Below, one piece after another: positions 1 to 64,000 of a DNA stretch of 64,000 nt. This stretch comes from Nitrososphaerota archaeon. Its GTDB lineage: Archaea; Thermoproteota; Nitrososphaeria; Nitrososphaerales; Gagatemarchaeaceae. The position numbers and the translations under genes were made by a program. The notes under the pieces were generated by a model. That model was not told where the DNA came from. It did not search any database and saw nothing but the letters and a program-made list of their open reading frames with translations. Where the stretch lies: the NCBI GenBank assembly GCA_029785195.1, contig JAFMAD010000003.1, positions 1 to 64,000 on the forward strand. The letters run 5' to 3'. Within the stretch, counting starts at the first letter, position 1. The number at the start of each line of letters is the position of its first letter.

Positions 1-128
1 TTGAACCTGTGCGGGTCCTCTAATATCTCTTGGATTTTCTTGCCCAGAATCTCCATCTGGCGAGGGTCCCTCTTCACAAGCTTTCGGAATATCCTGTCCA
101 CGTGCTCCCTAGTCTCGAGGGAGTACAA
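1..128 (-). CDS. RelE/ParE-type toxin, partial (3' end outside window)
   Basis: The visible 42 residues start YSLETREHVDRIF and continue with RKLVKRDPRQMEILGKKI and a DPHRF motif, which is the usual N-terminal half of archaeal RelE/ParE-like mRNA interferases (helix, helix, then the ...DPHRFKPL turn). The start is a TTG placed directly after the antitoxin stop codon, with no gap; an overlapping ATG there runs into TAG after seven codons, so TTG is the only workable start. Organisation antitoxin then toxin in one transcript is typical of type II pairs. The catalytic C-terminal strands lie beyond position 1. Function as a ribosome-dependent RNase is inferred from family resemblance only. Confidence 0.7.
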   Translation of the reverse strand, partial: MYSLETREHVDRIFRKLVKRDPRQMEILGKKIQEILEDPHRF

Positions 129-371
129 TCATTTCAGTCCGTATCTTGCCTTGAAATCCGAGATGCTCCCAATCCTGATTATAGGCTCCGCCTTTATCTT
201 CTCGAGCCTCGCAAGGTACTCTGGCCTGATTGGTGACTCCAAGACCAGAGCTTTGTACTGCTTCGCCATCTCGTTGATTGCTTCTGATTTTTCGTTGAGG
301 CCATATTGCGCCTTCAGGAGGTTAATCACTTCGTTCGCTTCCTTATCTATCTCCACTATCGCCTTGACCAT
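129..371 (-). CDS. DUF2683-type antitoxin-like protein
   Basis: 80 residues, beginning MVKAIVEIDKEANEVINLLK and containing the AQYGLNEKSEAI motif typical of the archaeal DUF2683 family (a ribbon-helix-helix-like N-terminal strand and two helices, then a RPEYLARLEKI tail). Family members commonly sit before RelE/ParE toxins, as here, so the likely role is a DNA-binding antitoxin that neutralises the toxin and represses the shared promoter. A TATA-like element lies 27 nt upstream of the ATG, so the message is probably leaderless. No operator palindrome is obvious to me. Confidence 0.75.
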   Translation of the reverse strand: MVKAIVEIDKEANEVINLLKAQYGLNEKSEAINEMAKQYKALVLESPIRPEYLARLEKIKAEPIIRIGSISDFKARYGLK

Positions 372-394
372 ATTAGCGTCGTATTAATACCACG

Positions 395-402
395 ATATAA
401 GG
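395..402 (-). promoter_or_regulatory. TATA box of the toxin-antitoxin pair
   Basis: CTTATATC on the minus strand, centred about 27 nt before the antitoxin ATG. This spacing predicts transcription starting at the start codon itself. Confidence 0.6.
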
Positions 403-1342
403 GTGGTGCAATGCGAATTCGGGGGATTCTCAGGGCCTGGTCGAAACTGTTCGGCCAGCGCCCGGCCTCAACGTGATTCAGGTCATATCCGTCTGGATTC
501 GAACCCATGCGAGTGCAAATCCTAGCCGGGCTATCGTGCGCAACTTCGACGGTGACGATATTTGACAGGTCTCGCATCGTCCACGCGCGTCCGGCCTTGA
601 CTCCTCCCCAACGACCGCCAGATTGCATTCGCCCCGGGTCAGCCTGCCACCCCGGCCAGAACGTGGACCGCTAGGAGGGTGTGCATCGAAGGCCCGAGAG
701 CCTGATGTCTGCACTGGCCGGGGCGCGCCATCCGTCGTCATCGCAGATTGTGAGCTGCCTCGGGCGGCTCCACGCTCGTCACGGCGTGACCGGCGTCCGT
801 GTCAACAATGGATAAAGCACCGCGCCCCGCCACAACGGCACAGGGGTCGAAGAAGGCTTGAAGGTGAAGACTGCTTCCACGAGGCGGGCCATAGACGGCT
901 GGAGGCACAAATCGCGGGCACAGGTAAAGAGGTCCAGGGACTGGACGTTCTATCACGCGGCCCGGCTGCTGGCCTCACCCAGGCGTGAAAGGGCTGCCCT
1001 CGTCCCGCTCCTCGTCTACGCCTCTACGTTCTCCTTCGCCACCATGGAGCTCGTCATCCTCGTCCTATTGGGCTTCTACGTCGCGAAGCTCAAGTGCTAC
1101 AGGTTCGTGAACTCTCTGCTCGGCGCGCTCCAGGCGCACCCTTGACCGTCTCTTTCTCACCAGGGACACTCGTCCCGGCGGTCCTCAGGCGGGCGGCCAC
1201 TCCCTTCCCAGGATTCTTGTCGCGGCGGCACAAGACGGGGCCCTCGCCTGTTTGCGGCGCGGCGACCAGCAGGCGGCGGGTCGAGGGGTCAGGCATTTCG
1301 ATCTTTGGGGCTCCTCACGACGTATCCAACCGGTCGTCTCCG
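403..1342. other. Gene-poor stretch of about 0.9 kb
   Basis: No recognisable protein family in either strand. A degenerate tRNA-like fragment (GGTTCGAATCC on the minus strand near 490-500, preceded by a TAGCCCGGCTAGGAT block resembling a D arm) does not fold into a tRNA, because its T stem and acceptor stem do not pair. The only ORF with host-like codon use is the small one listed at 858. The rest could be decayed sequence next to the toxin-antitoxin pair. Confidence 0.5.
858..1145 (+). CDS. Possible small membrane protein, unrecognised
   Basis: 95 residues from a TTG start. The N-terminal half is basic and without recognisable features. The C-terminal half has one strongly hydrophobic segment (TMELVILVLLGFYVAKL) flanked by lysines, and its codons show the GC-rich third positions and AGG/CTC/GTC preference of neighbouring genes. 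No family recognised. I see no convincing TATA element. It may be a small gene, the C-terminal remnant of a lost gene, or chance; the second half looks more coding-like than the first. Confidence 0.3.
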   Translation: MKVKTASTRRAIDGWRHKSRAQVKRSRDWTFYHAARLLASPRRERAALVPLLVYASTFSFATMELVILVLLGFYVAKLKCYRFVNSLLGALQAHP

Positions 1343-2995
1343 TCACTCGGGGGGTAAGCGCCTGTAAGAGAGCCCAAGGTCCATGCCCTGCCTCCTCCTT
1401 GCCCACTTCGAGACGAAGTAGATCGCCATGCATACGACCACCAATCCGAGGACGAATTCGTCCGACTGCAGAAGAGGGTAAGTGAGGAAAAGGTTGGGTC
1501 CCGCGACGTACTCGTACGCGAGAAAGACGTTGAAAGCAAGGGCGAGGGCGCCCGCCACGGAGATGGCCGGGATCCTCCAGACCTTGTATTTGCTGATTGG
1601 GGATGAGTCGTACACGTCCTTCAACCTGAACGGGAACGCTATGGCTGTGACGCAGATGAGAAGGTATGCTATCTCAGTCCCGAACCCAGCCGAAGCCACG
1701 TACGACCCTATCGCGTTGAAGTGATAGATCACGAAGTAAAGCCAGACCAGGCTCCCGAAAAACGAGACCAGCAAGGCGGCGACGGGGGCCCCAGACCTGG
1801 GGCTGACCGACGAGACCCTGCTCGGAAGGACCCTGTCCATCGCTGCCCCGAGCATGATCCTCGTGCTCGCGAAATAGACGATCAGAACCACCTGGAAAAT
1901 GCCCATCATCATGCCTACGAAGATCACCACTAGGACCAGCGGGTCCCCTGACAGGAGGCTGATGATGTATGGGAAGAAAGGGTCAGGCACGACGTTCAGG
2001 ACGGCCCCGACGGGGCCGGGGGTGCTGCCGAACCAGAGGCCGTTGAAGGCATGGATGAACGTTAGGCCGACCGTCCCAGAGTAGGTGTACCAGGTCAGGG
2101 CCCAGAGGGCGCCTATGGCGAGGTAGGACCCCACGATCTGGAAGAGCTGCAGCCTGAGGTTCCCTGCCCGCTTGATCTCGCCGAGGTTGTAGATGGACCA
2201 TCCCGCGTACCCGAGCGACAGCCAGGCGATGGCCCAGAGGGTAATCGTCTCATATCCGCTGAACTTCTCCCCCAGCGCTACCCCGCTCTGACTGGCAGCG
2301 TTGATGATGACCTGGTATGCGTTCGGCCCTATCGCGCTGTCATACGAGTATACGGCGGCGTTGAAGGCGCTGACGAAGTCCTGATGGGTGCTCGCGATGA
2401 GCAGGCCGAGCATCGTCAGGAGCGAGAGCAGCGCTCCTCCGAATAGGACGTACTGCACCTTCACGTAGAACCTCACCCCGCGGGCTGCCACGAACAGCCC
2501 CAGCAGGAGGATGGCCGCGGTGATTACGAAAGTCGCCGCGGGAGACTGTAGCTCCGCAGCCAAGGAGGCGTATCCCGCGACCCCGGTCGCGCGAGCGAGG
2601 TCAGCGAAGAGGGGCTGAAGGCAAAGCTCCACCATCACCGACCCGAGGAACGCCGAGAAGAACCACTGCCAGACCGCCCAGGCGCTGAAAGTAGCCGCGA
2701 AGCCGACCGCTGGGTTCAGGACCCTACTCTGCCACACGTAGTCCCCGCCCGCCCTCGGCATGGAGGACGCGAGCATCGAGACGACGACGTAGAAAGGGAC
2801 AGCTGCGAGGACGGTGGTCAATATCCCCAGGCCGATGTCCCCTCCTGGGAGGACCGCGGGCCCGTAGCTGAAGAGCACGGCCTCCGTGAACCCAGTAAGC
2901 CCGACCGCCATCATGTTGTAGATGAAAGCGTGGCGCGGGGACATCGCCTTCACGAGCCCGGTCGACTCCCTGACGAAGACCTTCTCTTCCGCCAA
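1343..2995 (-). CDS. APC superfamily amino acid permease
   Basis: About 550 residues with roughly twelve membrane segments. The N terminus (GLVKAMSPRHAFIYNMMAVG) and the motif SSMPRAGGDYVWQSRVLNP correspond to the first two helices of APC transporters, where the unwound helix 1 and the SxPxAGG...Y segment bind substrate; a long insertion around residues 140-270 separates early and late helices. Substrate is probably an amino acid or amine, not predictable here. A TTG at 3019 is possible, but the TATA element GTTTATAC predicts a transcription start near 2999, so I prefer the TTG at 2995 (reads AEEKVFVREST). It is divergent from an aminotransferase, which would fit uptake and deamination of an amino acid. 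Confidence 0.88.
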   Translation of the reverse strand: MAEEKVFVRESTGLVKAMSPRHAFIYNMMAVGLTGFTEAVLFSYGPAVLPGGDIGLGILTTVLAAVPFYVVVSMLASSMPRAGGDYVWQSRVLNPAVGFAATFSAWAVWQWFFSAFLGSVMVELCLQPLFADLARATGVAGYASLAAELQSPAATFVITAAILLLGLFVAARGVRFYVKVQYVLFGGALLSLLTMLGLLIASTHQDFVSAFNAAVYSYDSAIGPNAYQVIINAASQSGVALGEKFSGYETITLWAIAWLSLGYAGWSIYNLGEIKRAGNLRLQLFQIVGSYLAIGALWALTWYTYSGTVGLTFIHAFNGLWFGSTPGPVGAVLNVVPDPFFPYIISLLSGDPLVLVVIFVGMMMGIFQVVLIVYFASTRIMLGAAMDRVLPSRVSSVSPRSGAPVAALLVSFFGSLVWLYFVIYHFNAIGSYVASAGFGTEIAYLLICVTAIAFPFRLKDVYDSSPISKYKVWRIPAISVAGALALAFNVFLAYEYVAGPNLFLTYPLLQSDEFVLGLVVVCMAIYFVSKWARRRQGMDLGLSYRRLPPE

Positions 2996-3020
2996 TCGGG
3001 GGGTCAGTCTCAGAGACAAT

Positions 3021-3028
3021 GTATAAAC
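3021..3028. promoter_or_regulatory. Shared TATA element of a divergent promoter
   Basis: GTATAAAC reads as a TATA box in both directions. On the minus strand it lies about 26 nt before the predicted permease transcript start, on the plus strand about 40 nt before the aminotransferase ATG. Fewer than 50 nt separate the two genes, so they probably share control. Confidence 0.5.
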
Positions 3029-3064
3029 GATTCACGACCCCCGACGCTCGGGCGAACCGACGCC

Positions 3065-4174
3065 ATGATGATCTACACTCCCGGGCCGACTGATGTCCCA
3101 CCAAGGGTGCTGAGGAGGATGGCCCGCCCCATAACGAACCCTGACTTGGACCCGGCCTTCGCGAAGTTCTACGAGTCCACCCAAGGGAAGCTGAGGCGGC
3201 TGATGAAGACCAGGAACGAGGTCCTGATCATGTCAGGAGAGGGACTCTTGGGCTTGGAGGCCGCGGTCGCGTCGCTGGTGAAACGGGGGGACAAGGTGCT
3301 GACCGTCACCAACGGCGTCTTCGGCGACGGCTTCGTCGACTTCGTGAAGATGTATGGGGGGGTGCCCGTGGTTGTCCGGGGTGCCTACGACGAGCCGGTG
3401 GACCCCGGGTCCGTGTCAGCCGCCCTCGACGCGGCGAGGGACGTCGAGGTTGCCACTTTCGTCCATTGCGAGACACCCAGCGGCGTCCTGAACCCACTGC
3501 GGGAGGTGGCCGCCGCCTGCCGGAAGCGCGGCGTCCTGCTCATCGCGGACGTCGTCTCGTCCTTGGGGGGGACGCCTGTCGAGACCGACTCCTGGGGGGT
3601 CGACGTCTGCCTCGGAGGGAGCCAGAAGTGCCTGAGCGCCCCGCCTGGCCTGGCCCTGGCCTCCGTGAGCGAGAGGGCCTGGGAGGTCGTGAGGCGGCGC
3701 GGCGACAGCATCCCGGCGTACTATGCGAGCCTCTGGCAGTGGGAGTCGTGGTGGAACAAGAGGAGGCTGTTCCCATACACCCCGTCGGTGTCCGACATCT
3801 GCGCCTTGGACGAGGCCCTCGACGTAGTCCTCGAAGAAGGGCTTCCACGGTCCTTCGAACGCCACAAGCGCGTCTCGGAGCTAATCCTCTCTGCCTGCAG
3901 AGGACTCGGGCTCCGCCCCTACCCGAAGAACGACGCCTGCCACTCCCCTACCGTGACCGCGGTCAAGCGCCCTGCGCAGGTACCTGAGGCCAAGCTGCTC
4001 AGGCTGATGGAGGAACGCTACGGGGTCATGATCGCGGGGTCCTGGGGGAAGCTTGCGGGGAAGGTCCTGAGGCTGGGGAACATGGGGTACAACGCCAGGC
4101 CTTACAAGGCCATGAAGGCGATGCGGGCGCTCGAGCGTGCGCTCAACGACCTGGGATTTGAAGGCGGCGCGTAA
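3065..4174 (+). CDS. Class V aminotransferase (alanine/serine-glyoxylate type)
   Basis: 369 residues of a PLP-dependent fold-type I enzyme. The N terminus MIYTPGPTDVPPRVL matches the alanine-glyoxylate / serine-pyruvate aminotransferase group, followed by the cofactor-binding loop SGEGLLGLEAA, the VHCETPSGVLNP block, the aspartate in LIADVVSSLGG, and the Schiff-base lysine in GGSQKCLSAPPG (Lys188). It would transfer an amino group between alanine or serine and glyoxylate or pyruvate. The reading frame stays open further upstream, but the family N terminus begins at this ATG (a second ATG follows at once). Substrate choice within the family cannot be read from sequence. Confidence 0.9.
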   Translation: MMIYTPGPTDVPPRVLRRMARPITNPDLDPAFAKFYESTQGKLRRLMKTRNEVLIMSGEGLLGLEAAVASLVKRGDKVLTVTNGVFGDGFVDFVKMYGGVPVVVRGAYDEPVDPGSVSAALDAARDVEVATFVHCETPSGVLNPLREVAAACRKRGVLLIADVVSSLGGTPVETDSWGVDVCLGGSQKCLSAPPGLALASVSERAWEVVRRRGDSIPAYYASLWQWESWWNKRRLFPYTPSVSDICALDEALDVVLEEGLPRSFERHKRVSELILSACRGLGLRPYPKNDACHSPTVTAVKRPAQVPEAKLLRLMEERYGVMIAGSWGKLAGKVLRLGNMGYNARPYKAMKAMRALERALNDLGFEGGA

Positions 4175-4259
4175 CCCGTCAGGGGCGGGGGTCGCGCACG
4201 TCCGCCAGGTTCCGAGGCCGGCTCGCAAGCCATTTCGGCGCCTCTGGGAGAGGCGTGGC

Positions 4260-5876
4260 TCATTCGTCGAGCGAGTCGACCAGCCTCCTGAGGATTTCCC
4301 TCTCTAGAATCGTCCCGAGCATCTTCCCGTCGTCGTCAATAACTGCCACTATGGGGACGTTGGTCTCCCTGAACGTCGTAGTCAGGTTGAGCCCCGGCTC
4401 GTCTTCCCTGACCCTCACCACCCTCGCAAGAGGGACTTCGGAGACGTTCATGGTAGCCAGCTCCCTCTGGGAAAGGCCTATGATGTCGTGCATCAGCAGA
4501 GTGGCGACCGGCCTGTCCTCCCTGTCTATCACGACGGCCGCCCGGGCGTCGAGTGCGGAGAGCTTCCTCAATGCGTCCCTGGCTGACCCGTCGTAGGAGA
4601 CAGTCACGGTGGGGAGTGTCTTGCAGATCTCGGCGGCGGTCATGGAGCTGAGGCGCTGCCTGACCAGCTTCTTCTCGGTCCCTGCCTCGTGGTCGATCGG
4701 AACGAGGGGGGTCCGGCCCCTGAAGAGCAACGGGGCGGCGAGGGACAGCATCGCGATGCCAATGGCGGTCGCCGAATACACGAATCCTCCTATCAGGGCG
4801 GTCCCGGCGGCGAACGCCGACACGAGGAGGGCCGCATCGACCCCCCCTTTGACGCAGGTACCGAATGCGTTCTTCCATCTGCCAATCCCGAAGAACCCCG
4901 CGGATGCCCCGCCCACGGCGGCACCCGAGGCCAAGGCGACTCCGAATATTCCCAGCCCTGCCACGATGAGGGCCGGGGTGACCCGCACGAAGTACAGCCC
5001 TATCCCCGCGAAGAACAACGGCTCGAAGAACCCATAGGTGAACGACCGGAGCTTCTCCATCAGGACCGGCCTGGCGGCGAGGAACTTCTGCATCAGCAGC
5101 CCGAGGAAGAGCGCCACTATGGCGGCGTTGAACCCCGTGACCTGACCGACGAACCCTGTGATCAGGAGGATGGCTATTATCATCGCGAACACCGCCTCCC
5201 TGCTCTTGAAGCGGGCTTCGACCCTCTCCAGAAGGGGGACCATGACATACCTCCCGAAGACCACGATCCCCAGGATGGCAGCGCCGAGCTCGGCGGCGGT
5301 CAGCGACAGGGTGACTATCGAAACCGCCTTCCCCGCGAGGTCGAAGACGAAGGAGTAGACGACCACAGCCGCGACTTCGATGACCAGGACCTCAGAGAAG
5401 ATTGTCGTGCCATCTGTCGTCCTGGCCAGGCCAGTGTCCGTGAGGAGCCTCGACAGGGGCCCGGCGCTACTCATCCCGGCTACTATCCCGATGACCACCG
5501 CGGCCACGACCTGGTGGAACACGAGGTAGGAAACTCCCGTGATCGCGAGGAAACGGACCGTGAACTGTGCCAGCGAGACCGCGATGGACGCCCTCTTCGC
5601 CAGGGCCCCTCTGAGCCTATCCGCCTCGAACTCCTCAGCCCCGCTCACGAAGAGGAGGAAGTCAATCCCGATGGTGACGAACAGGGTGATAGTCGGGAGG
5701 ACCTGGACGACGTCTAGGGCCCCTGGGCCCAGGAAGATGCCGACGACGATAGCGCCGACGAAAGGGATCAGCCCGACCTTTCGGAACGCCTCCTCCCCCA
5801 GCTTGGCGCCCACGAGCAAGATGCCGAGGTAGGCTAGCGACGCTACCTCCACCGGCAGCGCGGAAAACAAACCCAT
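4260..5876 (-). CDS. Cation/proton antiporter (CPA2/Kef-like) with CBS pair
   Basis: 538 residues. Residues 1-380 form a Na+/H+ exchanger domain with about twelve helices (start LAYLGILLVGAKLGEEAFRK, then GIFLGPGALD and the TIGIDFLLFVSGAE segment typical of CPA2 proteins). A linker leads to two CBS modules (about 410-538; TVSYDGSARDAL and the C-terminal GTILEREILRRLVDSL) that usually bind adenine nucleotides and gate transport. Probable role is K+ or Na+ efflux coupled to proton entry. GTTAAATGC about 36 nt upstream is the likely TATA box. A second antiporter follows upstream in the same orientation, so both may handle cytoplasmic pH or salt. Confidence 0.88.
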   Translation of the reverse strand: MGLFSALPVEVASLAYLGILLVGAKLGEEAFRKVGLIPFVGAIVVGIFLGPGALDVVQVLPTITLFVTIGIDFLLFVSGAEEFEADRLRGALAKRASIAVSLAQFTVRFLAITGVSYLVFHQVVAAVVIGIVAGMSSAGPLSRLLTDTGLARTTDGTTIFSEVLVIEVAAVVVYSFVFDLAGKAVSIVTLSLTAAELGAAILGIVVFGRYVMVPLLERVEARFKSREAVFAMIIAILLITGFVGQVTGFNAAIVALFLGLLMQKFLAARPVLMEKLRSFTYGFFEPLFFAGIGLYFVRVTPALIVAGLGIFGVALASGAAVGGASAGFFGIGRWKNAFGTCVKGGVDAALLVSAFAAGTALIGGFVYSATAIGIAMLSLAAPLLFRGRTPLVPIDHEAGTEKKLVRQRLSSMTAAEICKTLPTVTVSYDGSARDALRKLSALDARAAVVIDREDRPVATLLMHDIIGLSQRELATMNVSEVPLARVVRVREDEPGLNLTTTFRETNVPIVAVIDDDGKMLGTILEREILRRLVDSLDE

Positions 5877-5985
5877 GCGTCTGACCTATGCCACTCCCCG
5901 TGCATGTAGCATTTAACTGACATACGCCGCGCACCCTCGGTCAGACGGCCGCTCCGCCACGCCCGCTCAGCGACGAGGCGGGTCG

Positions 5986-7530
5986 TCAGGGCCCGCGGGA
6001 ACCGAGCTCCTTGGCGAGGGCTTCCTCCAACGTCTCGAAGTAGGACCTGGCGCCCTGCGGCATCGAGTCCTTGTTCTTCTTGATAGCCTCTATGATGAAG
6101 GGGGCCGCGCTCGCGGAGACCTTGAGCTCGACCCGTCTCTCTCCGTCCCGGCTGGGCCTGGGGACGCTGACCCTCCCTTTCACTTCCGGGGGGGCCGCGT
6201 CTTTCGCGTCCCCCTCCACCTTCTCGACCCACCTCTCCAGTTGGTTCTGGTCCAGCCCGTCGACAAGGCCGCTGAGCTCCTTGACGAGGGGGCCTATCGT
6301 GGCGAGCGAGCTTAGGTCGAGCCCTTCGCTGGGGCCAGAGAAGAGCCGCGCGCCTCCTGCAGCCACCACGTTAGTCCCTATTATCACCAGCGCTGCGATA
6401 GGGAGGATTTGGCTGGAGCCCGACACCGAGTCCGCGACCAGGGTCGTCGCCAAGAGGGCAGGGGTCAGCCCCTGGGCCATCATCGTTTCTATGAGCCTCC
6501 TGGCCTTGGCGGACTTCTTCCAGTCGACCGCCTCCGTGCTGAGCACCCTGGTGGCCACGAGGATGCCCATCACGGCCAGCGACTCGAGATACACCTGAGG
6601 GGACGCAAGCACCCCTATTGGAAGGGAAAACCCGAGGAAGAATAGGAAAAAGGTGCGTAAGAAGAACGATATCTCAGTCTGGAAGGCCGAAATGTAGTTC
6701 AGCGAGACGGCCGGCATCGCCACTCCCAGGCCCAGCGAGGCGGGGAGGTCTGCGAGGTTCTTCATCACTAGTCCGATGGCTAGGACCGTGATCACCCCGC
6801 TCCCGCCAACATCACCGACCAGCACGTACGCGAGTAGGACGTAGCCCACGGTCGCGACGTAGAAGAAGTCCGACTGCCCGACCGCCTTCGTCACCCTCAC
6901 CCACGCTAGCCCTAGGATGACCCCCCCCACCAGGCCAATCGACAGCTGCTGGAAGAAGCTCGAGGAGATGAGGGACAACCCGCTCAAGTCCAGGGGAGCG
7001 TTCTGGTTGTACCCGTTGAGGAGGACGGTGAACAGTATGATTAGGATGAGGGAGTCATAGACAGACTCCAAGGAAAGGTTGGACATCAGCCCCTGCTGCG
7101 AGATTCTCTGTCCCATGTATGGGACTATGATCATGGAGATCTCCCCGCCTACGATGGACCCCAAGAAGAGGGCCTGGTACAAACTCCAGTGCAGGACCGC
7201 CGTGAAAAGGAATGTGGTGACGAGGATCGCGAGCACCATGTAGACGCTCGAGCGGGCGATGGCCGACTTCCCTTCAGACATCACCTCCCTGACCTTAAGG
7301 CTCATGCCTATGTCGAAGACCACCATGGCCAGGGTGACTTGGGAAAGAAGCGGGAGCATCGCGTTGACCGTGGACGTGGGGAGGACCGCGAACCACCTGG
7401 TCGCTATCCCTGCGGCTATGAGGAAAAGTGTCTGGGGTATCCCTTTCTTGTTAAGAAGCAGGTTCCCTACGAACCCTATGAATATGATGGAGGACAGCAC
7501 TAGCAGGAAGGTCTCAGGAGACAGAGCCAA
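5986..7530 (-). CDS. Second cation/proton antiporter (CPA type) with charged C-terminal domain
   Basis: 514 residues from a TTG start. Residues 1-380 hold about twelve hydrophobic helices (GNLLLNKKGIPQTLFLIAAGI, the VVFDIGMSLK segment in helix 4, and GGEISMIIVPYM with the charged site). The last 130 residues are soluble and rich in Lys and Glu, without CBS motifs, ending in a helix (YFETLEEALAKEL). It differs clearly from the neighbouring CBS-bearing antiporter, so it is not a recent duplicate. Ion specificity unknown. Confidence 0.85.
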   Translation of the reverse strand: MALSPETFLLVLSSIIFIGFVGNLLLNKKGIPQTLFLIAAGIATRWFAVLPTSTVNAMLPLLSQVTLAMVVFDIGMSLKVREVMSEGKSAIARSSVYMVLAILVTTFLFTAVLHWSLYQALFLGSIVGGEISMIIVPYMGQRISQQGLMSNLSLESVYDSLILIILFTVLLNGYNQNAPLDLSGLSLISSSFFQQLSIGLVGGVILGLAWVRVTKAVGQSDFFYVATVGYVLLAYVLVGDVGGSGVITVLAIGLVMKNLADLPASLGLGVAMPAVSLNYISAFQTEISFFLRTFFLFFLGFSLPIGVLASPQVYLESLAVMGILVATRVLSTEAVDWKKSAKARRLIETMMAQGLTPALLATTLVADSVSGSSQILPIAALVIIGTNVVAAGGARLFSGPSEGLDLSSLATIGPLVKELSGLVDGLDQNQLERWVEKVEGDAKDAAPPEVKGRVSVPRPSRDGERRVELKVSASAAPFIIEAIKKNKDSMPQGARSYFETLEEALAKELGSRGP

Positions 7531-7738
7531 CCGGGGTCAACTCCAAGACCCGCTCCGCGGCATTCCGCGGTTCCGTGACCTGCTGAGCTGGCGTAGCACC
7601 AAGTCACCGGAGGGACAGAATGAGAGGTATTTGAGCACAGGCGGGCCCGACTATTCCAAGCCTAGGGAAGGGTCGAGCATCGCCTTCATGACGAACAGGG
7701 GCCCTGTATCGGGGAACGTCCCCGGATGTGCTCGGATA

Positions 7739-7774
7739 GTTTAATATACTTCCGATATCGGAACCTCGATATCG
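7739..7774 (+). promoter_or_regulatory. TATA box plus PadR-type operator
   Basis: TTTAATAT (7739-7746) is followed at once by the perfect palindrome TTCCGATATCGGAA (7750-7763) and a second, partial copy TCGATATCGGAA (7766-7777). The sites lie between the TATA box and the GTG start of the PadR gene, where a bound repressor would block transcription. PadR regulators usually repress their own operon. Confidence 0.75.
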
Positions 7775-7787
7775 GAAAAGTGAGAGC

Positions 7788-8225
7788 GTGTTCAACTTCG
7801 ACTGGGCCAAGCGCACCCATAAGGGTCTTCGCCGGTGGATTCTCTACATCGTACGTGAAAGTCCGAAGTCAGGTGCTGAGATAATGGACGTGATGGAGGC
7901 GAACCTCCAGGGCTGGTGGAGGCCTTCCCCTGGCTCCGTCTATCCTCTCCTCAGGAGAATGGTAGAGGAGGGGGTCCTCAGCCGCTCGTCAGAGGACAAG
8001 TATTCCCTCACGCAGAGCGGGAGGGAAGAGGTCGAGCACCCCTGGCCCTGGTCGGATCAGCACGAGCGCGCGCCGCGTTCGGTGGAAGGGGCCATAGAAG
8101 TGATTTCAAGTTACACATCTTACCTGGAGGACCTGTCGAGGGCCAAAGACCCCAAACTCGCGGAAGAGGGCAAGAGCATAAGGGAGCTCTCAGACAGACT
8201 CTCCAGGCTGGGGGGAGAGAAGTGA
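7788..8225 (+). CDS. PadR family transcriptional regulator
   Basis: 145 residues from GTG. The N-terminal winged helix (LRRWILYIVRESPKSGAEIMDVME, then WWRPSPGSVYPLLRRMVEEGVLSR) carries the PadR signature PSPGSVYPLL; the rest is a charged helical dimerisation region (residues 85-145). It overlaps the following ABC ATPase by four bases (GTGA), so the three genes form an operon. The likely role is repression of the exporter until a toxic ligand binds. Two GATATC-centred sites just upstream are the expected operators. Confidence 0.9.
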   Translation: MFNFDWAKRTHKGLRRWILYIVRESPKSGAEIMDVMEANLQGWWRPSPGSVYPLLRRMVEEGVLSRSSEDKYSLTQSGREEVEHPWPWSDQHERAPRSVEGAIEVISSYTSYLEDLSRAKDPKLAEEGKSIRELSDRLSRLGGEK

Positions 8226-9226
8226 GCCAACGACCAATAGTAAATGTGGAAGGGCTGTCAAAGAGTTTCGGCGCCCTGAAGGCGGTCGACGGCGTCTCGT
8301 TCGATATCAAGGAGGGGGAAATCTTCGGGTTCCTCGGCCCCAACGGGGCGGGGAAGACCACGACGATAAGCATGCTCACGACGCTTCTGAAGCCGTCAGG
8401 TGGGAAGGCCGAGATCGACGGCCTCGATATCCACAAGCACCCCAACGAGGTCAGGAGGGTCGTCGGCGTGGTCCCTCAGGAATACACGGCCGACGAAGAC
8501 CTCACAGGGCTCCAGAACATAGTCCTCTGCGCGGACCTCTACGGCATCCCGCGGAGCAACTCCAAGCCGCACGCCATGGAGCTCCTGAAGCTCGTGGAGC
8601 TGCAGGACGCGGCAGACAGGAAGGTCAGCACTTACTCCGGCGGGATGAGGCGCAGGCTGGAGCTGGCCAGCGGGCTGATAAACTACCCGAGGCTGCTCTT
8701 CCTCGACGAGCCGACCCTCGGATTAGACGTCCAGACCAGGGCGGCCGTATGGAGCTACATCAAGATGCTGAAGGTGGAGTACAAGATGACACTCTTCCTC
8801 ACGACCCACTATCTGGAGGAGGCGGACTCTCTGTGCGACAGGATAGCGATAGTCGACCACGGGCACATAGTGAAGATAGGGACCCCGGACGAGCTCAAGG
8901 CGAGCATCGGGGGGGACATCATAGTAGTGGGGGTCGCCGAGGCCGAGCCAGACATCTCGGAGGACATCAAGAAGATACCGCTGGTGAAGGACGTGAAGAA
9001 GTCGGGGCAGGAGTACAGGATAAAGTCAGAGGTCGGGGAAGAGTCTTCGATAAAGGTGATAGACCTGGTCAGGTCCAAGGGGCTCCACGTGACGAGAATC
9101 TCGCTGACGAAGCCGACCCTCGACGAGGCGTACCTCGAGTTCACGGGGAGGAGCCTCAGGGAGGAGGAGGCAGGCAAGATGGACGCGTTCAAGCAGAGGG
9201 TCACCCTGATGAGGGCGAGGCGCTAG
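8222..9226 (+). CDS. ABC transporter ATP-binding protein, drug-export (DrrA-like) type
   Basis: 334 residues. Walker A GPNGAGKTT, Q-loop VVPQEYTADEDLTG, signature YSGGMRRRLE, Walker B LLFLDEPTLGLD and the H-loop TTHYLEE are all present, followed by the C-terminal extension usual in DrrA/CcmA-type exporters (residues 235-334). The reading frame is open far upstream, but the GTG overlapping the PadR stop gives the expected N terminus (SQRPIVNVEGLSKSFG). It should drive the permease that follows. Confidence 0.93.
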   Translation: MSQRPIVNVEGLSKSFGALKAVDGVSFDIKEGEIFGFLGPNGAGKTTTISMLTTLLKPSGGKAEIDGLDIHKHPNEVRRVVGVVPQEYTADEDLTGLQNIVLCADLYGIPRSNSKPHAMELLKLVELQDAADRKVSTYSGGMRRRLELASGLINYPRLLFLDEPTLGLDVQTRAAVWSYIKMLKVEYKMTLFLTTHYLEEADSLCDRIAIVDHGHIVKIGTPDELKASIGGDIIVVGVAEAEPDISEDIKKIPLVKDVKKSGQEYRIKSEVGEESSIKVIDLVRSKGLHVTRISLTKPTLDEAYLEFTGRSLREEEAGKMDAFKQRVTLMRARR

Positions 9227-9229
9227 GCC

Positions 9230-10180
9230 GTGGCAGACGACATACCGGCAAGGTCGACTGTGACGACCCAAGAGCAGGCCGTCGAAAGCCAGAAGGAAAG
9301 GGAGATGGAGAAATCCTTCAGGGCCACCCCCAGGCTGAACAAGAGCCCCTTGCACGGACTCTGGGCACTCACCAACAGGGACCTGATCAAGTGGTACAAG
9401 AACCCCATCCAGCTGGTCATATCGCTTGTCCAGCCCGTGGTGTGGCTGGGCCTCTTCGGAAAGGCGTTCAACATAGGCGCCCTCTTCTCTAGCCAGCCCG
9501 GGGTCACCCCCGCCGAGGTCAACGCCGTCAACCTCGCGACGTTCGGGACCACCAGCTACTTCTCCTATCTGGGAGCGGGGATGCTCGCGTTCATCATCCT
9601 GTTCACCGCCGCGTTCTCAGGCATGTCCGTCGTGTGGGACAGGCGGTTCGGTTTCATGAACAAGGCCCTCAGCACCCCGGTGGGGCGGGGGGCCATAGTC
9701 ACCGGCAAGGTGCTGCAGAGCGTGGTCCGCTCGCTGATTCAAGCTGCCATGGTCCTTGTCATCGCCGTGCTTCTGGGGATGGACACGGCCAACTTCACCG
9801 TCTTCTCAATCGCAGGGTCCTTCGTCATACTGTTCTTCATGGCCTTCGGCCTCTCGTCGTTGTTCGTGATGCTCGCGCTCAGGTCGAGCGACTGGCAGAC
9901 CCAGATGGCGATCATAAACCTCCTCAACCTCCCTCTGCTCTTCGCCAGCAACGCGATGCTCCCGGTCAAGATAATGCCTTCGTGGCTCCAGTCGGTCATC
10001 AGATACAACCCGGTCAGCTACGCGGTCGACGGGGTGAGGCAGATGCTGCTGGGTACGGCGTCCGCCTCCGGGTTCACCGTCCTGGCCCCCCTGTGGGTAG
10101 ACTTCGCGGTCCTGACCGGCTTCGCCGCCCTCCTCGGGATTCTCGGGATAGTCCTCTCGTGGAGACTGCTCTCCCAGTAG
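9230..10180 (+). CDS. ABC-2 type permease (DrrB-like)
   Basis: 316 residues from GTG, three bases after the ATPase. About 50 charged residues precede a membrane domain with six helices (LVISLVQPVVWLGLFGKAFN; the cluster RRFGFMNKALSTPVGRGAIV between helices 2 and 3 is typical of ABC-2 permeases). One helix pair ends with LPLLFASNAMLP and YNPVSYAVDGVR, the conserved ABC-2 loop. Together with the ATPase and PadR regulator it forms a probable exporter of hydrophobic or toxic compounds, cargo unknown. Confidence 0.92.
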   Translation: MADDIPARSTVTTQEQAVESQKEREMEKSFRATPRLNKSPLHGLWALTNRDLIKWYKNPIQLVISLVQPVVWLGLFGKAFNIGALFSSQPGVTPAEVNAVNLATFGTTSYFSYLGAGMLAFIILFTAAFSGMSVVWDRRFGFMNKALSTPVGRGAIVTGKVLQSVVRSLIQAAMVLVIAVLLGMDTANFTVFSIAGSFVILFFMAFGLSSLFVMLALRSSDWQTQMAIINLLNLPLLFASNAMLPVKIMPSWLQSVIRYNPVSYAVDGVRQMLLGTASASGFTVLAPLWVDFAVLTGFAALLGILGIVLSWRLLSQ

Positions 10181-10187
10181 CTGGGAC

Positions 10188-10937
10188 CTAGCCGAAGATC
10201 GTCTTTCTGAGCTTCTCTGCCATGGCAAGTGGGTCCTGGTTCTGCCAGACGTTCCTCCCTACGGCGAGGCCCGTCCCCCCCGCCTGCATGACCCCTTCCA
10301 CCTGGCGCAGGAAGTCGCCGTCCGTGGGCGCCTTCGGACCTCCGCTCATGAAAACCTTGACCCCAGCCGCAGCCTTCACCGCCCAGGAGAAGCTCCCCGG
10401 GTCCCCGGTGTACTTGATTTTTACAGCGTCGGCCCCGAGCTCGAGCCCGGCCCTTGCGGCGTACGCCACCGTCTCCCTCGACGTGTCGTTCTGGACCGCT
10501 GCGCCCCGCGGGTAGATCCAGGCTATCGCCGGCATCCCCCTGGAGTGGGCTTCCTCCTGTATCCTCCCGAACTCCCTGAACATCTGCGGCTCGTGCTCGC
10601 TCCCGAGGTAGATGGTGTACCCGACCCCCTTCGCGCCCAGGGACTCGGCGTACTCCACGCTGCACACCTGCCGTGAGACAGGCTCCCCTTTCGGGAGGCT
10701 GGACTTGCCGTTGAGCTTCACTATAAGCGGGACCTTCCCGTCGTAGAACCTTTCGGCGACCCCTTTCTGGAACACCACGCCGTTGAACCCCCCCTTGGCG
10801 GCAATCTCCATGATGTAGGCCGGGTCGACGTTCTTCTCATTGAAGTCTGACGACGGACCGTGCTCCAGCCCCTGGTCGTAGGCGAGGAGCATGCTCTTCC
10901 CGCCGGTTAGGAACCTTTCCATCAGGGAACGCTTCAT
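10188..10937 (-). CDS. Archaeal class I fructose-bisphosphate aldolase (DhnA family)
   Basis: 249 residues. The motif LAYDQGLEHGP near the N terminus, the glycyl loops GVVFQKGVAERFYDG and VKIKYTGDPGSF (Schiff-base lysine region), MSGGPKAPTDGDFL and the phosphate-binding end GLAVGRNVWQ are those of the DeoC/FbaB-type aldolase of archaea. It cleaves or forms fructose 1,6-bisphosphate in glycolysis and gluconeogenesis. It is divergent from an FBPase gene, so the two successive gluconeogenic steps share one intergenic region. The TATA element 26 nt before the ATG predicts a leaderless message. Confidence 0.93.
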   Translation of the reverse strand: MKRSLMERFLTGGKSMLLAYDQGLEHGPSSDFNEKNVDPAYIMEIAAKGGFNGVVFQKGVAERFYDGKVPLIVKLNGKSSLPKGEPVSRQVCSVEYAESLGAKGVGYTIYLGSEHEPQMFREFGRIQEEAHSRGMPAIAWIYPRGAAVQNDTSRETVAYAARAGLELGADAVKIKYTGDPGSFSWAVKAAAGVKVFMSGGPKAPTDGDFLRQVEGVMQAGGTGLAVGRNVWQNQDPLAMAEKLRKTIFG

Positions 10938-10958
10938 GGAGGCGAAGTGCGTCCTGGG

Positions 10959-10967
10959 CTATATAAC
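10959..10967 (-). promoter_or_regulatory. TATA box of the aldolase gene
   Basis: GTTATATAG on the minus strand, centred 26 nt before the aldolase ATG. On the plus strand the same block could serve the FBPase gene, but would leave a leader of about 50 nt. Confidence 0.65.
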
Positions 10968-11037
10968 AGTCTCACACCCTCCCACGCGCCGGCGCCTCAA
11001 TACGCCTAAAAGGGCCGTCCCCGCCGAGCCGCCGTCA

Positions 11038-11931
11038 TTGAAGCTGGAGGAATTCCTGAGGCTCAACGCCCCTGACGACCTCGCTGCGCTCACCTACGCC
11101 ATAGCCAAGTCCAGTGTAGACGTCTGGGACAGCATACCGTTCAAGACCGGGCTCCTCACCGGGTCAAACCCTTCAGGGGACGCTCAGAAGGCGATCGACG
11201 TGTTCTCAAACGACCTGTTCGTCGAAGCGCTCACTTCAACGGGACACGCCGCGGAGGTGGCCTCGGAAGAGATGGAGGAGCCCGTGGCATCCAAGGGTGG
11301 CGTCAGCGTAGCCATGGACCCTCTCGACGGGAGCTCCAACGTCGAGACCAACAACCCTCTCGGTAGCATATTCGGCTTCTACTCTCGCAGACTGCCGGCT
11401 TCAGGGCGGAGCCTTGTCGGCGCCCTCTACGTCACCTACGGGACGATGCTCACCCTGACCTTCTCCTTCGGCAAAGGGGTCCACCGTTTCGTGGCCCTGC
11501 GGGAAGGGGCGGCGATGTCCTTCCAGCTGCTGGGGGTGAACCTCAAGCTCCCCGACAGGCCCGAGGTCTACGGCTTCGGGGGGTCGAGGAAGGAGTGGGT
11601 CGATGCCGCAGCCCGGTTCTGGGCCTCGCTCGACGGCAGAGGGCTCAGGAACAGGTACTGTGGGACCTTCGTCGGAGACTACAACCAGGTGCTCGCGAGG
11701 GGTGGGATCTTCTCATACCCGGCGCTGGTCAACAAGCCAAGGGGCAAGCTGCGGGTCCTCTTCGAGTGCGCCCCCATGGCCTACATCAACGAGCAGGCGG
11801 GCGGGTACGCAAGCGACGGCACAAAGAACATGCTGGACGTAGCCCCGTCAGGGCTTGCCGAGACCTCTCCGCTCTACATAGGTAGCGCCGGACTGGTCCG
11901 CGAGGTCGAGCAGAGCCTCTCGTCTGCCTAG
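11038..11931 (+). CDS. fbp: Class I fructose-1,6-bisphosphatase
   Basis: 297 residues. The lithium-sensitive phosphatase motif AMDPLDGSSNVETNNPLG (metal ligands Asp, Asp, and upstream SEEMEEP) identifies the FBPase/IMPase superfamily, and the substrate-binding stretches NRYCGTFVGDYNQVLARGG and KLRVLFECAPMAYINEQAGG are specific to class I FBPase. It removes the 1-phosphate of fructose 1,6-bisphosphate in gluconeogenesis. The frame is open upstream, but TTG at 11038 gives the expected N terminus (KLEEFLRL). Many archaea use a bifunctional aldolase/phosphatase for this step instead, so the class I enzyme here may have been acquired from bacteria. Confidence 0.93.
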   Translation: MKLEEFLRLNAPDDLAALTYAIAKSSVDVWDSIPFKTGLLTGSNPSGDAQKAIDVFSNDLFVEALTSTGHAAEVASEEMEEPVASKGGVSVAMDPLDGSSNVETNNPLGSIFGFYSRRLPASGRSLVGALYVTYGTMLTLTFSFGKGVHRFVALREGAAMSFQLLGVNLKLPDRPEVYGFGGSRKEWVDAAARFWASLDGRGLRNRYCGTFVGDYNQVLARGGIFSYPALVNKPRGKLRVLFECAPMAYINEQAGGYASDGTKNMLDVAPSGLAETSPLYIGSAGLVREVEQSLSSA

Positions 11932-12004
11932 AGCCGCGTCTTGTCCGTCTTCAAAAACAGGGGCGGGCGCCGCCGGCGAGACGCCGGGGCGTCCAGACTT
12001 GTGT

Positions 12005-13297
12005 CTATGGGAACACGCCGAGGGTCTTGACCGCTTCCGCCACCCTTCCGACGCCGACTATCATGGCTCCTGTCCTCATGTCGACGTCGTGCTTGAGGCT
12101 GGCTGCGTGCACGTCGCGGAACGCCGATGTGATCTTCTTCTCCAGCATGGCGTTCACCTCGTCCTCCGTCCAGTAGATCCTCTCGAGGTTCTGGACCCAC
12201 TCCAGGTAGCTGACGATGACGCCGCCAGAGTTGGCCAGGATGTCTGGGATCATGAAGACCTTGTTGGCGTGCAGGATCTTGTCCGCTTCCGGGGTCGTTG
12301 GTCCGTTGGCGCACTCTACGATAATCTTGGCCTTGATCCCCTTGGCGGTGTCTGGGAGTATTGCGTTCTCGAGGGCGGCAGGGCTGAGGATGTCCACGTT
12401 CAGCTGAAGGAGCTCCTTCTCAGAGATCTCCTGGCTCCCCGGGAATCCTACGACAGAGCCTGTCTTCTCCTTGTAGGCGATGAGCTTTCCGGCGTCCATG
12501 CCCGCCTTGCTCATGATGGAGCCCTTGGAGTCGCTGGCCCCCATCAACTTGGGGCCGTATGACTGGAGGATCTCAGCGAAGTTGGAGCCAGCGTTGCCGA
12601 ATCCCTGTACGGCGAACGTAGCGCTCTTCAGGTTGATCTTGTTCGCCTTGGCTGCCTCGACCGTCGTGTACACAGCTCCGCGTCCTGTAGCCTTGTCCCT
12701 CCCTAGAGAGCCGCCGAGCGCGATGGGCTTGCCTGTGATCACCGCAGGAGACATGAACCCTTCGAGCGTGTTGTATGTGTCGAGTATCCAGGCCATGGTC
12801 TGGGCGTTAGTATAGACGTCGGGCGCGGGGATGTCTTGGTAGGGTCCGATGATTGGGGAGATGGCCGACGCGAAGCGTCGGGTCAGCCGCTCGTTCTCTC
12901 CAGCCGACAAGCGCTTGGGGTCGCAGACGATCCCTCCCTTGGCGCCCCCGTAGGGGATGTTCGCGACGCTTGTCTTCCATGTCATCCATGCGGCCAGTGC
13001 TTTCACCTCGTCCAGCGTCACGCCTGGGTGGTACCTGATTCCTCCCTTGAATGGGCCCCTCGCGTCGTTGTATTGCACCCTGTATCCGGTGAACACTCTG
13101 GTGCGCCCGTCGTCCATCTTGACGGGGAGTGCGACCGTGAGCTGTCTCTTGGGGTGGGCAAGCACCTGGTGGATACCTTCGTCTAGCTTGAGGTACTCAG
13201 CAGCGATCCTCAGCTGCTCGAGCGCGTTCTCAAACGGATTTGGTTTGACCTGCTGGTTTGCCTGTTGCATCTCTCGCACTTCGTACTTTTGGGCCAT
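12005..13297 (-). CDS. gdhA: Glutamate dehydrogenase
   Basis: 430 residues, normal for the hexameric Glu/Leu dehydrogenase family. The substrate-binding motif ARGPFKGGIRYHP, the catalytic stretch IPYGGAKGGIVCDP, PAPDVYTNAQTM and the Rossmann loop VQGFGNAGSNFAE are complete. It interconverts glutamate and 2-oxoglutarate plus ammonium; coenzyme preference is not clear. GTTAAATAG lies 26 nt before the ATG and an AGGAG block lies 9 nt before it, so either leaderless or Shine-Dalgarno initiation is possible. Confidence 0.96.
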   Translation of the reverse strand: MAQKYEVREMQQANQQVKPNPFENALEQLRIAAEYLKLDEGIHQVLAHPKRQLTVALPVKMDDGRTRVFTGYRVQYNDARGPFKGGIRYHPGVTLDEVKALAAWMTWKTSVANIPYGGAKGGIVCDPKRLSAGENERLTRRFASAISPIIGPYQDIPAPDVYTNAQTMAWILDTYNTLEGFMSPAVITGKPIALGGSLGRDKATGRGAVYTTVEAAKANKINLKSATFAVQGFGNAGSNFAEILQSYGPKLMGASDSKGSIMSKAGMDAGKLIAYKEKTGSVVGFPGSQEISEKELLQLNVDILSPAALENAILPDTAKGIKAKIIVECANGPTTPEADKILHANKVFMIPDILANSGGVIVSYLEWVQNLERIYWTEDEVNAMLEKKITSAFRDVHAASLKHDVDMRTGAMIVGVGRVAEAVKTLGVFP

Positions 13298-13318
13298 AAA
13301 ACGGCTCCTTTTAACATT

Positions 13319-13327
13319 CTATTTAAC
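13319..13327 (-). promoter_or_regulatory. TATA box of glutamate dehydrogenase
   Basis: GTTAAATAG on the minus strand, centred 26 nt before the ATG. Confidence 0.55.
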
Positions 13328-13342
13328 GGCGGACGTCGGTTC

Positions 13343-14008
13343 TCAACTCAGAGAACGAGCGAGCTCGCGGACCTTGGACTCCCAGTCGCGGGCTTTCACC
13401 ACGCTGCTCGCCGCCAGCACCCCGTCGGCGCCGAGCCTCACCGCCTTCTCCACGTCCTCGCCGGTGACTATCCCAGCGCCGCAGAGTATCTTCCCCTTGA
13501 AACCACCCTCCCGGACGGCTGCGACCGTCCTCTCCACGAGCTCAGGCTTTGCCCTGGACACGGCCACCCCGCTCCCTATCAGCTCGGGGGGTTCTATCGC
13601 TACATACTTCGGCCCGAGAAGGGCGAGCTCCGCGGCCTCCTGGCTCGTCTGAGCGCATATGCAGACGTCCAGGCCCAACCCGGCCAGCCGGGGGACCAGC
13701 CTCGCGAGGACCCCGGGGGGGACGCGGGCTTCGCTGTGGTTGAGCATGGCTCCTGACGCCCCGGCGGCCTTCACTGACTCTGGTATGACCGCCCCCGTCG
13801 TCTTGTCTCCTGCTTCTCCTCCCACGGCCTGGCAGAAGACCCTCGCCCCGGTGATAGACGCGACCAGGGCCAGCATCGGCGTAGGCGGGGCGACGACGCC
13901 CTCGACCCCGAGGTCGTCAGATATCTTCTTGACGGCCCGAGCCAGTCTTACCGCCCCTTCCCCCATCGCTTCCGGGTAGTTCTTGCAGTTGACTATGATG
14001 GTCCGCAA
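13343..14008 (-). CDS. tpiA: Triosephosphate isomerase (archaeal short form)
   Basis: 221 residues, matching the short archaeal enzyme rather than the 250-residue bacterial one. Asn and Lys of the active site lie in VNCKNY at the N terminus, the catalytic His in MLNHSEARV, the catalytic Glu in AIEPPELIGSG, and the phosphate loop is CGAGIVTGEDV. It interconverts DHAP and glyceraldehyde 3-phosphate. The start is TTG (reads RTIIVNCKN). It lies close to the aldolase, FBPase and GDH genes but in its own transcription unit. Confidence 0.95.
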   Translation of the reverse strand: MRTIIVNCKNYPEAMGEGAVRLARAVKKISDDLGVEGVVAPPTPMLALVASITGARVFCQAVGGEAGDKTTGAVIPESVKAAGASGAMLNHSEARVPPGVLARLVPRLAGLGLDVCICAQTSQEAAELALLGPKYVAIEPPELIGSGVAVSRAKPELVERTVAAVREGGFKGKILCGAGIVTGEDVEKAVRLGADGVLAASSVVKARDWESKVRELARSLS

Positions 14009-14092
14009 GCCGCCATCTTGACACAGCCTCCACTGGGTGTCTAAAAGGATGGCGCGGTGGAAGATGGGCGTTCCGGCATAGGAGGATTCCTG

Positions 14093-14185
14093 TTAGAACC
14101 CTTCCTCGTCCGAGTCCTCTTCCCAGCCGTCCTCGTCCAAGTCTTCGTCTAGGTCCTCGTCGAGCTCTTGGTCCTCTTCGGACAT
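14093..14185 (-). CDS. Very acidic 30-residue microprotein
   Basis: MSEEDQELDEDLDEDLDEDG and ten more residues ending GF. About two thirds of the residues are Asp or Glu, with a repeated LDED unit, one Trp and no basic residue. It has an ATG, a TAA, and a TATA-like TTTAATAG centred 29 nt upstream, so it looks like a real leaderless gene rather than chance, but the composition alone could also arise by chance in a repeat of GAGGAC codons. No function is known; such acidic tails elsewhere mimic DNA or bind basic proteins. Confidence 0.5.
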   Translation of the reverse strand: MSEEDQELDEDLDEDLDEDGWEEDSDEEGF

Positions 14186-14216
14186 GACGCCCCGGCGATT
14201 TTGATTCCACTATTAA

Positions 14217-14831
14217 ATGTCGCGGTGGGTGGGGGAGGGCATGGGGCAGGTCGTGAAGATGGACGGGAGGGGCTTGGCGAGGGCGGCGGAAGCGGTGCTC
14301 AGGGGCGGCCTTGTGGTCTATCCTACGGACACTGTCTACGGGCTCGGCTGTGACCCGTTCAACGAGGAGGCGGTGCGGAGGCTCTTTGCGGCGAAGGGGA
14401 GGGGGGCCAAAGCTGTCCCGGTACTGTGCAGCACAAACCAGAAGGCCGCGGACCTCGTCGACCTAGGGGAGAAGGGGGGAGAGCTGGCGAGGCGGTACTG
14501 GCCAGGCGCCCTCACCATCGTCGCCCCCCTCAAGATGCGCGTCCCTGAAATGCTCAGCCAGGGCCCCAACCTCGGCGTCAGGGTGCCAGACCACTCTCTG
14601 TGTCTCGAGCTCATCTCCTCCTGCGGAGGGTGGCTAGCGGGGACGAGCGCCAACATCTCTGGGGCGCCCTCGGCCAGGAGCGCCACTGACGCGCTCAGCC
14701 AGCTCGGCGACACGGTGGACTTGATCCTCGACGGGGGGCCCTCCCCAGGCACCGGGTCGACCGTAGTGAGCGTAGTCGGAGGCTCTGTCACAATCTTAAG
14801 AACCGGTCAAATCGGGGTCGAAACGAGCTGA
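14217..14831 (+). CDS. Threonylcarbamoyl-AMP synthase (Sua5/YrdC)
   Basis: 204 residues covering only the YrdC domain: GGLVVYPTDTVYGLGCDPFN, the lysine motif KGRGAKAVPVLC, YWPGALTIVAPL, LGVRVPDHSLC and AGTSANISG. It makes threonylcarbamoyl-AMP from Thr, bicarbonate and ATP, which the KEOPS complex transfers to A37 of tRNAs; the KEOPS subunit Cgi121 is encoded just downstream on the other strand. The start may be this ATG or the ATG at 14241. It is divergent from the acidic microprotein with a shared AT-rich block at 14211-14220. Confidence 0.93.
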   Translation: MSRWVGEGMGQVVKMDGRGLARAAEAVLRGGLVVYPTDTVYGLGCDPFNEEAVRRLFAAKGRGAKAVPVLCSTNQKAADLVDLGEKGGELARRYWPGALTIVAPLKMRVPEMLSQGPNLGVRVPDHSLCLELISSCGGWLAGTSANISGAPSARSATDALSQLGDTVDLILDGGPSPGTGSTVVSVVGGSVTILRTGQIGVETS

Positions 14832-14832
14832 G

Positions 14833-15351
14833 ATAGGGACGAACCTGATAGTCACTTCAGCCAAGGGCCTGGAGGCGAGGGCCTCGGCCGAGTTCAAGGA
14901 GATAGCCCTCCTTTCTGGGATTAGGAAGCTGGTCATAGACAGGTCTGCCTATGATGGCGTCATCGAGGTGGACGTCGAAGACCCCAGGGCCCTCGTATCG
15001 TTCATCACAGACTACGTCCGTTCCGAACCATTCAGGGTCAGGTACATCCTTAGGATAATCCCGATCAACCGCGTGGTGGACACCAAGATCGAAGATATAG
15101 TGAACGCGGTGAAGGAGCTCTCCGGAGCTATAGGCCCTGGCGAGACGTTCAGGATCACCATCGAGGCCAGGGATTCTCCATATTCGGACAAGGAGCTGAT
15201 AGACTCGCTGGCAGACGCCGTCGACAGGGACGTGGACCTAGACTCCCCAGACAAAGTCGTCCTCCTGGAGATCTTCGGCGAATACGCGGGGGTGTCGGTC
15301 ATATCCCCGAGCGAGATAGTCAGCATCCAGAAGCTCAAGCGCGCGGTCTAG
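14833..15351 (+). CDS. RNA-binding protein of THUMP/RNA-processing type with no canonical start
   Basis: The frame reads IGTNLIVTSAKGLEARASAE and continues through RPLVI-like strands to KLKRAV; the fold pattern (NLIVTSAKG..., then YILRIIPINRVVDTKIEDIV with the THUMP signature RIIPI, then TFRITIEARDSPYS) is that of a THUMP domain, which binds tRNA. No ATG, GTG or TTG exists in frame between the TAA near 14798 and a GTG at 14968, which would remove the first conserved strand. I place the start at ATA 14833, next to the Sua5 stop; CTG at 14845 is the alternative. Homology argues that the upstream part is translated. The stop overlaps that of Cgi121. Confidence 0.75.
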   Translation: MGTNLIVTSAKGLEARASAEFKEIALLSGIRKLVIDRSAYDGVIEVDVEDPRALVSFITDYVRSEPFRVRYILRIIPINRVVDTKIEDIVNAVKELSGAIGPGETFRITIEARDSPYSDKELIDSLADAVDRDVDLDSPDKVVLLEIFGEYAGVSVISPSEIVSIQKLKRAV

Positions 15352-15773
15352 GGCTTCTCCGCCCCTAGGAGCGCCGCCCCTTCCACCTTGGCGAGCTCGC
15401 GGCGCGATAGGGCCCTCCTGGGGAGCTCGACCCCCCCGAAGCCTGGCGGCCGGTTCAGGGCCGAGTGTCCGGCCACGATGGCGAGGAAAGGCTCGCCCTT
15501 CTTCGCCCCCTCCTGAACGATGGCCCTTGCGATTTGGGTGGTCCCGGCGAGCCGCAGCAGGAGGTCGATCTCGGGTTTCTTGGCGAGGAGCCCCCCGGAC
15601 GCTTCCGCGCGTAGGGTCTGCGCGGCGACCATCTCCGCGAGGAACCCGTTCTGCACCGACCCGGCCCTCACCGTCTGGACCACCGCGCCGGGGTTGGCGC
15701 GCGCGAGGTCGCGCTTCACTTCGTCCGGGTCCATCCCTTCGCAGAGGTAGGCCAGCACGATGACCTTCCCCAT
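15348..15773 (-). CDS. cgi121: KEOPS complex subunit Cgi121
   Basis: 141 residues. The order strand, helix, then RAGSVQNGFLAEMVAAQTLRAE, KPEIDLLLRLAGTTQIARAI and a late IVAGHSAL strand matches Cgi121/TPRKB, including the conserved LLLRL.GT.QI motif that contacts the Bud32 kinase and tRNA. It recruits tRNA to the threonylcarbamoyl transferase complex. An ATG four codons upstream (15785) overlaps the preceding gene; the ATG used here lies one base after that gene's stop, with GGATGAG as a possible Shine-Dalgarno. Confidence 0.9.
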   Translation of the reverse strand: MGKVIVLAYLCEGMDPDEVKRDLARANPGAVVQTVRAGSVQNGFLAEMVAAQTLRAEASGGLLAKKPEIDLLLRLAGTTQIARAIVQEGAKKGEPFLAIVAGHSALNRPPGFGGVELPRRALSRRELAKVEGAALLGAEKP

Positions 15774-15774
15774 C

Positions 15775-16032
15775 TCATCCACCATGAGAGAACGGCAAAA
15801 GTGAAACCCTCGCGCCGTCAGATATCCGAGCAGACCTCCCGGCCGGGACGAACGCCTCGCCGTCCTCGACCAACACGATCGTGTTGTACTTGCTGAATCC
15901 CGGGTCTTGTAGGCCCGTCATCGCCCTCACCCTCTCCACGAGCTCAGACGCGTCGAGCCCGGGTTCTTGAATCGTGATTTCCTTCGCTCCGACCGCGGTG
16001 CCTATGTGGCCCAGGCATCTGACCTGGATCAT
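15775..16032 (-). CDS. MoaD/ThiS-like ubiquitin-fold protein ending in Gly-Gly
   Basis: 85 residues of beta-grasp type: an N-terminal strand IQVRCLGHIGTAVG, a helix ASELVERVRAMTG, then DGEAFVPAGRSARISDGARV and the C-terminal SHGG. The free diglycine is what an E1-like enzyme adenylates in sulfur carriers and SAMP/Urm1 modifiers. A MoeB/UbaA-like enzyme with rhodanese domain is encoded at 31.8 kb. The location between a ParB/SerK-like gene and Cgi121 (with overlapping ends) suggests tRNA thiolation or protein tagging rather than only molybdopterin synthesis, but this is inference. Confidence 0.85.
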   Translation of the reverse strand: MIQVRCLGHIGTAVGAKEITIQEPGLDASELVERVRAMTGLQDPGFSKYNTIVLVEDGEAFVPAGRSARISDGARVSLLPFSHGG

Positions 16033-16847
16033 GCCTGGTCCAGGAACAGGAGCCTTTCCTTATACATTCTTCCTTCGTACGTGGAGCCAGGCGGCGACAG
16101 GCGCCCTCCGCTCCCCTTCAGCCTGAGCCTGAGCCCTTCGCTGGTCGCCCTGTTGAGCTCGCTGATGGGGAAACGCACAGAGACAGGTCTAGGGTCGATC
16201 ACGTGCATCGAAGTCTTGCATGGGAAGAGCTTCCCAGACCGTGCGGCAGCTATCACGTCGTCCTTCATGAGCTTCCGTGGGAGGAGCACGACCCTCCTCC
16301 TGTCCTGGAGCTCTATGTCGACGTCGTCTTCCGGGACGAACCTCCTCTCCCATCCCATCTGATCTGCGACACCGTCGAAGGCGAGCATGACCGCCCCGAC
16401 CTCCTCCTGGGACGCCCCCCCTACGAGATAGGCCGCGTCGCTTGTCAGAGCCGCGACCGCCGCCTCCCTCCTCTCCAGCGCGGAGAAAGCCTCCGCCAGC
16501 GTCGTCCTCCTGGCGCTGTCCAAGCCCTCGAGGAGGTCGCGGGTGCTCCCTGACTGCCTCGGCGCGTAAGCCCGGGCCCACCTGCCCAAGGAGACGGCCC
16601 GCGAGCTGTAATCCACGGCGCAGCATACGACGTTCTCCAGGTGGAGCTCAACGAATGCGGCGAGCCGGTGCATGCCGTCAAGGACCGTAGCCGTCTCCCT
16701 GTCGATGATGACGGGGTCCTTCTGCACGCCGTCGCGGAGCATCTCCTCAACAAGCTCGCTGACGCGCCGCGGGATTGTCTCTTCGTGAGGACGAAGGGAT
16801 GGTACTGGTCGGATCCCCAGGGTGAAGCCCGCCGTCGCCAGGGCCAA
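16029..16847 (-). CDS. ParB-fold protein, SerK-like (possible free serine kinase)
   Basis: 272 residues. An N-terminal ParB/Srx-like domain contains PVPSLRPHEET, the QKDPVIIDRETATVLDGMHRLAAF segment (DGMHR replaces the DGHHR of SerK and SbnI-like kinases), followed by a helical and mixed C-terminal domain ending in RMYKERLLFLDQ. In Thermococcus the SerK enzyme phosphorylates free serine for cysteine synthesis; that role is possible here but the first His of the motif is Met, so a non-kinase function cannot be excluded. A longer ATG start at 16898 would overlap eS17 by 46 nt; I prefer TTG at 16847. Its stop overlaps the next gene by four bases. Confidence 0.65.
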   Translation of the reverse strand: MALATAGFTLGIRPVPSLRPHEETIPRRVSELVEEMLRDGVQKDPVIIDRETATVLDGMHRLAAFVELHLENVVCCAVDYSSRAVSLGRWARAYAPRQSGSTRDLLEGLDSARRTTLAEAFSALERREAAVAALTSDAAYLVGGASQEEVGAVMLAFDGVADQMGWERRFVPEDDVDIELQDRRRVVLLPRKLMKDDVIAAARSGKLFPCKTSMHVIDPRPVSVRFPISELNRATSEGLRLRLKGSGGRLSPPGSTYEGRMYKERLLFLDQA

Positions 16848-16851
16848 GGTT

Positions 16852-17091
16852 CTATTCCTTCGTTTCTTTGGCGGCCGGCCCTTCTGGCGCTTCGGCATCT
16901 TCGGAAGCCTGCGAGTCTTCAGATTCTGCCTCTATCTTCTTCGTGATGTACCCCGCGATGCGGTTCCTGAGCTGCTTGGACGGTATGAGGGCGAGCTCTT
17001 CGAGCGTCTTCTTGTTCTCTTCGAAGTCCGAGCCGAAGGCTTCTGGATGCCTCTGTAAAATCTCCTCCGAGAGCCTCCGTGTCCTGTCCAA
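16852..17091 (-). CDS. rps17e: Ribosomal protein eS17
   Basis: 79 residues from TTG. DRTRRLSEEILQRHPEAFG, then DFEENKKTLEEL and SKQLRNRIAGYITK match archaeal and eukaryotic S17e (the NKK.LEEL and K.LRN.IAGY.T blocks). The final 25 residues are acidic and rich in Ala, Ser and Pro, an extension beyond the usual 65-residue archaeal protein. Small-subunit component. It follows tatD by 29 nt and is probably cotranscribed with the ParB-like, Ubl and Cgi121 genes. Confidence 0.9.
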   Translation of the reverse strand: MDRTRRLSEEILQRHPEAFGSDFEENKKTLEELALIPSKQLRNRIAGYITKKIEAESEDSQASEDAEAPEGPAAKETKE

Positions 17092-17120
17092 CTTCTGTCA
17101 AGCCCGCCGGAGTGGCGTCA

Positions 17121-17897
17121 TTAACCTTTCGAGTCTCCCCCAAGGAAGCGGTGCGCGTTCCGGGCCGTCTCGGCCAAGACCTCCAGGGGGTGCGCTCCCC
17201 AGAGCTCGGCCAGCCTGAATGCGACAGAAGGGACGAGCGCGGGCCCATGGACCCCTCCCAGCGGGCCGTACGGCACGGGGGAGTCCGACTCGAGCAGCGT
17301 CAGAGCCCGGTCGCACTTCAGGGCCAGCCGCTGGAGGCTCTTCGAGTAGATGAGCGCAGGGCTGAACGATACGTAGTACCCCTTTTGTAGGACGGCCTGG
17401 AGGACTTCTTCGCGCCCGAGCCAGTGCATGAGGACGGGGCCCGTCCTGAACGACCCGAGCACGTCAAGGACCTGGGCTTCGGCCCCCCTTGAGTGGACCT
17501 GCACCGGCGCCATCCTCCTCTCAGCTGCTTCGAGCTGCGCCGAAAAAGCCGCGAGCTGAGCGCTCCCTTTCCCGGTGGAGGAGTAGGAAGGGTCCAGCCC
17601 AATCTCTCCTGCTCCCCTTGCCTGCTCCAGCGCCTCTGACACCCAGGAAAGGTCACGTTCCCTTTCAGCCTCAGACGGATGGATCCCGACGAACGCCTCA
17701 ACCGTCCCTGGGTTGCTGACGGCGAACTTGAGGACCCCCTGCGACGTCTCGCGGTCGACGCCGCATGCGAGGAGGGCGACCCCGGCCGCCCTGGCGTTCG
17801 CCACGGCCAGCGGCGAGTCAGTCGAGTCTAGGTGAAGGTGGGAATCGACGAAGCGCACAGCCTGCCTATCACAGGGAGGTATTTCAGGCCACTCCAT
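17121..17897 (-). CDS. TatD family metal-dependent DNase/hydrolase
   Basis: 258 residues. The metal site motifs VDSHLHLD, GEIGLDPSY, VQVHSRGA, MHWLG and the late ESDSPVPYG are in the order of TatD TIM-barrel hydrolases. TatD proteins act as 3'-5' exonucleases or related hydrolases. The ATG used here adds 13 residues before VRFVDSHLH; a GTG at that point is the alternative. AAAATTAGG upstream could be the TATA element. It heads the probable operon tatD-eS17-ParB/SerK-Ubl-Cgi121. Confidence 0.88.
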   Translation of the reverse strand: MEWPEIPPCDRQAVRFVDSHLHLDSTDSPLAVANARAAGVALLACGVDRETSQGVLKFAVSNPGTVEAFVGIHPSEAERERDLSWVSEALEQARGAGEIGLDPSYSSTGKGSAQLAAFSAQLEAAERRMAPVQVHSRGAEAQVLDVLGSFRTGPVLMHWLGREEVLQAVLQKGYYVSFSPALIYSKSLQRLALKCDRALTLLESDSPVPYGPLGGVHGPALVPSVAFRLAELWGAHPLEVLAETARNAHRFLGGDSKG

Positions 17898-18026
17898 CCC
17901 TTATTGTCCCAAAGACTGACGCAAGAACGACAGACCCTAATTTTCTCACTTATTTTCAGAATAGGGGTGGACTTGAGCGTCCCTGAGCCTAAAGCGGACA
18001 GCAGAGGGGGCAAAAGCCTCAAAAGA

Positions 18027-18034
18027 TTTTTAAA
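18027..18034 (+). promoter_or_regulatory. TATA box of the histone gene
   Basis: TTTTTAAA, centred about 30 nt before the ATG; predicts a short leader or none. Confidence 0.6.
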
Positions 18035-18059
18035 CACACTCGGTATATCTCAAAGGCGT

Positions 18060-18287
18060 ATGTCCGGTTCGGAGTTCGGCCTCGCAGCCGTGTATCGGGT
18101 CATAAAGAAGGCCGGGGCTGAGAGGGTAGGAGACGACGCGGCCATCGAGCTCAGGTCTGAACTCGAGGCTCTTGGCGTCCAGATATCCAAGCGGGCGGTG
18201 ACCCTCGCTGCACATGCGGGGAGGAAGACAGTGAAGCCAGCGGACATCAAGCTGGCGGCCGAGGAGATCCTGAAGCCCAACGTCTAG
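18060..18287 (+). CDS. Archaeal histone
   Basis: 75 residues, one histone fold: FGLAAVYRVIKKAGAERVGDD, then AAIELRSELEALGVQISKRAV, then HAGRKTVKPADIKLAAEEIL. The AGAERV, RK.V...D...A motifs are those of HMf-type proteins that form DNA-wrapping dimers and longer multimers. The position of hydrophobic and charged residues agrees with a full single fold without tails. The frame is open upstream but the family starts here. Chromatin protein and global regulator. Confidence 0.97.
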   Translation: MSGSEFGLAAVYRVIKKAGAERVGDDAAIELRSELEALGVQISKRAVTLAAHAGRKTVKPADIKLAAEEILKPNV

Positions 18288-18337
18288 GGAGCCTTAGGGT
18301 CACCTCCAGTGGAAACCCCCGGTTTGCACCAGTAACC

Positions 18338-18346
18338 GCTATATCC
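18338..18346 (+). promoter_or_regulatory. TATA box of tRNA-Glu
   Basis: GCTATATCC, centred 27 nt upstream of the first tRNA base. Confidence 0.6.
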
Positions 18347-18368
18347 GCACCCTCGGAAGCCACGCCGG

Positions 18369-18443
18369 GCCCCGGTGGTGTAGCCCGGTCAAGCATGTTA
18401 GCCTCTCGAGCTAGCGACGCGAGTTCAAATCTCGCCCGGGGCA
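18369..18443 (+). tRNA. tRNA-Glu (CTC)
   Basis: A full cloverleaf of 75 nt: acceptor GCCCCGG pairs with CCGGGGC, anticodon stem TTAGC/GCTAG encloses the loop CTCTCGA with anticodon CTC, and the T arm GCGAG-TTCAAAT-CTCGC is perfect. Discriminator A, no encoded CCA, no intron. Confidence 0.97.
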
Positions 18444-18521
18444 TATCTACGTGTTCATGTCGCTGTCAGGAAGGGGCGTCAAGCCCTGCTGAATGAGGAT
18501 GTCCAGCGAATCCGGGACTCC

Positions 18522-19259
18522 TTACTTCCAGCGCGTCAGTATCTCTTCTCTTTGGAAAGTCGCCCTCGCCACAGCGAACATTGCGGCGCTCAAGGCGGCG
18601 AGGACCCCTGCAATGATCAGGAGGTTTGTGTCGTTCAGCGCGAAGAAGCCGACCTCAGAGGCCAGGAAGACCCCCAAGAATGGGAGCATGAGGAGCGCTC
18701 CGGACTGCTGCGCACCGCGCACGTCGGTCATCCTAGACGAGACGACCACGTTCACTTCCACGCTCAGCAGCGCGGCGAAGGGCACGGCGAGTAAGATTGC
18801 CCCCATGTGCCAGTTCGGATAGTAGTAGTACCCGAGCAGCCCACGCGTGAAGTGGTCCAGAAGCCCCATGAACGCTATCGAGCCGGTGTAGAGCGCCCCA
18901 ATCGGGATAAGAAGGGCCGACAATGTCTTGCCCAGGAGTATGTCGCCGTCCGACATCGGCGTTGCGAGCATCGGCTCCAGGCTCTTCTGTATCTTCTCGC
19001 CGACGATGCTGTATGAAGCGATCGCCGTTGGGATTACCGTCGCCGCGATGATGAACCAGATCGAGAAGGAATCCATCAGTCCGGGGACGGCCGCCGCGGT
19101 GAGCGCCCTGGATGGCTTGTGGAGCGCGTAGTCGATGATGAGGGGAAACCCCACTCCGACTATGAGCGGCATGGCAACCGTGGCGTAGATCACCGATGTC
19201 TTCTTCCTGTATATCTTGAGGTCCTTCATACAGACGTTCCAGGCGCTCTGCAGGTCCAT
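18522..19259 (-). CDS. ABC-2 type permease
   Basis: 245 residues, six predicted helices. MKDLKIYRKKTSVIYATVAMP at the N terminus, the GEKIQKSLEPMLATPMSDGDIL loop (typical E-K..TLE.LL.TP pattern of ABC-2/NatB-like permeases), and the end in AVARATFQREEIL. It follows its ATPase gene with six bases between them. Probably an exporter; the NatAB-like loop suggests Na+ or a small toxic compound, but this is not decisive. Confidence 0.88.
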   Translation of the reverse strand: MDLQSAWNVCMKDLKIYRKKTSVIYATVAMPLIVGVGFPLIIDYALHKPSRALTAAAVPGLMDSFSIWFIIAATVIPTAIASYSIVGEKIQKSLEPMLATPMSDGDILLGKTLSALLIPIGALYTGSIAFMGLLDHFTRGLLGYYYYPNWHMGAILLAVPFAALLSVEVNVVVSSRMTDVRGAQQSGALLMLPFLGVFLASEVGFFALNDTNLLIIAGVLAALSAAMFAVARATFQREEILTRWK

Positions 19260-19265
19260 TGCGCT

Positions 19266-20198
19266 CTACTCTCCTCTCACAAGCTTCAGGTACACGTCCT
19301 CCAGGCTCGAACCCACCTCTGTGACGAAGACTACGTTCCCTCCAGCCTTCTGGACGGCCCGCAAGATCGCGGGGTTCTCCTCCTCGGGGTCTTTCAGGGA
19401 GACTACGATGCTGTCCGGCGTCGACTCCACTATCTGGTATCCTATCTCCCCTACGGATGAAATCACAGCCTCGTCCACGCGCTGGAGCTGGATTTTCACC
19501 TTTCTACCCGTGAGCGACCGCCTGAGGTCCTGGGGGCTACCCGTCGTGACCAGCTTGGTCTTGAGTATAGCGACGCGGTCGCAGACCCTCTCCGCTTCGT
19601 CCAGCAGGTGCGTGTTCAGGAAGATCGTCCTCTTCTCCTTCTTAAGCTCGAGGATGAAGTCTCTCACCGTCTTCGAAGCCTCTGGGTCTAGGTTCGCCGT
19701 CGGCTCGTCCAGGAAGAGGACCTCGGGGTCGTGAATCAGGGCCCTCGCGATGGCCAGCTTCTGCTTCATCCCCTTCGAGAACGTCCCGGCTGCGGCGTCC
19801 TTCCTGTCCCAAAGTTCGAGCAACTTGAGGAGGTACTCGATCCTCTCCTTCCTCCTCTGCTCTCCAAGTTTGTAGTAGCGCCCGTAGAAGTCCAGGTTGT
19901 CGTACGCGCTCAGTTCCTCATAGAGCCCGACGTTCTCCGTGAGCAAGCCCGTCATCATCCTTATCCTGGGCTGATCTTCCCGGTTCGCGATTTCGTAGTC
20001 TCCTATCGTGGCGCTTCCGGAGCTCTTGGAGACCAGGCACGCCAGCATCCTGACGGTGGTCGTCTTCCCCGCACCGTTGGGTCCTAAGAAGCCAAACACT
20101 TCTCCCTTGTCCACGTGCAGCGTGACGGAGTCGACTGCCGTATAGTCGCCGAACCTCTTCGTCAGGTTCTCTGCATTGATCATGCTCGGCTTGCTCAT
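19266..20198 (-). CDS. ABC transporter ATP-binding protein
   Basis: 310 residues. Walker A GPNGAGKTTTVRM, signature FSKGMKQKLAIAR, Walker B VLFLDEPTANLD, H-loop NTHLLDEAER, and a C-terminal extension (residues 225-310) typical of export ABC ATPases of the Nat/CcmA group. A strong TATA element lies upstream. Forms a transporter with the permease encoded next to it. Confidence 0.93.
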   Translation of the reverse strand: MSKPSMINAENLTKRFGDYTAVDSVTLHVDKGEVFGFLGPNGAGKTTTVRMLACLVSKSSGSATIGDYEIANREDQPRIRMMTGLLTENVGLYEELSAYDNLDFYGRYYKLGEQRRKERIEYLLKLLELWDRKDAAAGTFSKGMKQKLAIARALIHDPEVLFLDEPTANLDPEASKTVRDFILELKKEKRTIFLNTHLLDEAERVCDRVAILKTKLVTTGSPQDLRRSLTGRKVKIQLQRVDEAVISSVGEIGYQIVESTPDSIVVSLKDPEEENPAILRAVQKAGGNVVFVTEVGSSLEDVYLKLVRGE

Positions 20199-20233
20199 CG
20201 GGCCAGCTCTAGCGCACGGCTCGCCGACCAGGT

Positions 20234-20242
20234 CTTTTATAC
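20234..20242 (-). promoter_or_regulatory. TATA box of the second ABC exporter
   Basis: GTATAAAAG on the minus strand, close to the archaeal consensus, about 40 nt before the ATPase ATG, so a leader of roughly 12 nt is expected. Confidence 0.65.
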
Positions 20243-20269
20243 TGCGCTCAGCCGCGTGCTTTCATGGTC

Positions 20270-20416
20270 TTAGGAGCTCCGCTGGCCCCTGTCGGGGTCC
20301 GTCCCTGACTGCCTCGGTCGGAAGCCCCACCCGAAGCGGAAGACATACGCCAGGGCGATTATGATGGCAGTCACGCCCAGGATCAACACCACCTTGTCGA
20401 CTGTGAAGATGGCCAT
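20270..20416 (-). CDS. Small single-pass membrane protein, unrecognised
   Basis: 48 residues: MAIFTVDKVVLILGVTAIII begins it, the hydrophobic stretch runs to residue 26 (AYVF), and a basic, hydrophilic tail with RPRQSGTDPDRGQRSS follows. One membrane helix with a short N terminus. It sits just upstream of the ABC exporter in the same orientation, and its stop overlaps the exporter's promoter region. Too short to place in a family. A weak TATA-like CTTTAGTATC lies about 45 nt upstream. Confidence 0.5.
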   Translation of the reverse strand: MAIFTVDKVVLILGVTAIIIALAYVFRFGWGFRPRQSGTDPDRGQRSS

Positions 20417-20659
20417 CTTATGCTGTAGCCCCCACAACCGCGCCCTTCAGGCGCGATACTAAAGCAGTCCGGCGAGCCACAGCCGTCGAAAAGCGCTTGC
20501 CCACGCAAGCCCAGCCGACGACCGCCGCGGCGCCGCCAGCCTGGCCGCGCCTACGTCCAGCGGACCCATCGGATGACTGACATCAACCGTGGGCAGCCTT
20601 CCGGATTTGCCGGTCCACGCTGAATTTTTGGCTTCGCCAGGAATCAAACTCCGGATCGA
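20417..20659. other. Intergenic region without visible gene
   Basis: No ORF with host-like codon use and no repeat found. It separates the exporter region from the three-gene RHH/ChrB-like island. Confidence 0.5.
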
Positions 20660-21148
20660 CTAGGCCCTCTTTAGGCTGTAGATGTACTTCTGGAGGAATC
20701 CGTCGATGTCTTCCTGCGTCCAGTTGTCCCACGGTTCTTTCCTATGGGGGATGAGGCCCCTCTCGGCAGCAAGCTTTCGGAGCCCCCTGTTCTCCGGCAA
20801 CATGGTGGAAAGGGCCATAGACAGAGCCAGGTTGTCCGTGAACTGCTGATACGCCTCGAATTTCATCGCCGCGTACCTGCCCCCGAGGGAGTACAGTTCG
20901 GGGCGTCGTCTCTCTACGTCTGCGCCCTCCACTTCAGAGACTCCATACGAGAAGAGCATCGAGACCAGCTCTTTCATGTCGGTGTATCCCATCCGCCTGG
21001 CGAAGTCGGCTATCTGTTGCCATGTCTTCCCCTCGAACCTCGCCGTGATTTTGACCGACTCCTCCGTGATGCGCGTCTCGAGGATTGAGTGAGAGTCAAC
21101 CTCCCAGTCACGCTGCCTCCGCAGGGCGGTGCCGAACAGATGGCGCAC
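20660..21148 (-). CDS. Unrecognised protein with RHH-like N-terminal region
   Basis: 162 residues from GTG placed directly after the stop of the preceding gene. Residues 28-70 (TEESVKITARFEG, then WQQIADFARRMGYTDMKELV) fit a strand-helix-helix unit like a ribbon-helix-helix DNA-binding domain, but without a clear signature. The rest is helical, rich in aromatic residues (EPWDNWTQEDIDGFLQKYIY at the end), with no membrane segment. Cotranscribed with the 105-residue protein and divergent from a ChrB-like protein. I do not recognise a family. Confidence 0.7.
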   Translation of the reverse strand: MRHLFGTALRRQRDWEVDSHSILETRITEESVKITARFEGKTWQQIADFARRMGYTDMKELVSMLFSYGVSEVEGADVERRRPELYSLGGRYAAMKFEAYQQFTDNLALSMALSTMLPENRGLRKLAAERGLIPHRKEPWDNWTQEDIDGFLQKYIYSLKRA

Positions 21149-21466
21149 TTACCTGCCCCTCCCCACAGGTTTCGCAGGCTCCAGCAGTTTCCTGAGCTCG
21201 TTGTTCTGTGAGTATATCTTCCTCAGTACCACATTGTCTCTTCTGTATTCCTCGAAACTCTTCTTCAGCTCAGCGTAGTCTTTCTCCATAAAGGCGAGTT
21301 GCAGGGGCCAGTACCTGTCGATGCCCTCAGTGAGGACTACCCTCAGCGCATTCTCCTTGTCAAGATGGCGGGAAGCGGAGAGGCGTTCGAAACGCTCGTA
21401 GTCTTCCCTGTTCACGGAGAACTCCACAACTTCCACCCCCTCCTTCCCCTTTCCCTTGTTATGCAA
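21149..21466 (-). CDS. RHH-like protein with coiled-coil tail
   Basis: 105 residues from TTG. Residues 10-50 read VEVVEFSVNREDYERFERLS then DKENALRVVLTEGIDRYW, compatible with an RHH strand and two helices; the second half (KDYAELKKSFEEYRRDN... to NNELRKLLEP) is a probable coiled coil. The inverted repeat TGTAAC-N4-GTTACA lies 11 nt before the start, where a bound protein would block this gene's own promoter, so this protein is my first candidate for the repressor. Family not recognised. Confidence 0.72.
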   Translation of the reverse strand: MHNKGKGKEGVEVVEFSVNREDYERFERLSASRHLDKENALRVVLTEGIDRYWPLQLAFMEKDYAELKKSFEEYRRDNVVLRKIYSQNNELRKLLEPAKPVGRGR

Positions 21467-21476
21467 ACCCTAAGGC

Positions 21477-21492
21477 TGTAACTGGGGTTACA
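21477..21492. promoter_or_regulatory. Inverted repeat operator, copy 1
   Basis: TGTAACTGGGGTTACA, perfect 6-bp arms with a 4-nt spacer, in the divergent region between the RHH-like genes and the ChrB-like gene. A TATATAA element follows at 21500-21506 and can serve either strand. A second copy with the same arms and spacer length lies at 22128. Confidence 0.8.
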
Positions 21493-21539
21493 CGGGGAAT
21501 ATATAACTGACGCTCTCGACAAGTGTGGGCCATGGCAGG

Positions 21540-21547
21540 CTTAAATC
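21540..21547 (+). promoter_or_regulatory. TATA box deciding the ChrB-like start
   Basis: CTTAAATC, centred 27 nt before the ATG at 21570. This supports that ATG over the in-frame ATG at 21525. Confidence 0.5.
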
Positions 21548-21569
21548 ACGCAGGCGGAGGTTCCTGCCA

Positions 21570-22115
21570 ATGAGTGGGCAGCCCGCCGAAAAGTGGATCG
21601 TGGTGGCCTATGACCTACCGAATGAGCCTTCAAAGCTCCGAGTCAAGGCCTGGAGGAACCTCAAGAAGCTCGGCGCCCTCTACCCGCAGGTGTCCCTCTG
21701 CATCCTCCCCAACACGCCGCAGGTCAGGAAGGAGATAGATCAGTTCAGGTCGGAATTCAGGAAGCACGGGGCCATCCTGGCGATGAACGCCAACGCCCTT
21801 GAAGCCCCGGATTCGGACGTGCTTTCCAGAATGTTCCAGGATGACAGGCGGAAGCAGTTCGAAGAAATCTATGAAGAGTGCCAGGAGTTCCTAGACGAGA
21901 TAAGCGAGAACCTGGCAAACAAGAAGATCACATACGAGGAGACCGACGAGCTTGAGCAGATTCTGGAGTCTCTGGAACGGTGGTACAAGAACGTGCGAGA
22001 GAAGGGGTATGGGCGAGATGAGGATTCCCTCAAAGTGGAGAGGAAATTATCGACGTGCAAGAAGGCGCTGACACGCTTCGCCGAGAAGGCGCAACCTCGG
22101 GGGATCAACAGATAG
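21570..22115 (+). CDS. ChrB N-terminal domain-like protein (Cas2-like fold)
   Basis: 181 residues. The N-terminal 75 residues (KWIVVAYDLPNEPSKLRVKAWRNL..., then LGALYPQVSLCILPNTPQ) match the N-terminal domain of chromate-resistance regulator ChrB and the related PaaX/Cas2-type ferredoxin-like fold: strand, loop PxEPSxLRV, helix with WR.LK.LGA, strand. The C-terminal half is a long charged coiled coil (QFEEIYEECQEFLDEISENL..., YKNVREKGYGRDEDSLKVER). It is flanked by two copies of the same inverted repeat. Chromate resistance is not implied: no ChrA transporter is here. Likely a sensor or regulator. Confidence 0.75.
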   Translation: MSGQPAEKWIVVAYDLPNEPSKLRVKAWRNLKKLGALYPQVSLCILPNTPQVRKEIDQFRSEFRKHGAILAMNANALEAPDSDVLSRMFQDDRRKQFEEIYEECQEFLDEISENLANKKITYEETDELEQILESLERWYKNVREKGYGRDEDSLKVERKLSTCKKALTRFAEKAQPRGINR

Positions 22116-22127
22116 CCAAGCCTTTGA

Positions 22128-22151
22128 TGTAACCAGAGTTACATTTAATTA
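22128..22151 (+). promoter_or_regulatory. Inverted repeat operator, copy 2, abutting a TATA box
   Basis: TGTAACCAGAGTTACA (22128-22143) has the same arms and spacer length as copy 1. TTTAATTA (22144-22151) begins at the next base and is the only good TATA element before the six-gene membrane complex, about 130 nt upstream of its first start codon. A protein on the repeat would sit on the BRE/TATA position. Confidence 0.7.
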
Positions 22152-22306
22152 CCGAGTATGAGGAGGCGACGCGAACTCCCCGTGTGCCCCGCCATGCCCA
22201 ATGCTGACTCTTGTAGCGGAGTTTCACCTATCGAGCGCTCCCAGGCTCCCCGAGGGTGTGAGGCCCGGCGCAGAATTCGGACAGACCGCATCGGAGCGAC
22301 ACTAGA

Positions 22307-23278
22307 TTGTCTGACCAGCTCACACTCCAGGCCATAAACTCCATCCAGGTGGGGACGGTTCTTGCCCTCTCGCCTCTCATAGCCGGGGTCATCAACCGGC
22401 TGAAGGCGATTCTCGAGTCCAAGCGAGGGCCTCCCATCCTCCAGCCTTACTATGACCTTGCCAAGCTGTTCAGGAAGGAGACTGTCATCCCCGAAAGGGC
22501 TTCGGCCTTCTTCGTGCTGGCGCCATTCCTCTCGTTCACAGCATACATCGTAATCTCACTGGTCATCCCCATCGTGACTCCGTACCCGCTCCCTTACGGC
22601 ATCCTCCTCGACTTGCTGGGAGGGGCTCTGATGTTCGGCCTGGCCGGGGTGGTCGGGATTGTCGCGGCGATAGACGCCCACACGAACTACACCGCCCTCG
22701 GGGCGAGCAGGAGCGCCTCTTTCTCCGCCCTGGCCGAGCCGACACTGATTATGGTCTTCTTCGGGGTTGCACTGATCACTGGGACTAACAACCCCTACGT
22801 GACCAACAACCTCCTCGCCACCTCGACAGCCTGGTACCTCTCGGCCACCCACATCCTAGTCCTGTCGTCCTTCTTCATGCTCCTGCTGGTGGAGACTGGG
22901 CGCCTCCCGGTGGAGAGCTCCGGCCTGATGGAGCTGGGGATGCTCGACGACGCCAAGGTGATGGAGCACTCGGGGAGGCTCCTGGCGATGTCCAGGTGGG
23001 GCGGCTACATGAAACAGTTCATCCTCATGTCGGTGTTCCTTAACGTCTTCCTTCTCCCGTGGTGGATGTCCAGCGCGGTCTCAGTCCAGGGGGCGCTGTA
23101 CTCCGTCGGGACGCTGGTCCTCAAACTTCTTGGCCTAGCCGTCGTAATAGTGATAACAGAAGAGACCTTCGCGAAGCTCCGCCTTTTCAAGATCCTCGAC
23201 TTCCTCGCCATCTCGTTCAGCCTCGGGCTCCTCGCGGTCATAGCGTTCTTCCTGGTCGGAGGGGGGCCCCTGCCGTGA
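22307..23278 (+). CDS. Hydrogenase-4 component C / NuoH-like membrane subunit
   Basis: 323 residues from TTG, eight helices. ALSPLIAGVINRLKAILESKRGPPILQPYYDLAKLFRKE is the quinone-site/loop-1 motif of NuoH, HycD and EchB proteins (ESKRGPP.LQPY.D..KL..KE), and LLLVETGRLPVESSGLMELGM carries the conserved E-TGRLPV-E loop. It anchors the soluble arm to the membrane and links redox chemistry to ion movement. First gene of the operon; the following start overlaps its stop. Confidence 0.93.
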   Translation: MSDQLTLQAINSIQVGTVLALSPLIAGVINRLKAILESKRGPPILQPYYDLAKLFRKETVIPERASAFFVLAPFLSFTAYIVISLVIPIVTPYPLPYGILLDLLGGALMFGLAGVVGIVAAIDAHTNYTALGASRSASFSALAEPTLIMVFFGVALITGTNNPYVTNNLLATSTAWYLSATHILVLSSFFMLLLVETGRLPVESSGLMELGMLDDAKVMEHSGRLLAMSRWGGYMKQFILMSVFLNVFLLPWWMSSAVSVQGALYSVGTLVLKLLGLAVVIVITEETFAKLRLFKILDFLAISFSLGLLAVIAFFLVGGGPLP

Positions 23279-23934
23279 TACTCCCTCAGCCTCTCCTCGG
23301 TGAGCTCTCCGGGCTCCTCGGGATGCTGGTGCTCCTGACGGCCCTGTACCTGCAGAGCCAGACCTTCGTGGATCCCACGATAAGGGGCGTGGCCGCCCAG
23401 TCGCTGTTCCTCGCCTTCCTCTTCGTGATTCTCTTCCTGGGGTCGGGGGACGTGAATCTCCTCTACCTGGCGGCGATAACCGCAGGGATACGCGGACTCC
23501 TCATCCCCGCGGTGATGCTGTACCAGGTGCGCCGCTTCAAGCACAGCCTGAGGGAGAGCGGGTCCGGCCAGAGGGTGCCTTCACTGGTGATTGTCGGAGT
23601 CATCGTGGTGATTGGAGGATACGCCCTGTTCAAGACGGTGTTGCTGCCTACCCTTTCCAACCCATCCGCTTCCGTCCCCTTTGTCCTAGTGCTCCTCAGT
23701 CTCCTCCTCATGGCCACCCGAAGGAACGCTCTCACCCAGATGACCGGATTTCTGGAGGAGGAGAACGCCGTGCTCTATGCGGGGGCCCTCGTCGCCCCAT
23801 CGATACCCCTGCTAATCGAGTTCGCGGTGGTCCTGGACATTCTTGGGGTCATCCTAGTGGGGGTGATCCTCTCCGCTACCCGTGATGTCCTGAGATTGCT
23901 TGACGAGCCCGAGTTGGAGCAACTCACCGGGTGA
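23275..23934 (+). CDS. Hydrogenase-4 component E-like membrane subunit
   Basis: 219 residues from a GTG overlapping the previous stop. Seven or so helices; the middle VPSLVIVGVIVVIGGYALF and the late GFLEEENAVLYAGALVAPSIPLLIEFAVVLDIL (conserved glutamates of HyfE, which resembles NuoK plus an extension) identify the family. Part of the proton/ion path in group 4 hydrogenase-type complexes. Confidence 0.85.
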   Translation: MILPQPLLGELSGLLGMLVLLTALYLQSQTFVDPTIRGVAAQSLFLAFLFVILFLGSGDVNLLYLAAITAGIRGLLIPAVMLYQVRRFKHSLRESGSGQRVPSLVIVGVIVVIGGYALFKTVLLPTLSNPSASVPFVLVLLSLLLMATRRNALTQMTGFLEEENAVLYAGALVAPSIPLLIEFAVVLDILGVILVGVILSATRDVLRLLDEPELEQLTG

Positions 23935-23940
23935 TATCGA

Positions 23941-25383
23941 ATGGACCAGAGCCTGATCTTCATCGCACTGCTGGCTGCTCCCGCCGCCGGAGCGGCCATC
24001 TCCCTCGTGCCCAGGGACGGGGTGGAGGTCGCGGCATCCCTGGCCTCTTCGGCCGCGGCCGTCCTGGTCTCTCTGTTCTTGCTCGCCTCCGGGACATCGG
24101 GGGTGTTTGGCCTGTTCTACTCAGACGGCCTCACACGGATAATGGCGATTACCATCTCCTCAGTGTTCTTCACCTCCGTGGCTTATTCGTGGTTCTACGT
24201 GAGGCGGATCAACGAGCCCCTCATACGCTTCAGGTGGTACTACTCCCTGCTCGACCTCTTCGCCTTCACCATGTTCCTGGCCGTTACGGTGAACGACCTC
24301 GGCATCGTGTGGATTGCGATCGAGGCGACGACCGTGACCAGCGCCCTCCTCGTCGCCCTGGAACGCGAGAGGACCAGCGTAGAAGCGGCCTGGCGCTACA
24401 CCCTCATCGTCTCCGCGGGCCTCGTGGCTTCACTCCTCTCCGTCGTCTTCGTCTACTACTCGCAGGGGACTCTCCTGATTTCCGACCTCATGGGATCCTC
24501 CATACGCGCTGGGCTGCTCATGCCGGTCGCCGTCGGCTTCGCCCTCGTTGGCTATGGGACCAAGGCAGGTATCGCGCCTATGCACGCCTGGCTCCCCGAC
24601 GCCCACAGCGAAGCTCCCTCGCCAGTCAGCGCTATGTTCTCGGGTATCCTCCTTCCGACGTCGATCTACGCTCTCGTGAGGACGTTCAACCTGCTGCAGG
24701 GACTAGCCTCCTTCGGGGCCATGCGGAACCTTCTCATCGGGTTCGGGGTATTCACTGCTCTGCTCGCCGCCATCATAATGGGACACCAGCGGAATTACAA
24801 GAGAATGCTCGCGTATTCCAGCATGGAGAACATGGGCATCATACTGATCGGCTTCGCGCTCGGCGGCATCGGGATCGTAGGCGCAGCTGTCCAGATAGTC
24901 GCCCACGCCTTCGCAAAGTCCTCCGCCTTCTACGAGTCCGGTAACATACTCGTCGCCTACGAAAGCAAGAACATGGCCGAAGTCCAGGGGGTTGCGGGAA
25001 GGCTGAGGTACAGCGGCTACCTCTTCGCGCTCTCCTGTCTTGCTGTGACCGGCGCCCCGCCGTTCGGCGTCTTCGTGGGTGAATTCATGATACTGACGAT
25101 GGCGCTGAGCACGGGAAACGTCGCGCTCGTCCTACTGCTCGCGGCCGTCTACATCTATGGGTTCATCGGCCTGAACAGGCAGTCAGTAAAGATGGTATTC
25201 GGGCAGAGCAGTTCCGGGCAACTGGTAGATGGGACGACCGCTGGGCCGGCCCCGCGAGCCGCACCGCAGGGTGAACACTGGGTCTCGGTCGCAATCCCGC
25301 TGGCCAACTTGGCCGTGGCACTAGTCATAGGTGTGTACATGAGCCCGATGCTTCTACAGGCGGCCCAGGGGATGGTGCCTTGA
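23941..25383 (+). CDS. Hydrogenase-4 component F-like antiporter subunit (NuoN/MrpD type)
   Basis: 480 residues, about fourteen helices. WIAIEATTVTSALLVALERERTSVEAAWRY holds the conserved glutamate of helix 5, GYGTKAGIAPMHAWLPDAHSEAPSPVSAMFSG is the proton_antipo_M signature with its lysine, and GHQRNYKRMLAYSSMENMG and AHAFAKSSAFYESGN complete the HyfF pattern. It is an ion-translocating subunit. Confidence 0.93.
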   Translation: MDQSLIFIALLAAPAAGAAISLVPRDGVEVAASLASSAAAVLVSLFLLASGTSGVFGLFYSDGLTRIMAITISSVFFTSVAYSWFYVRRINEPLIRFRWYYSLLDLFAFTMFLAVTVNDLGIVWIAIEATTVTSALLVALERERTSVEAAWRYTLIVSAGLVASLLSVVFVYYSQGTLLISDLMGSSIRAGLLMPVAVGFALVGYGTKAGIAPMHAWLPDAHSEAPSPVSAMFSGILLPTSIYALVRTFNLLQGLASFGAMRNLLIGFGVFTALLAAIIMGHQRNYKRMLAYSSMENMGIILIGFALGGIGIVGAAVQIVAHAFAKSSAFYESGNILVAYESKNMAEVQGVAGRLRYSGYLFALSCLAVTGAPPFGVFVGEFMILTMALSTGNVALVLLLAAVYIYGFIGLNRQSVKMVFGQSSSGQLVDGTTAGPAPRAAPQGEHWVSVAIPLANLAVALVIGVYMSPMLLQAAQGMVP

Positions 25384-26735
25384 GCCGCGGGTCGGAAACC
25401 CTGAACGGTGGCGGCGTAGAGAGGCGCAACTTGGAAAGCCTCGGGGAGAAGATGCAGCTCTCATCAGTCTTCCAGGCCGGGGGCCTAAACTACGCGCTGA
25501 TCTCCGATATGGAAACCAACAAGACCATCATCAGCGAGCTCCCCCCGACTCTTAGCGAAGAGTTCGGCGCGCTGCTCCGGGGCAGCGGCGCGGAGCCAGG
25601 GTCCCCATTGGTGCTTGAGGCCGGCGGTAGGGTCGAGGGCTATGGCGTGTTCGAGTTCTCCTACGGCCCGACCAGTTGGGGCGTCCCGGAGGCAGGCGCG
25701 TTCAGCCTCATGACCTACGGAGAGAGGATCCTCAAGGTGGTCCCTAGGCTCAATTTCAAGAAGCGCGGCGTGGAGCGGGCAGTCCTGGGGCTCACTCCGG
25801 AGGACGCGCTCCTTTTTGTCGAGAGGTCGGCGGGCAACTTCTCCGCAGCTTACTCGACCTGTTTCGCGACTGCGGTGGAGGACGCCCTCGGCCTGGGTGT
25901 CCCTTCGGAGGCCAGGTGGACCAGGGCCGTGGCCCTGGAGCTCGAAAGAATCTACAACCACCTGTACGTCTTCGGCCGCCTGGCGGAGGCGGCATCCCAG
26001 AACATTGCGGCGACCCAGACGCACGCGCTCCGGGAGAGGGTCCTGAGGCTGAATTCTAGGCACTTCGGGCACAGGTATCTCTTCGGCATCAATTCAATCG
26101 GTGGAGTGCGCCGGGGCCTTCCCAAGGACGAACGGAGCGCCCTGACGACGGAGGTCAGGCTGGTCGCCAGGGAGTTCTCGGAGCTCGTGCAGTACTTCCT
26201 TTCTTCGCGCATATTCCTCGACAGGCTTCAGGGGACCGCGAAGCTCACGAGGAAGGACGCCTTCGGCCTCGGTACGGTCGGGCCCTCGGCCCGAGGGTCG
26301 GGCGTGCAGTGGGACGACAGACTGACCTTTCCTTTGGAGCCCTACGAGGACATCTACGTCAACCTGGAGACCGAGGATGGAGAGGACACCATGGCTAGGA
26401 CCATGGTGAGGGTGAGGGAAGTCGAGTCCAGCTCAATCGCGCTGAGGGAGCTGTTGGATAGGATGCCTTCAGACGGAACGAAGAGCGGCCCCGATAGGCG
26501 ACGAGCAGACGGCCTTGGGGCGGGCTTCTCCTTCTGCAGGGTCGAAAGCCCGAGCGGGGATCTGATACAGGTAGTCCAGCTCGACGGCGGCGGGAGGGTG
26601 AGCGGTCTGCACGTGCGGCCGCCGTCCCTGGTGAACTGGCTCCCATTCGCGCGGAGCCTTGAAGGCACGGTGTTTACCGATTTCCAATTCGCCTTTGAAA
26701 GCTTCGGCCTCTCGTTCGCGGACTCAGACAGGTGA
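25380..26735 (+). CDS. NiFe-hydrogenase large subunit homologue lacking Ni ligands (Ehr-type)
   Basis: 451 residues from a TTG overlapping the previous stop. The N-terminal part resembles NuoC/HyfG (VPEAGAFSLMTYGERILKVVPRLNFKKRGVER), and LELERIYNHLYVFGRLAEAA is the conserved E-R..NHL..... block of NuoD/HyfG. At the first Ni site, where hydrogenases have RICGIC, the sequence is RSAGNFSAAYS; at the C terminus, where DPCxxC is expected, it reads ESFGLSFADSDR. Both CxxC pairs are gone, so no H2 chemistry is expected. This matches energy-converting-hydrogenase-related (Ehr) proteins and complex I subunit D. The electron acceptor is unknown. Confidence 0.88.
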   Translation: MSRGSETLNGGGVERRNLESLGEKMQLSSVFQAGGLNYALISDMETNKTIISELPPTLSEEFGALLRGSGAEPGSPLVLEAGGRVEGYGVFEFSYGPTSWGVPEAGAFSLMTYGERILKVVPRLNFKKRGVERAVLGLTPEDALLFVERSAGNFSAAYSTCFATAVEDALGLGVPSEARWTRAVALELERIYNHLYVFGRLAEAASQNIAATQTHALRERVLRLNSRHFGHRYLFGINSIGGVRRGLPKDERSALTTEVRLVAREFSELVQYFLSSRIFLDRLQGTAKLTRKDAFGLGTVGPSARGSGVQWDDRLTFPLEPYEDIYVNLETEDGEDTMARTMVRVREVESSSIALRELLDRMPSDGTKSGPDRRRADGLGAGFSFCRVESPSGDLIQVVQLDGGGRVSGLHVRPPSLVNWLPFARSLEGTVFTDFQFAFESFGLSFADSDR

Positions 26736-26744
26736 ACGTGGAAC

Positions 26745-27479
26745 ATGCCAAAGATCTGGATCCTCCGCGGGCTGAAGAAAGGGATACTCACCACAGCCTA
26801 CCCGAAGTCCCAGCCGACGTCCGAGGAGGTCCCGACGCGTTCACTTCCGCCGAGGCCCACCGACGCCGCGGACTGGCCCGCCGGAGAGAGGGGGTGCCCA
26901 ACCGGCGCCATCGATTCAGGGGACAAGAAGGTAGACTTGGGGCGCTGCGTCTACTGCCGCTTCTGCTCTTCGGCTGGGTTCGCCTTCGAGGACGGGTTCG
27001 GGAGCCGCGCAGGGGCCATGCAGGCTAGCCTCACGGGGAACTGCGCTACGGGAACCCGACATATCTTCGGAAGGTCGTTCCACGTCATGATGATTGACGT
27101 CGGGTCGTGCAACGCCTGCAACCTTGAGGTGCTGAACCTCTCAAACCCGTACTACGACCTCTCGAGGATGGGTATCGCTTTCACGAACTCTCCCAAGCAC
27201 GCGGACGCCCTGATCGTCGTTGGGGCCCTCAACCAGGCGATGGTGGATGTCCTCAGGAGGACCTATGAGAGCATGCCAGAGCCGAAGCTGGTCCTCTCCG
27301 TCGGCGCCTGCGCCATAAGCGGAGGGATCTTCAGGGGGGCGGAAGGCTTCGTTTCTCCCGCGGGCGACGCGATCCCCGTGGACGTCGTCGTCCCCGGTTG
27401 TCCGCCTTCGCCTGTCCAAATCCTGGAAGGGCTGCTACTGGCCGCGGGCCGGTTGAAGGAGGAGGGGGTGAGGCGATGA
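26745..27479 (+). CDS. Ferredoxin-small subunit fusion (HyfH/HyfI, NuoI/NuoB-like)
   Basis: 244 residues. Residues 1-95 are a reduced ferredoxin module: GCPTGAI and CVYCRFC supply four cysteines for one [4Fe-4S] cluster, the second cluster set is missing. Residues 105-244 are the small subunit, with GSCNACNLEV, SVGACAISGG and VVPGCPPSP giving four Cys for the proximal [4Fe-4S] cluster. Such a fused module makes the electron wire of the soluble arm. The last stop overlaps the next ATG. Confidence 0.88.
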   Translation: MPKIWILRGLKKGILTTAYPKSQPTSEEVPTRSLPPRPTDAADWPAGERGCPTGAIDSGDKKVDLGRCVYCRFCSSAGFAFEDGFGSRAGAMQASLTGNCATGTRHIFGRSFHVMMIDVGSCNACNLEVLNLSNPYYDLSRMGIAFTNSPKHADALIVVGALNQAMVDVLRRTYESMPEPKLVLSVGACAISGGIFRGAEGFVSPAGDAIPVDVVVPGCPPSPVQILEGLLLAAGRLKEEGVRR

Positions 27480-29530
27480 TTCCGGCATACCTAATCACCA
27501 GCCTCCTCTTCGGGACCCTGGCGCTGCTCGGCGCGGGTTTCGTGCTAGGCCTGTTCGCCAAGAAGGCCGCGTACATGCTGGGGGGCGTGGGTTCCGCCCT
27601 GGGAGCGGCGCTCTCGCTCATCGCTCTGACGTCGGGCAGGATGGTCGCCATCGACCTCTGGCTGGTGAACTCCACGAGCTATGCCCAGCTCCAGGTCTCG
27701 CCGCTCAATGCCTACTTCCTCCTGATTTCCTCGCTGGTCTGGCTCGGGACGTGCCTGTACTCGGTGGGGTACGATGACGACTATCCCAAGTCACTCTCTT
27801 CGCTCCTGCTCCTCACCATCCTGTCGATGGTCATCGTGCTGGTGAGCGGTGACGCGTTCACCTTCCTGATTGGCTGGGAGTCGATGACCATCGCATCGTT
27901 CTTCATGATCCTAGAAGGGAAGGGGGACAAGGAGGGTGTCAGGAATGCGGCCTACCTCTTCCTGGCCTTCGGTGAAGGGAGTAGCGTGCTCATCATGCTC
28001 TCATTTGCCGGACTCTTCTCCGCCGCCGGCACCTTCAGCTTCATGGGCCCCGCTGCAGCCAGGGTCGTCACGCCTCTGGGTCCTTGGATCTTCGTCACCG
28101 CCCTCCTGGGCTTCGGTCTGAAGATGGGGCTGGCCCCGTTCCACATGAGCGAATGGCTCCCGATAGCTCACTCGAGCGCCGCTTCGAACGCATCAGCTCT
28201 GCTCTCTTCAACGCTCACCCTTATGGGGGTCTACGGTATCATCGACGTCGTCTCGCACCTGGGGGGGTATCAGCTGTGGTGGGGGTGGCTAGCATTGACC
28301 ATCGGCGGAGTGTCGGCCCTCCTGGGGGCCCTGTTCAGCTCGGTCTCCGAGCACTCAAAGGGCCTGCCCGCATACAGCACCATAGAAAACAACGGGATGA
28401 TAGTGGTGGCCATCGGGGTGTATCTCATCGCCACCTACTATAACCTCACCCTCCTGGCTGACTTCGCCCTCGTGGCAGCCCTCTTCCACGCTTTCTCTCA
28501 CTCCATCTCGAAGGCGTCCCTCTTCCTGTTGAACGGGTGGATGAGCAAACTCAGGGGGACCTTCGACCTGAGCAGCGCCAACCCGATCCCCGCGGGTGGG
28601 GGGAGGGGGCTGCGTCCCCTCGGGATCTTCACTGCTCTCTCGCTCGCGGCCGTCCCCCCGCTCGCCGGATTCGTCTCGGAGTGGATGGTCCTGGAGACGC
28701 TGTTCCAGTCGTTCAGGTTCGGAGACCTGACCAGCCAAATCTTGGGGGCCCTGGTGGGGGCGATGGTCGCCCTCGCCGCCGGCATAATGATGGTCACCAT
28801 GACCAAAGTCTATGGGTTCGGAATACTCTGGCCGAGGAGGACCGCTGAGCCTGGCAAAAAGGGAGGGGCGTACATCGGTGGGGGCCTCGTCTACTTCACA
28901 GTGCTCATCGTCGCGGTCGGGGCAGCGGCGCCGGGTGTATTTTACCTCGCCTCCCAGGCTGCATCACGGATGCTGGGGGCGAACCCCTATGGGCCATTCG
29001 TCACAGGGCTGCTTGGCGTCCCCGCCCCATTCGTGATTCTCTCCGGCAGCCCGTTCGGTGGCTTTTCCCCCACCTTCACAGCCCTGGCGTTCCTCTCCAT
29101 CCTGCTAGTCACCTTAGCCATTACCGGCGCCGTCCGAGCGCGCCCGCCCCGATTCGGGCTCCGTGTCAGGAGGACCCCTGGATGGTTCGCGGGGGCGGCC
29201 CAGGCGGACGACTCCACCGCCATGTACAACTCCTTCGGCTACAGCACGCCTATCAGGATCATGCTGAGGTTCCTCTTCAGGACCAAGGAGAGCGTGGTCC
29301 AGGTAGGCTCTGTGCAGCGGACGGTCATCAGGTCTCCAGAGGAGTATGTGGTGGACCTCGAGGTGCTCGACGTGTTCAAGAAGTTCTATGACGCCCTCGC
29401 CATGTGGGCCTTGGGGCTGTCCGCTTATACAAGTAGGAGGGTGATGTCTGGGAAACTGGGTCTCTACATCGTCTACATCATGGCCGCCCTCATCTTCGTG
29501 CTGATCTATATCCTGCTCACAACAGGCTGA
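27476..29530 (+). CDS. Hydrogenase-4 component B-like antiporter subunit (NuoL/MrpA type)
   Basis: 684 residues, about sixteen helices. FLIGWESMTIASFFMILEGKGD holds the helix-5 glutamate; GLKMGLAPFHMSEWLPIAHSSAASNASALLS has the helix-7 lysine and the Mrp signature; ALFHAFSHSISKASLFLLNG is the HyfB block. The C-terminal region (residues 560-684) has an amphipathic stretch followed by a last helix (LGLYIVYIMAALIFVLIYILL), similar to the long lateral helix of NuoL. Last gene of the operon; its end nearly meets the convergent UspA gene. Confidence 0.93.
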   Translation: MIPAYLITSLLFGTLALLGAGFVLGLFAKKAAYMLGGVGSALGAALSLIALTSGRMVAIDLWLVNSTSYAQLQVSPLNAYFLLISSLVWLGTCLYSVGYDDDYPKSLSSLLLLTILSMVIVLVSGDAFTFLIGWESMTIASFFMILEGKGDKEGVRNAAYLFLAFGEGSSVLIMLSFAGLFSAAGTFSFMGPAAARVVTPLGPWIFVTALLGFGLKMGLAPFHMSEWLPIAHSSAASNASALLSSTLTLMGVYGIIDVVSHLGGYQLWWGWLALTIGGVSALLGALFSSVSEHSKGLPAYSTIENNGMIVVAIGVYLIATYYNLTLLADFALVAALFHAFSHSISKASLFLLNGWMSKLRGTFDLSSANPIPAGGGRGLRPLGIFTALSLAAVPPLAGFVSEWMVLETLFQSFRFGDLTSQILGALVGAMVALAAGIMMVTMTKVYGFGILWPRRTAEPGKKGGAYIGGGLVYFTVLIVAVGAAAPGVFYLASQAASRMLGANPYGPFVTGLLGVPAPFVILSGSPFGGFSPTFTALAFLSILLVTLAITGAVRARPPRFGLRVRRTPGWFAGAAQADDSTAMYNSFGYSTPIRIMLRFLFRTKESVVQVGSVQRTVIRSPEEYVVDLEVLDVFKKFYDALAMWALGLSAYTSRRVMSGKLGLYIVYIMAALIFVLIYILLTTG

Positions 29531-29536
29531 AACAGA

Positions 29537-29971
29537 TCAGGGCACGATGAGCAGAGGATAGGGCCTGGACTTCAGGAAATGCGAAGACGTCGTCCCAAGG
29601 AGCTTCTCGGAAGTGGAGTGCTGCAGGGTCCCGAGGACAACGAGGTCTGGCTTCAACGCGGCCGCCAGCTCCAGAAGCTTCTCCCCCGAGTTCCCGACTT
29701 CTATGTGGGAGGCGGCGTTAATCAGGTTCTTCTTCACCGTCCGCTCGGCGTTCAGCAGGGTCTCAGTCGCTGACCTCCTCAGCGAATCCACCAACTCGTC
29801 GGGGACCGGGTCTGGGACTCCGGCCGGCTTCCGAACCACGTATGCGATGTGAATCACTGAGCCCTCGTTCTGCGAAGCGATTTCGACCGCGAAGGCGAGG
29901 GCGCGTTCCGACTGGGCTGACCCGTCGTATCCCACCAGCAGCTTTCTCAGCAGGGCTCTCCCACCTGTCAA
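29537..29971 (-). CDS. Universal stress protein (UspA family)
   Basis: 144 residues from TTG. LLVGYDGSAQSERALAFAVEIA is the N-terminal Usp motif, VEVGNSGEKLLELAAALKPDLVVLGT and SHFLKSRPYPLLIVP the C-terminal one. The ATP-binding G-2x-G-9x-G(S/T) motif is altered (GTLQHSTSEKLLGTTSSH), so nucleotide binding may be kept only in part. TATA element CTTATATG centred 27 nt upstream. Confidence 0.92.
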   Translation of the reverse strand: MTGGRALLRKLLVGYDGSAQSERALAFAVEIASQNEGSVIHIAYVVRKPAGVPDPVPDELVDSLRRSATETLLNAERTVKKNLINAASHIEVGNSGEKLLELAAALKPDLVVLGTLQHSTSEKLLGTTSSHFLKSRPYPLLIVP

Positions 29972-29993
29972 CTAGGGCGTCGGCTATCGTGGA

Positions 29994-30001
29994 CATATAA
30001 G
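29994..30001 (-). promoter_or_regulatory. TATA box of the UspA gene
   Basis: CTTATATG on the minus strand, 27 nt before the TTG start, supporting that start and a leaderless message. Confidence 0.55.
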
Positions 30002-30212
30002 GCAACTGCCGTTACACCGAACTGGAGCGATGGGCGACCCTTGACCCCCCACGTGATCCTATGACCCAATGGACGAGCCTTCCTGGCGCCTTGTTCCGGT
30101 CCCCTGCCTCCTGCTCCGCGTCTGACGAGCATCACCGGCTGGACCGCTTAAATCCTATCCCTGCTCGGCTCTGCGTGCCAGTTGAAGTCGGCTCTCACGA
30201 GATGAGCGAGAG

Positions 30213-30977
30213 GTGAAAAAACACCCATATCACAGGCACAGGGCCAGGATTCAGGGGTCCCCAGAGCTTGACTTCAGTCAGCTAAGGGACCGGACCATCA
30301 ACGCCCTGAACAACCTCGGGAGACAGAGGTTCTCCGACGAACCGGGAGGCTATTCGCTCGAGAACTGGGCCAGGGGGATAGGCGTCCTGCTAGACGAATT
30401 CGAAGAGAAGGCGGGGAAGGAAAACCTCTCTCAGGACTACCGCGCCAGGCGCCAGGAGCTGAGCTATCTCGTCTCGAGGCCTGTCGCGCTCGCATCGATC
30501 GACGATGAGATGTCCGGGCTCAGGGCGACCATCTCGCGCATCGAAGGCGCGATGGAGGCCGAGAGAGACAGGATAGCCGCGAAGATAACCGACCTTAAGG
30601 CGGAGCGGGCGAGGTGCTCCAGCGATTTGGACGCCGAGAGAGCGCGGGCGGCCGCCGCTGTTGAAGCACAGAAGTCAGACTCATTTCTCGGCCGCCTCCT
30701 CGGCAGGAAGTCTCCGGCGGACGACCCCGAGCGCATCGAGTCCTTGGAGGCAAGGCTGGCCGCCCTTTCTGCTGAGGTGGCCGAGCAGCAGAGGCTGCTG
30801 AAGGACGTCGACGTCCGCGCCACTGAAGGCAGGTTCGCCGGAGAGTGGGAACGCTTCGGGGCGGCACAGGCGCGGCTGGACGAGCTAGAGAAGGAAAGGG
30901 CAGAACGGGCGGACCTGGTCAAGGAGCGGGCCGAGCTTACGGCCTCGATCGCCGACGCTATCTCAAAGGCTCCATGA
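30213..30977 (+). CDS. Coiled-coil protein of unknown function
   Basis: 254 residues from GTG. Residues 1-90 are basic then helical (LDFSQLRDRTINALNNLGRQRF, ENWARGIGVLLDEFEEKAG). From about 95 to 250 the sequence is heptad-rich with many Arg, Glu and Ala (EMSGLRATISRIEGAMEAERD..., LEARLAALSAEVAEQQRLL), broken by a glycine hinge LGRLLGRKSPADDPE. No membrane segment or signal. Resembles small SMC-like or prefoldin-like scaffolds only in general character. CTTAAATC about 65 nt upstream may be the TATA element. Confidence 0.75.
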   Translation: MKKHPYHRHRARIQGSPELDFSQLRDRTINALNNLGRQRFSDEPGGYSLENWARGIGVLLDEFEEKAGKENLSQDYRARRQELSYLVSRPVALASIDDEMSGLRATISRIEGAMEAERDRIAAKITDLKAERARCSSDLDAERARAAAAVEAQKSDSFLGRLLGRKSPADDPERIESLEARLAALSAEVAEQQRLLKDVDVRATEGRFAGEWERFGAAQARLDELEKERAERADLVKERAELTASIADAISKAP

Positions 30978-30991
30978 CGGTCTCTGGGGGA

Positions 30992-31756
30992 CTATGCTCG
31001 CGCCCTGACCATGTACCAGTAATGGTATGCCTCGGAGAAACCCAGGTCCCGATAGAGCGCCTTGGCAGGCTCGTTGCTCGGTTCCACCTGGAGATATCCC
31101 GTTTCCGCCCCGCCCTGCGCCCCCCCACCTGAGAGGGCCCAGCACTACGGCCCGCGCATGACCACGGCGGCGGTGGTCGGGGTGCGTGACGATGTCGAAG
31201 ATGCCGCAATGCGCCCCCTCAGCCACCCCCATCCCGCACGCGACAATCTTCTCTCCTTCCGACACCGACGCGAACACCCTCCTGGGGACGGTGTTCAGGA
31301 GCATCTTGCTGGCGGTCTCGCGCATCCGCAGTTCGACCTCGTTCAGCTCGAAGTAGGCAGAGAGCCATCGTTCAGAGAACGCCTCCGATGTCTCGACCGC
31401 GCTCTCGCTCGGCCACGCCCTCCCCCCGAGGCTGACGGTCTGCACCGAAGCTCCCGCGACGCGCCTGTATCCTCTCTTCAACAGGACGCGGTCGAGGCTG
31501 GCCGGGACGGAGGCGGGGGTCAGTTTGAAGACCCTGTCCAACCCGCGGCTGGTGCACGCCTCCTCGCAGACCGAGACCTTCCTCTCGGCCCCGAGCGCCC
31601 CCCGGTGAAGCGGGCTGACGGAGTTTGCCCTCTTGGTGTATCCGGCCGAGAATCGCAGGACCCCCCGTCGAGCAGCAAGGTCTGGAGTGAAGGCCAGGCG
31701 CTCTGAGACAGCTCTCCGACCCGCCTTATGGACGGCCTGCCTGGCACCAGCCGCAT
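30992..31756 (-). pseudogene. GNAT acetyltransferase broken by two frameshifts
   Basis: Three frames must be joined: MRLVPGRPSIRRVGELSQSA to LLLDG in one, VLRFSAGYTKRANSVSPL to [19 protein letters not shown] in the second, and [20 protein letters not shown] to YWYMVRARA in the first again. Together they form a normal GNAT protein of about 255 residues with the acetyl-CoA loop RRRGHA. The breaks fall at a six-C run (31661-31666, one base short) and a seven-C run (31120-31126, one base too many) on the plus strand. Opposite single-base errors in homopolymers suggest assembly errors, so the gene may be intact in the organism. Confidence 0.8.
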
Positions 31757-31837
31757 TTCACGCCACCGGACTTGATTCGTCGCCGCAGCCGACCCGGGCA
31801 CTGTTCTTAAGAAAGGGCGCGTGACTCCTAGACAGGT

Positions 31838-32986
31838 TTGACAGCCGCCGGATCGGTCGTGCTATCGAAGAAAGAGCTCGAGAGATACAGCAGGCAGCTG
31901 GTCCTCCCCGAGGTCGGCGTGGAGGGCCAGCGCAGGCTGAAGTCATCCAAGGCTCTTGTCGTCGGGGTGGGGGGGCTGGGGATCCCCGCCTCGACCTACT
32001 TGGCCGCGGCAGGGGTAGGGGAGGTCGGGATCATCGACCACGACGTGGTCGAAGTGAGCAATATCCACAGGCAGCCTCTATACTCGGAGGGCGACACGGG
32101 GAGGCGGAAGGTGGAGGTCGCGCGGGAGAGGCTAAGCGAGACCAACCCCAACGTGACTGTGACGACGTACGGCGGCAGGCTGGACAGGTCTAACGCTCTG
32201 GAGATTATCCGTAGGTACGACGTAGTACTGGACTGCACCGACAACTTCCCAACGCGGTACCTCGTCAACGACGCCTGCGTCATGGCGGGGAAGCCTGACG
32301 TGTATGCCAGCGTGTTCAGGTTCGACGGCCAGTCGTCGGTCTTCGCCACGAAGTCAGGGCCGTGCTACCGCTGCCTCTTCCCCGTCCCTCCACCTCCTGG
32401 GGCGGTCCAGGACTGCGCCGAGTCGGGGGTGATGGGCGTCCTCCCCGGGCTGATGGGGACCGTCCAGGCGGCCCAGGCGCTGAACATCTTGCTGGGGAAC
32501 GGCAGGGCCCTGGTGGGGAGGCTCCTGCTGTTCAGCGGGTCTGAGATGACCTTCGACGAGGTCAAGGTGCGCAAAGACCCGGAGTGCCCTGTCTGCTCCT
32601 CTTCCCCGAGAATCAGGGAGCTGATAGACTACGACGAGTTCTGCGGCCTGGGTCGAAATAGGGAGAACCAAGACGAGCTCGGCCCCTCCGAGCTCAAGCG
32701 CCTGCTCGACTCCGGCACAGAAGTCGTCCTGCTCGACGTCCGCGAACCCTACGAGCGCCAGCTCTGCAGCCTCGCAGGGTCGAGGCACATCCCTCTGGGG
32801 GAGCTTGTTAGGAGGGCGGGGGAGCTGGACAGGGACGACGAACTGGTGGTCTACTGCCACGTGGGGGTGAGGAGCGCCGCAGCGGTCAGCCTCCTCAAGT
32901 CGCTGGGGTTCAGGAGCGCGAAGAGCCTTGCTGGTGGGATCAGGGCCTGGGCCGAGGAAGTGGACCCGTCAATCCCCGTGTACTGA
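31838..32986 (+). CDS. MoeB/UbaA-like E1 adenylyltransferase with rhodanese domain
   Basis: 382 residues from TTG (TATA-like TCTTAAGA about 30 nt upstream; a GTG seven codons later is possible). Residues 5-255: ThiF/MoeB fold with VVGVGGLGIPAS (ATP), DHDVVEVSNIHRQ, CTDNFPTRYLVND, zinc pairs CYRC and CPVC, and the Cys in DCAESGV. Residues 280-380: rhodanese domain with active-site loop CHVGVRSA. It activates the C terminus of a ubiquitin-like sulfur carrier (the GG-ended protein at 15.8 kb is a candidate) and supplies sulfur for Moco or tRNA thiolation. Confidence 0.93.
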   Translation: MTAAGSVVLSKKELERYSRQLVLPEVGVEGQRRLKSSKALVVGVGGLGIPASTYLAAAGVGEVGIIDHDVVEVSNIHRQPLYSEGDTGRRKVEVARERLSETNPNVTVTTYGGRLDRSNALEIIRRYDVVLDCTDNFPTRYLVNDACVMAGKPDVYASVFRFDGQSSVFATKSGPCYRCLFPVPPPPGAVQDCAESGVMGVLPGLMGTVQAAQALNILLGNGRALVGRLLLFSGSEMTFDEVKVRKDPECPVCSSSPRIRELIDYDEFCGLGRNRENQDELGPSELKRLLDSGTEVVLLDVREPYERQLCSLAGSRHIPLGELVRRAGELDRDDELVVYCHVGVRSAAAVSLLKSLGFRSAKSLAGGIRAWAEEVDPSIPVY

Positions 32987-33541
32987 ACGCCGACGCCGGC
33001 CGCCGCCCGTCCGACCCTGGCCTCGGGCGATGAACACTACGTGCGAGAACTCACCCGCAAAGGCCCCGAGGCATGTCTTCACGGCGCCCGGCGAGCCCGG
33101 CATGCACGCGATTAGTTTTCCTCCCACGACGCCGGCCGCGGCCCTGGACAGGACCCCGGGCGCTCCAATCTCGTCGTAGCTCAGCCTCCGCAGGAGCTCG
33201 CCGAACCCGTCCAGCTCCTTCTCGAAGTACGGCCTGACCGACTCGATGGTGACGTCCCTGGGGGAGACGCCGGTCCCCCCGGTGAAAAGGAGGACGTCGT
33301 CCTTCCCAGACAGGAAGTCGTCCACCGCCCTCCTGATCATCGTCGCGTCGTCTGATATCAGGCTCCTTCCGCTCACCCTGTGCCCCGCCTTGCGGACCTC
33401 GGCGATGGCAGTGTCTCCGCCCTCGTCGGTGTATTCCTCCCCTGCCTCCTTCTTGGAAAACCTGCTGGAGCTGACCGTGACCACCCTGACGCTGACCTTT
33501 CCCCTCGCGTGGGCTCTGTGGTCTTCGTGGGGCTTCACCAC
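32969..33541 (-). CDS. moaB: Molybdenum cofactor biosynthesis protein MoaB
   Basis: 190 residues. VRVVTVSSSRFSKKEAGEEYTDEGG at the N terminus and LLFTGGTGVSPRDVTIESV are the MoaB/MogA adenylyltransferase motifs; KLIACMPGSPGAVKTCL is the third conserved block. It adenylates molybdopterin before Mo insertion. It ends within the MoeB-like gene on the other strand (18-nt overlap) and stands beside a molybdenum hydroxylase cluster. Confidence 0.93.
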   Translation of the reverse strand: MVKPHEDHRAHARGKVSVRVVTVSSSRFSKKEAGEEYTDEGGDTAIAEVRKAGHRVSGRSLISDDATMIRRAVDDFLSGKDDVLLFTGGTGVSPRDVTIESVRPYFEKELDGFGELLRRLSYDEIGAPGVLSRAAAGVVGGKLIACMPGSPGAVKTCLGAFAGEFSHVVFIARGQGRTGGGRRRRSVHGD

Positions 33542-33696
33542 GCCGCCGTCACCCCTCCCCCGCTGCCTGGGGGACGCCTGATTCCTCGGACCGCACGGTC
33601 TCGCTTGATCATCTGTCCAGTTATATCTGCTCTTCCGTCAGGCGCCCCTCCGCCCACGACCAGTCCAAGGCGGCCCGCGCCGCCGGGGAAGACGAG

Positions 33697-34557
33697 CTAG
33701 CCGCGGGGGCTTGCCGCTGGGACCCCGGACGCACCAGCCTTGGCAGGGACTTTCTTCTCGTATTTCTCCGCGACCACCTCGGCCATTATGCTGAGGGCTA
33801 TCTCTGCGGGGGTAACCGCGCCGATGTCCGCACCTGCCGGGGACCGCAGGGACGTGACGAACGCCTCCGCCACCCCTGACTTCCTCAGCGCAGCCCTGTC
33901 TTCCTCAGCCCTCTTGGTGCTCGCCACCAGGGCGACATACCTCGGCCTGAACTGCGACAGGGTCTGCAGGACCCGGACGTCCCTCTCGCCCTTGGTCAGC
34001 ACCACGACGGAGTCGGAAGGCGAGAGGTCGAGCTTCGACAGGTCGAATGAAGGGTCGCTGATCAGCCTGTCCGGCTCCTCGTTCAGCACCGGGCTGTGGT
34101 CGACGACCACCACCTCGAAGTCGAGCCCCTTGGCAAGCCTGACCAGGGCGTCCTCGATGTCGTCCTTGCCTCCCTGGCCGACCAGGACAAGCCTCTGAGC
34201 CGGGAGGAACGGCTCGATGTAGACCTCCATGGTACCACCGACCCTGGCCTCGACGTGAATCTCCTGCTCGGTCTGTGACCTCACAATCGGCCCGGCCGAG
34301 CCCTCGACCGCGTCGAGGTACACTTTGACCGTCCTAGGCGCCCCCGCCCTCATTGCCTTCTTTGCGTAGGACACGAGGGCGGAGTCAGGGAGCCACTCCA
34401 GGCCGCCGCAGACCACCTTCCCGACCCCAGAAACGATGGCCTTGGAGCCTGTCCCACCCGAGGACCTGCCTTCGGCCTTCACTACAGTGGCGACCACGAA
34501 GGGCTCCCCCTTCTCTGCCAGCGTCCCCATCGTCCTGGCGAACTCTGCCTGGCTCAA
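33697..34557 (-). CDS. XdhC/CoxI family maturation protein
   Basis: 286 residues from TTG. N-terminal XdhC domain (GEPFVVATVVKAEGRSSGGTGSKAIV, then VCGGLEW) and a C-terminal Rossmann domain (RLVLVGQGGKDDIEDALVRLAKGLDFEVVVVDHSP, DSVVVLTKGERD, and SPAGADIGAVTPAEIALSIMAE). XdhC proteins bind Moco, help its sulfuration and insert it into xanthine or CO dehydrogenase-type enzymes. The CoxL-M-S genes are next to it. TATA GTTATAAAA is 30 nt upstream. Confidence 0.93.
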   Translation of the reverse strand: MSQAEFARTMGTLAEKGEPFVVATVVKAEGRSSGGTGSKAIVSGVGKVVCGGLEWLPDSALVSYAKKAMRAGAPRTVKVYLDAVEGSAGPIVRSQTEQEIHVEARVGGTMEVYIEPFLPAQRLVLVGQGGKDDIEDALVRLAKGLDFEVVVVDHSPVLNEEPDRLISDPSFDLSKLDLSPSDSVVVLTKGERDVRVLQTLSQFRPRYVALVASTKRAEEDRAALRKSGVAEAFVTSLRSPAGADIGAVTPAEIALSIMAEVVAEKYEKKVPAKAGASGVPAASPRG

Positions 34558-34582
34558 TCCATCGTCGCCGGGCCTCTTCCGA

Positions 34583-34591
34583 TTTTATAAC
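34583..34591 (-). promoter_or_regulatory. TATA box of the XdhC gene
   Basis: GTTATAAAA on the minus strand, centred about 30 nt before the TTG start. Confidence 0.55.
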
Positions 34592-34690
34592 TATCGGGAG
34601 CCGTCGCACCGCGGGATGGATGGAGAATGCTTCTGACGGGGCCGCTCCGAGACCCTTACATCTACCGGCGCCGGGCTCTCCGCGGGAGGA

Positions 34691-35140
34691 ATGACGATGC
34701 ACTTCGAAGGGAACTTTGACGCCCGGGCGCCGCCCGCGAGGGTCTACTCCGCGCTGATGGACCCAAACGAGCTCTCAGCCTGCATGCCGGGGTTCCAGCG
34801 GGCGGACGTGAAGTCGCCGGGTGAGTTCACGGTGGTGGTGAAGGCAGGCGTCTCCTTCATCAGGGGAGACTTCACAATCAAGTTCAGCCTGGCAGAGGCC
34901 CGGGAACCGACCCACGCCAAGCTCCTGGGAAGAGGAGCGGGGATGGGGAGCGTCGTCGACATCGAGGCGACCATGGACATCTCAGAGGTCGCCGGGGGAG
35001 GGTCATCCATGAAGTGGTCCGCGGAGGCGAGGGTGGGGGGGAAGATCGCCTCGCTGGGGGAGCGCCTCCTGGAAGGCCAGGCTGAGAAGATAATCAGAGA
35101 GATGTTCGCGTGCCTCAGGGCGAAGTTCGACCAGGCTTAG
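34691..35140 (+). CDS. coxG: CoxG-like SRPBCC protein
   Basis: 149 residues. The START-like fold of CoxG: FEGNFDARAPPARVYSALMD, then LSACMPGFQ, a central GDFTIKFSLAEAREPTH and the C-terminal helix LLEGQAEKIIREMFACLRAKF. CoxG proteins anchor or mature the CO dehydrogenase. A GGAGG block stands 3 nt before this ATG and 9 nt before the second in-frame ATG (34697), which may be the true start. Confidence 0.9.
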   Translation: MTMHFEGNFDARAPPARVYSALMDPNELSACMPGFQRADVKSPGEFTVVVKAGVSFIRGDFTIKFSLAEAREPTHAKLLGRGAGMGSVVDIEATMDISEVAGGGSSMKWSAEARVGGKIASLGERLLEGQAEKIIREMFACLRAKFDQA

Positions 35141-35162
35141 GCGCGGCCCTGACAGTACGGGT

Positions 35163-35648
35163 CTAGGTCCTGCGTCTGCGTCGGGCCTTGGCTGCGTGCT
35201 TCACTGACTCGATGATCTTCTCGTAGCCGGTGCACCTGCAGATGTTGCCTGATATCGCGGTCCTGATGTCGTCCTCGGTAGGGTCTGGGTTCTCCTGTAG
35301 GAGGGCGTAGGCTGAGATCACCATCCCTGGGGTGCAGAATCCGCACTGCAGGCCGTGCTCGGCCACGAAGCCCTCTTGCACCGGGTCCAGCTTCCCATGG
35401 CCTCCAAGCCCTTCCACGGTCATCACCTTCCTCCCGTCTGCCTGTACGGCCAGCACGGTGCACGACTTCATCGCCTTATCGTCCAGGAGGACCGTACACG
35501 CCCCGCAGCTGGTGGTGTCGCACCCTATGTGGCTCCCGGTGAGGCCTAGGTTCTCTCTGAGAAAGTGCACGAGCAGCAGCCGTGGCTCAACGTCAGCCTC
35601 CCTCTTGACGCCGTTGACCTCCACCGCAATGTGGCTCGTCTGTGGCAT
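35163..35648 (-). CDS. coxS: Molybdenum hydroxylase [2Fe-2S] small subunit (CoxS)
   Basis: 161 residues. CDTTSCGACTVLLDD gives the plant-type [2Fe-2S] cluster, and CGFCTPGM with CRCTGY the second cluster; both full sets of cysteines are present. Electrons pass through it from the Mo site to FAD. Last gene of the CoxL-M-S unit, one base from CoxM. Confidence 0.95.
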   Translation of the reverse strand: MPQTSHIAVEVNGVKREADVEPRLLLVHFLRENLGLTGSHIGCDTTSCGACTVLLDDKAMKSCTVLAVQADGRKVMTVEGLGGHGKLDPVQEGFVAEHGLQCGFCTPGMVISAYALLQENPDPTEDDIRTAISGNICRCTGYEKIIESVKHAAKARRRRRT

Positions 35649-36527
35649 CTATGCCCCCCTCCTCGCCCGCTGGCTGGCCCTCTCCAGCCCCCTGGTCACG
35701 AGCAGCCGGATCAGGCCCCGCTTGTACTCCTCGGTGCCTCTGATGTCTGTCGTCGGCGACGACGCGTCGGCGGCAAGCTCTCCCGCTTCCTGGGCAGCCT
35801 TCCTGTCTGTGGCCCTCTTCCCGACCATGGCCGCTTCTGCTTTGGTCGCCTTCAGCGCGGTCGGACCTACGCCGGTGAGGCCTATCCCGACCCTGGCGTA
35901 CTCGGACTTCTTGTCAAGGCTGACCTGCACCGCGACGCCGGCGGTCGCGAAGTCTGCGACCTTCTGCTCCACCTTCAGGTAGACCCCTCCGCTGCGCGGG
36001 GGTGGCACCGGGAAGCGGGCCTCGGTGAGTATCTCATCCTGGGCCAGGGCTGTCGTGAACGTGCCGACGAAGAAGTCTTCGGCCCTGACCGACCGGTCCC
36101 CGGAGGGCCCGGTAGCGGCGAGCTCCCCTCCAGCCGCAAGCAGGACCGCGGGGAGGTCGTTGGAGGGGTCCCCGTGGGAAAGGTTGCCGCCGACGGTCCC
36201 GAGGTTGCGGACCAGCGGGTCTGCTATCGTAAGCGAGGCGTCATGGAGCGCCCCGTATCTCTTCTTCAGCAGGGCCGACCTGTTGAGGGTCGAAACCCTG
36301 GTCAGCGCTCCGACCCTGAGGAAGCCCCCCGACTCTCTGATGTAGTCGAGCCCGGTGACCCTGTTGATGTCTACCAGGAGGGATGGGGCCGCCAGGCGCA
36401 GCTTGAGGAGCGGGATCAGACTCTGACCCCCGGCGAGGACCTTCGCCTCGCCTCCCCTGCTCTTCAGGAGGTCGACGGCCTCCCGGACGCTCTTCGGGGC
36501 GGCATACTCGAACCTTGGCGGAATCAT
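35649..36527 (-). CDS. coxM: Molybdenum hydroxylase FAD subunit (CoxM)
   Basis: 292 residues. FAD motifs KVLAGGQSLIPLLKLRLA and the TVGGNLSHGDPSNDLPAVLLA block (the conserved T-I/V-GGN...P..D.P) are complete, followed by the CO_deh_flav_C domain. Overlaps the CoxL stop by four bases. Transfers electrons from the Fe-S clusters to an acceptor, perhaps quinone. Confidence 0.95.
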   Translation of the reverse strand: MIPPRFEYAAPKSVREAVDLLKSRGGEAKVLAGGQSLIPLLKLRLAAPSLLVDINRVTGLDYIRESGGFLRVGALTRVSTLNRSALLKKRYGALHDASLTIADPLVRNLGTVGGNLSHGDPSNDLPAVLLAAGGELAATGPSGDRSVRAEDFFVGTFTTALAQDEILTEARFPVPPPRSGGVYLKVEQKVADFATAGVAVQVSLDKKSEYARVGIGLTGVGPTALKATKAEAAMVGKRATDRKAAQEAGELAADASSPTTDIRGTEEYKRGLIRLLVTRGLERASQRARRGA

Positions 36528-38596
36528 CTCACACGTACCTCCTTGACTCCGGCCACGTCCGTGGCCCAGAGCTTCTCGGGCTCTATGGGGAGGGTGGTGA
36601 ACCTCCTCCCCAGGAGGACCTCGAGGGCGCGGGTGGCTGCCGGAGGGACCCCAATGGTCGGGCTCTCTCCTACACCCTTCGCACCGTGGGGGAGGGTGGA
36701 CCGGCTGGCTGCGGTCATCACGACAGACTTTGGCATCTCGGTGGCGTGGATGACCCCTGTGTCGGCGATGGACGCGGTCAGGAGCTGGCCGTCTTCGCTG
36801 TAGATCGCCTGTTCGTACATTATTTCCCCTATCCCTTGCGCTACCCCTCCCGTGATCTGGCTCTCCAGCATGAACGGGTTCAGGACCTTGCCCGCGTCGT
36901 AGAACGACACGACTTCGTCCACGACAGCGTTCCCCTCCTTCGTCAGGCGGGCGGACGCCATGTTTGCCCCGAGGGTGTTGAGGAGGTCCTTCGGCTTGAA
37001 GAACGCCTCGGCCTCGTACTCACCTTCGAGCAGACGGGCCGGCGAGTACTTCTTCCCAAGCTTTTTCTTGGCCGCCGCCTTCAGGCTCCTGCTGGCTTCA
37101 ACGATCGCCCCTCCGCCCAGTATGGCGGTCCTGCTCCCCCAGCTCCCCACCCCTCCGGAGATGGAGCGGGTGTCCGTGTGCTGGAAGTCTATCACGTCCT
37201 GGGGGATGCCGAGCTCCTCGCTGACCAGGCTCTTAGCGAAGACGTCATGCCTCTGGCCGTGGGAGCTCCCTCCCATCCACACCTTCACCCTCCCTCCTTT
37301 CACCGCCAGCTTGGCCGACTCGCCTCCGTAGGCGGCGGGGATCAGCATGAAGAACGAAAGGCCGACGTTCTCCTTCTTCTTGCGGCTCGAATACTTGAAC
37401 GCCCTCAGCGCCTTCATGAATAACTGCTTCGACGGCGGCGCCTCCATCCCGAGGGGGGACGTGGTCCTCCTGGAGGTGGCGTTCCTCAGCCTCACTTCGG
37501 CCGCGTCGACCCCTGTCTCGTCGGCGAGCCTGTCCATCATCCTCTCCATGAAGAAAGCAGCTTCCGGCCTCCCCGCCCCGCGGTATGGCCCCATGTTCAC
37601 CTTGTTGGTCAGGACCGCCTTCGCTGTGGCGTAGGCTCTCGGGACCGAGTATGGCCCGACGAGCTGCGATGCGATCCACCTTGCCGTCCACCCTCCGCCC
37701 CCCAGAGGGTATGCCCCCACGTCGACGAGGATGTCGGCCTTCAGCCCCTTCAGCTTCCCCTCCCTGTCGGCATAGACCTTCATCTTCCCTCTGACGCCCC
37801 GTCCCATGTTCGTGGACAAGATGTTCTCGTACCTTGTCTCTGACCACTTCACCGGTCTCTTGGTCTTCATCGCAGCGTAGGCTGCGACCACATACTCTGG
37901 GTATATCCCTCCCTTGGACCCGAACCCCCCGCCCGTGTCCATCTGCACCACCCTGACCGACTCCTCCTTCAGCCCGAGGGAGCTCGCGAGGCCCTCGCGC
38001 CAGGAGAATGGGGACTGGGTCGAAGCGTAGACGGTAAGGTTGGAGCCGTCGTACACCGCCACCATCCCTTTGGTCTCCATCGGGTTGGGAGAGATCCTCG
38101 TCATCCTCAGCGTCTCCTCTATCTCTATGGGCGCCTTCACCTCGAATTCCTTCCCCAGCTCGGCGGCGGCGACGAGGTTGTTCTCCATCCCCGGATGGAT
38201 CGGCTCAGAAGCCAGAGCCTTCTCGGGGTCTATCACCGGCCTGAGCGGCTCGTACTGCACGTCCACTTCCTCAGCCTTGTCAGCTGCATCGTATCTGTCC
38301 AGTCCGAGGACCGCGGCGACCGGCTGACCCACGTAATTGACGTAGCTCGCCGACAGCGCGGGGAAAGAAACGGCAGACTTCCCTCCCGCGTCTTCGCCGA
38401 CCGACTCCATTGTGGCCTTCAGCTCGTTCCCTGTGATCCCTCCGCTCACCGAGAGGACGCGCGCTCTCGCGTACGGGCTCCTCACCACGTGAAGGTGGAG
38501 CATGCCTTCGAGCTTGATGTCGTCGACGTACTTGCCCGTCCCCCGCACGAAGCGGACGTCAGGGTCCTGCTCTTCACCCTCGAAAGTGACTTCCAA
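36524..38596 (-). CDS. Molybdenum hydroxylase large subunit, form II CoxL-like
   Basis: 690 residues from TTG. N-terminal FVRGTGKYVDD and VNYVGQPVAAVLG, Moco motifs GGGFGSKGG and the catalytic glutamate in GAKGVGESPTIG. The active-site loop is PYRGAGR (residues 337-343); form I CO dehydrogenases have AYxCSFR with the copper-binding Cys. The enzyme is therefore form II-like, and its substrate could be CO or an aldehyde, purine or other hydroxylated compound. Order L-M-S with XdhC and CoxG nearby is typical of a complete unit. TATA AATTTAATT about 36 nt upstream. Confidence 0.9.
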   Translation of the reverse strand: MEVTFEGEEQDPDVRFVRGTGKYVDDIKLEGMLHLHVVRSPYARARVLSVSGGITGNELKATMESVGEDAGGKSAVSFPALSASYVNYVGQPVAAVLGLDRYDAADKAEEVDVQYEPLRPVIDPEKALASEPIHPGMENNLVAAAELGKEFEVKAPIEIEETLRMTRISPNPMETKGMVAVYDGSNLTVYASTQSPFSWREGLASSLGLKEESVRVVQMDTGGGFGSKGGIYPEYVVAAYAAMKTKRPVKWSETRYENILSTNMGRGVRGKMKVYADREGKLKGLKADILVDVGAYPLGGGGWTARWIASQLVGPYSVPRAYATAKAVLTNKVNMGPYRGAGRPEAAFFMERMMDRLADETGVDAAEVRLRNATSRRTTSPLGMEAPPSKQLFMKALRAFKYSSRKKKENVGLSFFMLIPAAYGGESAKLAVKGGRVKVWMGGSSHGQRHDVFAKSLVSEELGIPQDVIDFQHTDTRSISGGVGSWGSRTAILGGGAIVEASRSLKAAAKKKLGKKYSPARLLEGEYEAEAFFKPKDLLNTLGANMASARLTKEGNAVVDEVVSFYDAGKVLNPFMLESQITGGVAQGIGEIMYEQAIYSEDGQLLTASIADTGVIHATEMPKSVVMTAASRSTLPHGAKGVGESPTIGVPPAATRALEVLLGRRFTTLPIEPEKLWATDVAGVKEVRVR

Positions 38597-38627
38597 GTCT
38601 TCCCCATCTGCGCCGAAACCCAGGAGG

Positions 38628-38636
38628 AATTAAATT
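38628..38636 (-). promoter_or_regulatory. TATA box of the CoxL-M-S unit
   Basis: AATTTAATT on the minus strand, predicting a transcript start about 10 nt before the TTG of CoxL. Confidence 0.5.
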
Positions 38637-38717
38637 TTCGGAAGGAGGTCCCACCCCGTCCCCCTTCGTCACCCGGGGAGCGACCCGCGTTTCGCCTTCG
38701 CGGTGATGCGCCCCGGA

Positions 38718-40148
38718 CTAGCCGACCTCGATGGTGTATGCGACCGACCTGACTATCGGTCCCCCCGCCCTCTTCGGGCCTTCAAGGAGCCTGAGGGAGT
38801 AGCGCCCGGCCTCGACCGCCTGGAAGGTGAACCTTCTCACCTCGTGCCCGGCCCCCGTCTTCTCCTCAACCTCGGTCAGGAGCGTCACCCCCTGAGGTGC
38901 TTCGACCCACCAGGTGAGCCCGGGGTCGACTGTCTGTTCGATGACGAAATCCATCCCCTTCTCCACCGTGAACGAGATCTTCTGGCTGGGTGTCAACCCT
39001 GCCCTCACTTCTCTCGCCTCCGTCACCTTGATGACGTCGCTCCTGGTGATCAGGCCGACCAAGGTGCTCCCGTCCCCCCCGACCACGAATATCCTCCCCA
39101 CCCGGTTCCTGTTCATGAGCTCCACCACCCTCGACGCGGAGTCTGAGTCCCCGACCGTGAGCAGCTTCTCGCGCCCCGTCATCGCCTCCTCGACCTTCAC
39201 CTCCGGCCATCTCTCCCTCTTGACCCGCCTCAGATCGTCCATGGTGATGCACCCAACGAACTTCCCCATCGAGACGACCGGGAACCCGTTATGCTTGAGT
39301 ATCAGCACCCTCTGGGAGACCTCCTCGAGCGTCATCTCAGGGGTGACGGAGTCTATCTTCGTCGTCATCATGTCCCCGGCCCTAGTCCCCCTGAGGCTCT
39401 CGCTCAGCGCCGTCTGGTACAGCTCCAGCTGCCCCCCGGACGACACGAACCAGCCGATCATGAACAGCCAGACACCCGTCACAATGTCGACGAAGATGAT
39501 GAGGAGCGCCCCCGCAACCATCATGACGTACGCGAACCCCCTCCCCACGACGGCGGCAGTCTTCGTCGAGCTTAGGAGGTCCCCTCTCCTCCTCCAGACG
39601 AGGGAGCGGAGTATCCTCCCTCCGTCCATGGGGAACGCGGGGAGGAGGTTGAAGACGGCCACGACCCCGTTCACAAAGGCGGTGTACTCGAGGGGGGCCT
39701 GGACCAGAGGAGGCGCTCCGACGTCGACAGAGACCTGCCAGAAGAGGGCGAAGACAGCCGTCAGGGCGACCGACGCGAGGGGACCCGCCGCCGCCATCTT
39801 CAGCTCCAGGGCCGGGTTGCTGGGCTCTCCTTCAATCTCCGAGACCCCGCCGAGCAGATAGAGTGTTATCCTCCTGATCTTCAGCCCGTTGTTCTTGGCG
39901 ACGACGGAGTGCGCCAACTCGTGCGCCAGTACGGACGCTATGAGGAGGGCGGCCGAAAGGAACCCTATCGCCTGGTATGCCCAGACGGCTAGTCCGGGGT
40001 ACTCCGCGGGCATCAGGATGTCCCCCACGCTCCACGCGATGAGGACGAATATCACGAACAGGGAGTAGTCCAGAGAAATGGGGATGCCGGCTATCTTCCC
40101 GACCCTGATCGCCACGCCTCTCCCCCTGTATCGCGCCTTGAAATGCAT
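38718..40148 (-). CDS. Site-2 protease-like M50 metalloprotease with CBS and chagasin-like domains
   Basis: 476 residues. The membrane part (1-235) has HELAH at 76-80 and LLPAFPMDGG at 169-177, the zinc ligands of site-2 proteases of the CBS-fused type. Two CBS modules follow (about 255-375; TTKIDSVTPEMTLEEV, MTGREKLLTVGDSD). The final 90 residues (VEKGMDFVIEQTVDPGLTWW, then GAGHEVRRFTFQAVEAGRYS and RAGGPIVRSVAYTIEVG) resemble the chagasin/I42 peptidase-inhibitor beta fold, an unusual addition. It cleaves membrane proteins; substrate unknown. Confidence 0.88.
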   Translation of the reverse strand: MHFKARYRGRGVAIRVGKIAGIPISLDYSLFVIFVLIAWSVGDILMPAEYPGLAVWAYQAIGFLSAALLIASVLAHELAHSVVAKNNGLKIRRITLYLLGGVSEIEGEPSNPALELKMAAAGPLASVALTAVFALFWQVSVDVGAPPLVQAPLEYTAFVNGVVAVFNLLPAFPMDGGRILRSLVWRRRGDLLSSTKTAAVVGRGFAYVMMVAGALLIIFVDIVTGVWLFMIGWFVSSGGQLELYQTALSESLRGTRAGDMMTTKIDSVTPEMTLEEVSQRVLILKHNGFPVVSMGKFVGCITMDDLRRVKRERWPEVKVEEAMTGREKLLTVGDSDSASRVVELMNRNRVGRIFVVGGDGSTLVGLITRSDVIKVTEAREVRAGLTPSQKISFTVEKGMDFVIEQTVDPGLTWWVEAPQGVTLLTEVEEKTGAGHEVRRFTFQAVEAGRYSLRLLEGPKRAGGPIVRSVAYTIEVG

Positions 40149-40525
40149 CCCCTAACGGCGGAGCGCCCAAAGCGGAGGGGCTCGCCACGGACGCCCCTCG
40201 TTTGGACGGACCGGGGAGTCAGCCAGGCCTTGCCTGCCAGGCCCCCTGACGCCGCCCTACAGGACATATCGCTCGGCACCCCTCCCGTCCCAGCGCACGC
40301 GACATGGACGACGTCCTGAAGGGGGAGAGCCTCCTCCCCGCGGAGTTGCGGTCTGCTCCAGCGCCACGCCCGCTGAATCTGGGGCTCAAAGATACGGTTC
40401 GGCCGAGTGGTCAGGCGCCAGGGCGGGACTGACCGGGGGCGTCTCCCCCGCCCTGTGGGGCCCGCCCCCCGATTGGCGCGTTTCAGCGAAGCATAAGTAT
40501 CTCGGGCGCGAGGTCCGGCACAGCC
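40149..40525. other. Divergent intergenic region, no gene seen
   Basis: No ORF with host-like codon use beyond antisense shadows of the flanking genes. The GCATAAGTAT at 40491-40500 is a TATA element about 29 nt before the peptidase start. Confidence 0.5.
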
Positions 40526-42253
40526 GTGGCGTTCGACTACGAGAAGCTTCCGAAGGAGTTCAAGCGGGAGTACGTCCCTGTCGGCATCAGGTTCGACTGG
40601 GACGACATATCGAAGGTGTTCGACGAGCTCTCCTCGAGGGTGATCGCCGGCCCGTCCGGGCTCGAGAGGTGGATACTCGACTGGTCTGAGTTCGACGCCT
40701 ACCTGTACGAGCAGAGGGCGATACGATACATCAACAGCACGAGGCAGACCGACAACCCCGAGTTCACGAAGGCATACGAAGACTACGTGGAGGGGATCGA
40801 GCCGAAGATCAAGGTCGCGTCGTTCGGGCTGCTGAAAAAATACGTGGCTTCGCAGTTCAGGGAGGCTCTCCCTCCCTCGCATGCCGCCGACGACAGGCGC
40901 CGGGAGGCGGCGGTCAGGACGTTCCGGGTCGAGAACGTGGAGCTTGAGAAACAGGACTCTGCCCTCTCCCAAAAGTATCAGCGGACGATGGGGGGGATGA
41001 CTGTAGAGTATCGAGGACAGGAGCGGACGCTCCAGCAGATGGCGAAATTCCTCGAAGAGACTGACAGGGGGGTCAGGGAGGAGGCCTGGCGCCTGGCGAA
41101 CGGGAGGGCCGCCAGGGACAGGGGGGTCCTGGACGACCTCTATACTCGCATGGTGGAGCTTCGCGACGACGTGGCCAAGAACGCAGGGTACGACAACTTC
41201 GAAGACTATACATTCGTAAAGAAGTGCAGGTTCGACTACACCCCTGCCGACTGCGTCAGCTTCCACGAGGCGGTCGAAGAGCACATCGTTCCGCTCAGCA
41301 GGGAGATAGACAGAGTGAGGGAGGAGAAGATGGGGGTAGGGACGCTCAGGCCCTGGGACCTCAACGTCGACCCCGACGGGTTGGCTCCTCTCTCCCCGTT
41401 CACAGACATCGACGGTCTCGTCGCGGGGGCCAAGAAGGTGGTGGCCGGGGTCGACGCTGAGCTGTCAGGCTACTTCGATACGATGGCGAGGCTCGAGCTC
41501 CTCGACCTGGACAGCAGGAAGGGGAAGGCCCCCGGAGGGTACCAGGACGAGTTCGCGGAGAAGAGGCTCCCGTTCATCTTCATGAACGCCGCGAAGCGGG
41601 ACGGCGACGTGAGGACCCTGCTACACGAGGCGGGACACAGCTTTCATACCTTCCTGATGCGGAAGGGCGGGCTCCCATTCTTCAACGCCGGCGAGAGCCT
41701 TCCGCTCGAGTTCGCCGAGGTCGCTTCGATGTCGATGGAGGTGATATCCGGGGAGCACTACAGAGGGGTGTTCTATGACGAGGAGGAGGCCCGGAGGTCC
41801 AACTGGTGGGAGGCGGCGGGCAACATCAAGCTGTTCGCCTGGGTCGCCACCATAGACTCCTTCCAGCACTGGGTCTACAACCACCCAAGACACTCCCCTG
41901 AGGAGCGCACCGCCGCTTGGCTCGCGACCTTGGACAGGTTCTGCGGAAGGGAGAGCTACGAGGGGATCGAGGAGGCTAGGGAGTGCCGATGGCAGCGGCA
42001 GCTCCATCTCTATGAGGCGCCTTTCTACTACATAGAGTACGGCATCGCCTTGACAGGCGCGCTGGGGGTCTGGGCGCGATATCGGAAGGACAGGCGGGAT
42101 GCGATAGAGGCGTACAAGAGGGCGCTCTCGCTCGGGGCGTCGAAGCCCCTCCCTGAGCTCTTCGAAGCTGCGGGGGTCGAGTGGGGGTTCGGGGCTCGGG
42201 CCGTAAGCAGGTGCGCCGACGAGCTCCGCTCTGCCATCAGGGAGTACGGCTGA
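40526..42253 (+). CDS. M3 family oligoendopeptidase (PepF-like)
   Basis: 575 residues from GTG. The zinc motif HEAGHSFHTF (His367, Glu368, His371) and a downstream ESLPLEFAEVASMSME with the third ligand Glu are the M3 signature; the helical N-terminal half and the KKCRFDYTPADCVSFHEAVEEHIVPL block match the PepF branch. A cytoplasmic enzyme cutting short peptides. Eight bases precede the next gene. No signal peptide. Confidence 0.93.
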   Translation: MAFDYEKLPKEFKREYVPVGIRFDWDDISKVFDELSSRVIAGPSGLERWILDWSEFDAYLYEQRAIRYINSTRQTDNPEFTKAYEDYVEGIEPKIKVASFGLLKKYVASQFREALPPSHAADDRRREAAVRTFRVENVELEKQDSALSQKYQRTMGGMTVEYRGQERTLQQMAKFLEETDRGVREEAWRLANGRAARDRGVLDDLYTRMVELRDDVAKNAGYDNFEDYTFVKKCRFDYTPADCVSFHEAVEEHIVPLSREIDRVREEKMGVGTLRPWDLNVDPDGLAPLSPFTDIDGLVAGAKKVVAGVDAELSGYFDTMARLELLDLDSRKGKAPGGYQDEFAEKRLPFIFMNAAKRDGDVRTLLHEAGHSFHTFLMRKGGLPFFNAGESLPLEFAEVASMSMEVISGEHYRGVFYDEEEARRSNWWEAAGNIKLFAWVATIDSFQHWVYNHPRHSPEERTAAWLATLDRFCGRESYEGIEEARECRWQRQLHLYEAPFYYIEYGIALTGALGVWARYRKDRRDAIEAYKRALSLGASKPLPELFEAAGVEWGFGARAVSRCADELRSAIREYG

Positions 42254-42260
42254 GCCAGAG

Positions 42261-42932
42261 ATGTTCCTGGAAGCCGGGATACTTCTGGCCGCCTTGGGGA
42301 TCACCGCCCTCGAGCTCGCGGAGGCCGCGGCCGTCGGGCTGGCGCTCTTCGCCGAGTCGCGAAGCGCGCTTGCGTTCGCCTACGTGGCCGCCGGGTGCGC
42401 CGTCGTCTTCGTCCCAGCGTTCCTGGCCGCTGGCGCGATATCGCTCCTCCCCGGCACATACGTCCGCCTTGTGGGGGGCGTCCTCCTCTTGTACTTCGGG
42501 CTGAGGCTGACGCGCAGCGCGAGAAGGTCCGTGGTGCGGAGCAGAACGACCGGCTTCAAGCCCGAGACGTTCGAGAAGGGGTTGATGTACACCGGCTTCT
42601 CCGTGGGCGCGGTCGAGGCGTTCGAAGCCTCTATCGTCCTCGTAGGCCTCCTCCCCCAAGACTTCATCTCGGCGGGGACAGGCTTCGCCGCCGGCGTGGT
42701 GCTCGTGGTGATAGCCACATTCGCCCTGAGGTCGCAGGTCCGTAAGGTGAAGCAGGCGAGCATGAAGGTCGCAGTGTCCGCCCTCCTCCTCACGTTCTCT
42801 GCCTTCTGGTTCGCGGAGGTCCTCCTCCCGCTCAACGACGTCCTGCTCGTGCCGATCTTCCTTGCTTTCGCCTTCGTGGTCTATGTGTTCGCCAACCGCC
42901 CGATCCCGTCCCTCGCCCCCCGCGGCTCCTGA
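42261..42932 (+). CDS. Membrane protein with two ExxE repeats (FTR1/COG4280-like)
   Basis: 223 residues, seven helices. Two internal halves carry similar motifs: ALELAEAAAVGLAL in helix 1 and GAVEAFEASIVLVGLLP in helix 5 (ExxE in both), a symmetry seen in FTR1-like iron permeases (RExxE) and in UPF0016/COG4280 cation transporters. The repeats point to metal or other cation transport, but the substrate is open. Cotranscribed with the M3 peptidase (7-nt gap). Confidence 0.6.
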   Translation: MFLEAGILLAALGITALELAEAAAVGLALFAESRSALAFAYVAAGCAVVFVPAFLAAGAISLLPGTYVRLVGGVLLLYFGLRLTRSARRSVVRSRTTGFKPETFEKGLMYTGFSVGAVEAFEASIVLVGLLPQDFISAGTGFAAGVVLVVIATFALRSQVRKVKQASMKVAVSALLLTFSAFWFAEVLLPLNDVLLVPIFLAFAFVVYVFANRPIPSLAPRGS

Positions 42933-43115
42933 TAGTAGCTCCGGAAGACATAAGATGCGTAGCACCGGCCTGGCGTCCTTGCGCCCTTCCACGGGAGCCT
43001 CCGAACATCTCCGCAAGACGCATTCAGAATGCGGCTCTGCCGGGGCCGGAAAGGCACCCTTGCGGGGCGGGCGCTCCGAAGGGCTTGTCCTTGCGGCAAG
43101 GGGAGGGGGGTCCTA

Positions 43116-44075
43116 ATGGACGGGCTGACTATTGGCGTGTTCGGCACCGACCAGGCGGCGAAGGCTTCCTTCGAAAGCTCGGTCGCGAAGAAGAGCGAGG
43201 CGGAGGGAATCTCGGTCTATGCGAGGACTGAAGGTGGGCGACGGTACTCCTTCCTGGACACGGCAGACTACCCCGAAAGGATCCAGGGATACGCCCGGAT
43301 AGCCTCACTTGTCGACCACGCGCTCTATCTCTTCCCAGGGTCGGGGCGGCTGTCAGCGCCCGACGGCGAGCTTGCGATACTGATTGAGGCCTTTCGCCTC
43401 GGGGGGACGATCGAGCTCTTGGATGGGGCCGTCTCACCCGCGGCGGCGGTGGCTGCGCTGAAGGGGACCACTGTGGCAGGCTTCAGGCAGGAGGAGCGGG
43501 CGTCGGGCTCTTCGGCGATAGACCTCAGCTCGGCCGTCCCTCGGGAGGACTTCGCCCTGGGGAAGACGCTGATCTACGTCGACAGGGCCTTCACAGTGAA
43601 GGGGGTTGGGACCGTGGCGCTCGGGTTCGTCCTCTCGGGGACCGTCTCCATACACGATCAGCTCCGGCCCGTCCCGGGGCCCGCCGAGGTGCGGGCCGAC
43701 GTAAAGGGGATACAGGTGAGCGACGTCGACTTCCAGTCGGCAGGCCGGGGGGTCCGCGTCGGGGTTTCACTCAGGGGGGTCGAACCGAAGGACCTTGAGA
43801 GGAGCCACTGGCTGGACGACGGATCCTTCCAGGTCGCTGACACGCTGCGCTTCGGCTTCGCGAAGTCGCCGTTCTACAAGCAAGAGGTCGCGCACAGGGA
43901 CCTCCACGTCCAGCTCCCGGGGGAGATGGTCCCCGCCAGGGTGACGCAAGTAGAGGGGGGTGTGTCAGTTAAGCTCCCTTGGCCCGTCCCGGTCTGGGAG
44001 GGGATGAGGGGCGCCCTTGTCGACCTCAACGGGGGGGCTCTCAGGGTGGCGGGCGGGCTTTCATGCAAGCTTTAA
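43116..44075 (+). CDS. SelB/EF1A-like translation factor paralogue with degenerate GTPase
   Basis: 319 residues. Residues 1-150 keep the layout of a translational GTPase, but the P-loop GHVDHGKT is replaced by GTDQAAKASF and the NKxD is missing, so GTP binding is doubtful. Residues 155-240 (TLIYVDRAFTVKGVGTVALGFVLSGTVSIHDQL) match domain 2 of EF-Tu/SelB (the G.VAxGxVxSG pattern), and a third barrel follows. Such paralogues are known in archaea without a clear role. GGAGG stands 9 nt before the ATG, a clear Shine-Dalgarno, which decides this start over an earlier one. Confidence 0.75.
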   Translation: MDGLTIGVFGTDQAAKASFESSVAKKSEAEGISVYARTEGGRRYSFLDTADYPERIQGYARIASLVDHALYLFPGSGRLSAPDGELAILIEAFRLGGTIELLDGAVSPAAAVAALKGTTVAGFRQEERASGSSAIDLSSAVPREDFALGKTLIYVDRAFTVKGVGTVALGFVLSGTVSIHDQLRPVPGPAEVRADVKGIQVSDVDFQSAGRGVRVGVSLRGVEPKDLERSHWLDDGSFQVADTLRFGFAKSPFYKQEVAHRDLHVQLPGEMVPARVTQVEGGVSVKLPWPVPVWEGMRGALVDLNGGALRVAGGLSCKL

Positions 44076-44077
44076 TC
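44070..44077 (+). promoter_or_regulatory. TATA box of msrA
   Basis: CTTTAATC, 27 nt before the TTG start of msrA, lying inside the end of the preceding gene. Confidence 0.5.
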
Positions 44078-44099
44078 CCGGCGTCGCGCCCGGGGAACG

Positions 44100-44657
44100 T
44101 TGCCTAAAACCGAGATAGCGACCTTCGGGAGCGGATGCTTCTGGTGCTCCGAGGCGGTCTTCTCCGAGCTGCAGGGGGTCCTCGGGGTGACTCCGGGGTA
44201 TGCGGGCGGAGACAAGCCCGACCCGTCCTACGAAGAGGTGTGCGCCGGGACCACCGGGCACGCCGAAGTCGCACAGCTCGTGTTCGACCCGTCCGCCATA
44301 AGCTACAGGGAGCTCCTCGAGGTCTTCTTCTCGACCCACGACCCGACGACCCTGAACAGGCAGGGGGCCGACGTCGGGACCCAGTACAGGTCTGTGATCC
44401 TCTACGCCGACGCTCGCCAGAAAGCGGAGGCGGACGAGATCATCAGGGAGCTCTCCCGGGATGGGGTCTTCCGGAACCCGATCGTCACAGAGGTCGTCCC
44501 CCTCCGCGCCTTCTTCCCCGCCGAAGACTACCACCGTGAGTACTACGCGCGGAACACCTCAAAGCCATACTGCCAGGCGGTCATCGCCCCTAAGCTAGCG
44601 AAGTTCAGGGCCCACTGGAAGGCAAAGCTGAAGCCAGCCCAGCCCCGCCCTTCATGA
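44100..44657 (+). CDS. msrA: Peptide methionine sulfoxide reductase A
   Basis: 185 residues from TTG. The active-site GCFWC with catalytic Cys13, the GVTPGYAGGDKPDPSYEEVCAGTTGHAE block and DVGTQYRS are complete. It reduces methionine-S-sulfoxide in proteins. The C-terminal Cys in SKPYCQAV may be the resolving residue. Consistent with oxygen exposure of the host. Confidence 0.96.
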   Translation: MPKTEIATFGSGCFWCSEAVFSELQGVLGVTPGYAGGDKPDPSYEEVCAGTTGHAEVAQLVFDPSAISYRELLEVFFSTHDPTTLNRQGADVGTQYRSVILYADARQKAEADEIIRELSRDGVFRNPIVTEVVPLRAFFPAEDYHREYYARNTSKPYCQAVIAPKLAKFRAHWKAKLKPAQPRPS

Positions 44658-44669
44658 GCTGAATCTCCG

Positions 44670-45236
44670 TTGGGGGCGCTGAAAGGGATCTTCGGGATAA
44701 CAGGGACGCCGGGGACGGGCAAGAAGTCAGTCGCCCCCTTGGTGGCCGGGGTGCTCGGGGTGCGTTGTTTCAGCGTCAACGAGCTGGCCACGGCGCGTCG
44801 CCGAGCCGATGCCGACGAGGGTGTGTATGATGTGGACACCGAAAGGCTCCGCGGGGAGATACCGTCACTGGTCCCCCGGGCTTCTGTCCTCTACGGGCAC
44901 CTCCTCCCAGCGGTCCTCGACCCCGCGATAGCGGAGAGGGTGGTGGTGCTCAGGTGCGAGCCCAAAGTCCTGAGGGAGAGGCTCAGGTCCCGGGGCTACC
45001 CTGAGGCGAAGGTGAGGGCGAACCTCGAGGCCGAGCTGATAGGAGTCGTCGCCGCAGAGGCCCACGAAGCGTTCGGGGTGGCCGCCTGCGAGCTCGACAC
45101 GACGTCGACGTCCCCTCAGGAGGCTGCAGCCATGGCGGCCGGACTACAAGGAGGGGCGGCCGGAGGCCGCCGCATCGACTGGACGCTGGGCTACGACTCC
45201 GCCCCGAAGCTGAGGTCGTTGCTCCCGCCTGAGTGA
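44670..45236 (+). CDS. Fap7/adenylate kinase-like NTPase (AK6 family)
   Basis: 188 residues from TTG. P-loop GITGTPGTGKKS, then DVDTERLRGEIPSL and the lid-like RCEPKVLRERLRSRGYPEAKVRANLEAELIGVVAAEA, which is the Fap7/AK6 pattern. Archaeal Fap7 assists late maturation of the small ribosomal subunit and has adenylate kinase activity. Its last 46 nt overlap the end of the HerA-like gene on the other strand. Confidence 0.88.
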   Translation: MGALKGIFGITGTPGTGKKSVAPLVAGVLGVRCFSVNELATARRRADADEGVYDVDTERLRGEIPSLVPRASVLYGHLLPAVLDPAIAERVVVLRCEPKVLRERLRSRGYPEAKVRANLEAELIGVVAAEAHEAFGVAACELDTTSTSPQEAAAMAAGLQGGAAGGRRIDWTLGYDSAPKLRSLLPPE

Positions 45237-46936
45237 GCGTCTTCGGGCGCCACCTGGACCAGCATCGGCCTCTGGATGCGGGACAGGCCGACCACGGCTT
45301 CGCCTACTCTGAGCCTGGTCAGGTGCTCCCGCTGCTTCCTGTCGAGCCCGAGGGAGTCTCCGACGAGGGTGACGTCGTCTGGCCATGCGAGTCGGTGGAC
45401 GACCTTGGTCCCTGAGTTCTTGACCACCTCAGCCGCGATGTGGCTCGGGAACTGGGCGACGAACATCATCGCCTCCCCGAACTTCCTGAGCTCCGAGACC
45501 ATCCTCTCCCCTACAGTCGGAGGGTCCTCCGCCCTCCTGGCTGGCGCGATGTTCCGCGCCTCCTCCACCACCGTCAAATGGTCCAGAGGTCCCTTCCTTT
45601 TCACCTTCTCCTCGTACGTCATCTTCAGGAGGACGTCGCAGAACACCGCCCTGGACTGGATGTCCCTGAGGTGCCCGAGCTCGACGCAGACGACGGTCCC
45701 CAGGAGCTCCTCGAGCTTGAGGGGCCCGGAGCTCCCCAAGGCCTTCCCGGACTGCCCCTCAGATAGCGGGACCAGCCTCCGGAGCAGCGCCACCTTGGTC
45801 TCGTTGTCGTAGGCCGACCTGAGGGGGTACGCCTCTATCGTCTTCACCAGCGCCGAGATGGTCGGGACTTCGTCGGAGGACGTCTCTGAAAGCCGCTTCT
45901 GCAGGGCGTTGCGGAACATGTACGCCTGCGGGTGGGTGAAGTGGTAGATGTCGGAGAAGATGTCGGAGACCATGGCTATGTGTTCAGCGGGGTCCGTGTC
46001 AGGCCCGCCCTCCAGCGGGTTCAGCGAGAAGTCGTCCTTCCCCGGCGCCACCACCTTCCCCCCGACTGACCGAGCCGTCGCCCCAAACTCGTTGTGCCAG
46101 TCCAGGATCATCACAGGGAGCCCGGCCTCGGCCGCCTGCTTGACGATAGCTGCCGCAGTCGTGGATTTGCCTGACCCTGTCATGCCGAGGATGCTCACGT
46201 GCCTCCTCAGGTCGTCCATCTGCAGCCTGAGTTCGTGGTATTCCCTACCGCCTGACTTCAGGGACCCGAGGAGCAACCCGTCCTGCCCTGACTCGGCCGC
46301 GTTGGGGATGTAAAAGTCCGGCGTCCTCTCCAGGCTGGCCGAGAGAGGCGACATCTCGTCAAAGGTGCAGAGAGCGCCGGTCGCCGAGGGCGACCCGCTC
46401 TGGGGGAGGGCCCTACCGCCGGGGAGGAGCATCGACTTCATGAACTCGACGAGGTCCTTCCTCACCAGCCTCTCGACGTTGGCGGTGGGGAGCGCTACGC
46501 TCACGGCGGCCGAAAGTATGCTCGCCCGCTGCTCGATGGCCTGCGTCTGGTCCTCCTTCTTCTTCCCGTCCACCCACGTCCCGACCACCAGGTCGAACTC
46601 GAGGACCGGGGGTGCCTCCCCTCCGGCCTCAGATTCGTTCATCAGCATGACGTACACGAAGGGGAGCCCGGCCCTCCTGAGTCCCTCGAAGAGCCCCTTC
46701 ATCCTCTGCTGCTGGAGCGTCGTCTTCAGGGCTGCCGAGTAGTCCACCCTCTGGTCCTCAGCCACGTCCGGGACGCCCACCCTGAACAGCGCGATGTTCC
46801 TGACCTTGGTCCCGTCCGCCGAGGATACGTACTTGCCGTCGGCTACCCGCATCTCCTCTATCCCCAGGCCGGCCTGCGGCCTCAGCTTCCAGGCGACCTG
46901 GGACGCAAGCTCGCGGGCGGGGTGCAGCGCTCTCAC
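45191..46936 (-). CDS. HerA/VirB4-type ATPase linked to the pilus locus
   Basis: 581 residues. Start GTG overlaps the pilin stop by four bases. An N-terminal mixed domain (residues 20-210) precedes the ATPase core: Walker A SILGMTGSGKSTTAAAI, MILDWHNEFG, Walker B LTVVEEARN and the HerA-like arginine-rich end VVHRLAWPDDVTLVGDSLG. HerA/FtsK-type pumps move DNA or protein; in Sulfolobus-type pili and Tad-like loci similar genes occur. Because it is translationally coupled to a pilin, a role in assembling or retracting the fibre, or in DNA transfer through it, is likely but unproven. Confidence 0.82.
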   Translation of the reverse strand: MRALHPARELASQVAWKLRPQAGLGIEEMRVADGKYVSSADGTKVRNIALFRVGVPDVAEDQRVDYSAALKTTLQQQRMKGLFEGLRRAGLPFVYVMLMNESEAGGEAPPVLEFDLVVGTWVDGKKKEDQTQAIEQRASILSAAVSVALPTANVERLVRKDLVEFMKSMLLPGGRALPQSGSPSATGALCTFDEMSPLSASLERTPDFYIPNAAESGQDGLLLGSLKSGGREYHELRLQMDDLRRHVSILGMTGSGKSTTAAAIVKQAAEAGLPVMILDWHNEFGATARSVGGKVVAPGKDDFSLNPLEGGPDTDPAEHIAMVSDIFSDIYHFTHPQAYMFRNALQKRLSETSSDEVPTISALVKTIEAYPLRSAYDNETKVALLRRLVPLSEGQSGKALGSSGPLKLEELLGTVVCVELGHLRDIQSRAVFCDVLLKMTYEEKVKRKGPLDHLTVVEEARNIAPARRAEDPPTVGERMVSELRKFGEAMMFVAQFPSHIAAEVVKNSGTKVVHRLAWPDDVTLVGDSLGLDRKQREHLTRLRVGEAVVGLSRIQRPMLVQVAPEDAHSGGSNDLSFGAES

Positions 46937-47142
46937 CAGTGGAACAGGGTGCCGAAGATGCCGTTGAGCGAGTTTGTGATGGAGTTCCACACGTTCGACG
47001 TGTATGCGGAGCTCTGCTTGAGGATCGACTCGATCCCGCCGACCAGAAGGGAGAGGGCCACCAGTGCGACGGAGATCAGAAGCGCCTCCTCGATGAGCTG
47101 CACCCCTCTCCTGCTTCGCCTCCACCTGCGACCTACTTTCAT
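46933..47142 (-). CDS. Tad-like (Flp-like) pilin
   Basis: 69 residues: basic head MKVGRRWRRSRRGVQ, then the hydrophobic pilin helix LIEEALLISVALVALSLLVGG, then a short soluble tail with Tyr, Ser and Asn (SSAYTSNVWNSITNSLNG). The glycine before VQLIEE would be the cleavage site of a class III signal peptide, and the Glu at +5 fits assembly pilins. Own TATA element CGATATTTAAC, centred near 27 nt upstream, predicts a leaderless message. Start ATG. Confidence 0.82.
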   Translation of the reverse strand: MKVGRRWRRSRRGVQLIEEALLISVALVALSLLVGGIESILKQSSAYTSNVWNSITNSLNGIFGTLFHW

Positions 47143-47160
47143 GCCCGAATAGCCTGGGTT

Positions 47161-47171
47161 CGATATTTAAC
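47161..47171 (-). promoter_or_regulatory. TATA box of the pilin gene
   Basis: GTTAAATATCG on the minus strand about 26 nt before the pilin ATG, so the pilin can be made separately from the upstream TadA-B-C genes. Confidence 0.6.
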
Positions 47172-47174
47172 GCC

Positions 47175-47795
47175 CTACAGCGCGGCCGAGGGGAAGGCGG
47201 CCAGGGGGGCAATCGCGGCCGATATCGCTGCGAAGACCGCCAACGAAAGCGCGGCGTTCACGAAGAATCTCCTCCCCGACATGAACGCGCCGAGCATCCC
47301 CGAGCCTAGGGCGGTCAGCGCTGCCGCCCCGTACACCAGGGCCCCAGACCCCCCTGGCTGGGCGCCGAAGCCGATCTCCCCCACGGCAGGGCCGAGAGCG
47401 GCCAACATCGCCATCACCGCGCCGAGCACACCCGACGTGACCAGGCTCCTGAACCTCATCACCTTCTGCTCGAGGATCTCGTTCTCCCTCGCCTTTATCC
47501 ACCGCTCGAGGGTGACGGCTAGGGCCTCGCCGCTCCTCGCGACCAAACAGGCGCTGCTCCTCGGCGCGGACACGATCAGGGACGCAAGCATTGAAACTTC
47601 CTCTCCGGAGCCCTCCATAAGCGGACGGAGCGCGGTCGCGAGCGGGCGGCCGAGCATGATGCTCCTCGCCCCGTCCTCGCACAAGGGGCCGGCCGCGCGC
47701 AGCTCTTCGACGACGGACCTGGAAAGGCCCTTCCCCTCTCCCGCTGCCTTCAACGCCCTCCCTAGAGAGTGCATCGCGTCGAGCTCCGCGCTCAT
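47175..47795 (-). CDS. TadC-like membrane platform protein
   Basis: 206 residues. An N-terminal soluble GspF-like part (LVARSGEALAVTLERWIKARENEILEQKVMRF) and three or four membrane helices at the C terminus. The R.GE....L..W....E.EI...K.MR pattern fits the type II secretion F domain family in archaeal TadC-like form. ATGA overlap with the preceding gene. Together with TadB it forms the inner-membrane platform that the TadA ATPase drives. Confidence 0.7.
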   Translation of the reverse strand: MSAELDAMHSLGRALKAAGEGKGLSRSVVEELRAAGPLCEDGARSIMLGRPLATALRPLMEGSGEEVSMLASLIVSAPRSSACLVARSGEALAVTLERWIKARENEILEQKVMRFRSLVTSGVLGAVMAMLAALGPAVGEIGFGAQPGGSGALVYGAAALTALGSGMLGAFMSGRRFFVNAALSLAVFAAISAAIAPLAAFPSAAL

Positions 47796-48490
47796 CCCCT
47801 CGCCCCTCCGGCGGAGCTGAGATAGAACGCAAGGTCGAGGACGACCAGCTCGAATGCCGCCAGCTCCGCGAGCCTCCCGGCGCCGTACGTGTGGGAAAGG
47901 ACCGCGTAGAGTAGGAGCATTATCGGGGTGAAGAAAGACGCGGTCATGAACATCGGGACCTTTGTCTCCCTGCTGAGCGCCTCCGAGCCTGCCAGCCCCC
48001 GCGCTTCCTCGTCGTCGGGCTCGGTCCCTCCCTTCCTGGGCTCGGCTATCCCTCTCAGCGCCGCCGCTGCGGTGTAGGACGCCAGCACCCCAGACGCCTC
48101 GGCGACCGCCCGCCTGGCGCTCTCCCCGAGCAAGACCTCCCTGGCCGCCCGCCCCACCGCCACAGCAAGCGCACCGTCCCTGGGTCGGAGGAGGAGCACC
48201 GACCTCGACCTCGACCTGGTCACCTCAAGAAGTGCCTTCGACGACGAGGCGAGGAGGACGGCCTCCCTCGCCTGGTTCACGCGCTGCCTGTCCAGGAGGC
48301 GCCTGGGGGTGGTGACCACGATGTAGAAGACCGCAGCCGCGATGACATACAGGACCAGGGTGCTGGCGCTCCCGAGGGCTCTCCCGAACGCGAGGTCAGC
48401 GACGAGCCAGGCCGCGGACGAGGCAGCGAGGCCGACAGACGCGACCCTCCACGGGGAGAGTCCGAAGCGGTCCAGGGACGCGAACCTCAA
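47792..48490 (-). CDS. TadB-like membrane platform protein
   Basis: 232 residues from TTG, which overlaps the TadA stop. Two helices near residues 15-60, a soluble GspF-like region (VNQAREAVLLASSSKALLEV..., LAVAVGRAAREVLLGES), then two further helices at the end (FMTASFFTPIMLLLYAVLSH, ELVVLDLAFYLSS). The order A-B-C and the coupling of all three genes identify it as a TadB/GspF-like protein, although sequence signatures are weak. Confidence 0.68.
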   Translation of the reverse strand: MRFASLDRFGLSPWRVASVGLAASSAAWLVADLAFGRALGSASTLVLYVIAAAVFYIVVTTPRRLLDRQRVNQAREAVLLASSSKALLEVTRSRSRSVLLLRPRDGALAVAVGRAAREVLLGESARRAVAEASGVLASYTAAAALRGIAEPRKGGTEPDDEEARGLAGSEALSRETKVPMFMTASFFTPIMLLLYAVLSHTYGAGRLAELAAFELVVLDLAFYLSSAGGARG

Positions 48491-49905
48491 CCCGCGCGGA
48501 CCCCTCGTGCTATGCGGGCCGACGCCAGCGCGACCTTCAAGCCGAGCTTCTCCGCCGGCACCCCGTCGGGGGGGCGGGGCCATCCTGAGCCAGCTACGTT
48601 CCTCAGCCTGTGGTCGCGGTCTCGCATGTATATCTCCTTGATTCTCGGCGAGCCTCCATCCTGGATGACCTCGGCTATCCTGTGCACATACCTCTCCTGC
48701 CTCAACCTGTCGGGCCTGGACATCTGGACCATGATCCCTAGGTCCAGCAGGCTCTCTTCGGAGACGTGGTGCATCGTCAGCCACCGTCTGACCGCCTGCT
48801 CTATGGTTGATGCGTGGAACGTCTGGACACCCCTGGCCCCCGATGCGAGCGCTTGGAAGAACGCCCTGCTGTGCTCTTCTGACTGTATCTCGCTCAGTAT
48901 TACTATGTCCGGGGACCTGTGCAGCGCCTTCACTATCTCGGACTCCTTCGTCCTCTCTGCCCCCTCCCCTCTGTCGTAGGGGTCGACCTTCACCTTCATC
49001 TGATGGTACCCATCTGCGAGCATGTCCCTGGTCTCCACGGCGTCTTCGATGTAGAGGCGCCGGAGCCTCTTGTCCACCTGTTCATCGAGGGCGTTGAGCA
49101 GCGTCGTCTTCCCGGTTCCTGTCTCCCCCACTATCGTCACGTTCCCCCCTGCCTCGAGCCACCCCACGAGCATGGAGGACGCCTCGTCCGAGACCAGGCC
49201 CAGCCCTATCAGTTGAGGGAGGGTGAGCGTGGAGACGTTCAGCCTTCGCACGTCCAGGGCGAAGCGGTTCACCGCCACCGGCTCGAGGTCGACGGAGATT
49301 CTGAGCACCGCCCCCCCGATCGAGAGATCGTTCTTCAGAGACGGGGTCTTGAAGTCCAGCGTGTATCCGGTGAAGGTGTCGAGGTGCGTTTCGAGGGCGC
49401 TCCTTTCCCTCTCGGTCAGGACGATCCCGGACTCGCACCTCCCTGCAGCAACGTGGTCCAGGTACACCGGCGACGTATCCGAGTCGGCGTAGAACTCCGT
49501 CACCCTCTGGTCCTTGGCGATTGCAAGGACCCTAGAGAGGCCCACCGCCTCATACGCCGCCAGCTCCGAGAGCTCTCTGATGCGCTGCCGCATCCCCGCG
49601 GCCGCGAGCCTACGGGCAGAAGCCTGGGTCAGCACTTCGATGAGCCGGGAGAATGTGAGCGGCTCCACCTCCCTGGGGTCGAGGTCGTCGGAGACCTCCC
49701 TGACCACCCCCCTCAGCGTCGCTATCGTCTGGAGCGGGAGGGCGCACCCTACTTCATAGAACGGCGCCGTACCATCCCCTGACACCCTGTAGGTGAACGG
49801 GAACGACGCCCCATCGGGCCTCTCCCTCCAATCTGGCCTCCCGAAGAGCTCCACTAGCAGGGGAGGCGGGTCGCTCGCCGGCCTTGGCTTGCGGACCGCT
49901 CTCAT
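48487..49905 (-). CDS. TadA/VirB11-like secretion ATPase
   Basis: 472 residues from the ATG at 49905; an upstream TTG (49974) lies before the TATA element and is less likely. The ATPase core has Walker A GNVTIVGETGTGKTTLLNAL, the Asp box YIEDAVETRDM, Walker B DIVILSEIQSEEHSRAF and the His box GVQTFHASTIEQAVRRW, in the order of GspE/TadA proteins. The N-terminal 140 residues are the usual extension. It powers pilus assembly by the TadB/TadC platform. Confidence 0.9.
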   Translation of the reverse strand: MRAVRKPRPASDPPPLLVELFGRPDWRERPDGASFPFTYRVSGDGTAPFYEVGCALPLQTIATLRGVVREVSDDLDPREVEPLTFSRLIEVLTQASARRLAAAGMRQRIRELSELAAYEAVGLSRVLAIAKDQRVTEFYADSDTSPVYLDHVAAGRCESGIVLTERERSALETHLDTFTGYTLDFKTPSLKNDLSIGGAVLRISVDLEPVAVNRFALDVRRLNVSTLTLPQLIGLGLVSDEASSMLVGWLEAGGNVTIVGETGTGKTTLLNALDEQVDKRLRRLYIEDAVETRDMLADGYHQMKVKVDPYDRGEGAERTKESEIVKALHRSPDIVILSEIQSEEHSRAFFQALASGARGVQTFHASTIEQAVRRWLTMHHVSEESLLDLGIMVQMSRPDRLRQERYVHRIAEVIQDGGSPRIKEIYMRDRDHRLRNVAGSGWPRPPDGVPAEKLGLKVALASARIARGVRAG

Positions 49906-49961
49906 GAAAAAACCGGCGAGCCGGGGTCCCACGCTGCTTCCACAGACAGCGCGCCGCGGCA

Positions 49962-49989
49962 ATAAAACGAGCAAGGTTGCCCGTTAAAT
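49962..49989. promoter_or_regulatory. Divergent promoter of the pilus locus
   Basis: On the minus strand GTTTTATTG serves TadA; on the plus strand CGTTAAATC (49981-49989) stands 27 nt before the ATG of the first small secreted protein. The two arms of the locus thus start from one region of about 100 nt. Confidence 0.6.
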
Positions 49990-50011
49990 CCTCTGGGCGC
50001 CTGTTCTGAGG

Positions 50012-50371
50012 ATGACCGAGATACTCGAGTACTGCCTAGTGGTGATGGTCTCCTCGCTCTTCGTTGCCGGATCCGTCGCCACCTACGGGTCATTCTCAGA
50101 GTTCGTCTCGGAGGTCCAGTTCAAGGCCGCGGCTTCCACTGTCTCCGCGCTCGCCATGGAGGCCCTGGCCAACGGCACCTCCCAGGGGGCCGTGGCCCTC
50201 CCCCCGTCGACCATCAGCTGCGACGGCGGGGTCCTCGCCTTCTCCTCAGGGAGCCAGGTCGCTGTGGAAGACCTGCACACCTCGTGCAGCTTTGAGCTTT
50301 CCGTCCAGAGCGGGATGCACGAAGTCGCGTTCAGCGCGAACGGCTCCGGCTTGTCAGCCGAGGTGGAGTAG
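50012..50371 (+). CDS. Small pilin-like secreted protein 1
   Basis: 119 residues. MTEILEYCLVVMVSSLFVAG is a short polar head and a membrane helix, then helical FSEFVSEVQFKAAASTVSAL, then a beta-rich Ser/Gly/Thr domain with two Cys pairs possible (ISCDGG, HTSCSFEL). Class IV prepilin character is plausible, but the usual basic head is missing. Leaderless from its TATA element. First of five genes in a row that each start with one hydrophobic helix. Confidence 0.7.
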   Translation: MTEILEYCLVVMVSSLFVAGSVATYGSFSEFVSEVQFKAAASTVSALAMEALANGTSQGAVALPPSTISCDGGVLAFSSGSQVAVEDLHTSCSFELSVQSGMHEVAFSANGSGLSAEVE

Positions 50372-50372
50372 C

Positions 50373-50750
50373 GTGCCAGCGTCATCTATTAGCGCCCAGG
50401 GGTCTTGGGGGGTGTACCTGATCGCGGCCGCCGTCCTGCTCCTTATCTTCACCCCTGGGATCTCTGCAGCCGCCCTCGCTTCGCGGGAGGGAGCTGACTG
50501 GCGGTACGCCGACGGGGTGAGGGCCGTCCTCGACTCGCTCAACCCAGGCGTGAAGATAACGTTCTCTTACGCCTCCTCGCCTTCTGCCGACGAGCTCGTC
50601 CTCGCGGGGGACTCGGTGAGCGTGAATGACGGCCAGGGGGTGCTCACCTTCAGGACGGCCTACCCTGTCCCTAGCATGACCCTCATGCCGACCCTGTCGT
50701 ACGTGGCCCAGCTCATAGGGGGGAGGGTGGAGGTGACGGAGGTCGTCTGA
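50373..50750 (+). CDS. Small membrane-anchored protein 2 of the pilus locus
   Basis: 125 residues from GTG, one base after the previous stop. SAQGSWGVYLIAAAVLLLIF and TPGISAAALASREG hold one helix, then a 100-residue outside domain with DGVRAVLDSLNPGVKITFSY and a beta-rich end. TadE/G-like or pseudopilin-like in layout; no family signature recognised. Confidence 0.65.
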   Translation: MPASSISAQGSWGVYLIAAAVLLLIFTPGISAAALASREGADWRYADGVRAVLDSLNPGVKITFSYASSPSADELVLAGDSVSVNDGQGVLTFRTAYPVPSMTLMPTLSYVAQLIGGRVEVTEVV

Positions 50751-50778
50751 GGTAGAGACCTATGTCGACGTCGCAGTC

Positions 50779-50850
50779 ATGTACGCGGTCTTGATCACCC
50801 TGGCGCTCTTGGCCCTCGCGTTCCTCCTCCCGGAGCTCCTCCCTGGTTGA
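50779..50850 (+). CDS. 23-residue hydrophobic peptide ORF in the pilus locus
   Basis: MYAVLITLALLALAFLLPEL, then LPG. The stop overlaps the TTG of the next gene by four bases (TTGA), the same coupling used elsewhere in this operon. The six codons before the ATG read YVDVAV without any start codon, and the next gene begins RYVDIAV, so the two N termini look duplicated. It could be a small anchor, a leader peptide, or a truncated relic of a duplicated gene. Confidence 0.45.
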   Translation: MYAVLITLALLALAFLLPELLPG

Positions 50851-51209
50851 GATACGTCGACATCGCGGTGGCGGCGTTGGTGGGCGTCGCAGCTATCTCG
50901 GCCTTCGTCGTCTGGACCCCGAGGCGAGGCGACGTCCGGGCGAACTCGCTGGCAGCGAGGACCGAGCTCAGGGACAGGGTCGCCGGGCTCATCGAGGCGA
51001 AGGGGATGGCTTGGTTCCTCGCCACCCCCCCATCAGAGGTCTGCTCCTATATCGCCGCCCTCTCCAACTCCACGGTCCACCTGCTGGCAACCGTAGGCGG
51101 GGACACGTGCGGGAGCGCCCCCCCTCCCGGTGCCGTGGTCGCCTCCCTTTCCTTCCTTCTCGTCCGGCTCGAGGTGACGGTAGAAGCTTGGTCAAGCGTC
51201 GCGCCGTAG
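50847..51209 (+). CDS. Small pilin-like secreted protein 3
   Basis: 120 residues from TTG. MRYVDIAVAALVGVAAISAF is a helix without a long basic head, then a charged helix (RGDVRANSLAARTELRDRVAG) and a Ser/Ala-rich domain with SNSTVHLLATVGGDTCGS. Type IV minor-pilin-like layout. It overlaps the next gene by 22 nt. Confidence 0.65.
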   Translation: MRYVDIAVAALVGVAAISAFVVWTPRRGDVRANSLAARTELRDRVAGLIEAKGMAWFLATPPSEVCSYIAALSNSTVHLLATVGGDTCGSAPPPGAVVASLSFLLVRLEVTVEAWSSVAP

Positions 51210-51997
51210 GGGCGACCATGGTCGCGGCGGTCGCCTTCTCCGCGCTGCTCGCCTGCGACCTCGCGGTGTACGTGGCCTCGCAGGACAGGGCCGTCCTCTA
51301 CTCAGAGGGGGACGCCTCTGGAACAGCGTACCAGCAGTTCAGGGTCCTGGAGGCCGCCGAAGGGGCCGACGTACTCGAAGGGACTCAGTCCGTCCTCGGC
51401 TCGGCCCCCCTCTGGTGCCCCGGGGCGTCTTCCCAGGTGGCGCGGGGGATAGCCGGACTCTCTGGCGCGCAAGACTCAGGCGGGGTCGTACTCGCCGTCA
51501 GCCCCACCCTGGGAGGCTCCGCGTTCGAGCGGGACAACCTCTCCGCCCTCTCTCCCTTCGAAGGCGCCATCCCGGGGGAGCTCAACATCGTCCTGCGGTT
51601 CGCGGCCACGGGTTCAGAAGGTCCCGGCGTGACTTTCAGCAAGGCCGAGGTGCACTACGTCCACCTGGACCTCCGCCTGCAGGCGGCTGTGTCCCGCTGC
51701 GAAGCTGCCGCGACTGCGGTCGTTCAGGCGCTGGCACGCCCGGCCTCCAACTGCTCCTCGGCGGCGATAGGCGCCGAGGTAGCGGCCGCGGTACGAGCCC
51801 AGGCGCGGGCTGCCGCGGGTGAAGGTTTCACCCTGGCCCTTACGTACTCCGTATCTGCGTCGCCGGCCTGCTCGGTAGGCTTCGAGGTCCGTCTCGCCCA
51901 GGCAGCCGTCCAGGGGCTCTCCTCTACGTTCGGGGTGGCCTTCTACTATGGATGGCGCGTCACCGTCGCTGCGCCAGCGCCGCCAGCGAGGGAGTGA
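51188..51997 (+). CDS. Secreted pilus-locus protein 4, largest
   Basis: 269 residues from TTG. VKRRAVGATMVAAVAFSALL resembles a class III signal peptide (basic head, Gly/Ala, then helix). The extracellular part is Ala/Gly/Ser-rich with Cys pairs (PLWCPGAS, SRCEAA, SNCSS, SPACSVG) and FSKAEVHYVHLDLRLQAAVS. Probably a fibre tip or minor pilin. The end overlaps a TFB gene on the other strand by 38 nt. Family not recognised. Confidence 0.65.
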   Translation: MVKRRAVGATMVAAVAFSALLACDLAVYVASQDRAVLYSEGDASGTAYQQFRVLEAAEGADVLEGTQSVLGSAPLWCPGASSQVARGIAGLSGAQDSGGVVLAVSPTLGGSAFERDNLSALSPFEGAIPGELNIVLRFAATGSEGPGVTFSKAEVHYVHLDLRLQAAVSRCEAAATAVVQALARPASNCSSAAIGAEVAAAVRAQARAAAGEGFTLALTYSVSASPACSVGFEVRLAQAAVQGLSSTFGVAFYYGWRVTVAAPAPPARE

Positions 51998-52931
51998 AGA
52001 ACATCGCGCACTGCTCCCGTATGGTGTATTCAGACGTCCCGCCGCAGTCCGCCATCTCCCTCTGGGTCACTCGCCGCCCCCTTGATTCGGCCATAGAGAG
52101 GGCAGCCTCAGCAGAATAGACGGCAGAGGCGGCCAGGGCGCACGGCCTCCTCCCTGCGATCGCTATCCTGTCGCACCTAGACAGCAGCTCTAGGGCGAGG
52201 GACCGGACCGCGCTGAAGTAGGCTGTCTTCGAGACCGAGGCCTTCGCCAACTTCGCATCGAGCCCCGGGTTAGACGAAAGCCTCGCCAGGACCCTGGTCA
52301 CGCAGTCTTCGGGCCGCTTGGCGAACGTCCTCACCGGGGAGTCCAGGCTGAGCTGTATGATCGACGACGTGGTGACCCTCCGGCCGAGGGCCGCGTAGGC
52401 GGAGAGGATCTCCCTGGCGTTCGATGAAGTCACCCCCTCCATCCTGCAGGCAGCCACCAGAGAGTACGCCGAGACCTCTGCGACCGTCATCCTCCGCTTC
52501 GTGCGGACGGAGCCCAACACCCTCCTCGCGATGGTCGCAGCCTGGATGCCTACATGCGACGGGAGGGCGAGCTTCTCTGACACCCTCTCAATCAGTTTCG
52601 CGCACTCGGTCTCTGACCCGTTCTCTCTCCCCATGAAGTCCGACACGGTCTTGAGGTAGCCGTAGTTCCTCTTCGAGCCCGTTATCCCCATCGTGGCCCG
52701 CTCCGTCCTCGTCCCCCACCTCGTCCCCATGAAGCTCCCCAGAGGCTGGTAGCCGAGGCGTTGACCCTGCTGCGACCCTGACCCGTCATTCATCACCGCC
52801 TTCTCCCTCACCATCCCGCAGCTCGGGCAGGCGAGCTCGTCCCCTGCGTCGAGAAGAGGGACCGAGCAGTCGGGGCACGACTCTTCCATGGACTGCATTC
52901 CCCTGACCTGACAGTGCGGGATCATGTGCAC
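51960..52931 (-). CDS. tfb: Transcription initiation factor B paralogue
   Basis: 323 residues from ATG, or 312 from the ATG at 52898. The zinc ribbon is CPDC...CPSC (residues 19-37), followed by the B-reader/linker (GSFMGTRWGTR) and two cyclin repeats (VSEKLALPSHVGIQAATIARR..., VTRVLARLSSNPGLDAKLAK...). The RRMTVAEVSAYSLVAACR block is the repeat-1 motif. Identity to canonical TFB looks moderate, so this is probably a specialised paralogue. Its location against the pilus genes suggests it may direct RNA polymerase to their promoters. Confidence 0.88.
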   Translation of the reverse strand: MHMIPHCQVRGMQSMEESCPDCSVPLLDAGDELACPSCGMVREKAVMNDGSGSQQGQRLGYQPLGSFMGTRWGTRTERATMGITGSKRNYGYLKTVSDFMGRENGSETECAKLIERVSEKLALPSHVGIQAATIARRVLGSVRTKRRMTVAEVSAYSLVAACRMEGVTSSNAREILSAYAALGRRVTTSSIIQLSLDSPVRTFAKRPEDCVTRVLARLSSNPGLDAKLAKASVSKTAYFSAVRSLALELLSRCDRIAIAGRRPCALAASAVYSAEAALSMAESRGRRVTQREMADCGGTSEYTIREQCAMFFTPSLAALAQRR

Positions 52932-53029
52932 GCTGGACAGCCGGAGTCAGCAAGGAGGGTCGCCGGGGACGTCTGAGCGGAGCAGCCGAGGGGAGGGAGG
53001 GACCCGCGCCCCGAAACTGGCCCCAGAAC

Positions 53030-53038
53030 GGTTAAAAT
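53030..53038 (+). promoter_or_regulatory. TATA box of deoxyhypusine synthase
   Basis: GGTTAAAAT, 27 nt before the ATG at 53062, which decides that start over upstream in-frame codons. Confidence 0.6.
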
Positions 53039-53061
53039 CGCAACACCTGGCGGAGCGACTG

Positions 53062-54003
53062 ATGGCCAGGGTTCCAGGGCTCAAGAAGGTCAGGGACTAC
53101 CACGTCGCCGCTTCTTCTGACATCGCGGCCCTCCTCGAAGGGATGGGGGAGGGGGGTGGTTTCATGGGGAGGAGCCTCTACGACGTCGCCTCGACGTATC
53201 GAGCCATGTGTTCCAGGGAGGGGTGCGTGAAGTTCCTCTCCTTCCCCGCGGCCGTGGTCGCCACAGGCCTGAGGGGGGTCCTGGTGGACATGGTGAAGGG
53301 TGGCATGGTGGACGCGATAGTCACCACCTGCGGGACCCTCGACCATGACATCGCCCGGACACTGGCCGACTACTACTCGGGGAGCTTTGACATGGACGAC
53401 GTCCGGCTGAAGAAGGCCGGGTATCACCGGCTGGGGAACGTCCTAGTCCCCCTCGAGGACTACGGCCCGCTGATCGAGAAGCGGATGCAGCCCCTCCTCG
53501 GCCGGATATACCGCGAGCGGAGGGCCGTCACCACGGAGGAGCTGACGGCGGAGATCGGCAGGGACCTCGCATCGGAGCGCTCGCTCCTCTACTGGGCGCA
53601 GAAGAAGGGCGTCCCTGTCTTCGTCCCGGGGATCACGGACGGGGCCGTAGGAAGCCAGATATGGCTCTTCACCGAGAGCCACAGGGACTTCCAGATCGAC
53701 CTCATCGGGGACGAAAGGCGCCTTTCTGACATATTCTCGGACGCGAAGGAGGCGGGGGCGCTCGTACTCGGGGGCGGGATCTCCAAGCACCACACGATAT
53801 GGTGGGCTCAGTTCAGGGGGGGCCTGGACTGGGCATGTTACGTCTCCACCGCCCAGGAGACCGACGGCTCCCTGAGCGGAGCCCGCATCAGGGAGGCGGT
53901 GTCGTGGGGGAAGGTGAAGGCCAAGGCGAGGCAGGCGAGCATCGACGCCGAGGTGACGACCGTCCTGCCATTCATCGTCTCCTACGCCCTGACCAAGGCG
54001 TAG
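53062..54003 (+). CDS. dhs: Deoxyhypusine synthase
   Basis: 313 residues. NAD-binding and active-site blocks are present: VDAIVTTCGTLDHDIARTL, then YWAQKKGVPVFVPGITDGAVGSQIWLF, and GGGISKHHTIWWAQFRGGLDWACYVSTAQE with the catalytic lysine (GISKHH). It transfers an aminobutyl group from spermidine to aIF5A. Typical archaeal length. No partner gene is in this window. Confidence 0.95.
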   Translation: MARVPGLKKVRDYHVAASSDIAALLEGMGEGGGFMGRSLYDVASTYRAMCSREGCVKFLSFPAAVVATGLRGVLVDMVKGGMVDAIVTTCGTLDHDIARTLADYYSGSFDMDDVRLKKAGYHRLGNVLVPLEDYGPLIEKRMQPLLGRIYRERRAVTTEELTAEIGRDLASERSLLYWAQKKGVPVFVPGITDGAVGSQIWLFTESHRDFQIDLIGDERRLSDIFSDAKEAGALVLGGGISKHHTIWWAQFRGGLDWACYVSTAQETDGSLSGARIREAVSWGKVKAKARQASIDAEVTTVLPFIVSYALTKA

Positions 54004-54021
54004 AACGCGCAGATTCCCTAA

Positions 54022-54032
54022 TTCTTTTAAGG
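54022..54032 (+). promoter_or_regulatory. TATA box of the pyrophosphatase
   Basis: TTCTTTTAAGG, centred about 31 nt before the TTG start. Confidence 0.55.
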
Positions 54033-54057
54033 GGAACTTCAAAGGCGCACCGTCCGA

Positions 54058-56226
54058 TTGGCTTTCGACTACGGATATCTCGCTGTCGGCGGTGCCGCAG
54101 TGGCGCTCCTTTACGCCCTCTATCTCGCTTACTCGGTAAGGAAGCAGGACCAGGGGAACCCCAAGATGGTGGAGATAGCGACCGCCGTGAGGCAGGGGGC
54201 GGACGAGTTCCTCAGGAGGGAGTACCGGGTGATCACCCCGATAGCCGCCGTCATCGCCGTCCTGATCTTCGTCTTCATCGACATCCCGTTGAAGACCAAC
54301 GGCGCGACGGCCGCCGGCTTCCTTGTCGGGGCGTTCCTATCTGCGCTCGCCGGATACGTCGGGATGGCGATGACCGTCCGCACCAGCTCCAGGACGGCCG
54401 AGGCGGCGCGGAAGGGCCTGGGGAGCGCGCTGACCGTCGCCTTCAGGGGGGGCGGGGTGATGGGGATGGCGGTGGTAGGGTTCGGGCTGCTCGGCGTTTC
54501 GCTCTTCTACATAGCCTTCCAGGGGGTCATAGTGACCACCCCCGCGATCCTCGCGGGGCTCGGTTTCGGCGCTTCGCTCATCGCCATGTTCATGAGGGTG
54601 TCCGGGGGAATCTACACCAAGGCCGCGGACGTAGGGGCCGACCTCGTGGGGAAGACAGAGGCCGGGATCCCGGAGGACGACCCCCGCAACCCCGCCGTCA
54701 TCGCTGACAACGTTGGGGACAACGTCGGCGACTGCGCCGGCATGGGCGCGGACATCTACGAGTCATTCGTAGTCATATCTGTCGCCGTCCTGATCCTCGC
54801 GGCGCTCATCACGTCGGGGAGCTCCGCCTACGGGTCGCTCGCTTCGCTCATCACCGCCAACCAGCTCTTCGTGTTCCCGCTGCTCTTGGGCGCGTCGGGG
54901 ATAGTCGGGTCGATCCTCGGCGGCCTGTACATCAGGAAGGGGATATCGAAGAACCCCATGGGCGCGCTCAACACCTCCCTGATGATCTCCGCCGTCATCG
55001 CGGTGGCGATAGACGCGGCGGCGAGCGAGTACGTCTTCAAGGGGAACTCCCTCGGGTGGTCCCTCCTGGCCAGCGCCGTCGTCGGCATAGTCGTCGTGGT
55101 CGCCATCGAGAGGGTCGCCGACTATTTCACGTCGTATAGATACAAGCCAGTGCAGTTCGTGGCCGAGGCGAGCCAGACAGGCGCGGCGACCAACTTCCTC
55201 GCAGGCTTCTCCACGGGGCTGCAGAGCACCGCCCCCTCCGCGGTCGTCCTCGTCCTCGCCATACTCGTGTCCTACTTCATCGGGTACTACGCCACCCCTT
55301 CGACGCTGGCCGAGTCGTCGAGGATACTCGTCGGGGTGTACAGCACTGCCGTGGCCGCGATGGCCGAGCTCTCTCTAACCGGCGTCATAATGTCGATAGA
55401 CTCGTTCGGGCCCATCACCGACAACGCGAACGGCATAGTCGAGATGGCTGGGCTCGAGGCGGGAGTGAGGGAGGTGACGGACGAGCTCGACGCCGTAGGG
55501 AACACCACCAAGGCGACCACGAAGGCGTTCGCCGTGATGTCCGCGGCCCTGGCCGCGGTCGCCCTGTTCTTCGCCTTCCAGGACGAAGCGAACACCCTCA
55601 TCTCGCAGCACGACCTCTTCGCGAAGTACGGCCTCGCACAGGGCGCCTCCCTAACCTTCGCGCTCAGCGACCCGAGAGTGGTCATAGGCGTCTTCGTAGG
55701 GGCGCTCCTCCCGTTCTACTTCTCAAGCTTCCTCATCCAGGCCGTCGGCCGGGCCGCCATCAAGATGGTGAACGAGGTCAGGCGCCAGTTCAAGGAGATC
55801 CCGGGGATCATGGAGGGGACGGCGAAGCCCGACTACGCAAGGTGCGTCGGGATCAGCACGACAGCCGCCCTGAGGGAGCTCGCCAAGCCCGCGCTCCTCG
55901 CGGTGGCGACTCCGCTGGTCGTGGGCTTCATCCTTGGCCCCCTGGCCCTCGGAGGGCTCCTCATCGGGAGCGTCGCGTCCGGGGTGTTCCTGGCGTTCAT
56001 GATGACCAACGGCGGGGCAGCCTGGGACAACGCGAAGAAGTACATCGAGCTCGGCAACTTCGGCGGGAAGAAGACCCCCGTCCACGCCGCCGCCGTGATG
56101 GGGGACACGGTGGGCGACCCGTTCAAGGACACCGCGGGTCCCGCCATCAACTCGCTGATCAAGGTGCTGAACACCATCTCCATCGTGTTCATCTCCGCCA
56201 TAGTCCTTTTCGCGCTCTTCGTATAG
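54058..56226 (+). CDS. hppA: K+-independent H+-translocating pyrophosphatase
   Basis: 722 residues, about sixteen helices, from TTG. Catalytic loops DVGADLVGKTEAGIPEDDPRNP and DNVGDNVGDCAGMGADIYES bind Mg-PPi. The residue in GNTTKATTK is Lys485, where K+-dependent enzymes have Ala (GNTTAATTK), so this one should not need potassium. Hydrolysis of PPi pumps protons and saves energy, which fits the other ion-coupled enzymes of this window. Confidence 0.95.
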   Translation: MAFDYGYLAVGGAAVALLYALYLAYSVRKQDQGNPKMVEIATAVRQGADEFLRREYRVITPIAAVIAVLIFVFIDIPLKTNGATAAGFLVGAFLSALAGYVGMAMTVRTSSRTAEAARKGLGSALTVAFRGGGVMGMAVVGFGLLGVSLFYIAFQGVIVTTPAILAGLGFGASLIAMFMRVSGGIYTKAADVGADLVGKTEAGIPEDDPRNPAVIADNVGDNVGDCAGMGADIYESFVVISVAVLILAALITSGSSAYGSLASLITANQLFVFPLLLGASGIVGSILGGLYIRKGISKNPMGALNTSLMISAVIAVAIDAAASEYVFKGNSLGWSLLASAVVGIVVVVAIERVADYFTSYRYKPVQFVAEASQTGAATNFLAGFSTGLQSTAPSAVVLVLAILVSYFIGYYATPSTLAESSRILVGVYSTAVAAMAELSLTGVIMSIDSFGPITDNANGIVEMAGLEAGVREVTDELDAVGNTTKATTKAFAVMSAALAAVALFFAFQDEANTLISQHDLFAKYGLAQGASLTFALSDPRVVIGVFVGALLPFYFSSFLIQAVGRAAIKMVNEVRRQFKEIPGIMEGTAKPDYARCVGISTTAALRELAKPALLAVATPLVVGFILGPLALGGLLIGSVASGVFLAFMMTNGGAAWDNAKKYIELGNFGGKKTPVHAAAVMGDTVGDPFKDTAGPAINSLIKVLNTISIVFISAIVLFALFV

Positions 56227-56319
56227 AGCCAGACGCCACGTGAGACATGTAGACGCTCCTGCGCCGACGTTCTTTCCAAAGGAGAAGCTTTATCAAGTGA
56301 TTACTTTAGTATCTGACGC

Positions 56320-56664
56320 ATGGACGCGTTCGTCGCGCTGGCGGAGCCCCGGAGGCGCAGAGTCATGGAGCTGCTCGCGGCCAGGGGAAAGATGAGTGCT
56401 ACCCAGATCTGCGAAGAGTTCGAGGTGACCCCGCAGGCTGTCTCGCAGCACCTGAAGGTCCTGAGGGAAGCGGACCTGATACGCATGGAGAGGCAGGCGC
56501 AGCGGCGCATCTACGGCATCAACACCGCGCCTATGGGAGAGGTGAAGGAATGGGCGGAAAGGGTGACCTCTATGTGGAACAGCAGGTTCGACGCGCTGGC
56601 GAAGGCGCTAGAGGACGAGAAGAGGGGAGGGAAAGCGAGCCGGGGGGAGACCCATGGAAGATGA
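56320..56664 (+). CDS. ArsR family winged-helix regulator
   Basis: 114 residues. FVALAEPRRRRVMELLAARG, MSATQICEEFEVTPQAVSQHLKVLREADLI is the ArsR helix-turn-helix. No metal-binding cysteine motif. TATA CTTTATC is about 30 nt upstream, with TGATTACTTTAGTATC near the start as possible operator. It overlaps the AHSA1 gene by 11 nt, the common ArsR-AHSA1 pairing, and probably represses itself and its partner. Confidence 0.9.
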   Translation: MDAFVALAEPRRRRVMELLAARGKMSATQICEEFEVTPQAVSQHLKVLREADLIRMERQAQRRIYGINTAPMGEVKEWAERVTSMWNSRFDALAKALEDEKRGGKASRGETHGR

Positions 56665-57145
56665 AGGCAAGACCGTCGTGATCTCCCGCGTCTTCGACGC
56701 CCCGCGCGAGGTCGTCTTCCGGATGTGGACCGACCCTAAGAAGGCGCGAACCTGGTTCGGGCTCCCCGCGGATGCGAAGTGCGAGGTCTTGGAGATAGAC
56801 CCGCGCTCGGGCGGGAAGATACACCTGGAATCTAGGAACCCGGACGGCTCTCTCTACCCTGCGTTCGGCGTCTTCGACGAGGTGATACCGCCCCGGCTGA
56901 TCACCTTCACTTCCGAGTCCCCGCTCGCGTCGTTCAAGAAGACCACGCTCCCTGACGGCAGCCCCGCCTGGAAGTGCTTCAACAAGGCCGTCTTCGAGGA
57001 GGAAGGGTCCGGGAAGACAAGGCTCACGGTCACGGTCCGCGTGATCATGTCCGCGGTCGACCCCATCGAGGACATGGCGGCAGGGTTCGAAGGCGGGTGG
57101 GGCGAGTCTCTCGACCTGCTCGCCGCCAATCTCGAGCGATTCTAG
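56654..57145 (+). CDS. AHSA1/SRPBCC domain protein
   Basis: 163 residues. VVISRVFDAPREVVFRMWTDPKKARTWFG is the AHSA1 N-terminal motif, GGKIHLESRNPDG and the C-terminal helix AAGFEGGWGESLDLLAANL complete the helix-grip fold. These proteins bind hydrophobic ligands; paired with an ArsR regulator they are often part of small stress regulons. Ligand unknown. Confidence 0.92.
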   Translation: MEDEGKTVVISRVFDAPREVVFRMWTDPKKARTWFGLPADAKCEVLEIDPRSGGKIHLESRNPDGSLYPAFGVFDEVIPPRLITFTSESPLASFKKTTLPDGSPAWKCFNKAVFEEEGSGKTRLTVTVRVIMSAVDPIEDMAAGFEGGWGESLDLLAANLERF

Positions 57146-57160
57146 GCTCTACAAACAATG

Positions 57161-57248
57161 AGGTGGGGAAGGGATTCGGACCCTTGTGAATGCGCTCACC
57201 GACGCAAAGCGACTGCAGGCGCACGCGTAACCGCTCCGCCACCCCACC
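57161..57248 (-). tRNA. tRNA-Cys (GCA) with a 16-nt intron
   Basis: The acceptor GGTGGGG/CCCCACC, D stem GCG/CGC, anticodon stem TGCGC/GCGCA and T stem AAGGG/CCCTT all pair. The anticodon loop is CTGCAG, then 16 intron bases (57197-57212 on the plus strand), then A; the intron sits at the canonical position 37/38. Discriminator U73 is a tRNA-Cys identity base. The T loop TCCGAAT has C at position 55. Mature length 72 nt. Confidence 0.92.
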
Positions 57249-57319
57249 GCGAGGGCGCCTCCTCAGCGACGATAATTATGCGTTGCAGAGGCGGAGCCAC
57301 GACGCGAGCCCGGCGCAAG

Positions 57320-57329
57320 GGTAAATAGC
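57320..57329 (+). promoter_or_regulatory. TATA box of the di-iron protein
   Basis: GGTAAATAGC, 27 nt before the ATG at 57351. Confidence 0.55.
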
Positions 57330-57350
57330 GCGGCCGGGCCGCATGGCGCC

Positions 57351-58334
57351 ATGAGTAAAGACGAAGGGAACGTCTTCCCAGGGAACTGGGACGTCGTGTC
57401 CGAGACGCTCCTGCGGACGTACGACCTCTGGTTCCCACAGAACTGGGCTCCCGCAGACCTGCCGTGGGACGAGTGCGACGCGAAGAACTTCTCGTCCGAC
57501 GAAGGGGTGGCGCAGGCGTACTGGCTCTCGAAGCTCGCGCTGTTCGAGAAGTCAGGGATCGGGGCCTTCGGCGCCGCGGCCGTCCAGGCTGCCACGCACC
57601 AGTTCGAGGACCCAACCAAGAAGTTCCTGTCCGCCGTCGCGTTCGACGAGTGCAGGCACGACGAAGTCTGCCGGAGGGCGTGCGCCCGGGTCTGCCCCAA
57701 CTTCCCCTACAGGTTCAAGCCGAAGTCCAAGCTCGAGGAGAAGGCCCACAGGAACATCATGGCGCTCTACGAGAACGGCGCCCGCTACTGGACCGCCTTC
57801 AACCAGGCTTGGGGGAAGTACCCCCTGGAGCTGATATTCTCCAGCTTCTTCTTCGCCGAGATAGGAGCCCAGCTCATCTTCAAGGAGGTGGGCGAAAGGT
57901 CTACCAACAAGGTGTACGCGTCGGCTTTCAGGGACATCACCAGGGACGAGTCCCGCCACCTCACCGGCACCCTTGCGATGCTCGAGCGCCTCGCGGAGAG
58001 GATGAGCAAGGACGACAAGGCGATGATCTCGAGGCAGCTCAAGCACGGCTTCATCTACCTCTCGCCGCTGCTGTTCAGGCCGATGCGCGACTTCTGGAAG
58101 CTCCCCGGTGACTTCTTCGAGTACGACCAGAAGCTCGAGGACCTGGCGGCCAAGTCAGGGCTCGGGGTCCCCAAGGTGGAAGACCGCTCTGAAGCATGGC
58201 TGAAGGCCATATCCCGCCACAGGTCGAAGATAGAGGGGCTCGGGATACCCGTCCCCGAGATAAAGGAGATCGGCCTGGCGGGGCTCGAGGTGGACGTGAA
58301 GAAGGGGGACGAGATAATCGCTACGCCGCTCTAG
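57351..58334 (+). CDS. Ferritin-like di-iron carboxylate protein
   Basis: 327 residues. Two E-x-x-H motifs, one in AFDECRHDEVCRR and the other in TRDESRHLTGTLAM, about 100 residues apart, in helices with acidic residues upstream, form a typical di-iron site of the ribonucleotide reductase R2/monooxygenase hydroxylase/fatty desaturase superfamily. No electron-transfer partner or RNR large subunit is next to it, so it could be an oxygenase, an oxidase or a hydroperoxide scavenger. No signal peptide. It ends inside the convergent MFS gene. Confidence 0.78.
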   Translation: MSKDEGNVFPGNWDVVSETLLRTYDLWFPQNWAPADLPWDECDAKNFSSDEGVAQAYWLSKLALFEKSGIGAFGAAAVQAATHQFEDPTKKFLSAVAFDECRHDEVCRRACARVCPNFPYRFKPKSKLEEKAHRNIMALYENGARYWTAFNQAWGKYPLELIFSSFFFAEIGAQLIFKEVGERSTNKVYASAFRDITRDESRHLTGTLAMLERLAERMSKDDKAMISRQLKHGFIYLSPLLFRPMRDFWKLPGDFFEYDQKLEDLAAKSGLGVPKVEDRSEAWLKAISRHRSKIEGLGIPVPEIKEIGLAGLEVDVKKGDEIIATPL

Positions 58335-59502
58335 GCCGCCAGCTCTCCACCATGAGCAGGACTGGCACCACGAAGGCCAGGGTGAGCGCCCCGCTCCAGA
58401 GCCATCCGGCCCGGTACCCGTACGCGTCGACCAGATATGAGAAGAATATCGGAGGGAAGAACGACCCCGTCAGAGACAGGCTGTTGACCCACGCCACCGC
58501 CAGGCTCTCGTACTCGCTCCCAGCCCTGTTGAGCTCCCTCGCGCCTGCGAAGGCGAAGGTGTAGCCGACCCCAGACACCAGGCCGCCCAGGGCTGCGCAG
58601 ACCGCCGCCGCGAGCACGGATGGATATGAGCCCAGCGAGAGGGCGGCCGCGCTCCCCACGAGGGACGCGACCATCACCATCCTGTGCTTCGAGAGCGCGT
58701 CGAAGGCGCGCCCGCCCCAGAGCGAAGTGAATATGGGGATCACGTAGACCATGGATGTGACCCCGCTGGCCAGGGCCGCCGAAGCGGAAAGCGACCGCAC
58801 CCCGTAGAGGGTCATGAAGCCGGCGATGTCGGTGGCCGCCACCCCGAACCCCACCGTCCCTATCCCCAGGAGGACCAGCTCCCTGTCCCTGATCACCGCG
58901 ACGAGCGCCTTCCTGTCTATCCTGGGGACCTTCCCCGCCGCCCCCTCCGGGACGAAGAGCGCCACGAGCGCCGCGGTCGCCACCCCCATCGCTCCCGCCA
59001 TCAAAAAGCTCGGCCTCCACCCCGTCGCGGTCGCGATGACCACCCAACCGAATATCCCGGCGATTCCCCCGAGGTCGAAGGCGGAGTTCATCACGCCGAC
59101 CCCCATCCCGGACTTCTCCCCGCGGAGCAACCTCGCGATGATGATCACGGACGGCGCGAACACGAAGGCCATCCCCCACCCGACGAGGAACCTGAGCACC
59201 GCGACCTCGGCGACGGTTGAGGCGACGGACGTAGCGATGACCGACGCCGAGTAGATGAGTATCCCGACCACCACGACCCTCTTGGGGCCCCACCTCGCGG
59301 CGATGACCCCTCCTGGCACCTGCAAGAGCCCGAGCCCCAGATAGAACGTCGCGGTGATGAGCCCGAGCCCAGAAACCCCTGTCCTGAGGTCTGGCCCCAT
59401 CAGGTAGAATATCGCCCCGACGTTGACCCAGTTGATGGCGTAGACCACCCGCGCGATCACCAGCGACCCGAGGGCCCGCGGGTTCTGCGTCGACCTGCTC
59501 AA
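58321..59502 (-). CDS. MFS transporter
   Basis: 393 residues, twelve helices. LGLGLLQVPGGVIAARWGPKRVVVVG is the loop 2-3 signature of the major facilitator superfamily (G.....R.G.R), repeated in the second half with SLWGGRAFDALSKHRMVMV. Substrate unknown. The TATA-like TTTGATTAAA about 30 nt upstream contains the CAAATCGCAG repeat noted below. Confidence 0.9.
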   Translation of the reverse strand: MSRSTQNPRALGSLVIARVVYAINWVNVGAIFYLMGPDLRTGVSGLGLITATFYLGLGLLQVPGGVIAARWGPKRVVVVGILIYSASVIATSVASTVAEVAVLRFLVGWGMAFVFAPSVIIIARLLRGEKSGMGVGVMNSAFDLGGIAGIFGWVVIATATGWRPSFLMAGAMGVATAALVALFVPEGAAGKVPRIDRKALVAVIRDRELVLLGIGTVGFGVAATDIAGFMTLYGVRSLSASAALASGVTSMVYVIPIFTSLWGGRAFDALSKHRMVMVASLVGSAAALSLGSYPSVLAAAVCAALGGLVSGVGYTFAFAGARELNRAGSEYESLAVAWVNSLSLTGSFFPPIFFSYLVDAYGYRAGWLWSGALTLAFVVPVLLMVESWRPRAA

Positions 59503-59865
59503 TCGCAGGACGCCCGGCTCCCTTCCCCTTTAATCAAATCGCAGGGGATGGAATCGCGCCCCTCCAGAGCTGCGAGGCGAGAATCAGGTTCTTTGGTTGC
59601 AAATCGGCCTGCGCCCAAGGTTCCGCCCGGTGACGCGCCCCCATGCGCCACGCCGCGATTGCCGAAATCAGAGATGCGAGACGGTAAGAGCTCCCCGGAG
59701 CCGCTGAATCTCGAAGATTCTGGAACGCTTCTGCTTCGGCACCTAGGCGTTGGAATCCCAAATCGCCCCCAGAATCGCGTCAGAACCTAAAAAACCTCAA
59801 TTTGAGCCCCTTTGGCTCAGGTTTATATAGCAAACTGCCCGGATTGGCTGCCGAGGCAAATCGCA
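59503..59865. other. Intergenic region with AATCGC-type repeats
   Basis: No ORF with host-like codon use. CAAATCGCAG stands at 59535-59544 (over the MFS TATA region) and again at 59857-59866 (over the start of the next gene); shorter AATCGC copies lie near 59551, 59760 and 59774. TTTATATA at 59822-59829 is a TATA element for the DUF5679 gene. Confidence 0.5.
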
Positions 59866-60015
59866 GTGGTAACCGGATACTGCGTCTACGAGAAGAAGAA
59901 AAATCGGGAGATCAAGAATCCCAAGCAAATCAAACTGAAGAACGGCCGCCCAGCGATCAAGGGCACCTGCGCCTCGTGTGGAAAGGCCATCTTCAGGATT
60001 GGTAAGCTGAAGTAG
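59866..60015 (+). CDS. DUF5679 zinc-ribbon-like protein
   Basis: 49 residues from GTG (an ATG at 59812 would add 18 residues before the family and lies before the TATA element). GYCVYEKKKNREIKNPKQIK, then LKNGRPAIKGTCASCGK is the DUF5679 pattern. One of the two N-terminal Cys of the usual YCVxC ribbon is Glu here (CVYE), so a classical four-Cys zinc site is incomplete. Function unknown; small nucleic-acid-related ribbons are typical. Confidence 0.8.
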   Translation: MVTGYCVYEKKKNREIKNPKQIKLKNGRPAIKGTCASCGKAIFRIGKLK

Positions 60016-60220
60016 GTTCTAGTCTCCCGTTCCTTTTATTTCAGAACCAGCTAGGCGCTCCCCGCTCTCCCCCTCCGCGAGGTACCTCGGCTCAAGTCGC
60101 TGAGGCCGACCGCGGCCAGGGCCGCCGCGACGACCGACGCACCGGCTGCCGCTATTGGCTTGGGAGCCGGCGTCCAACCTCCCCAACTCCGCTCCCGTCC
60201 GGCCTCCTCCCCTGCTCTCC

Positions 60221-60229
60221 TTTTTAATC
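60221..60229 (+). promoter_or_regulatory. TATA box of cysS
   Basis: TTTTTAATC, 28 nt before the TTG start. Confidence 0.6.
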
Positions 60230-60252
60230 AAGGCTCCCGGCGGAGCTCGGCC

Positions 60253-61653
60253 TTGCTCCGCTTCTACAACAGCCTGGGGAAGCGCCTCCAGCCCTTCAGG
60301 CCCATCCGTGACCGCGAGGTCCGCATGTACACTTGCGGCCCGACGGTGTGGAACTACGCCCACGTCGGTAACTTCCGTACCTTCGTCTTCTACGACGTGC
60401 TGAGGCGGCACCTGAAGTTCAAGGGGTACAAGGTCGTCTCGGTGATGAACATCACGGACGTGGAGGACAAGATAATCAGGGGGATCAAGGAGACGGGGAA
60501 GCCCCTGAAGGAGCTCACCGACTTTTACGCTGGGGCGTTCCTCGAAGACCTCGCTTCCCTCAACATCGAGAAGACTGACGAGCTCCCGAGGGCGACCGCG
60601 CACATAGAGGCGATGATCAGGCTCATTCGCAAGCTGCAGGAGAAGGGGTTCACGTACAGGACGACAGACGGGTCGGTGTACTTCGACGTCTCGAAGTTCA
60701 AAGCGTACGGGGCGCTCTCCGGGGTCAAGCTCGACTCCCTCAGGCCGGCGGGGCGCATCTCCAGCGACCACTACGAGGAGAAGAAGGAAGCAGCCGACTT
60801 CGCCCTCTGGAAGGCCTGGGACGCTGACGATGGGGACGTCTTCTGGGAGACGGAGCTCGGCAAGGGGCGCCCCGGGTGGAGCGTCGAATGCTCGGCCATG
60901 TCGATGGAATACCTTGGCGAAACCTTCGACATCCACGCCGGGGGGATGGACCTCAAGTTCCCCCATCATGAGAACGAGATAGCGCAATCGGAGGCTGCCA
61001 CCGGGAAGAAGTTCGTGAACTACTGGCTCCACTCCGAGTTCCTCAACATACGCGGTGAGGACATGCACAAGTCCAAGGGGAACTTCGTCACACTGAGGGA
61101 CCTGACCGGAGAGGGTTGGGACCCGCTCACGATACGTGCGTTCCTGATCTCGGCCCGGTACAGGGACCAGATGGACCTCAACGACGCCGCCCTGGCCCAG
61201 GCGAGGGCCCAGAGGGCTCGCCTGCAGGAGCTGGTGGCCAGGCTGAGGGCTGTCAAGGGGGGGACGCCGAAGGTACCGGGAGCTGTGGGCGCCTTCCTCT
61301 CCAACTTCGAATCGGCCATGGACGACGACTTGAACACACCGCGGGCTCTCGCGGCCATGCTGACGTTCACAAAGGACGCGAACGGCATGGTCGACTCGGG
61401 GGAGCTCGGCGAACAGGGGGCGCGCGCCGCCCTAGGCGCCCTTGCGAGGGCGGACTCTGTCCTGGGGATAATAGACTTCGGCGAGGAGGAGCTCGAGCCC
61501 GAGCTCGAGGACCTGATCAGGCAGAGGGAGGACGCCAGGAAGAGGAGGGACTTCGCCGAGGCCGACAGGCTGAGGACGATGCTCTTGGACGCGGGGGTGG
61601 CCGTGGAGGACGCCCACGAAGGGACCAGGTGGAAGCGGGTCAAGAAGGGTTAA
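60253..61653 (+). CDS. cysS: Cysteinyl-tRNA synthetase
   Basis: 466 residues from TTG. The zinc/HIGH region CGPTVWNYAHVGNFRTF, WSVECSAMSMEYLGETFDIH and the KMSKS-like MHKSKGNFVTLRDL are complete; the C-terminal domain is a helix bundle with PELEDLIRQREDARKRRDFAEADRLR. It charges tRNA-Cys, and an intron-bearing tRNA-Cys gene lies 3 kb away. Its presence means the indirect SepRS pathway is not the only route. Confidence 0.97.
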   Translation: MLRFYNSLGKRLQPFRPIRDREVRMYTCGPTVWNYAHVGNFRTFVFYDVLRRHLKFKGYKVVSVMNITDVEDKIIRGIKETGKPLKELTDFYAGAFLEDLASLNIEKTDELPRATAHIEAMIRLIRKLQEKGFTYRTTDGSVYFDVSKFKAYGALSGVKLDSLRPAGRISSDHYEEKKEAADFALWKAWDADDGDVFWETELGKGRPGWSVECSAMSMEYLGETFDIHAGGMDLKFPHHENEIAQSEAATGKKFVNYWLHSEFLNIRGEDMHKSKGNFVTLRDLTGEGWDPLTIRAFLISARYRDQMDLNDAALAQARAQRARLQELVARLRAVKGGTPKVPGAVGAFLSNFESAMDDDLNTPRALAAMLTFTKDANGMVDSGELGEQGARAALGALARADSVLGIIDFGEEELEPELEDLIRQREDARKRRDFAEADRLRTMLLDAGVAVEDAHEGTRWKRVKKG

Positions 61654-61723
61654 CGGAAGGTCTCCAACCGCTCAACTCAAGTAAATCCTCCCGATATTAT
61701 CCGCCACGAGTGAAGTCTCGGGC

Positions 61724-64000
61724 GTGGCGGCCACTGCGGAGTCTGTCTCGAGGTCCATGGGTTTCAGGTCCTCCGCCCTCAAGCGCCCCGCGTCCCTCTA
61801 CTCGGGGGGGTGCAGGCTGCTTTTGGAAGCCGACGGTGCAGTAAGGTCGCTCGAGTCGCACGAGGAGAAGAGGGCGCTCTTCGGGCTCGAGCAGGTGTGG
61901 TTCTACAAGGTCCAGGCGGGGGTGGTTGTCCCGGGGCAGAGGCCCGACTGGCTGGTGAAGCTGGCACCGAACGAGGCCAGGCTCCTGGGGCGTGTCTTCG
62001 ACGTCGAAGTGGCGCAGTCCCTCGAGCCATTCGCCGGAGGGTCTAGGGGGTTCGCGCGGCGTGTCGCCCTGAAGAACACGGGCCGCTCCAACTTGAAGCT
62101 CAGGGTCCTCGAGGTCAGCGACGTGGCGGCCGCGCACTTCGAGACAGGCTCACGTTGGGGCTCGCTAGGTGTGAACGCGTTCAACAGGGAGAGCCACGTC
62201 GCCATGGACGAGGTGTCCGACCCCCCCGCCTCCAGGGTCGTGGGCGCGTCCCCTTCTCCGTCGAGGTACCACCTGACCACCAGCAAGCCCCGCGCCCTGG
62301 AGGCCGTCGCGACAGGCGAGGTCCCGGAAGGGACCGCAGGGATGTCGGGCCAGGTGCTCATCATCTCTGTGCACGAGCTCGACCTCCCCCCCGGGGAGGC
62401 CATGGAGCTAGCCTTCACCTCGATCTACACCCCAGGGAAGCTGGAGGACGCCCTGGCAGAGTTCGGCCGCCTACGCGCAGCCGTCGGCCGCGCCCCTCCT
62501 CGCCCCACCGAGCTCGGGTGCTCCGACCCGGCTGTCTGCGAAGCAGCGGATTGGGCGCTGGCGACGGTTAAGACCGCCCCTTACTCCGACGACCTGCTGG
62601 ACAGGTTCGAGTCGCTCAGGGCGCTCACCTACTTCGAGCCGGGGCTCGCCGCGGCGGTGCAGTCCGGGGCCAGGGCGCAGGTGAGGAGGGACGGGGCCCT
62701 CCCGCACTCCATCGACAGGGCCAGGCCTGGGATCCTCGAGACCGCCGTGTTCCTCCAGGCCGCGTCGTCCGCCCTGCTGCTCGGCCAGGACAGGAAGGCG
62801 TCCCGGTCGTCCTACCCATTCGTCAAGAAGCTCGCGACGTCCCTCCTCGCGTCGTCGAAGGACGCCGCTGTCACCACGGACCCGACCCTCCCCCAGGGGT
62901 GGCGAAGGCGGCTCGGGAGGGGATACCCGACCCATGAGATCCCCGAGGTCTCCCTTGCGGTCGCCGGCGGCCTCGAAGCCGCCTCGCTCGTGGCGCGCTC
63001 GGTCTCGAGGGGAGACGACGCCGGGAGGTTCCTCGAGCGCTCGAAGCTGGTCTCCGAGCGGGTGAGGAGGAAGCTCCTGGACGAAAGGGGGTTCCTCTCC
63101 CTCTGCCGCGATTCCGCCGGCCGCCTGCACCCCGACGAGACAGCGGACATGGCGGTCGCGGCCTTCCGCCATCCGTTCATGGCTCCAGCGGAGCAGGCCG
63201 CGGCCCACAGGCTCCTAGAAAGGGACTTCGACACGCCGTACGGTCCTCGCTCCGTCCCGACCTCGAACCTGATGTACTTCAACGGCTCCTACGGCGACGG
63301 CCAGCTCGGCGGCCTATGGACCAGGGCGGCCCTCGCCCACGCCCTCCTCTGCTACCGGACGGGGCTCGCAGGGATAGGGGGCCTCTCGGTGGCGAAGGCC
63401 GCGAAGGCGGTCATCGGCGACTCCCTCAGGCTCGGTGCCTCTCCAGGCTTCTTCGCGCCCTGGGTCGACGTCGACGCCATGGAGGCCCACGGCGAGGGGC
63501 CAGACCCCGTGGCCGCTGCCAGGTTCCTCCAGTGCCTCTTGGAGGGGGAGGTGGGGCTCCCACAGGGGGCGGAAAGGGGGCTCATGGTCCCACCCGCCTC
63601 GTCGAACTTCGAGTGGGTCCTCGCCGCCGGCTTCTGGGCGGGAGGGGACTCGGCCGCCTTCGTCGGGAGAGGGGGCGGAAAGGCGCGCGTGTTCTACAGC
63701 GGGGCGAAGCTCGAGTCGAAGGGGAACGCGCGCTTCGCAGGGTGGGAGAGGGTCGACACCGGGGTCCGCTCCGTCCGCGGTGTCTCCTTCCACACCCCAG
63801 GCCAGGTGGTCTGCCTCGGAAACTCGTCCCCGGGGGCCGCCAGGGTGACCGTCGCCTTCACCCCCAGGGCCCCGGAGCTCGCGAGGCGGCTCGGCACCGA
63901 CCTGGAAGAGCTCGACCCCGCCAGTGGCGCCTGGACGAAGGTGGGGACCGTCAGGGTGTCCTCGGCGATGAGCTTCGACGCCTCCATCGGCCCCGCGGGG
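61724..64000 (+). CDS. Six-hairpin glycosidase-like protein, partial (3' end outside window)
   Basis: 759 codons, no stop, from GTG with TATA CGATATTATC 28 nt upstream. Residues 30-260 are a beta-sandwich (HEEKRALFGLEQVWFYKVQAG and similar). Residues 265 to about 640 look like an (alpha/alpha)6 barrel of the amylo-alpha-1,6-glucosidase/GH15-like type: AADWALATVKTAPYSDD, LPHSIDRARPGILETAVFLQ, YPTHEIPEVSLAVAGGLEAA and NGSYGDGQLGGLWTRAALAHALL. No signal peptide, so a cytoplasmic role such as glycogen or trehalose-related breakdown is possible. Reaction not certain. Confidence 0.7.
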   Translation, partial: MAATAESVSRSMGFRSSALKRPASLYSGGCRLLLEADGAVRSLESHEEKRALFGLEQVWFYKVQAGVVVPGQRPDWLVKLAPNEARLLGRVFDVEVAQSLEPFAGGSRGFARRVALKNTGRSNLKLRVLEVSDVAAAHFETGSRWGSLGVNAFNRESHVAMDEVSDPPASRVVGASPSPSRYHLTTSKPRALEAVATGEVPEGTAGMSGQVLIISVHELDLPPGEAMELAFTSIYTPGKLEDALAEFGRLRAAVGRAPPRPTELGCSDPAVCEAADWALATVKTAPYSDDLLDRFESLRALTYFEPGLAAAVQSGARAQVRRDGALPHSIDRARPGILETAVFLQAASSALLLGQDRKASRSSYPFVKKLATSLLASSKDAAVTTDPTLPQGWRRRLGRGYPTHEIPEVSLAVAGGLEAASLVARSVSRGDDAGRFLERSKLVSERVRRKLLDERGFLSLCRDSAGRLHPDETADMAVAAFRHPFMAPAEQAAAHRLLERDFDTPYGPRSVPTSNLMYFNGSYGDGQLGGLWTRAALAHALLCYRTGLAGIGGLSVAKAAKAVIGDSLRLGASPGFFAPWVDVDAMEAHGEGPDPVAAARFLQCLLEGEVGLPQGAERGLMVPPASSNFEWVLAAGFWAGGDSAAFVGRGGGKARVFYSGAKLESKGNARFAGWERVDTGVRSVRGVSFHTPGQVVCLGNSSPGAARVTVAFTPRAPELARRLGTDLEELDPASGAWTKVGTVRVSSAMSFDASIGPAG

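Follow-up and report, generated by a model that had tools for sequence, protein, structure and literature searches.

The present locus raises the question of which protein reads two identical palindromes flanking a small ChrB-like gene, and to which signal the genes behind them respond. The window, i.e. the whole 64,000-nt stretch of DNA analysed here, contains both copies, located computationally at 21477 and 22128 with identical arms and spacer, as an earlier note had claimed. Also in agreement with that note, a pattern search yielded no third exact copy of TGTAAC-N4-GTTACA in the 64,000-nt window, only a two-mismatch site at 30001-30016 being reported. The sites and their promoter elements are as follows.

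21477-21492, no strand assigned: putative operator 1, TGTAACTGGGGTTACA, an exact palindrome in the divergent RHH105 / ChrB-like promoter
21499-21506, no strand assigned: TATA-like element ATATATAA, bidirectionally readable and kept in orthologues, at 6 bp from operator 1
22128-22143, no strand assigned: putative operator 2, TGTAACCAGAGTTACA, an exact palindrome 5' of the six-gene complex
22144-22151, plus strand: TATA-like element TTTAATTA, abutting operator 2 and kept in the orthologous promoter alignment
30001-30016, no strand assigned: degenerate operator with two mismatches, 29 bp 5' of the universal stress gene

Motif counts were controlled with the reversed pattern. The 25 genomes of the same genus hold 33 exact copies of TGTAAC-N4-GTTACA versus none of the reversed pattern. 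Genome G000, to which the window belongs (1.6 Mb, 70 contigs), displays nine exact copies versus none, a count that is inflated because this bin appears to be mixed, probably a mixture of species. Three orthologous islands and complexes occur in G000, on C33, C68 and C69 (L033, L034 and L036); the window's copy is closest to G007, the NuoH-like subunits of C33 and G007 being 97% identical, and exact site spacings are common to C68 and G012 and to C69 and G015. The exact sites of G229 and G211 are intragenic and probably due to chance. The palindromes of the window are real, exact, far above chance and not private to it. Fragmentation of the bins, and the occurrence of two contigs in more than one bin, would favour chance or a non-regulatory repeat element; however, the reversed-pattern controls (33 versus 0), the placement of the sites at TATA boxes and the retention of the motif across phyla rule out chance or a mobile repeat, and the probability left to such an origin is negligible.

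The position of operator 1 is the same in the orthologous loci of G007, G008, G012, G011 and C68. When the repeat was looked for upstream of orthologous complexes, it was found there with the island adjoining, and the arms of operator 2 are invariant 5' of nine of them in the promoter alignment, which upholds the proposal that the sites link island and complex. The universal stress protein (USP) orthologues of G007 and C68 also have the operator 5' of the gene, the G007 site carrying one mismatch at a spacing of 29 bp, identical to that of the degenerate operator of the window. Most copies of the palindrome touch a TATA-like box or sit about 6 bp off, and two layouts occur. The order is operator-TATA-gene for the complex, USP, dynamin, phosphoesterase, MFS and CrcB genes, and TATA-operator-gene for RHH105, the MutS pair, NUDIX, F214 and the SQHop-like gene, where the operator covers the expected start region. 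Both layouts are compatible with a repressor occluding the promoter core; repression is what we infer, since the first layout taken alone would also fit an activator.

The genes of the island and the complex are given below.

20660-21148, minus strand: RHH162, 162 aa, co-operonic with RHH105, no Pfam family above cut-off
21149-21466, minus strand: RHH105, ribbon-helix-helix-like coiled-coil protein, matching RHH_1 weakly and under the cut-off (E 0.028)
21570-22115, plus strand: ChrB-like protein, 181 aa, the proposed repressor, ChrB_N (PF20229, Pfam E 8.6e-30)
22307-23278, plus strand: complex subunit, NADHdh/NuoH-like (Pfam E 2.4e-30)
23275-23934, plus strand: complex subunit, HyfE-like small membrane protein, in the same place and with 59% identity in the G340 complex
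23941-25383, plus strand: complex subunit, proton-antiporter-like (Pfam E 3.9e-48)
25380-26735, plus strand: complex subunit, 49-kDa/hydrogenase-large-subunit-like by Pfam, without CxxC
26745-27479, plus strand: complex subunit, 20-kDa FeS protein with a partial ferredoxin part (Pfam E 1.6e-27)
27398-29530, plus strand: complex subunit, second proton-antiporter-like (Pfam E 3.2e-29), the true start of the ORF being probably internal
29537-29971, minus strand: universal stress protein at the cluster end (Pfam Usp E 3.6e-20)

The complex resembles Ehr and formate hydrogenlyase-like complexes in its membrane and peripheral subunits, which are homologous to those of complex I and hydrogenases. Like that of Ehr complexes, its large subunit is devoid of CxxC and hence of the Ni-Fe ligand motifs, and the small subunit keeps its FeS-cluster cysteines. 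The difference from the known complexes lies in its probable membership of a fluoride-type regulon, for which the evidence is given further below.

Three small proteins encoded beside the sites had been proposed as candidate binders of both. Within the genus, the operator is present in all genomes having ChrB and ChrB in none lacking the operator; chrB, the RHH genes and the complex largely travel together there, so distant loci alone discriminate between the binders. Searching about 85,000 species genomes with a profile of the ChrB-like protein gave 16 loci, all of which contain the palindrome (≤1 mismatch) somewhere in the fetched stretch; in a Bacillota bacterium, two exact copies lie directly 3' of chrB. 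For 20 bacterial plasmid loci, the 220 bp 5' of chrB were scanned, and the best sites have 0, 1 and 2 mismatches in 5, 12 and 3 loci, respectively, whereas the reversed pattern always has at least three. The association computed across the family is equally evident in 300-bp flanks, where the motif accompanies 17 of 20 archaeal short chrB genes (≤1 mismatch) and all 22 bacterial ones (≤2 mismatches), as compared to 0 of 63 other ORFs of the bacterial loci; here too, the reversed pattern always had three or more mismatches. The three archaeal genes lacking a site within 300 bp have sites elsewhere in their loci.

These observations bear on two rival binders. The first is RHH105 or RHH162, binding both sites and regulating the complex. 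The start of RHH105 is 10 bp from operator 1, a distance that suits autorepression, and its weak RHH match is accompanied by a helix pattern consistent with that fold; the AF2 monomer (pTM 0.42) displays a long coiled coil besides two helices. However, neither family was found in the distant archaeal and Bacillota ChrB/operator loci tested, and G023 has two RHH105-RHH162 operons with riboswitches instead of the operator. The RHH proteins were therefore rejected as binders on distribution, and are very unlikely to fill that role. They are probably members (targets) of the regulon, since they are riboswitch-controlled in operator-less G023 and absent from the distant loci.

The second rival is an unlinked transcription factor, chrB being merely one of its targets. 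Arms of 6 bp with a 4-bp spacer are a generic geometry for dimeric factors, and DNA binding by the ChrB of the window is a prediction. Against this, chrB is the one gene constantly adjoining the motif in bacteria and archaea; in six distantly related archaea, the single exact copy per genome adjoins chrB in each case. The N-terminal domain of ChrB is, moreover, a known DNA binder, and an unlinked factor is accordingly given little probability. A literature text search for an earlier-described operator having these arms gave nothing usable. The ChrB-like protein (21570-22115) is the best candidate binder, because the distant loci tested lack the RHH-like proteins, and the motif is most likely where a ChrB-like repressor common to archaea and bacteria binds. 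Thus, of the three proteins proposed, the ChrB-like one alone tracks the motif across archaea and bacteria and is retained as the predicted binder, the two RHH proteins being dropped as such.

The ChrB-like protein scores 104 bits against PF20229 (cut-off 23), and its gene has an alternative GTG start at 21525. In its AF2 model (pLDDT 87.5), three long helices come after a Cas2-like core. Among PDB entries, the best fold match is PaaX 8a39 (E 0.018, probability 0.99), and a Pfam PaaX_M match was also found; a sequence search revealed no solved structure of a sequence relative. PaaX has an N-terminal winged helix. The short ChrB-like protein shares the Cas2-like core of these regulators, but the winged helix is missing from it, as evident from both Pfam and AF2. 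The gene for ChrB in G015 (L048 16942-17284) seems split or frameshifted, with its operators intact.

The ChrB of Ochrobactrum tritici (TnOtChr) is a dimeric negative regulator binding its own promoter, for which R18 and R23 are required, and chromate sensing has been assigned to its C-terminal domain (PMC3817168). Its two arginines match R24 and R29 of the window's protein, conserved with an equal five-residue spacing, R24 being replaced by Lys in a few family members; the matching was made by position and spacing via close two-domain relatives, without the O. tritici sequence. The two proteins also share the PF20229 domain at the N-terminus, a promoter-proximal inverted repeat, likely autorepression and a probable dimeric state. 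They differ in that the 181-aa protein stops after ChrB_N, lacks the C-terminal chromate-sensing domain, and is therefore not a chromate-type two-domain ChrB; it would also act at archaeal promoters and control a fluoride-type regulon. Promoters of split actinobacterial ChrB keep the palindrome, whereas in the examined promoters of two-domain chromate ChrB the repeat has diverged, unlike the exact TGTAAC-N4-GTTACA found here.

The nature of the signal was approached through the genes behind the operator. When genomes of the genus and of its relatives (Nitrososphaerales archaea, as metagenome bins) are taken together, the operator lies 5' of the six-gene complex, USP, a MutS-like pair, a dynamin-like GTPase, NUDIX, an MFS transporter, a calcineurin-like phosphoesterase, chrB, an AsnC-domain protein, RHH105-RHH162-F280, F214 and F136. 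A CrcB-DUF190 unit stands behind it in L076, and enolase adjoins operator-controlled genes, the nearest site being 366 bp away. Targets of the crcB motif, the fluoride riboswitch, include mutS, formate hydrogenlyase, enolase, pyrophosphatase and exporters (PMC2864571; PMC11139923). Owing to this resemblance, fluoride riboswitches were sought in the relatives.

A computational comparison showed the two gene sets to overlap. G023, of the same genus and with neither ChrB nor an exact operator, has a riboswitch 5' of RHH105-RHH162-F280-F214-MFS; in C68 and G012 the same operon carries the operator instead, with a NUDIX gene added. Two of the three riboswitches of the RHH operons score under the Rfam cut-off, but their E-values are significant and they retain the conserved letters of the aptamer. 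G340, of the same order and also without an exact operator, has six riboswitches within one cluster, one of them 5' of an orthologous six-gene complex whose NuoH-like subunit is 76% identical. Riboswitches of G245 precede a MutS pair-enolase operon and an MFS-pyrophosphatase-NUDIX-dynamin-F136 operon.

Several further genes were recorded at these loci. An SQHop/DUF6062-like pair follows riboswitches in G245, G211 and G376, and its relatives adjoin chrB and the operator in distant archaea; SQHop/prenyltransferase-like and DUF6062-like proteins (L168-L173; L217, L219, L220 and L221) are recurrent archaeal neighbours of operator and riboswitch alike. F214 and F280 (L034 2969-3613, L147 7939-9425) have no Pfam match, occur under both types of control, and are candidates for new fluoride-response proteins. 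In G340, two genes for TFB-like general transcription factors also lie behind riboswitches of the six-riboswitch cluster (L215 5892-7542, L216 1819-2961).

The targets of the operator hence match those of fluoride riboswitches in related genomes. The homologous targets comprise the Ehr/FHL-like complex, the MutS pair, enolase, MFS, NUDIX, dynamin, the RHH operon and CrcB-DUF190. The operator regulon is most likely a fluoride regulon under protein control, because in operator-less relatives the riboswitch stands before most of the target homologues. The earlier suggestion of a redox- or metabolite-responsive system finds no support, the gene set pointing to fluoride stress. The difference from the crcB motif (RF01734) is that the window would use a protein and a DNA operator: the aptamer was not found around the island, even at a relaxed threshold, nor was a hidden one in the 160-nt leader of the complex.

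Strict exclusion between operator and riboswitch within the genus is contradicted by G006 and G015, which have both. A recognisable CrcB is missing from 10 of 11 operator-positive genomes of the genus, and within the genus no operator-controlled exporter was observed. CLC channels occur in most operator-positive genomes; they were not accepted as the exporter of the regulon, as no operator link was shown.

It is quite likely, in our estimate, that the palindromes are operators of the product of the intervening ChrB-like gene and that this protein represses a set of fluoride-stress genes. If Ochrobactrum ChrB is taken as the model, a dimer of the ChrB-like protein would bind TGTAAC-N4-GTTACA beside or just 3' of the TATA box and block the transcription machinery, thereby shutting three promoters, namely that of its own gene and those of the divergent RHH105-RHH162 operon and of the six-gene complex. 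On exposure to fluoride stress the protein would be released and the fluoride-resistance genes turned on, making the system a protein-and-DNA counterpart of the fluoride riboswitch on the same genes. Fluoride, or a direct consequence of it, would be the signal: direct binding of fluoride by the ChrB-like protein is possible, and alternatively the protein could respond to a divalent-ion or acid imbalance.

Against the fluoride reading stands the chromate response of the characterised ChrB; Ochrobactrum ChrB senses chromate by its C-terminal domain, which is missing here. A third alternative is that ChrB binds the operators and the signal is a metal, oxyanion, acid or phosphate imbalance relieved by the regulon genes. 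Besides the chromate precedent, it draws on the bacterial short chrB genes, which often adjoin CDF, GDT1, MFS or phosphatase genes, and on the habitats of some relatives, which may be metal-rich and acidic as inferred from bin names only. This alternative appears unlikely, as the gene set overlaps heavily, family by family, with the fluoride-riboswitch targets of related archaea.

The bacterial neighbourhoods are of both kinds. Short chrB genes adjoin CrcB and DUF190 in Cereibacter and CLC and CrcB in Agrobacterium; in Pantoea the neighbours are enolase, USP and a probable pyrophosphatase with a DHHA2 domain. Many others adjoin metal or MFS transporters, not fluoride genes, and the ligands may for this reason differ between branches. 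In the mcr-5 transposon (L122, L124 and L131), a short chrB with a two-mismatch operator copy lies 5' of mcr-5, which may, to judge from this arrangement, be part of a ChrB-regulated operon; the adjoining MFS gene is similar (36-42%) to the MFS found behind fluoride riboswitches in archaea.

A broader proposition, advanced tentatively, is that the short ChrB proteins of bacteria and archaea might be Cas2-like, DNA-binding repressors without a classical helix-turn-helix that sense fluoride or a metal-fluoride complex directly and replace riboswitches promoter by promoter.

According to a 2024 review, a minority of fluoride exporters are riboswitch-controlled, and other fluoride regulators exist that are not yet known (PMC11139923). 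A literature search revealed no paper linking ChrB to fluoride regulation and no protein described as a fluoride-response regulator; the ChrB-like protein is a candidate for such a regulator. Now that a protein family, an operator sequence and a set of genes can be named, fluoride regulation becomes directly testable, also in bacteria with a short chrB beside crcB, CLC or enolase. If the proposal is true, RNA and protein control would have been swapped on the same operons during archaeal evolution, many genes annotated merely as 'ChrB' would gain a likely role, and the Ehr-like complex would be placed in fluoride defence.
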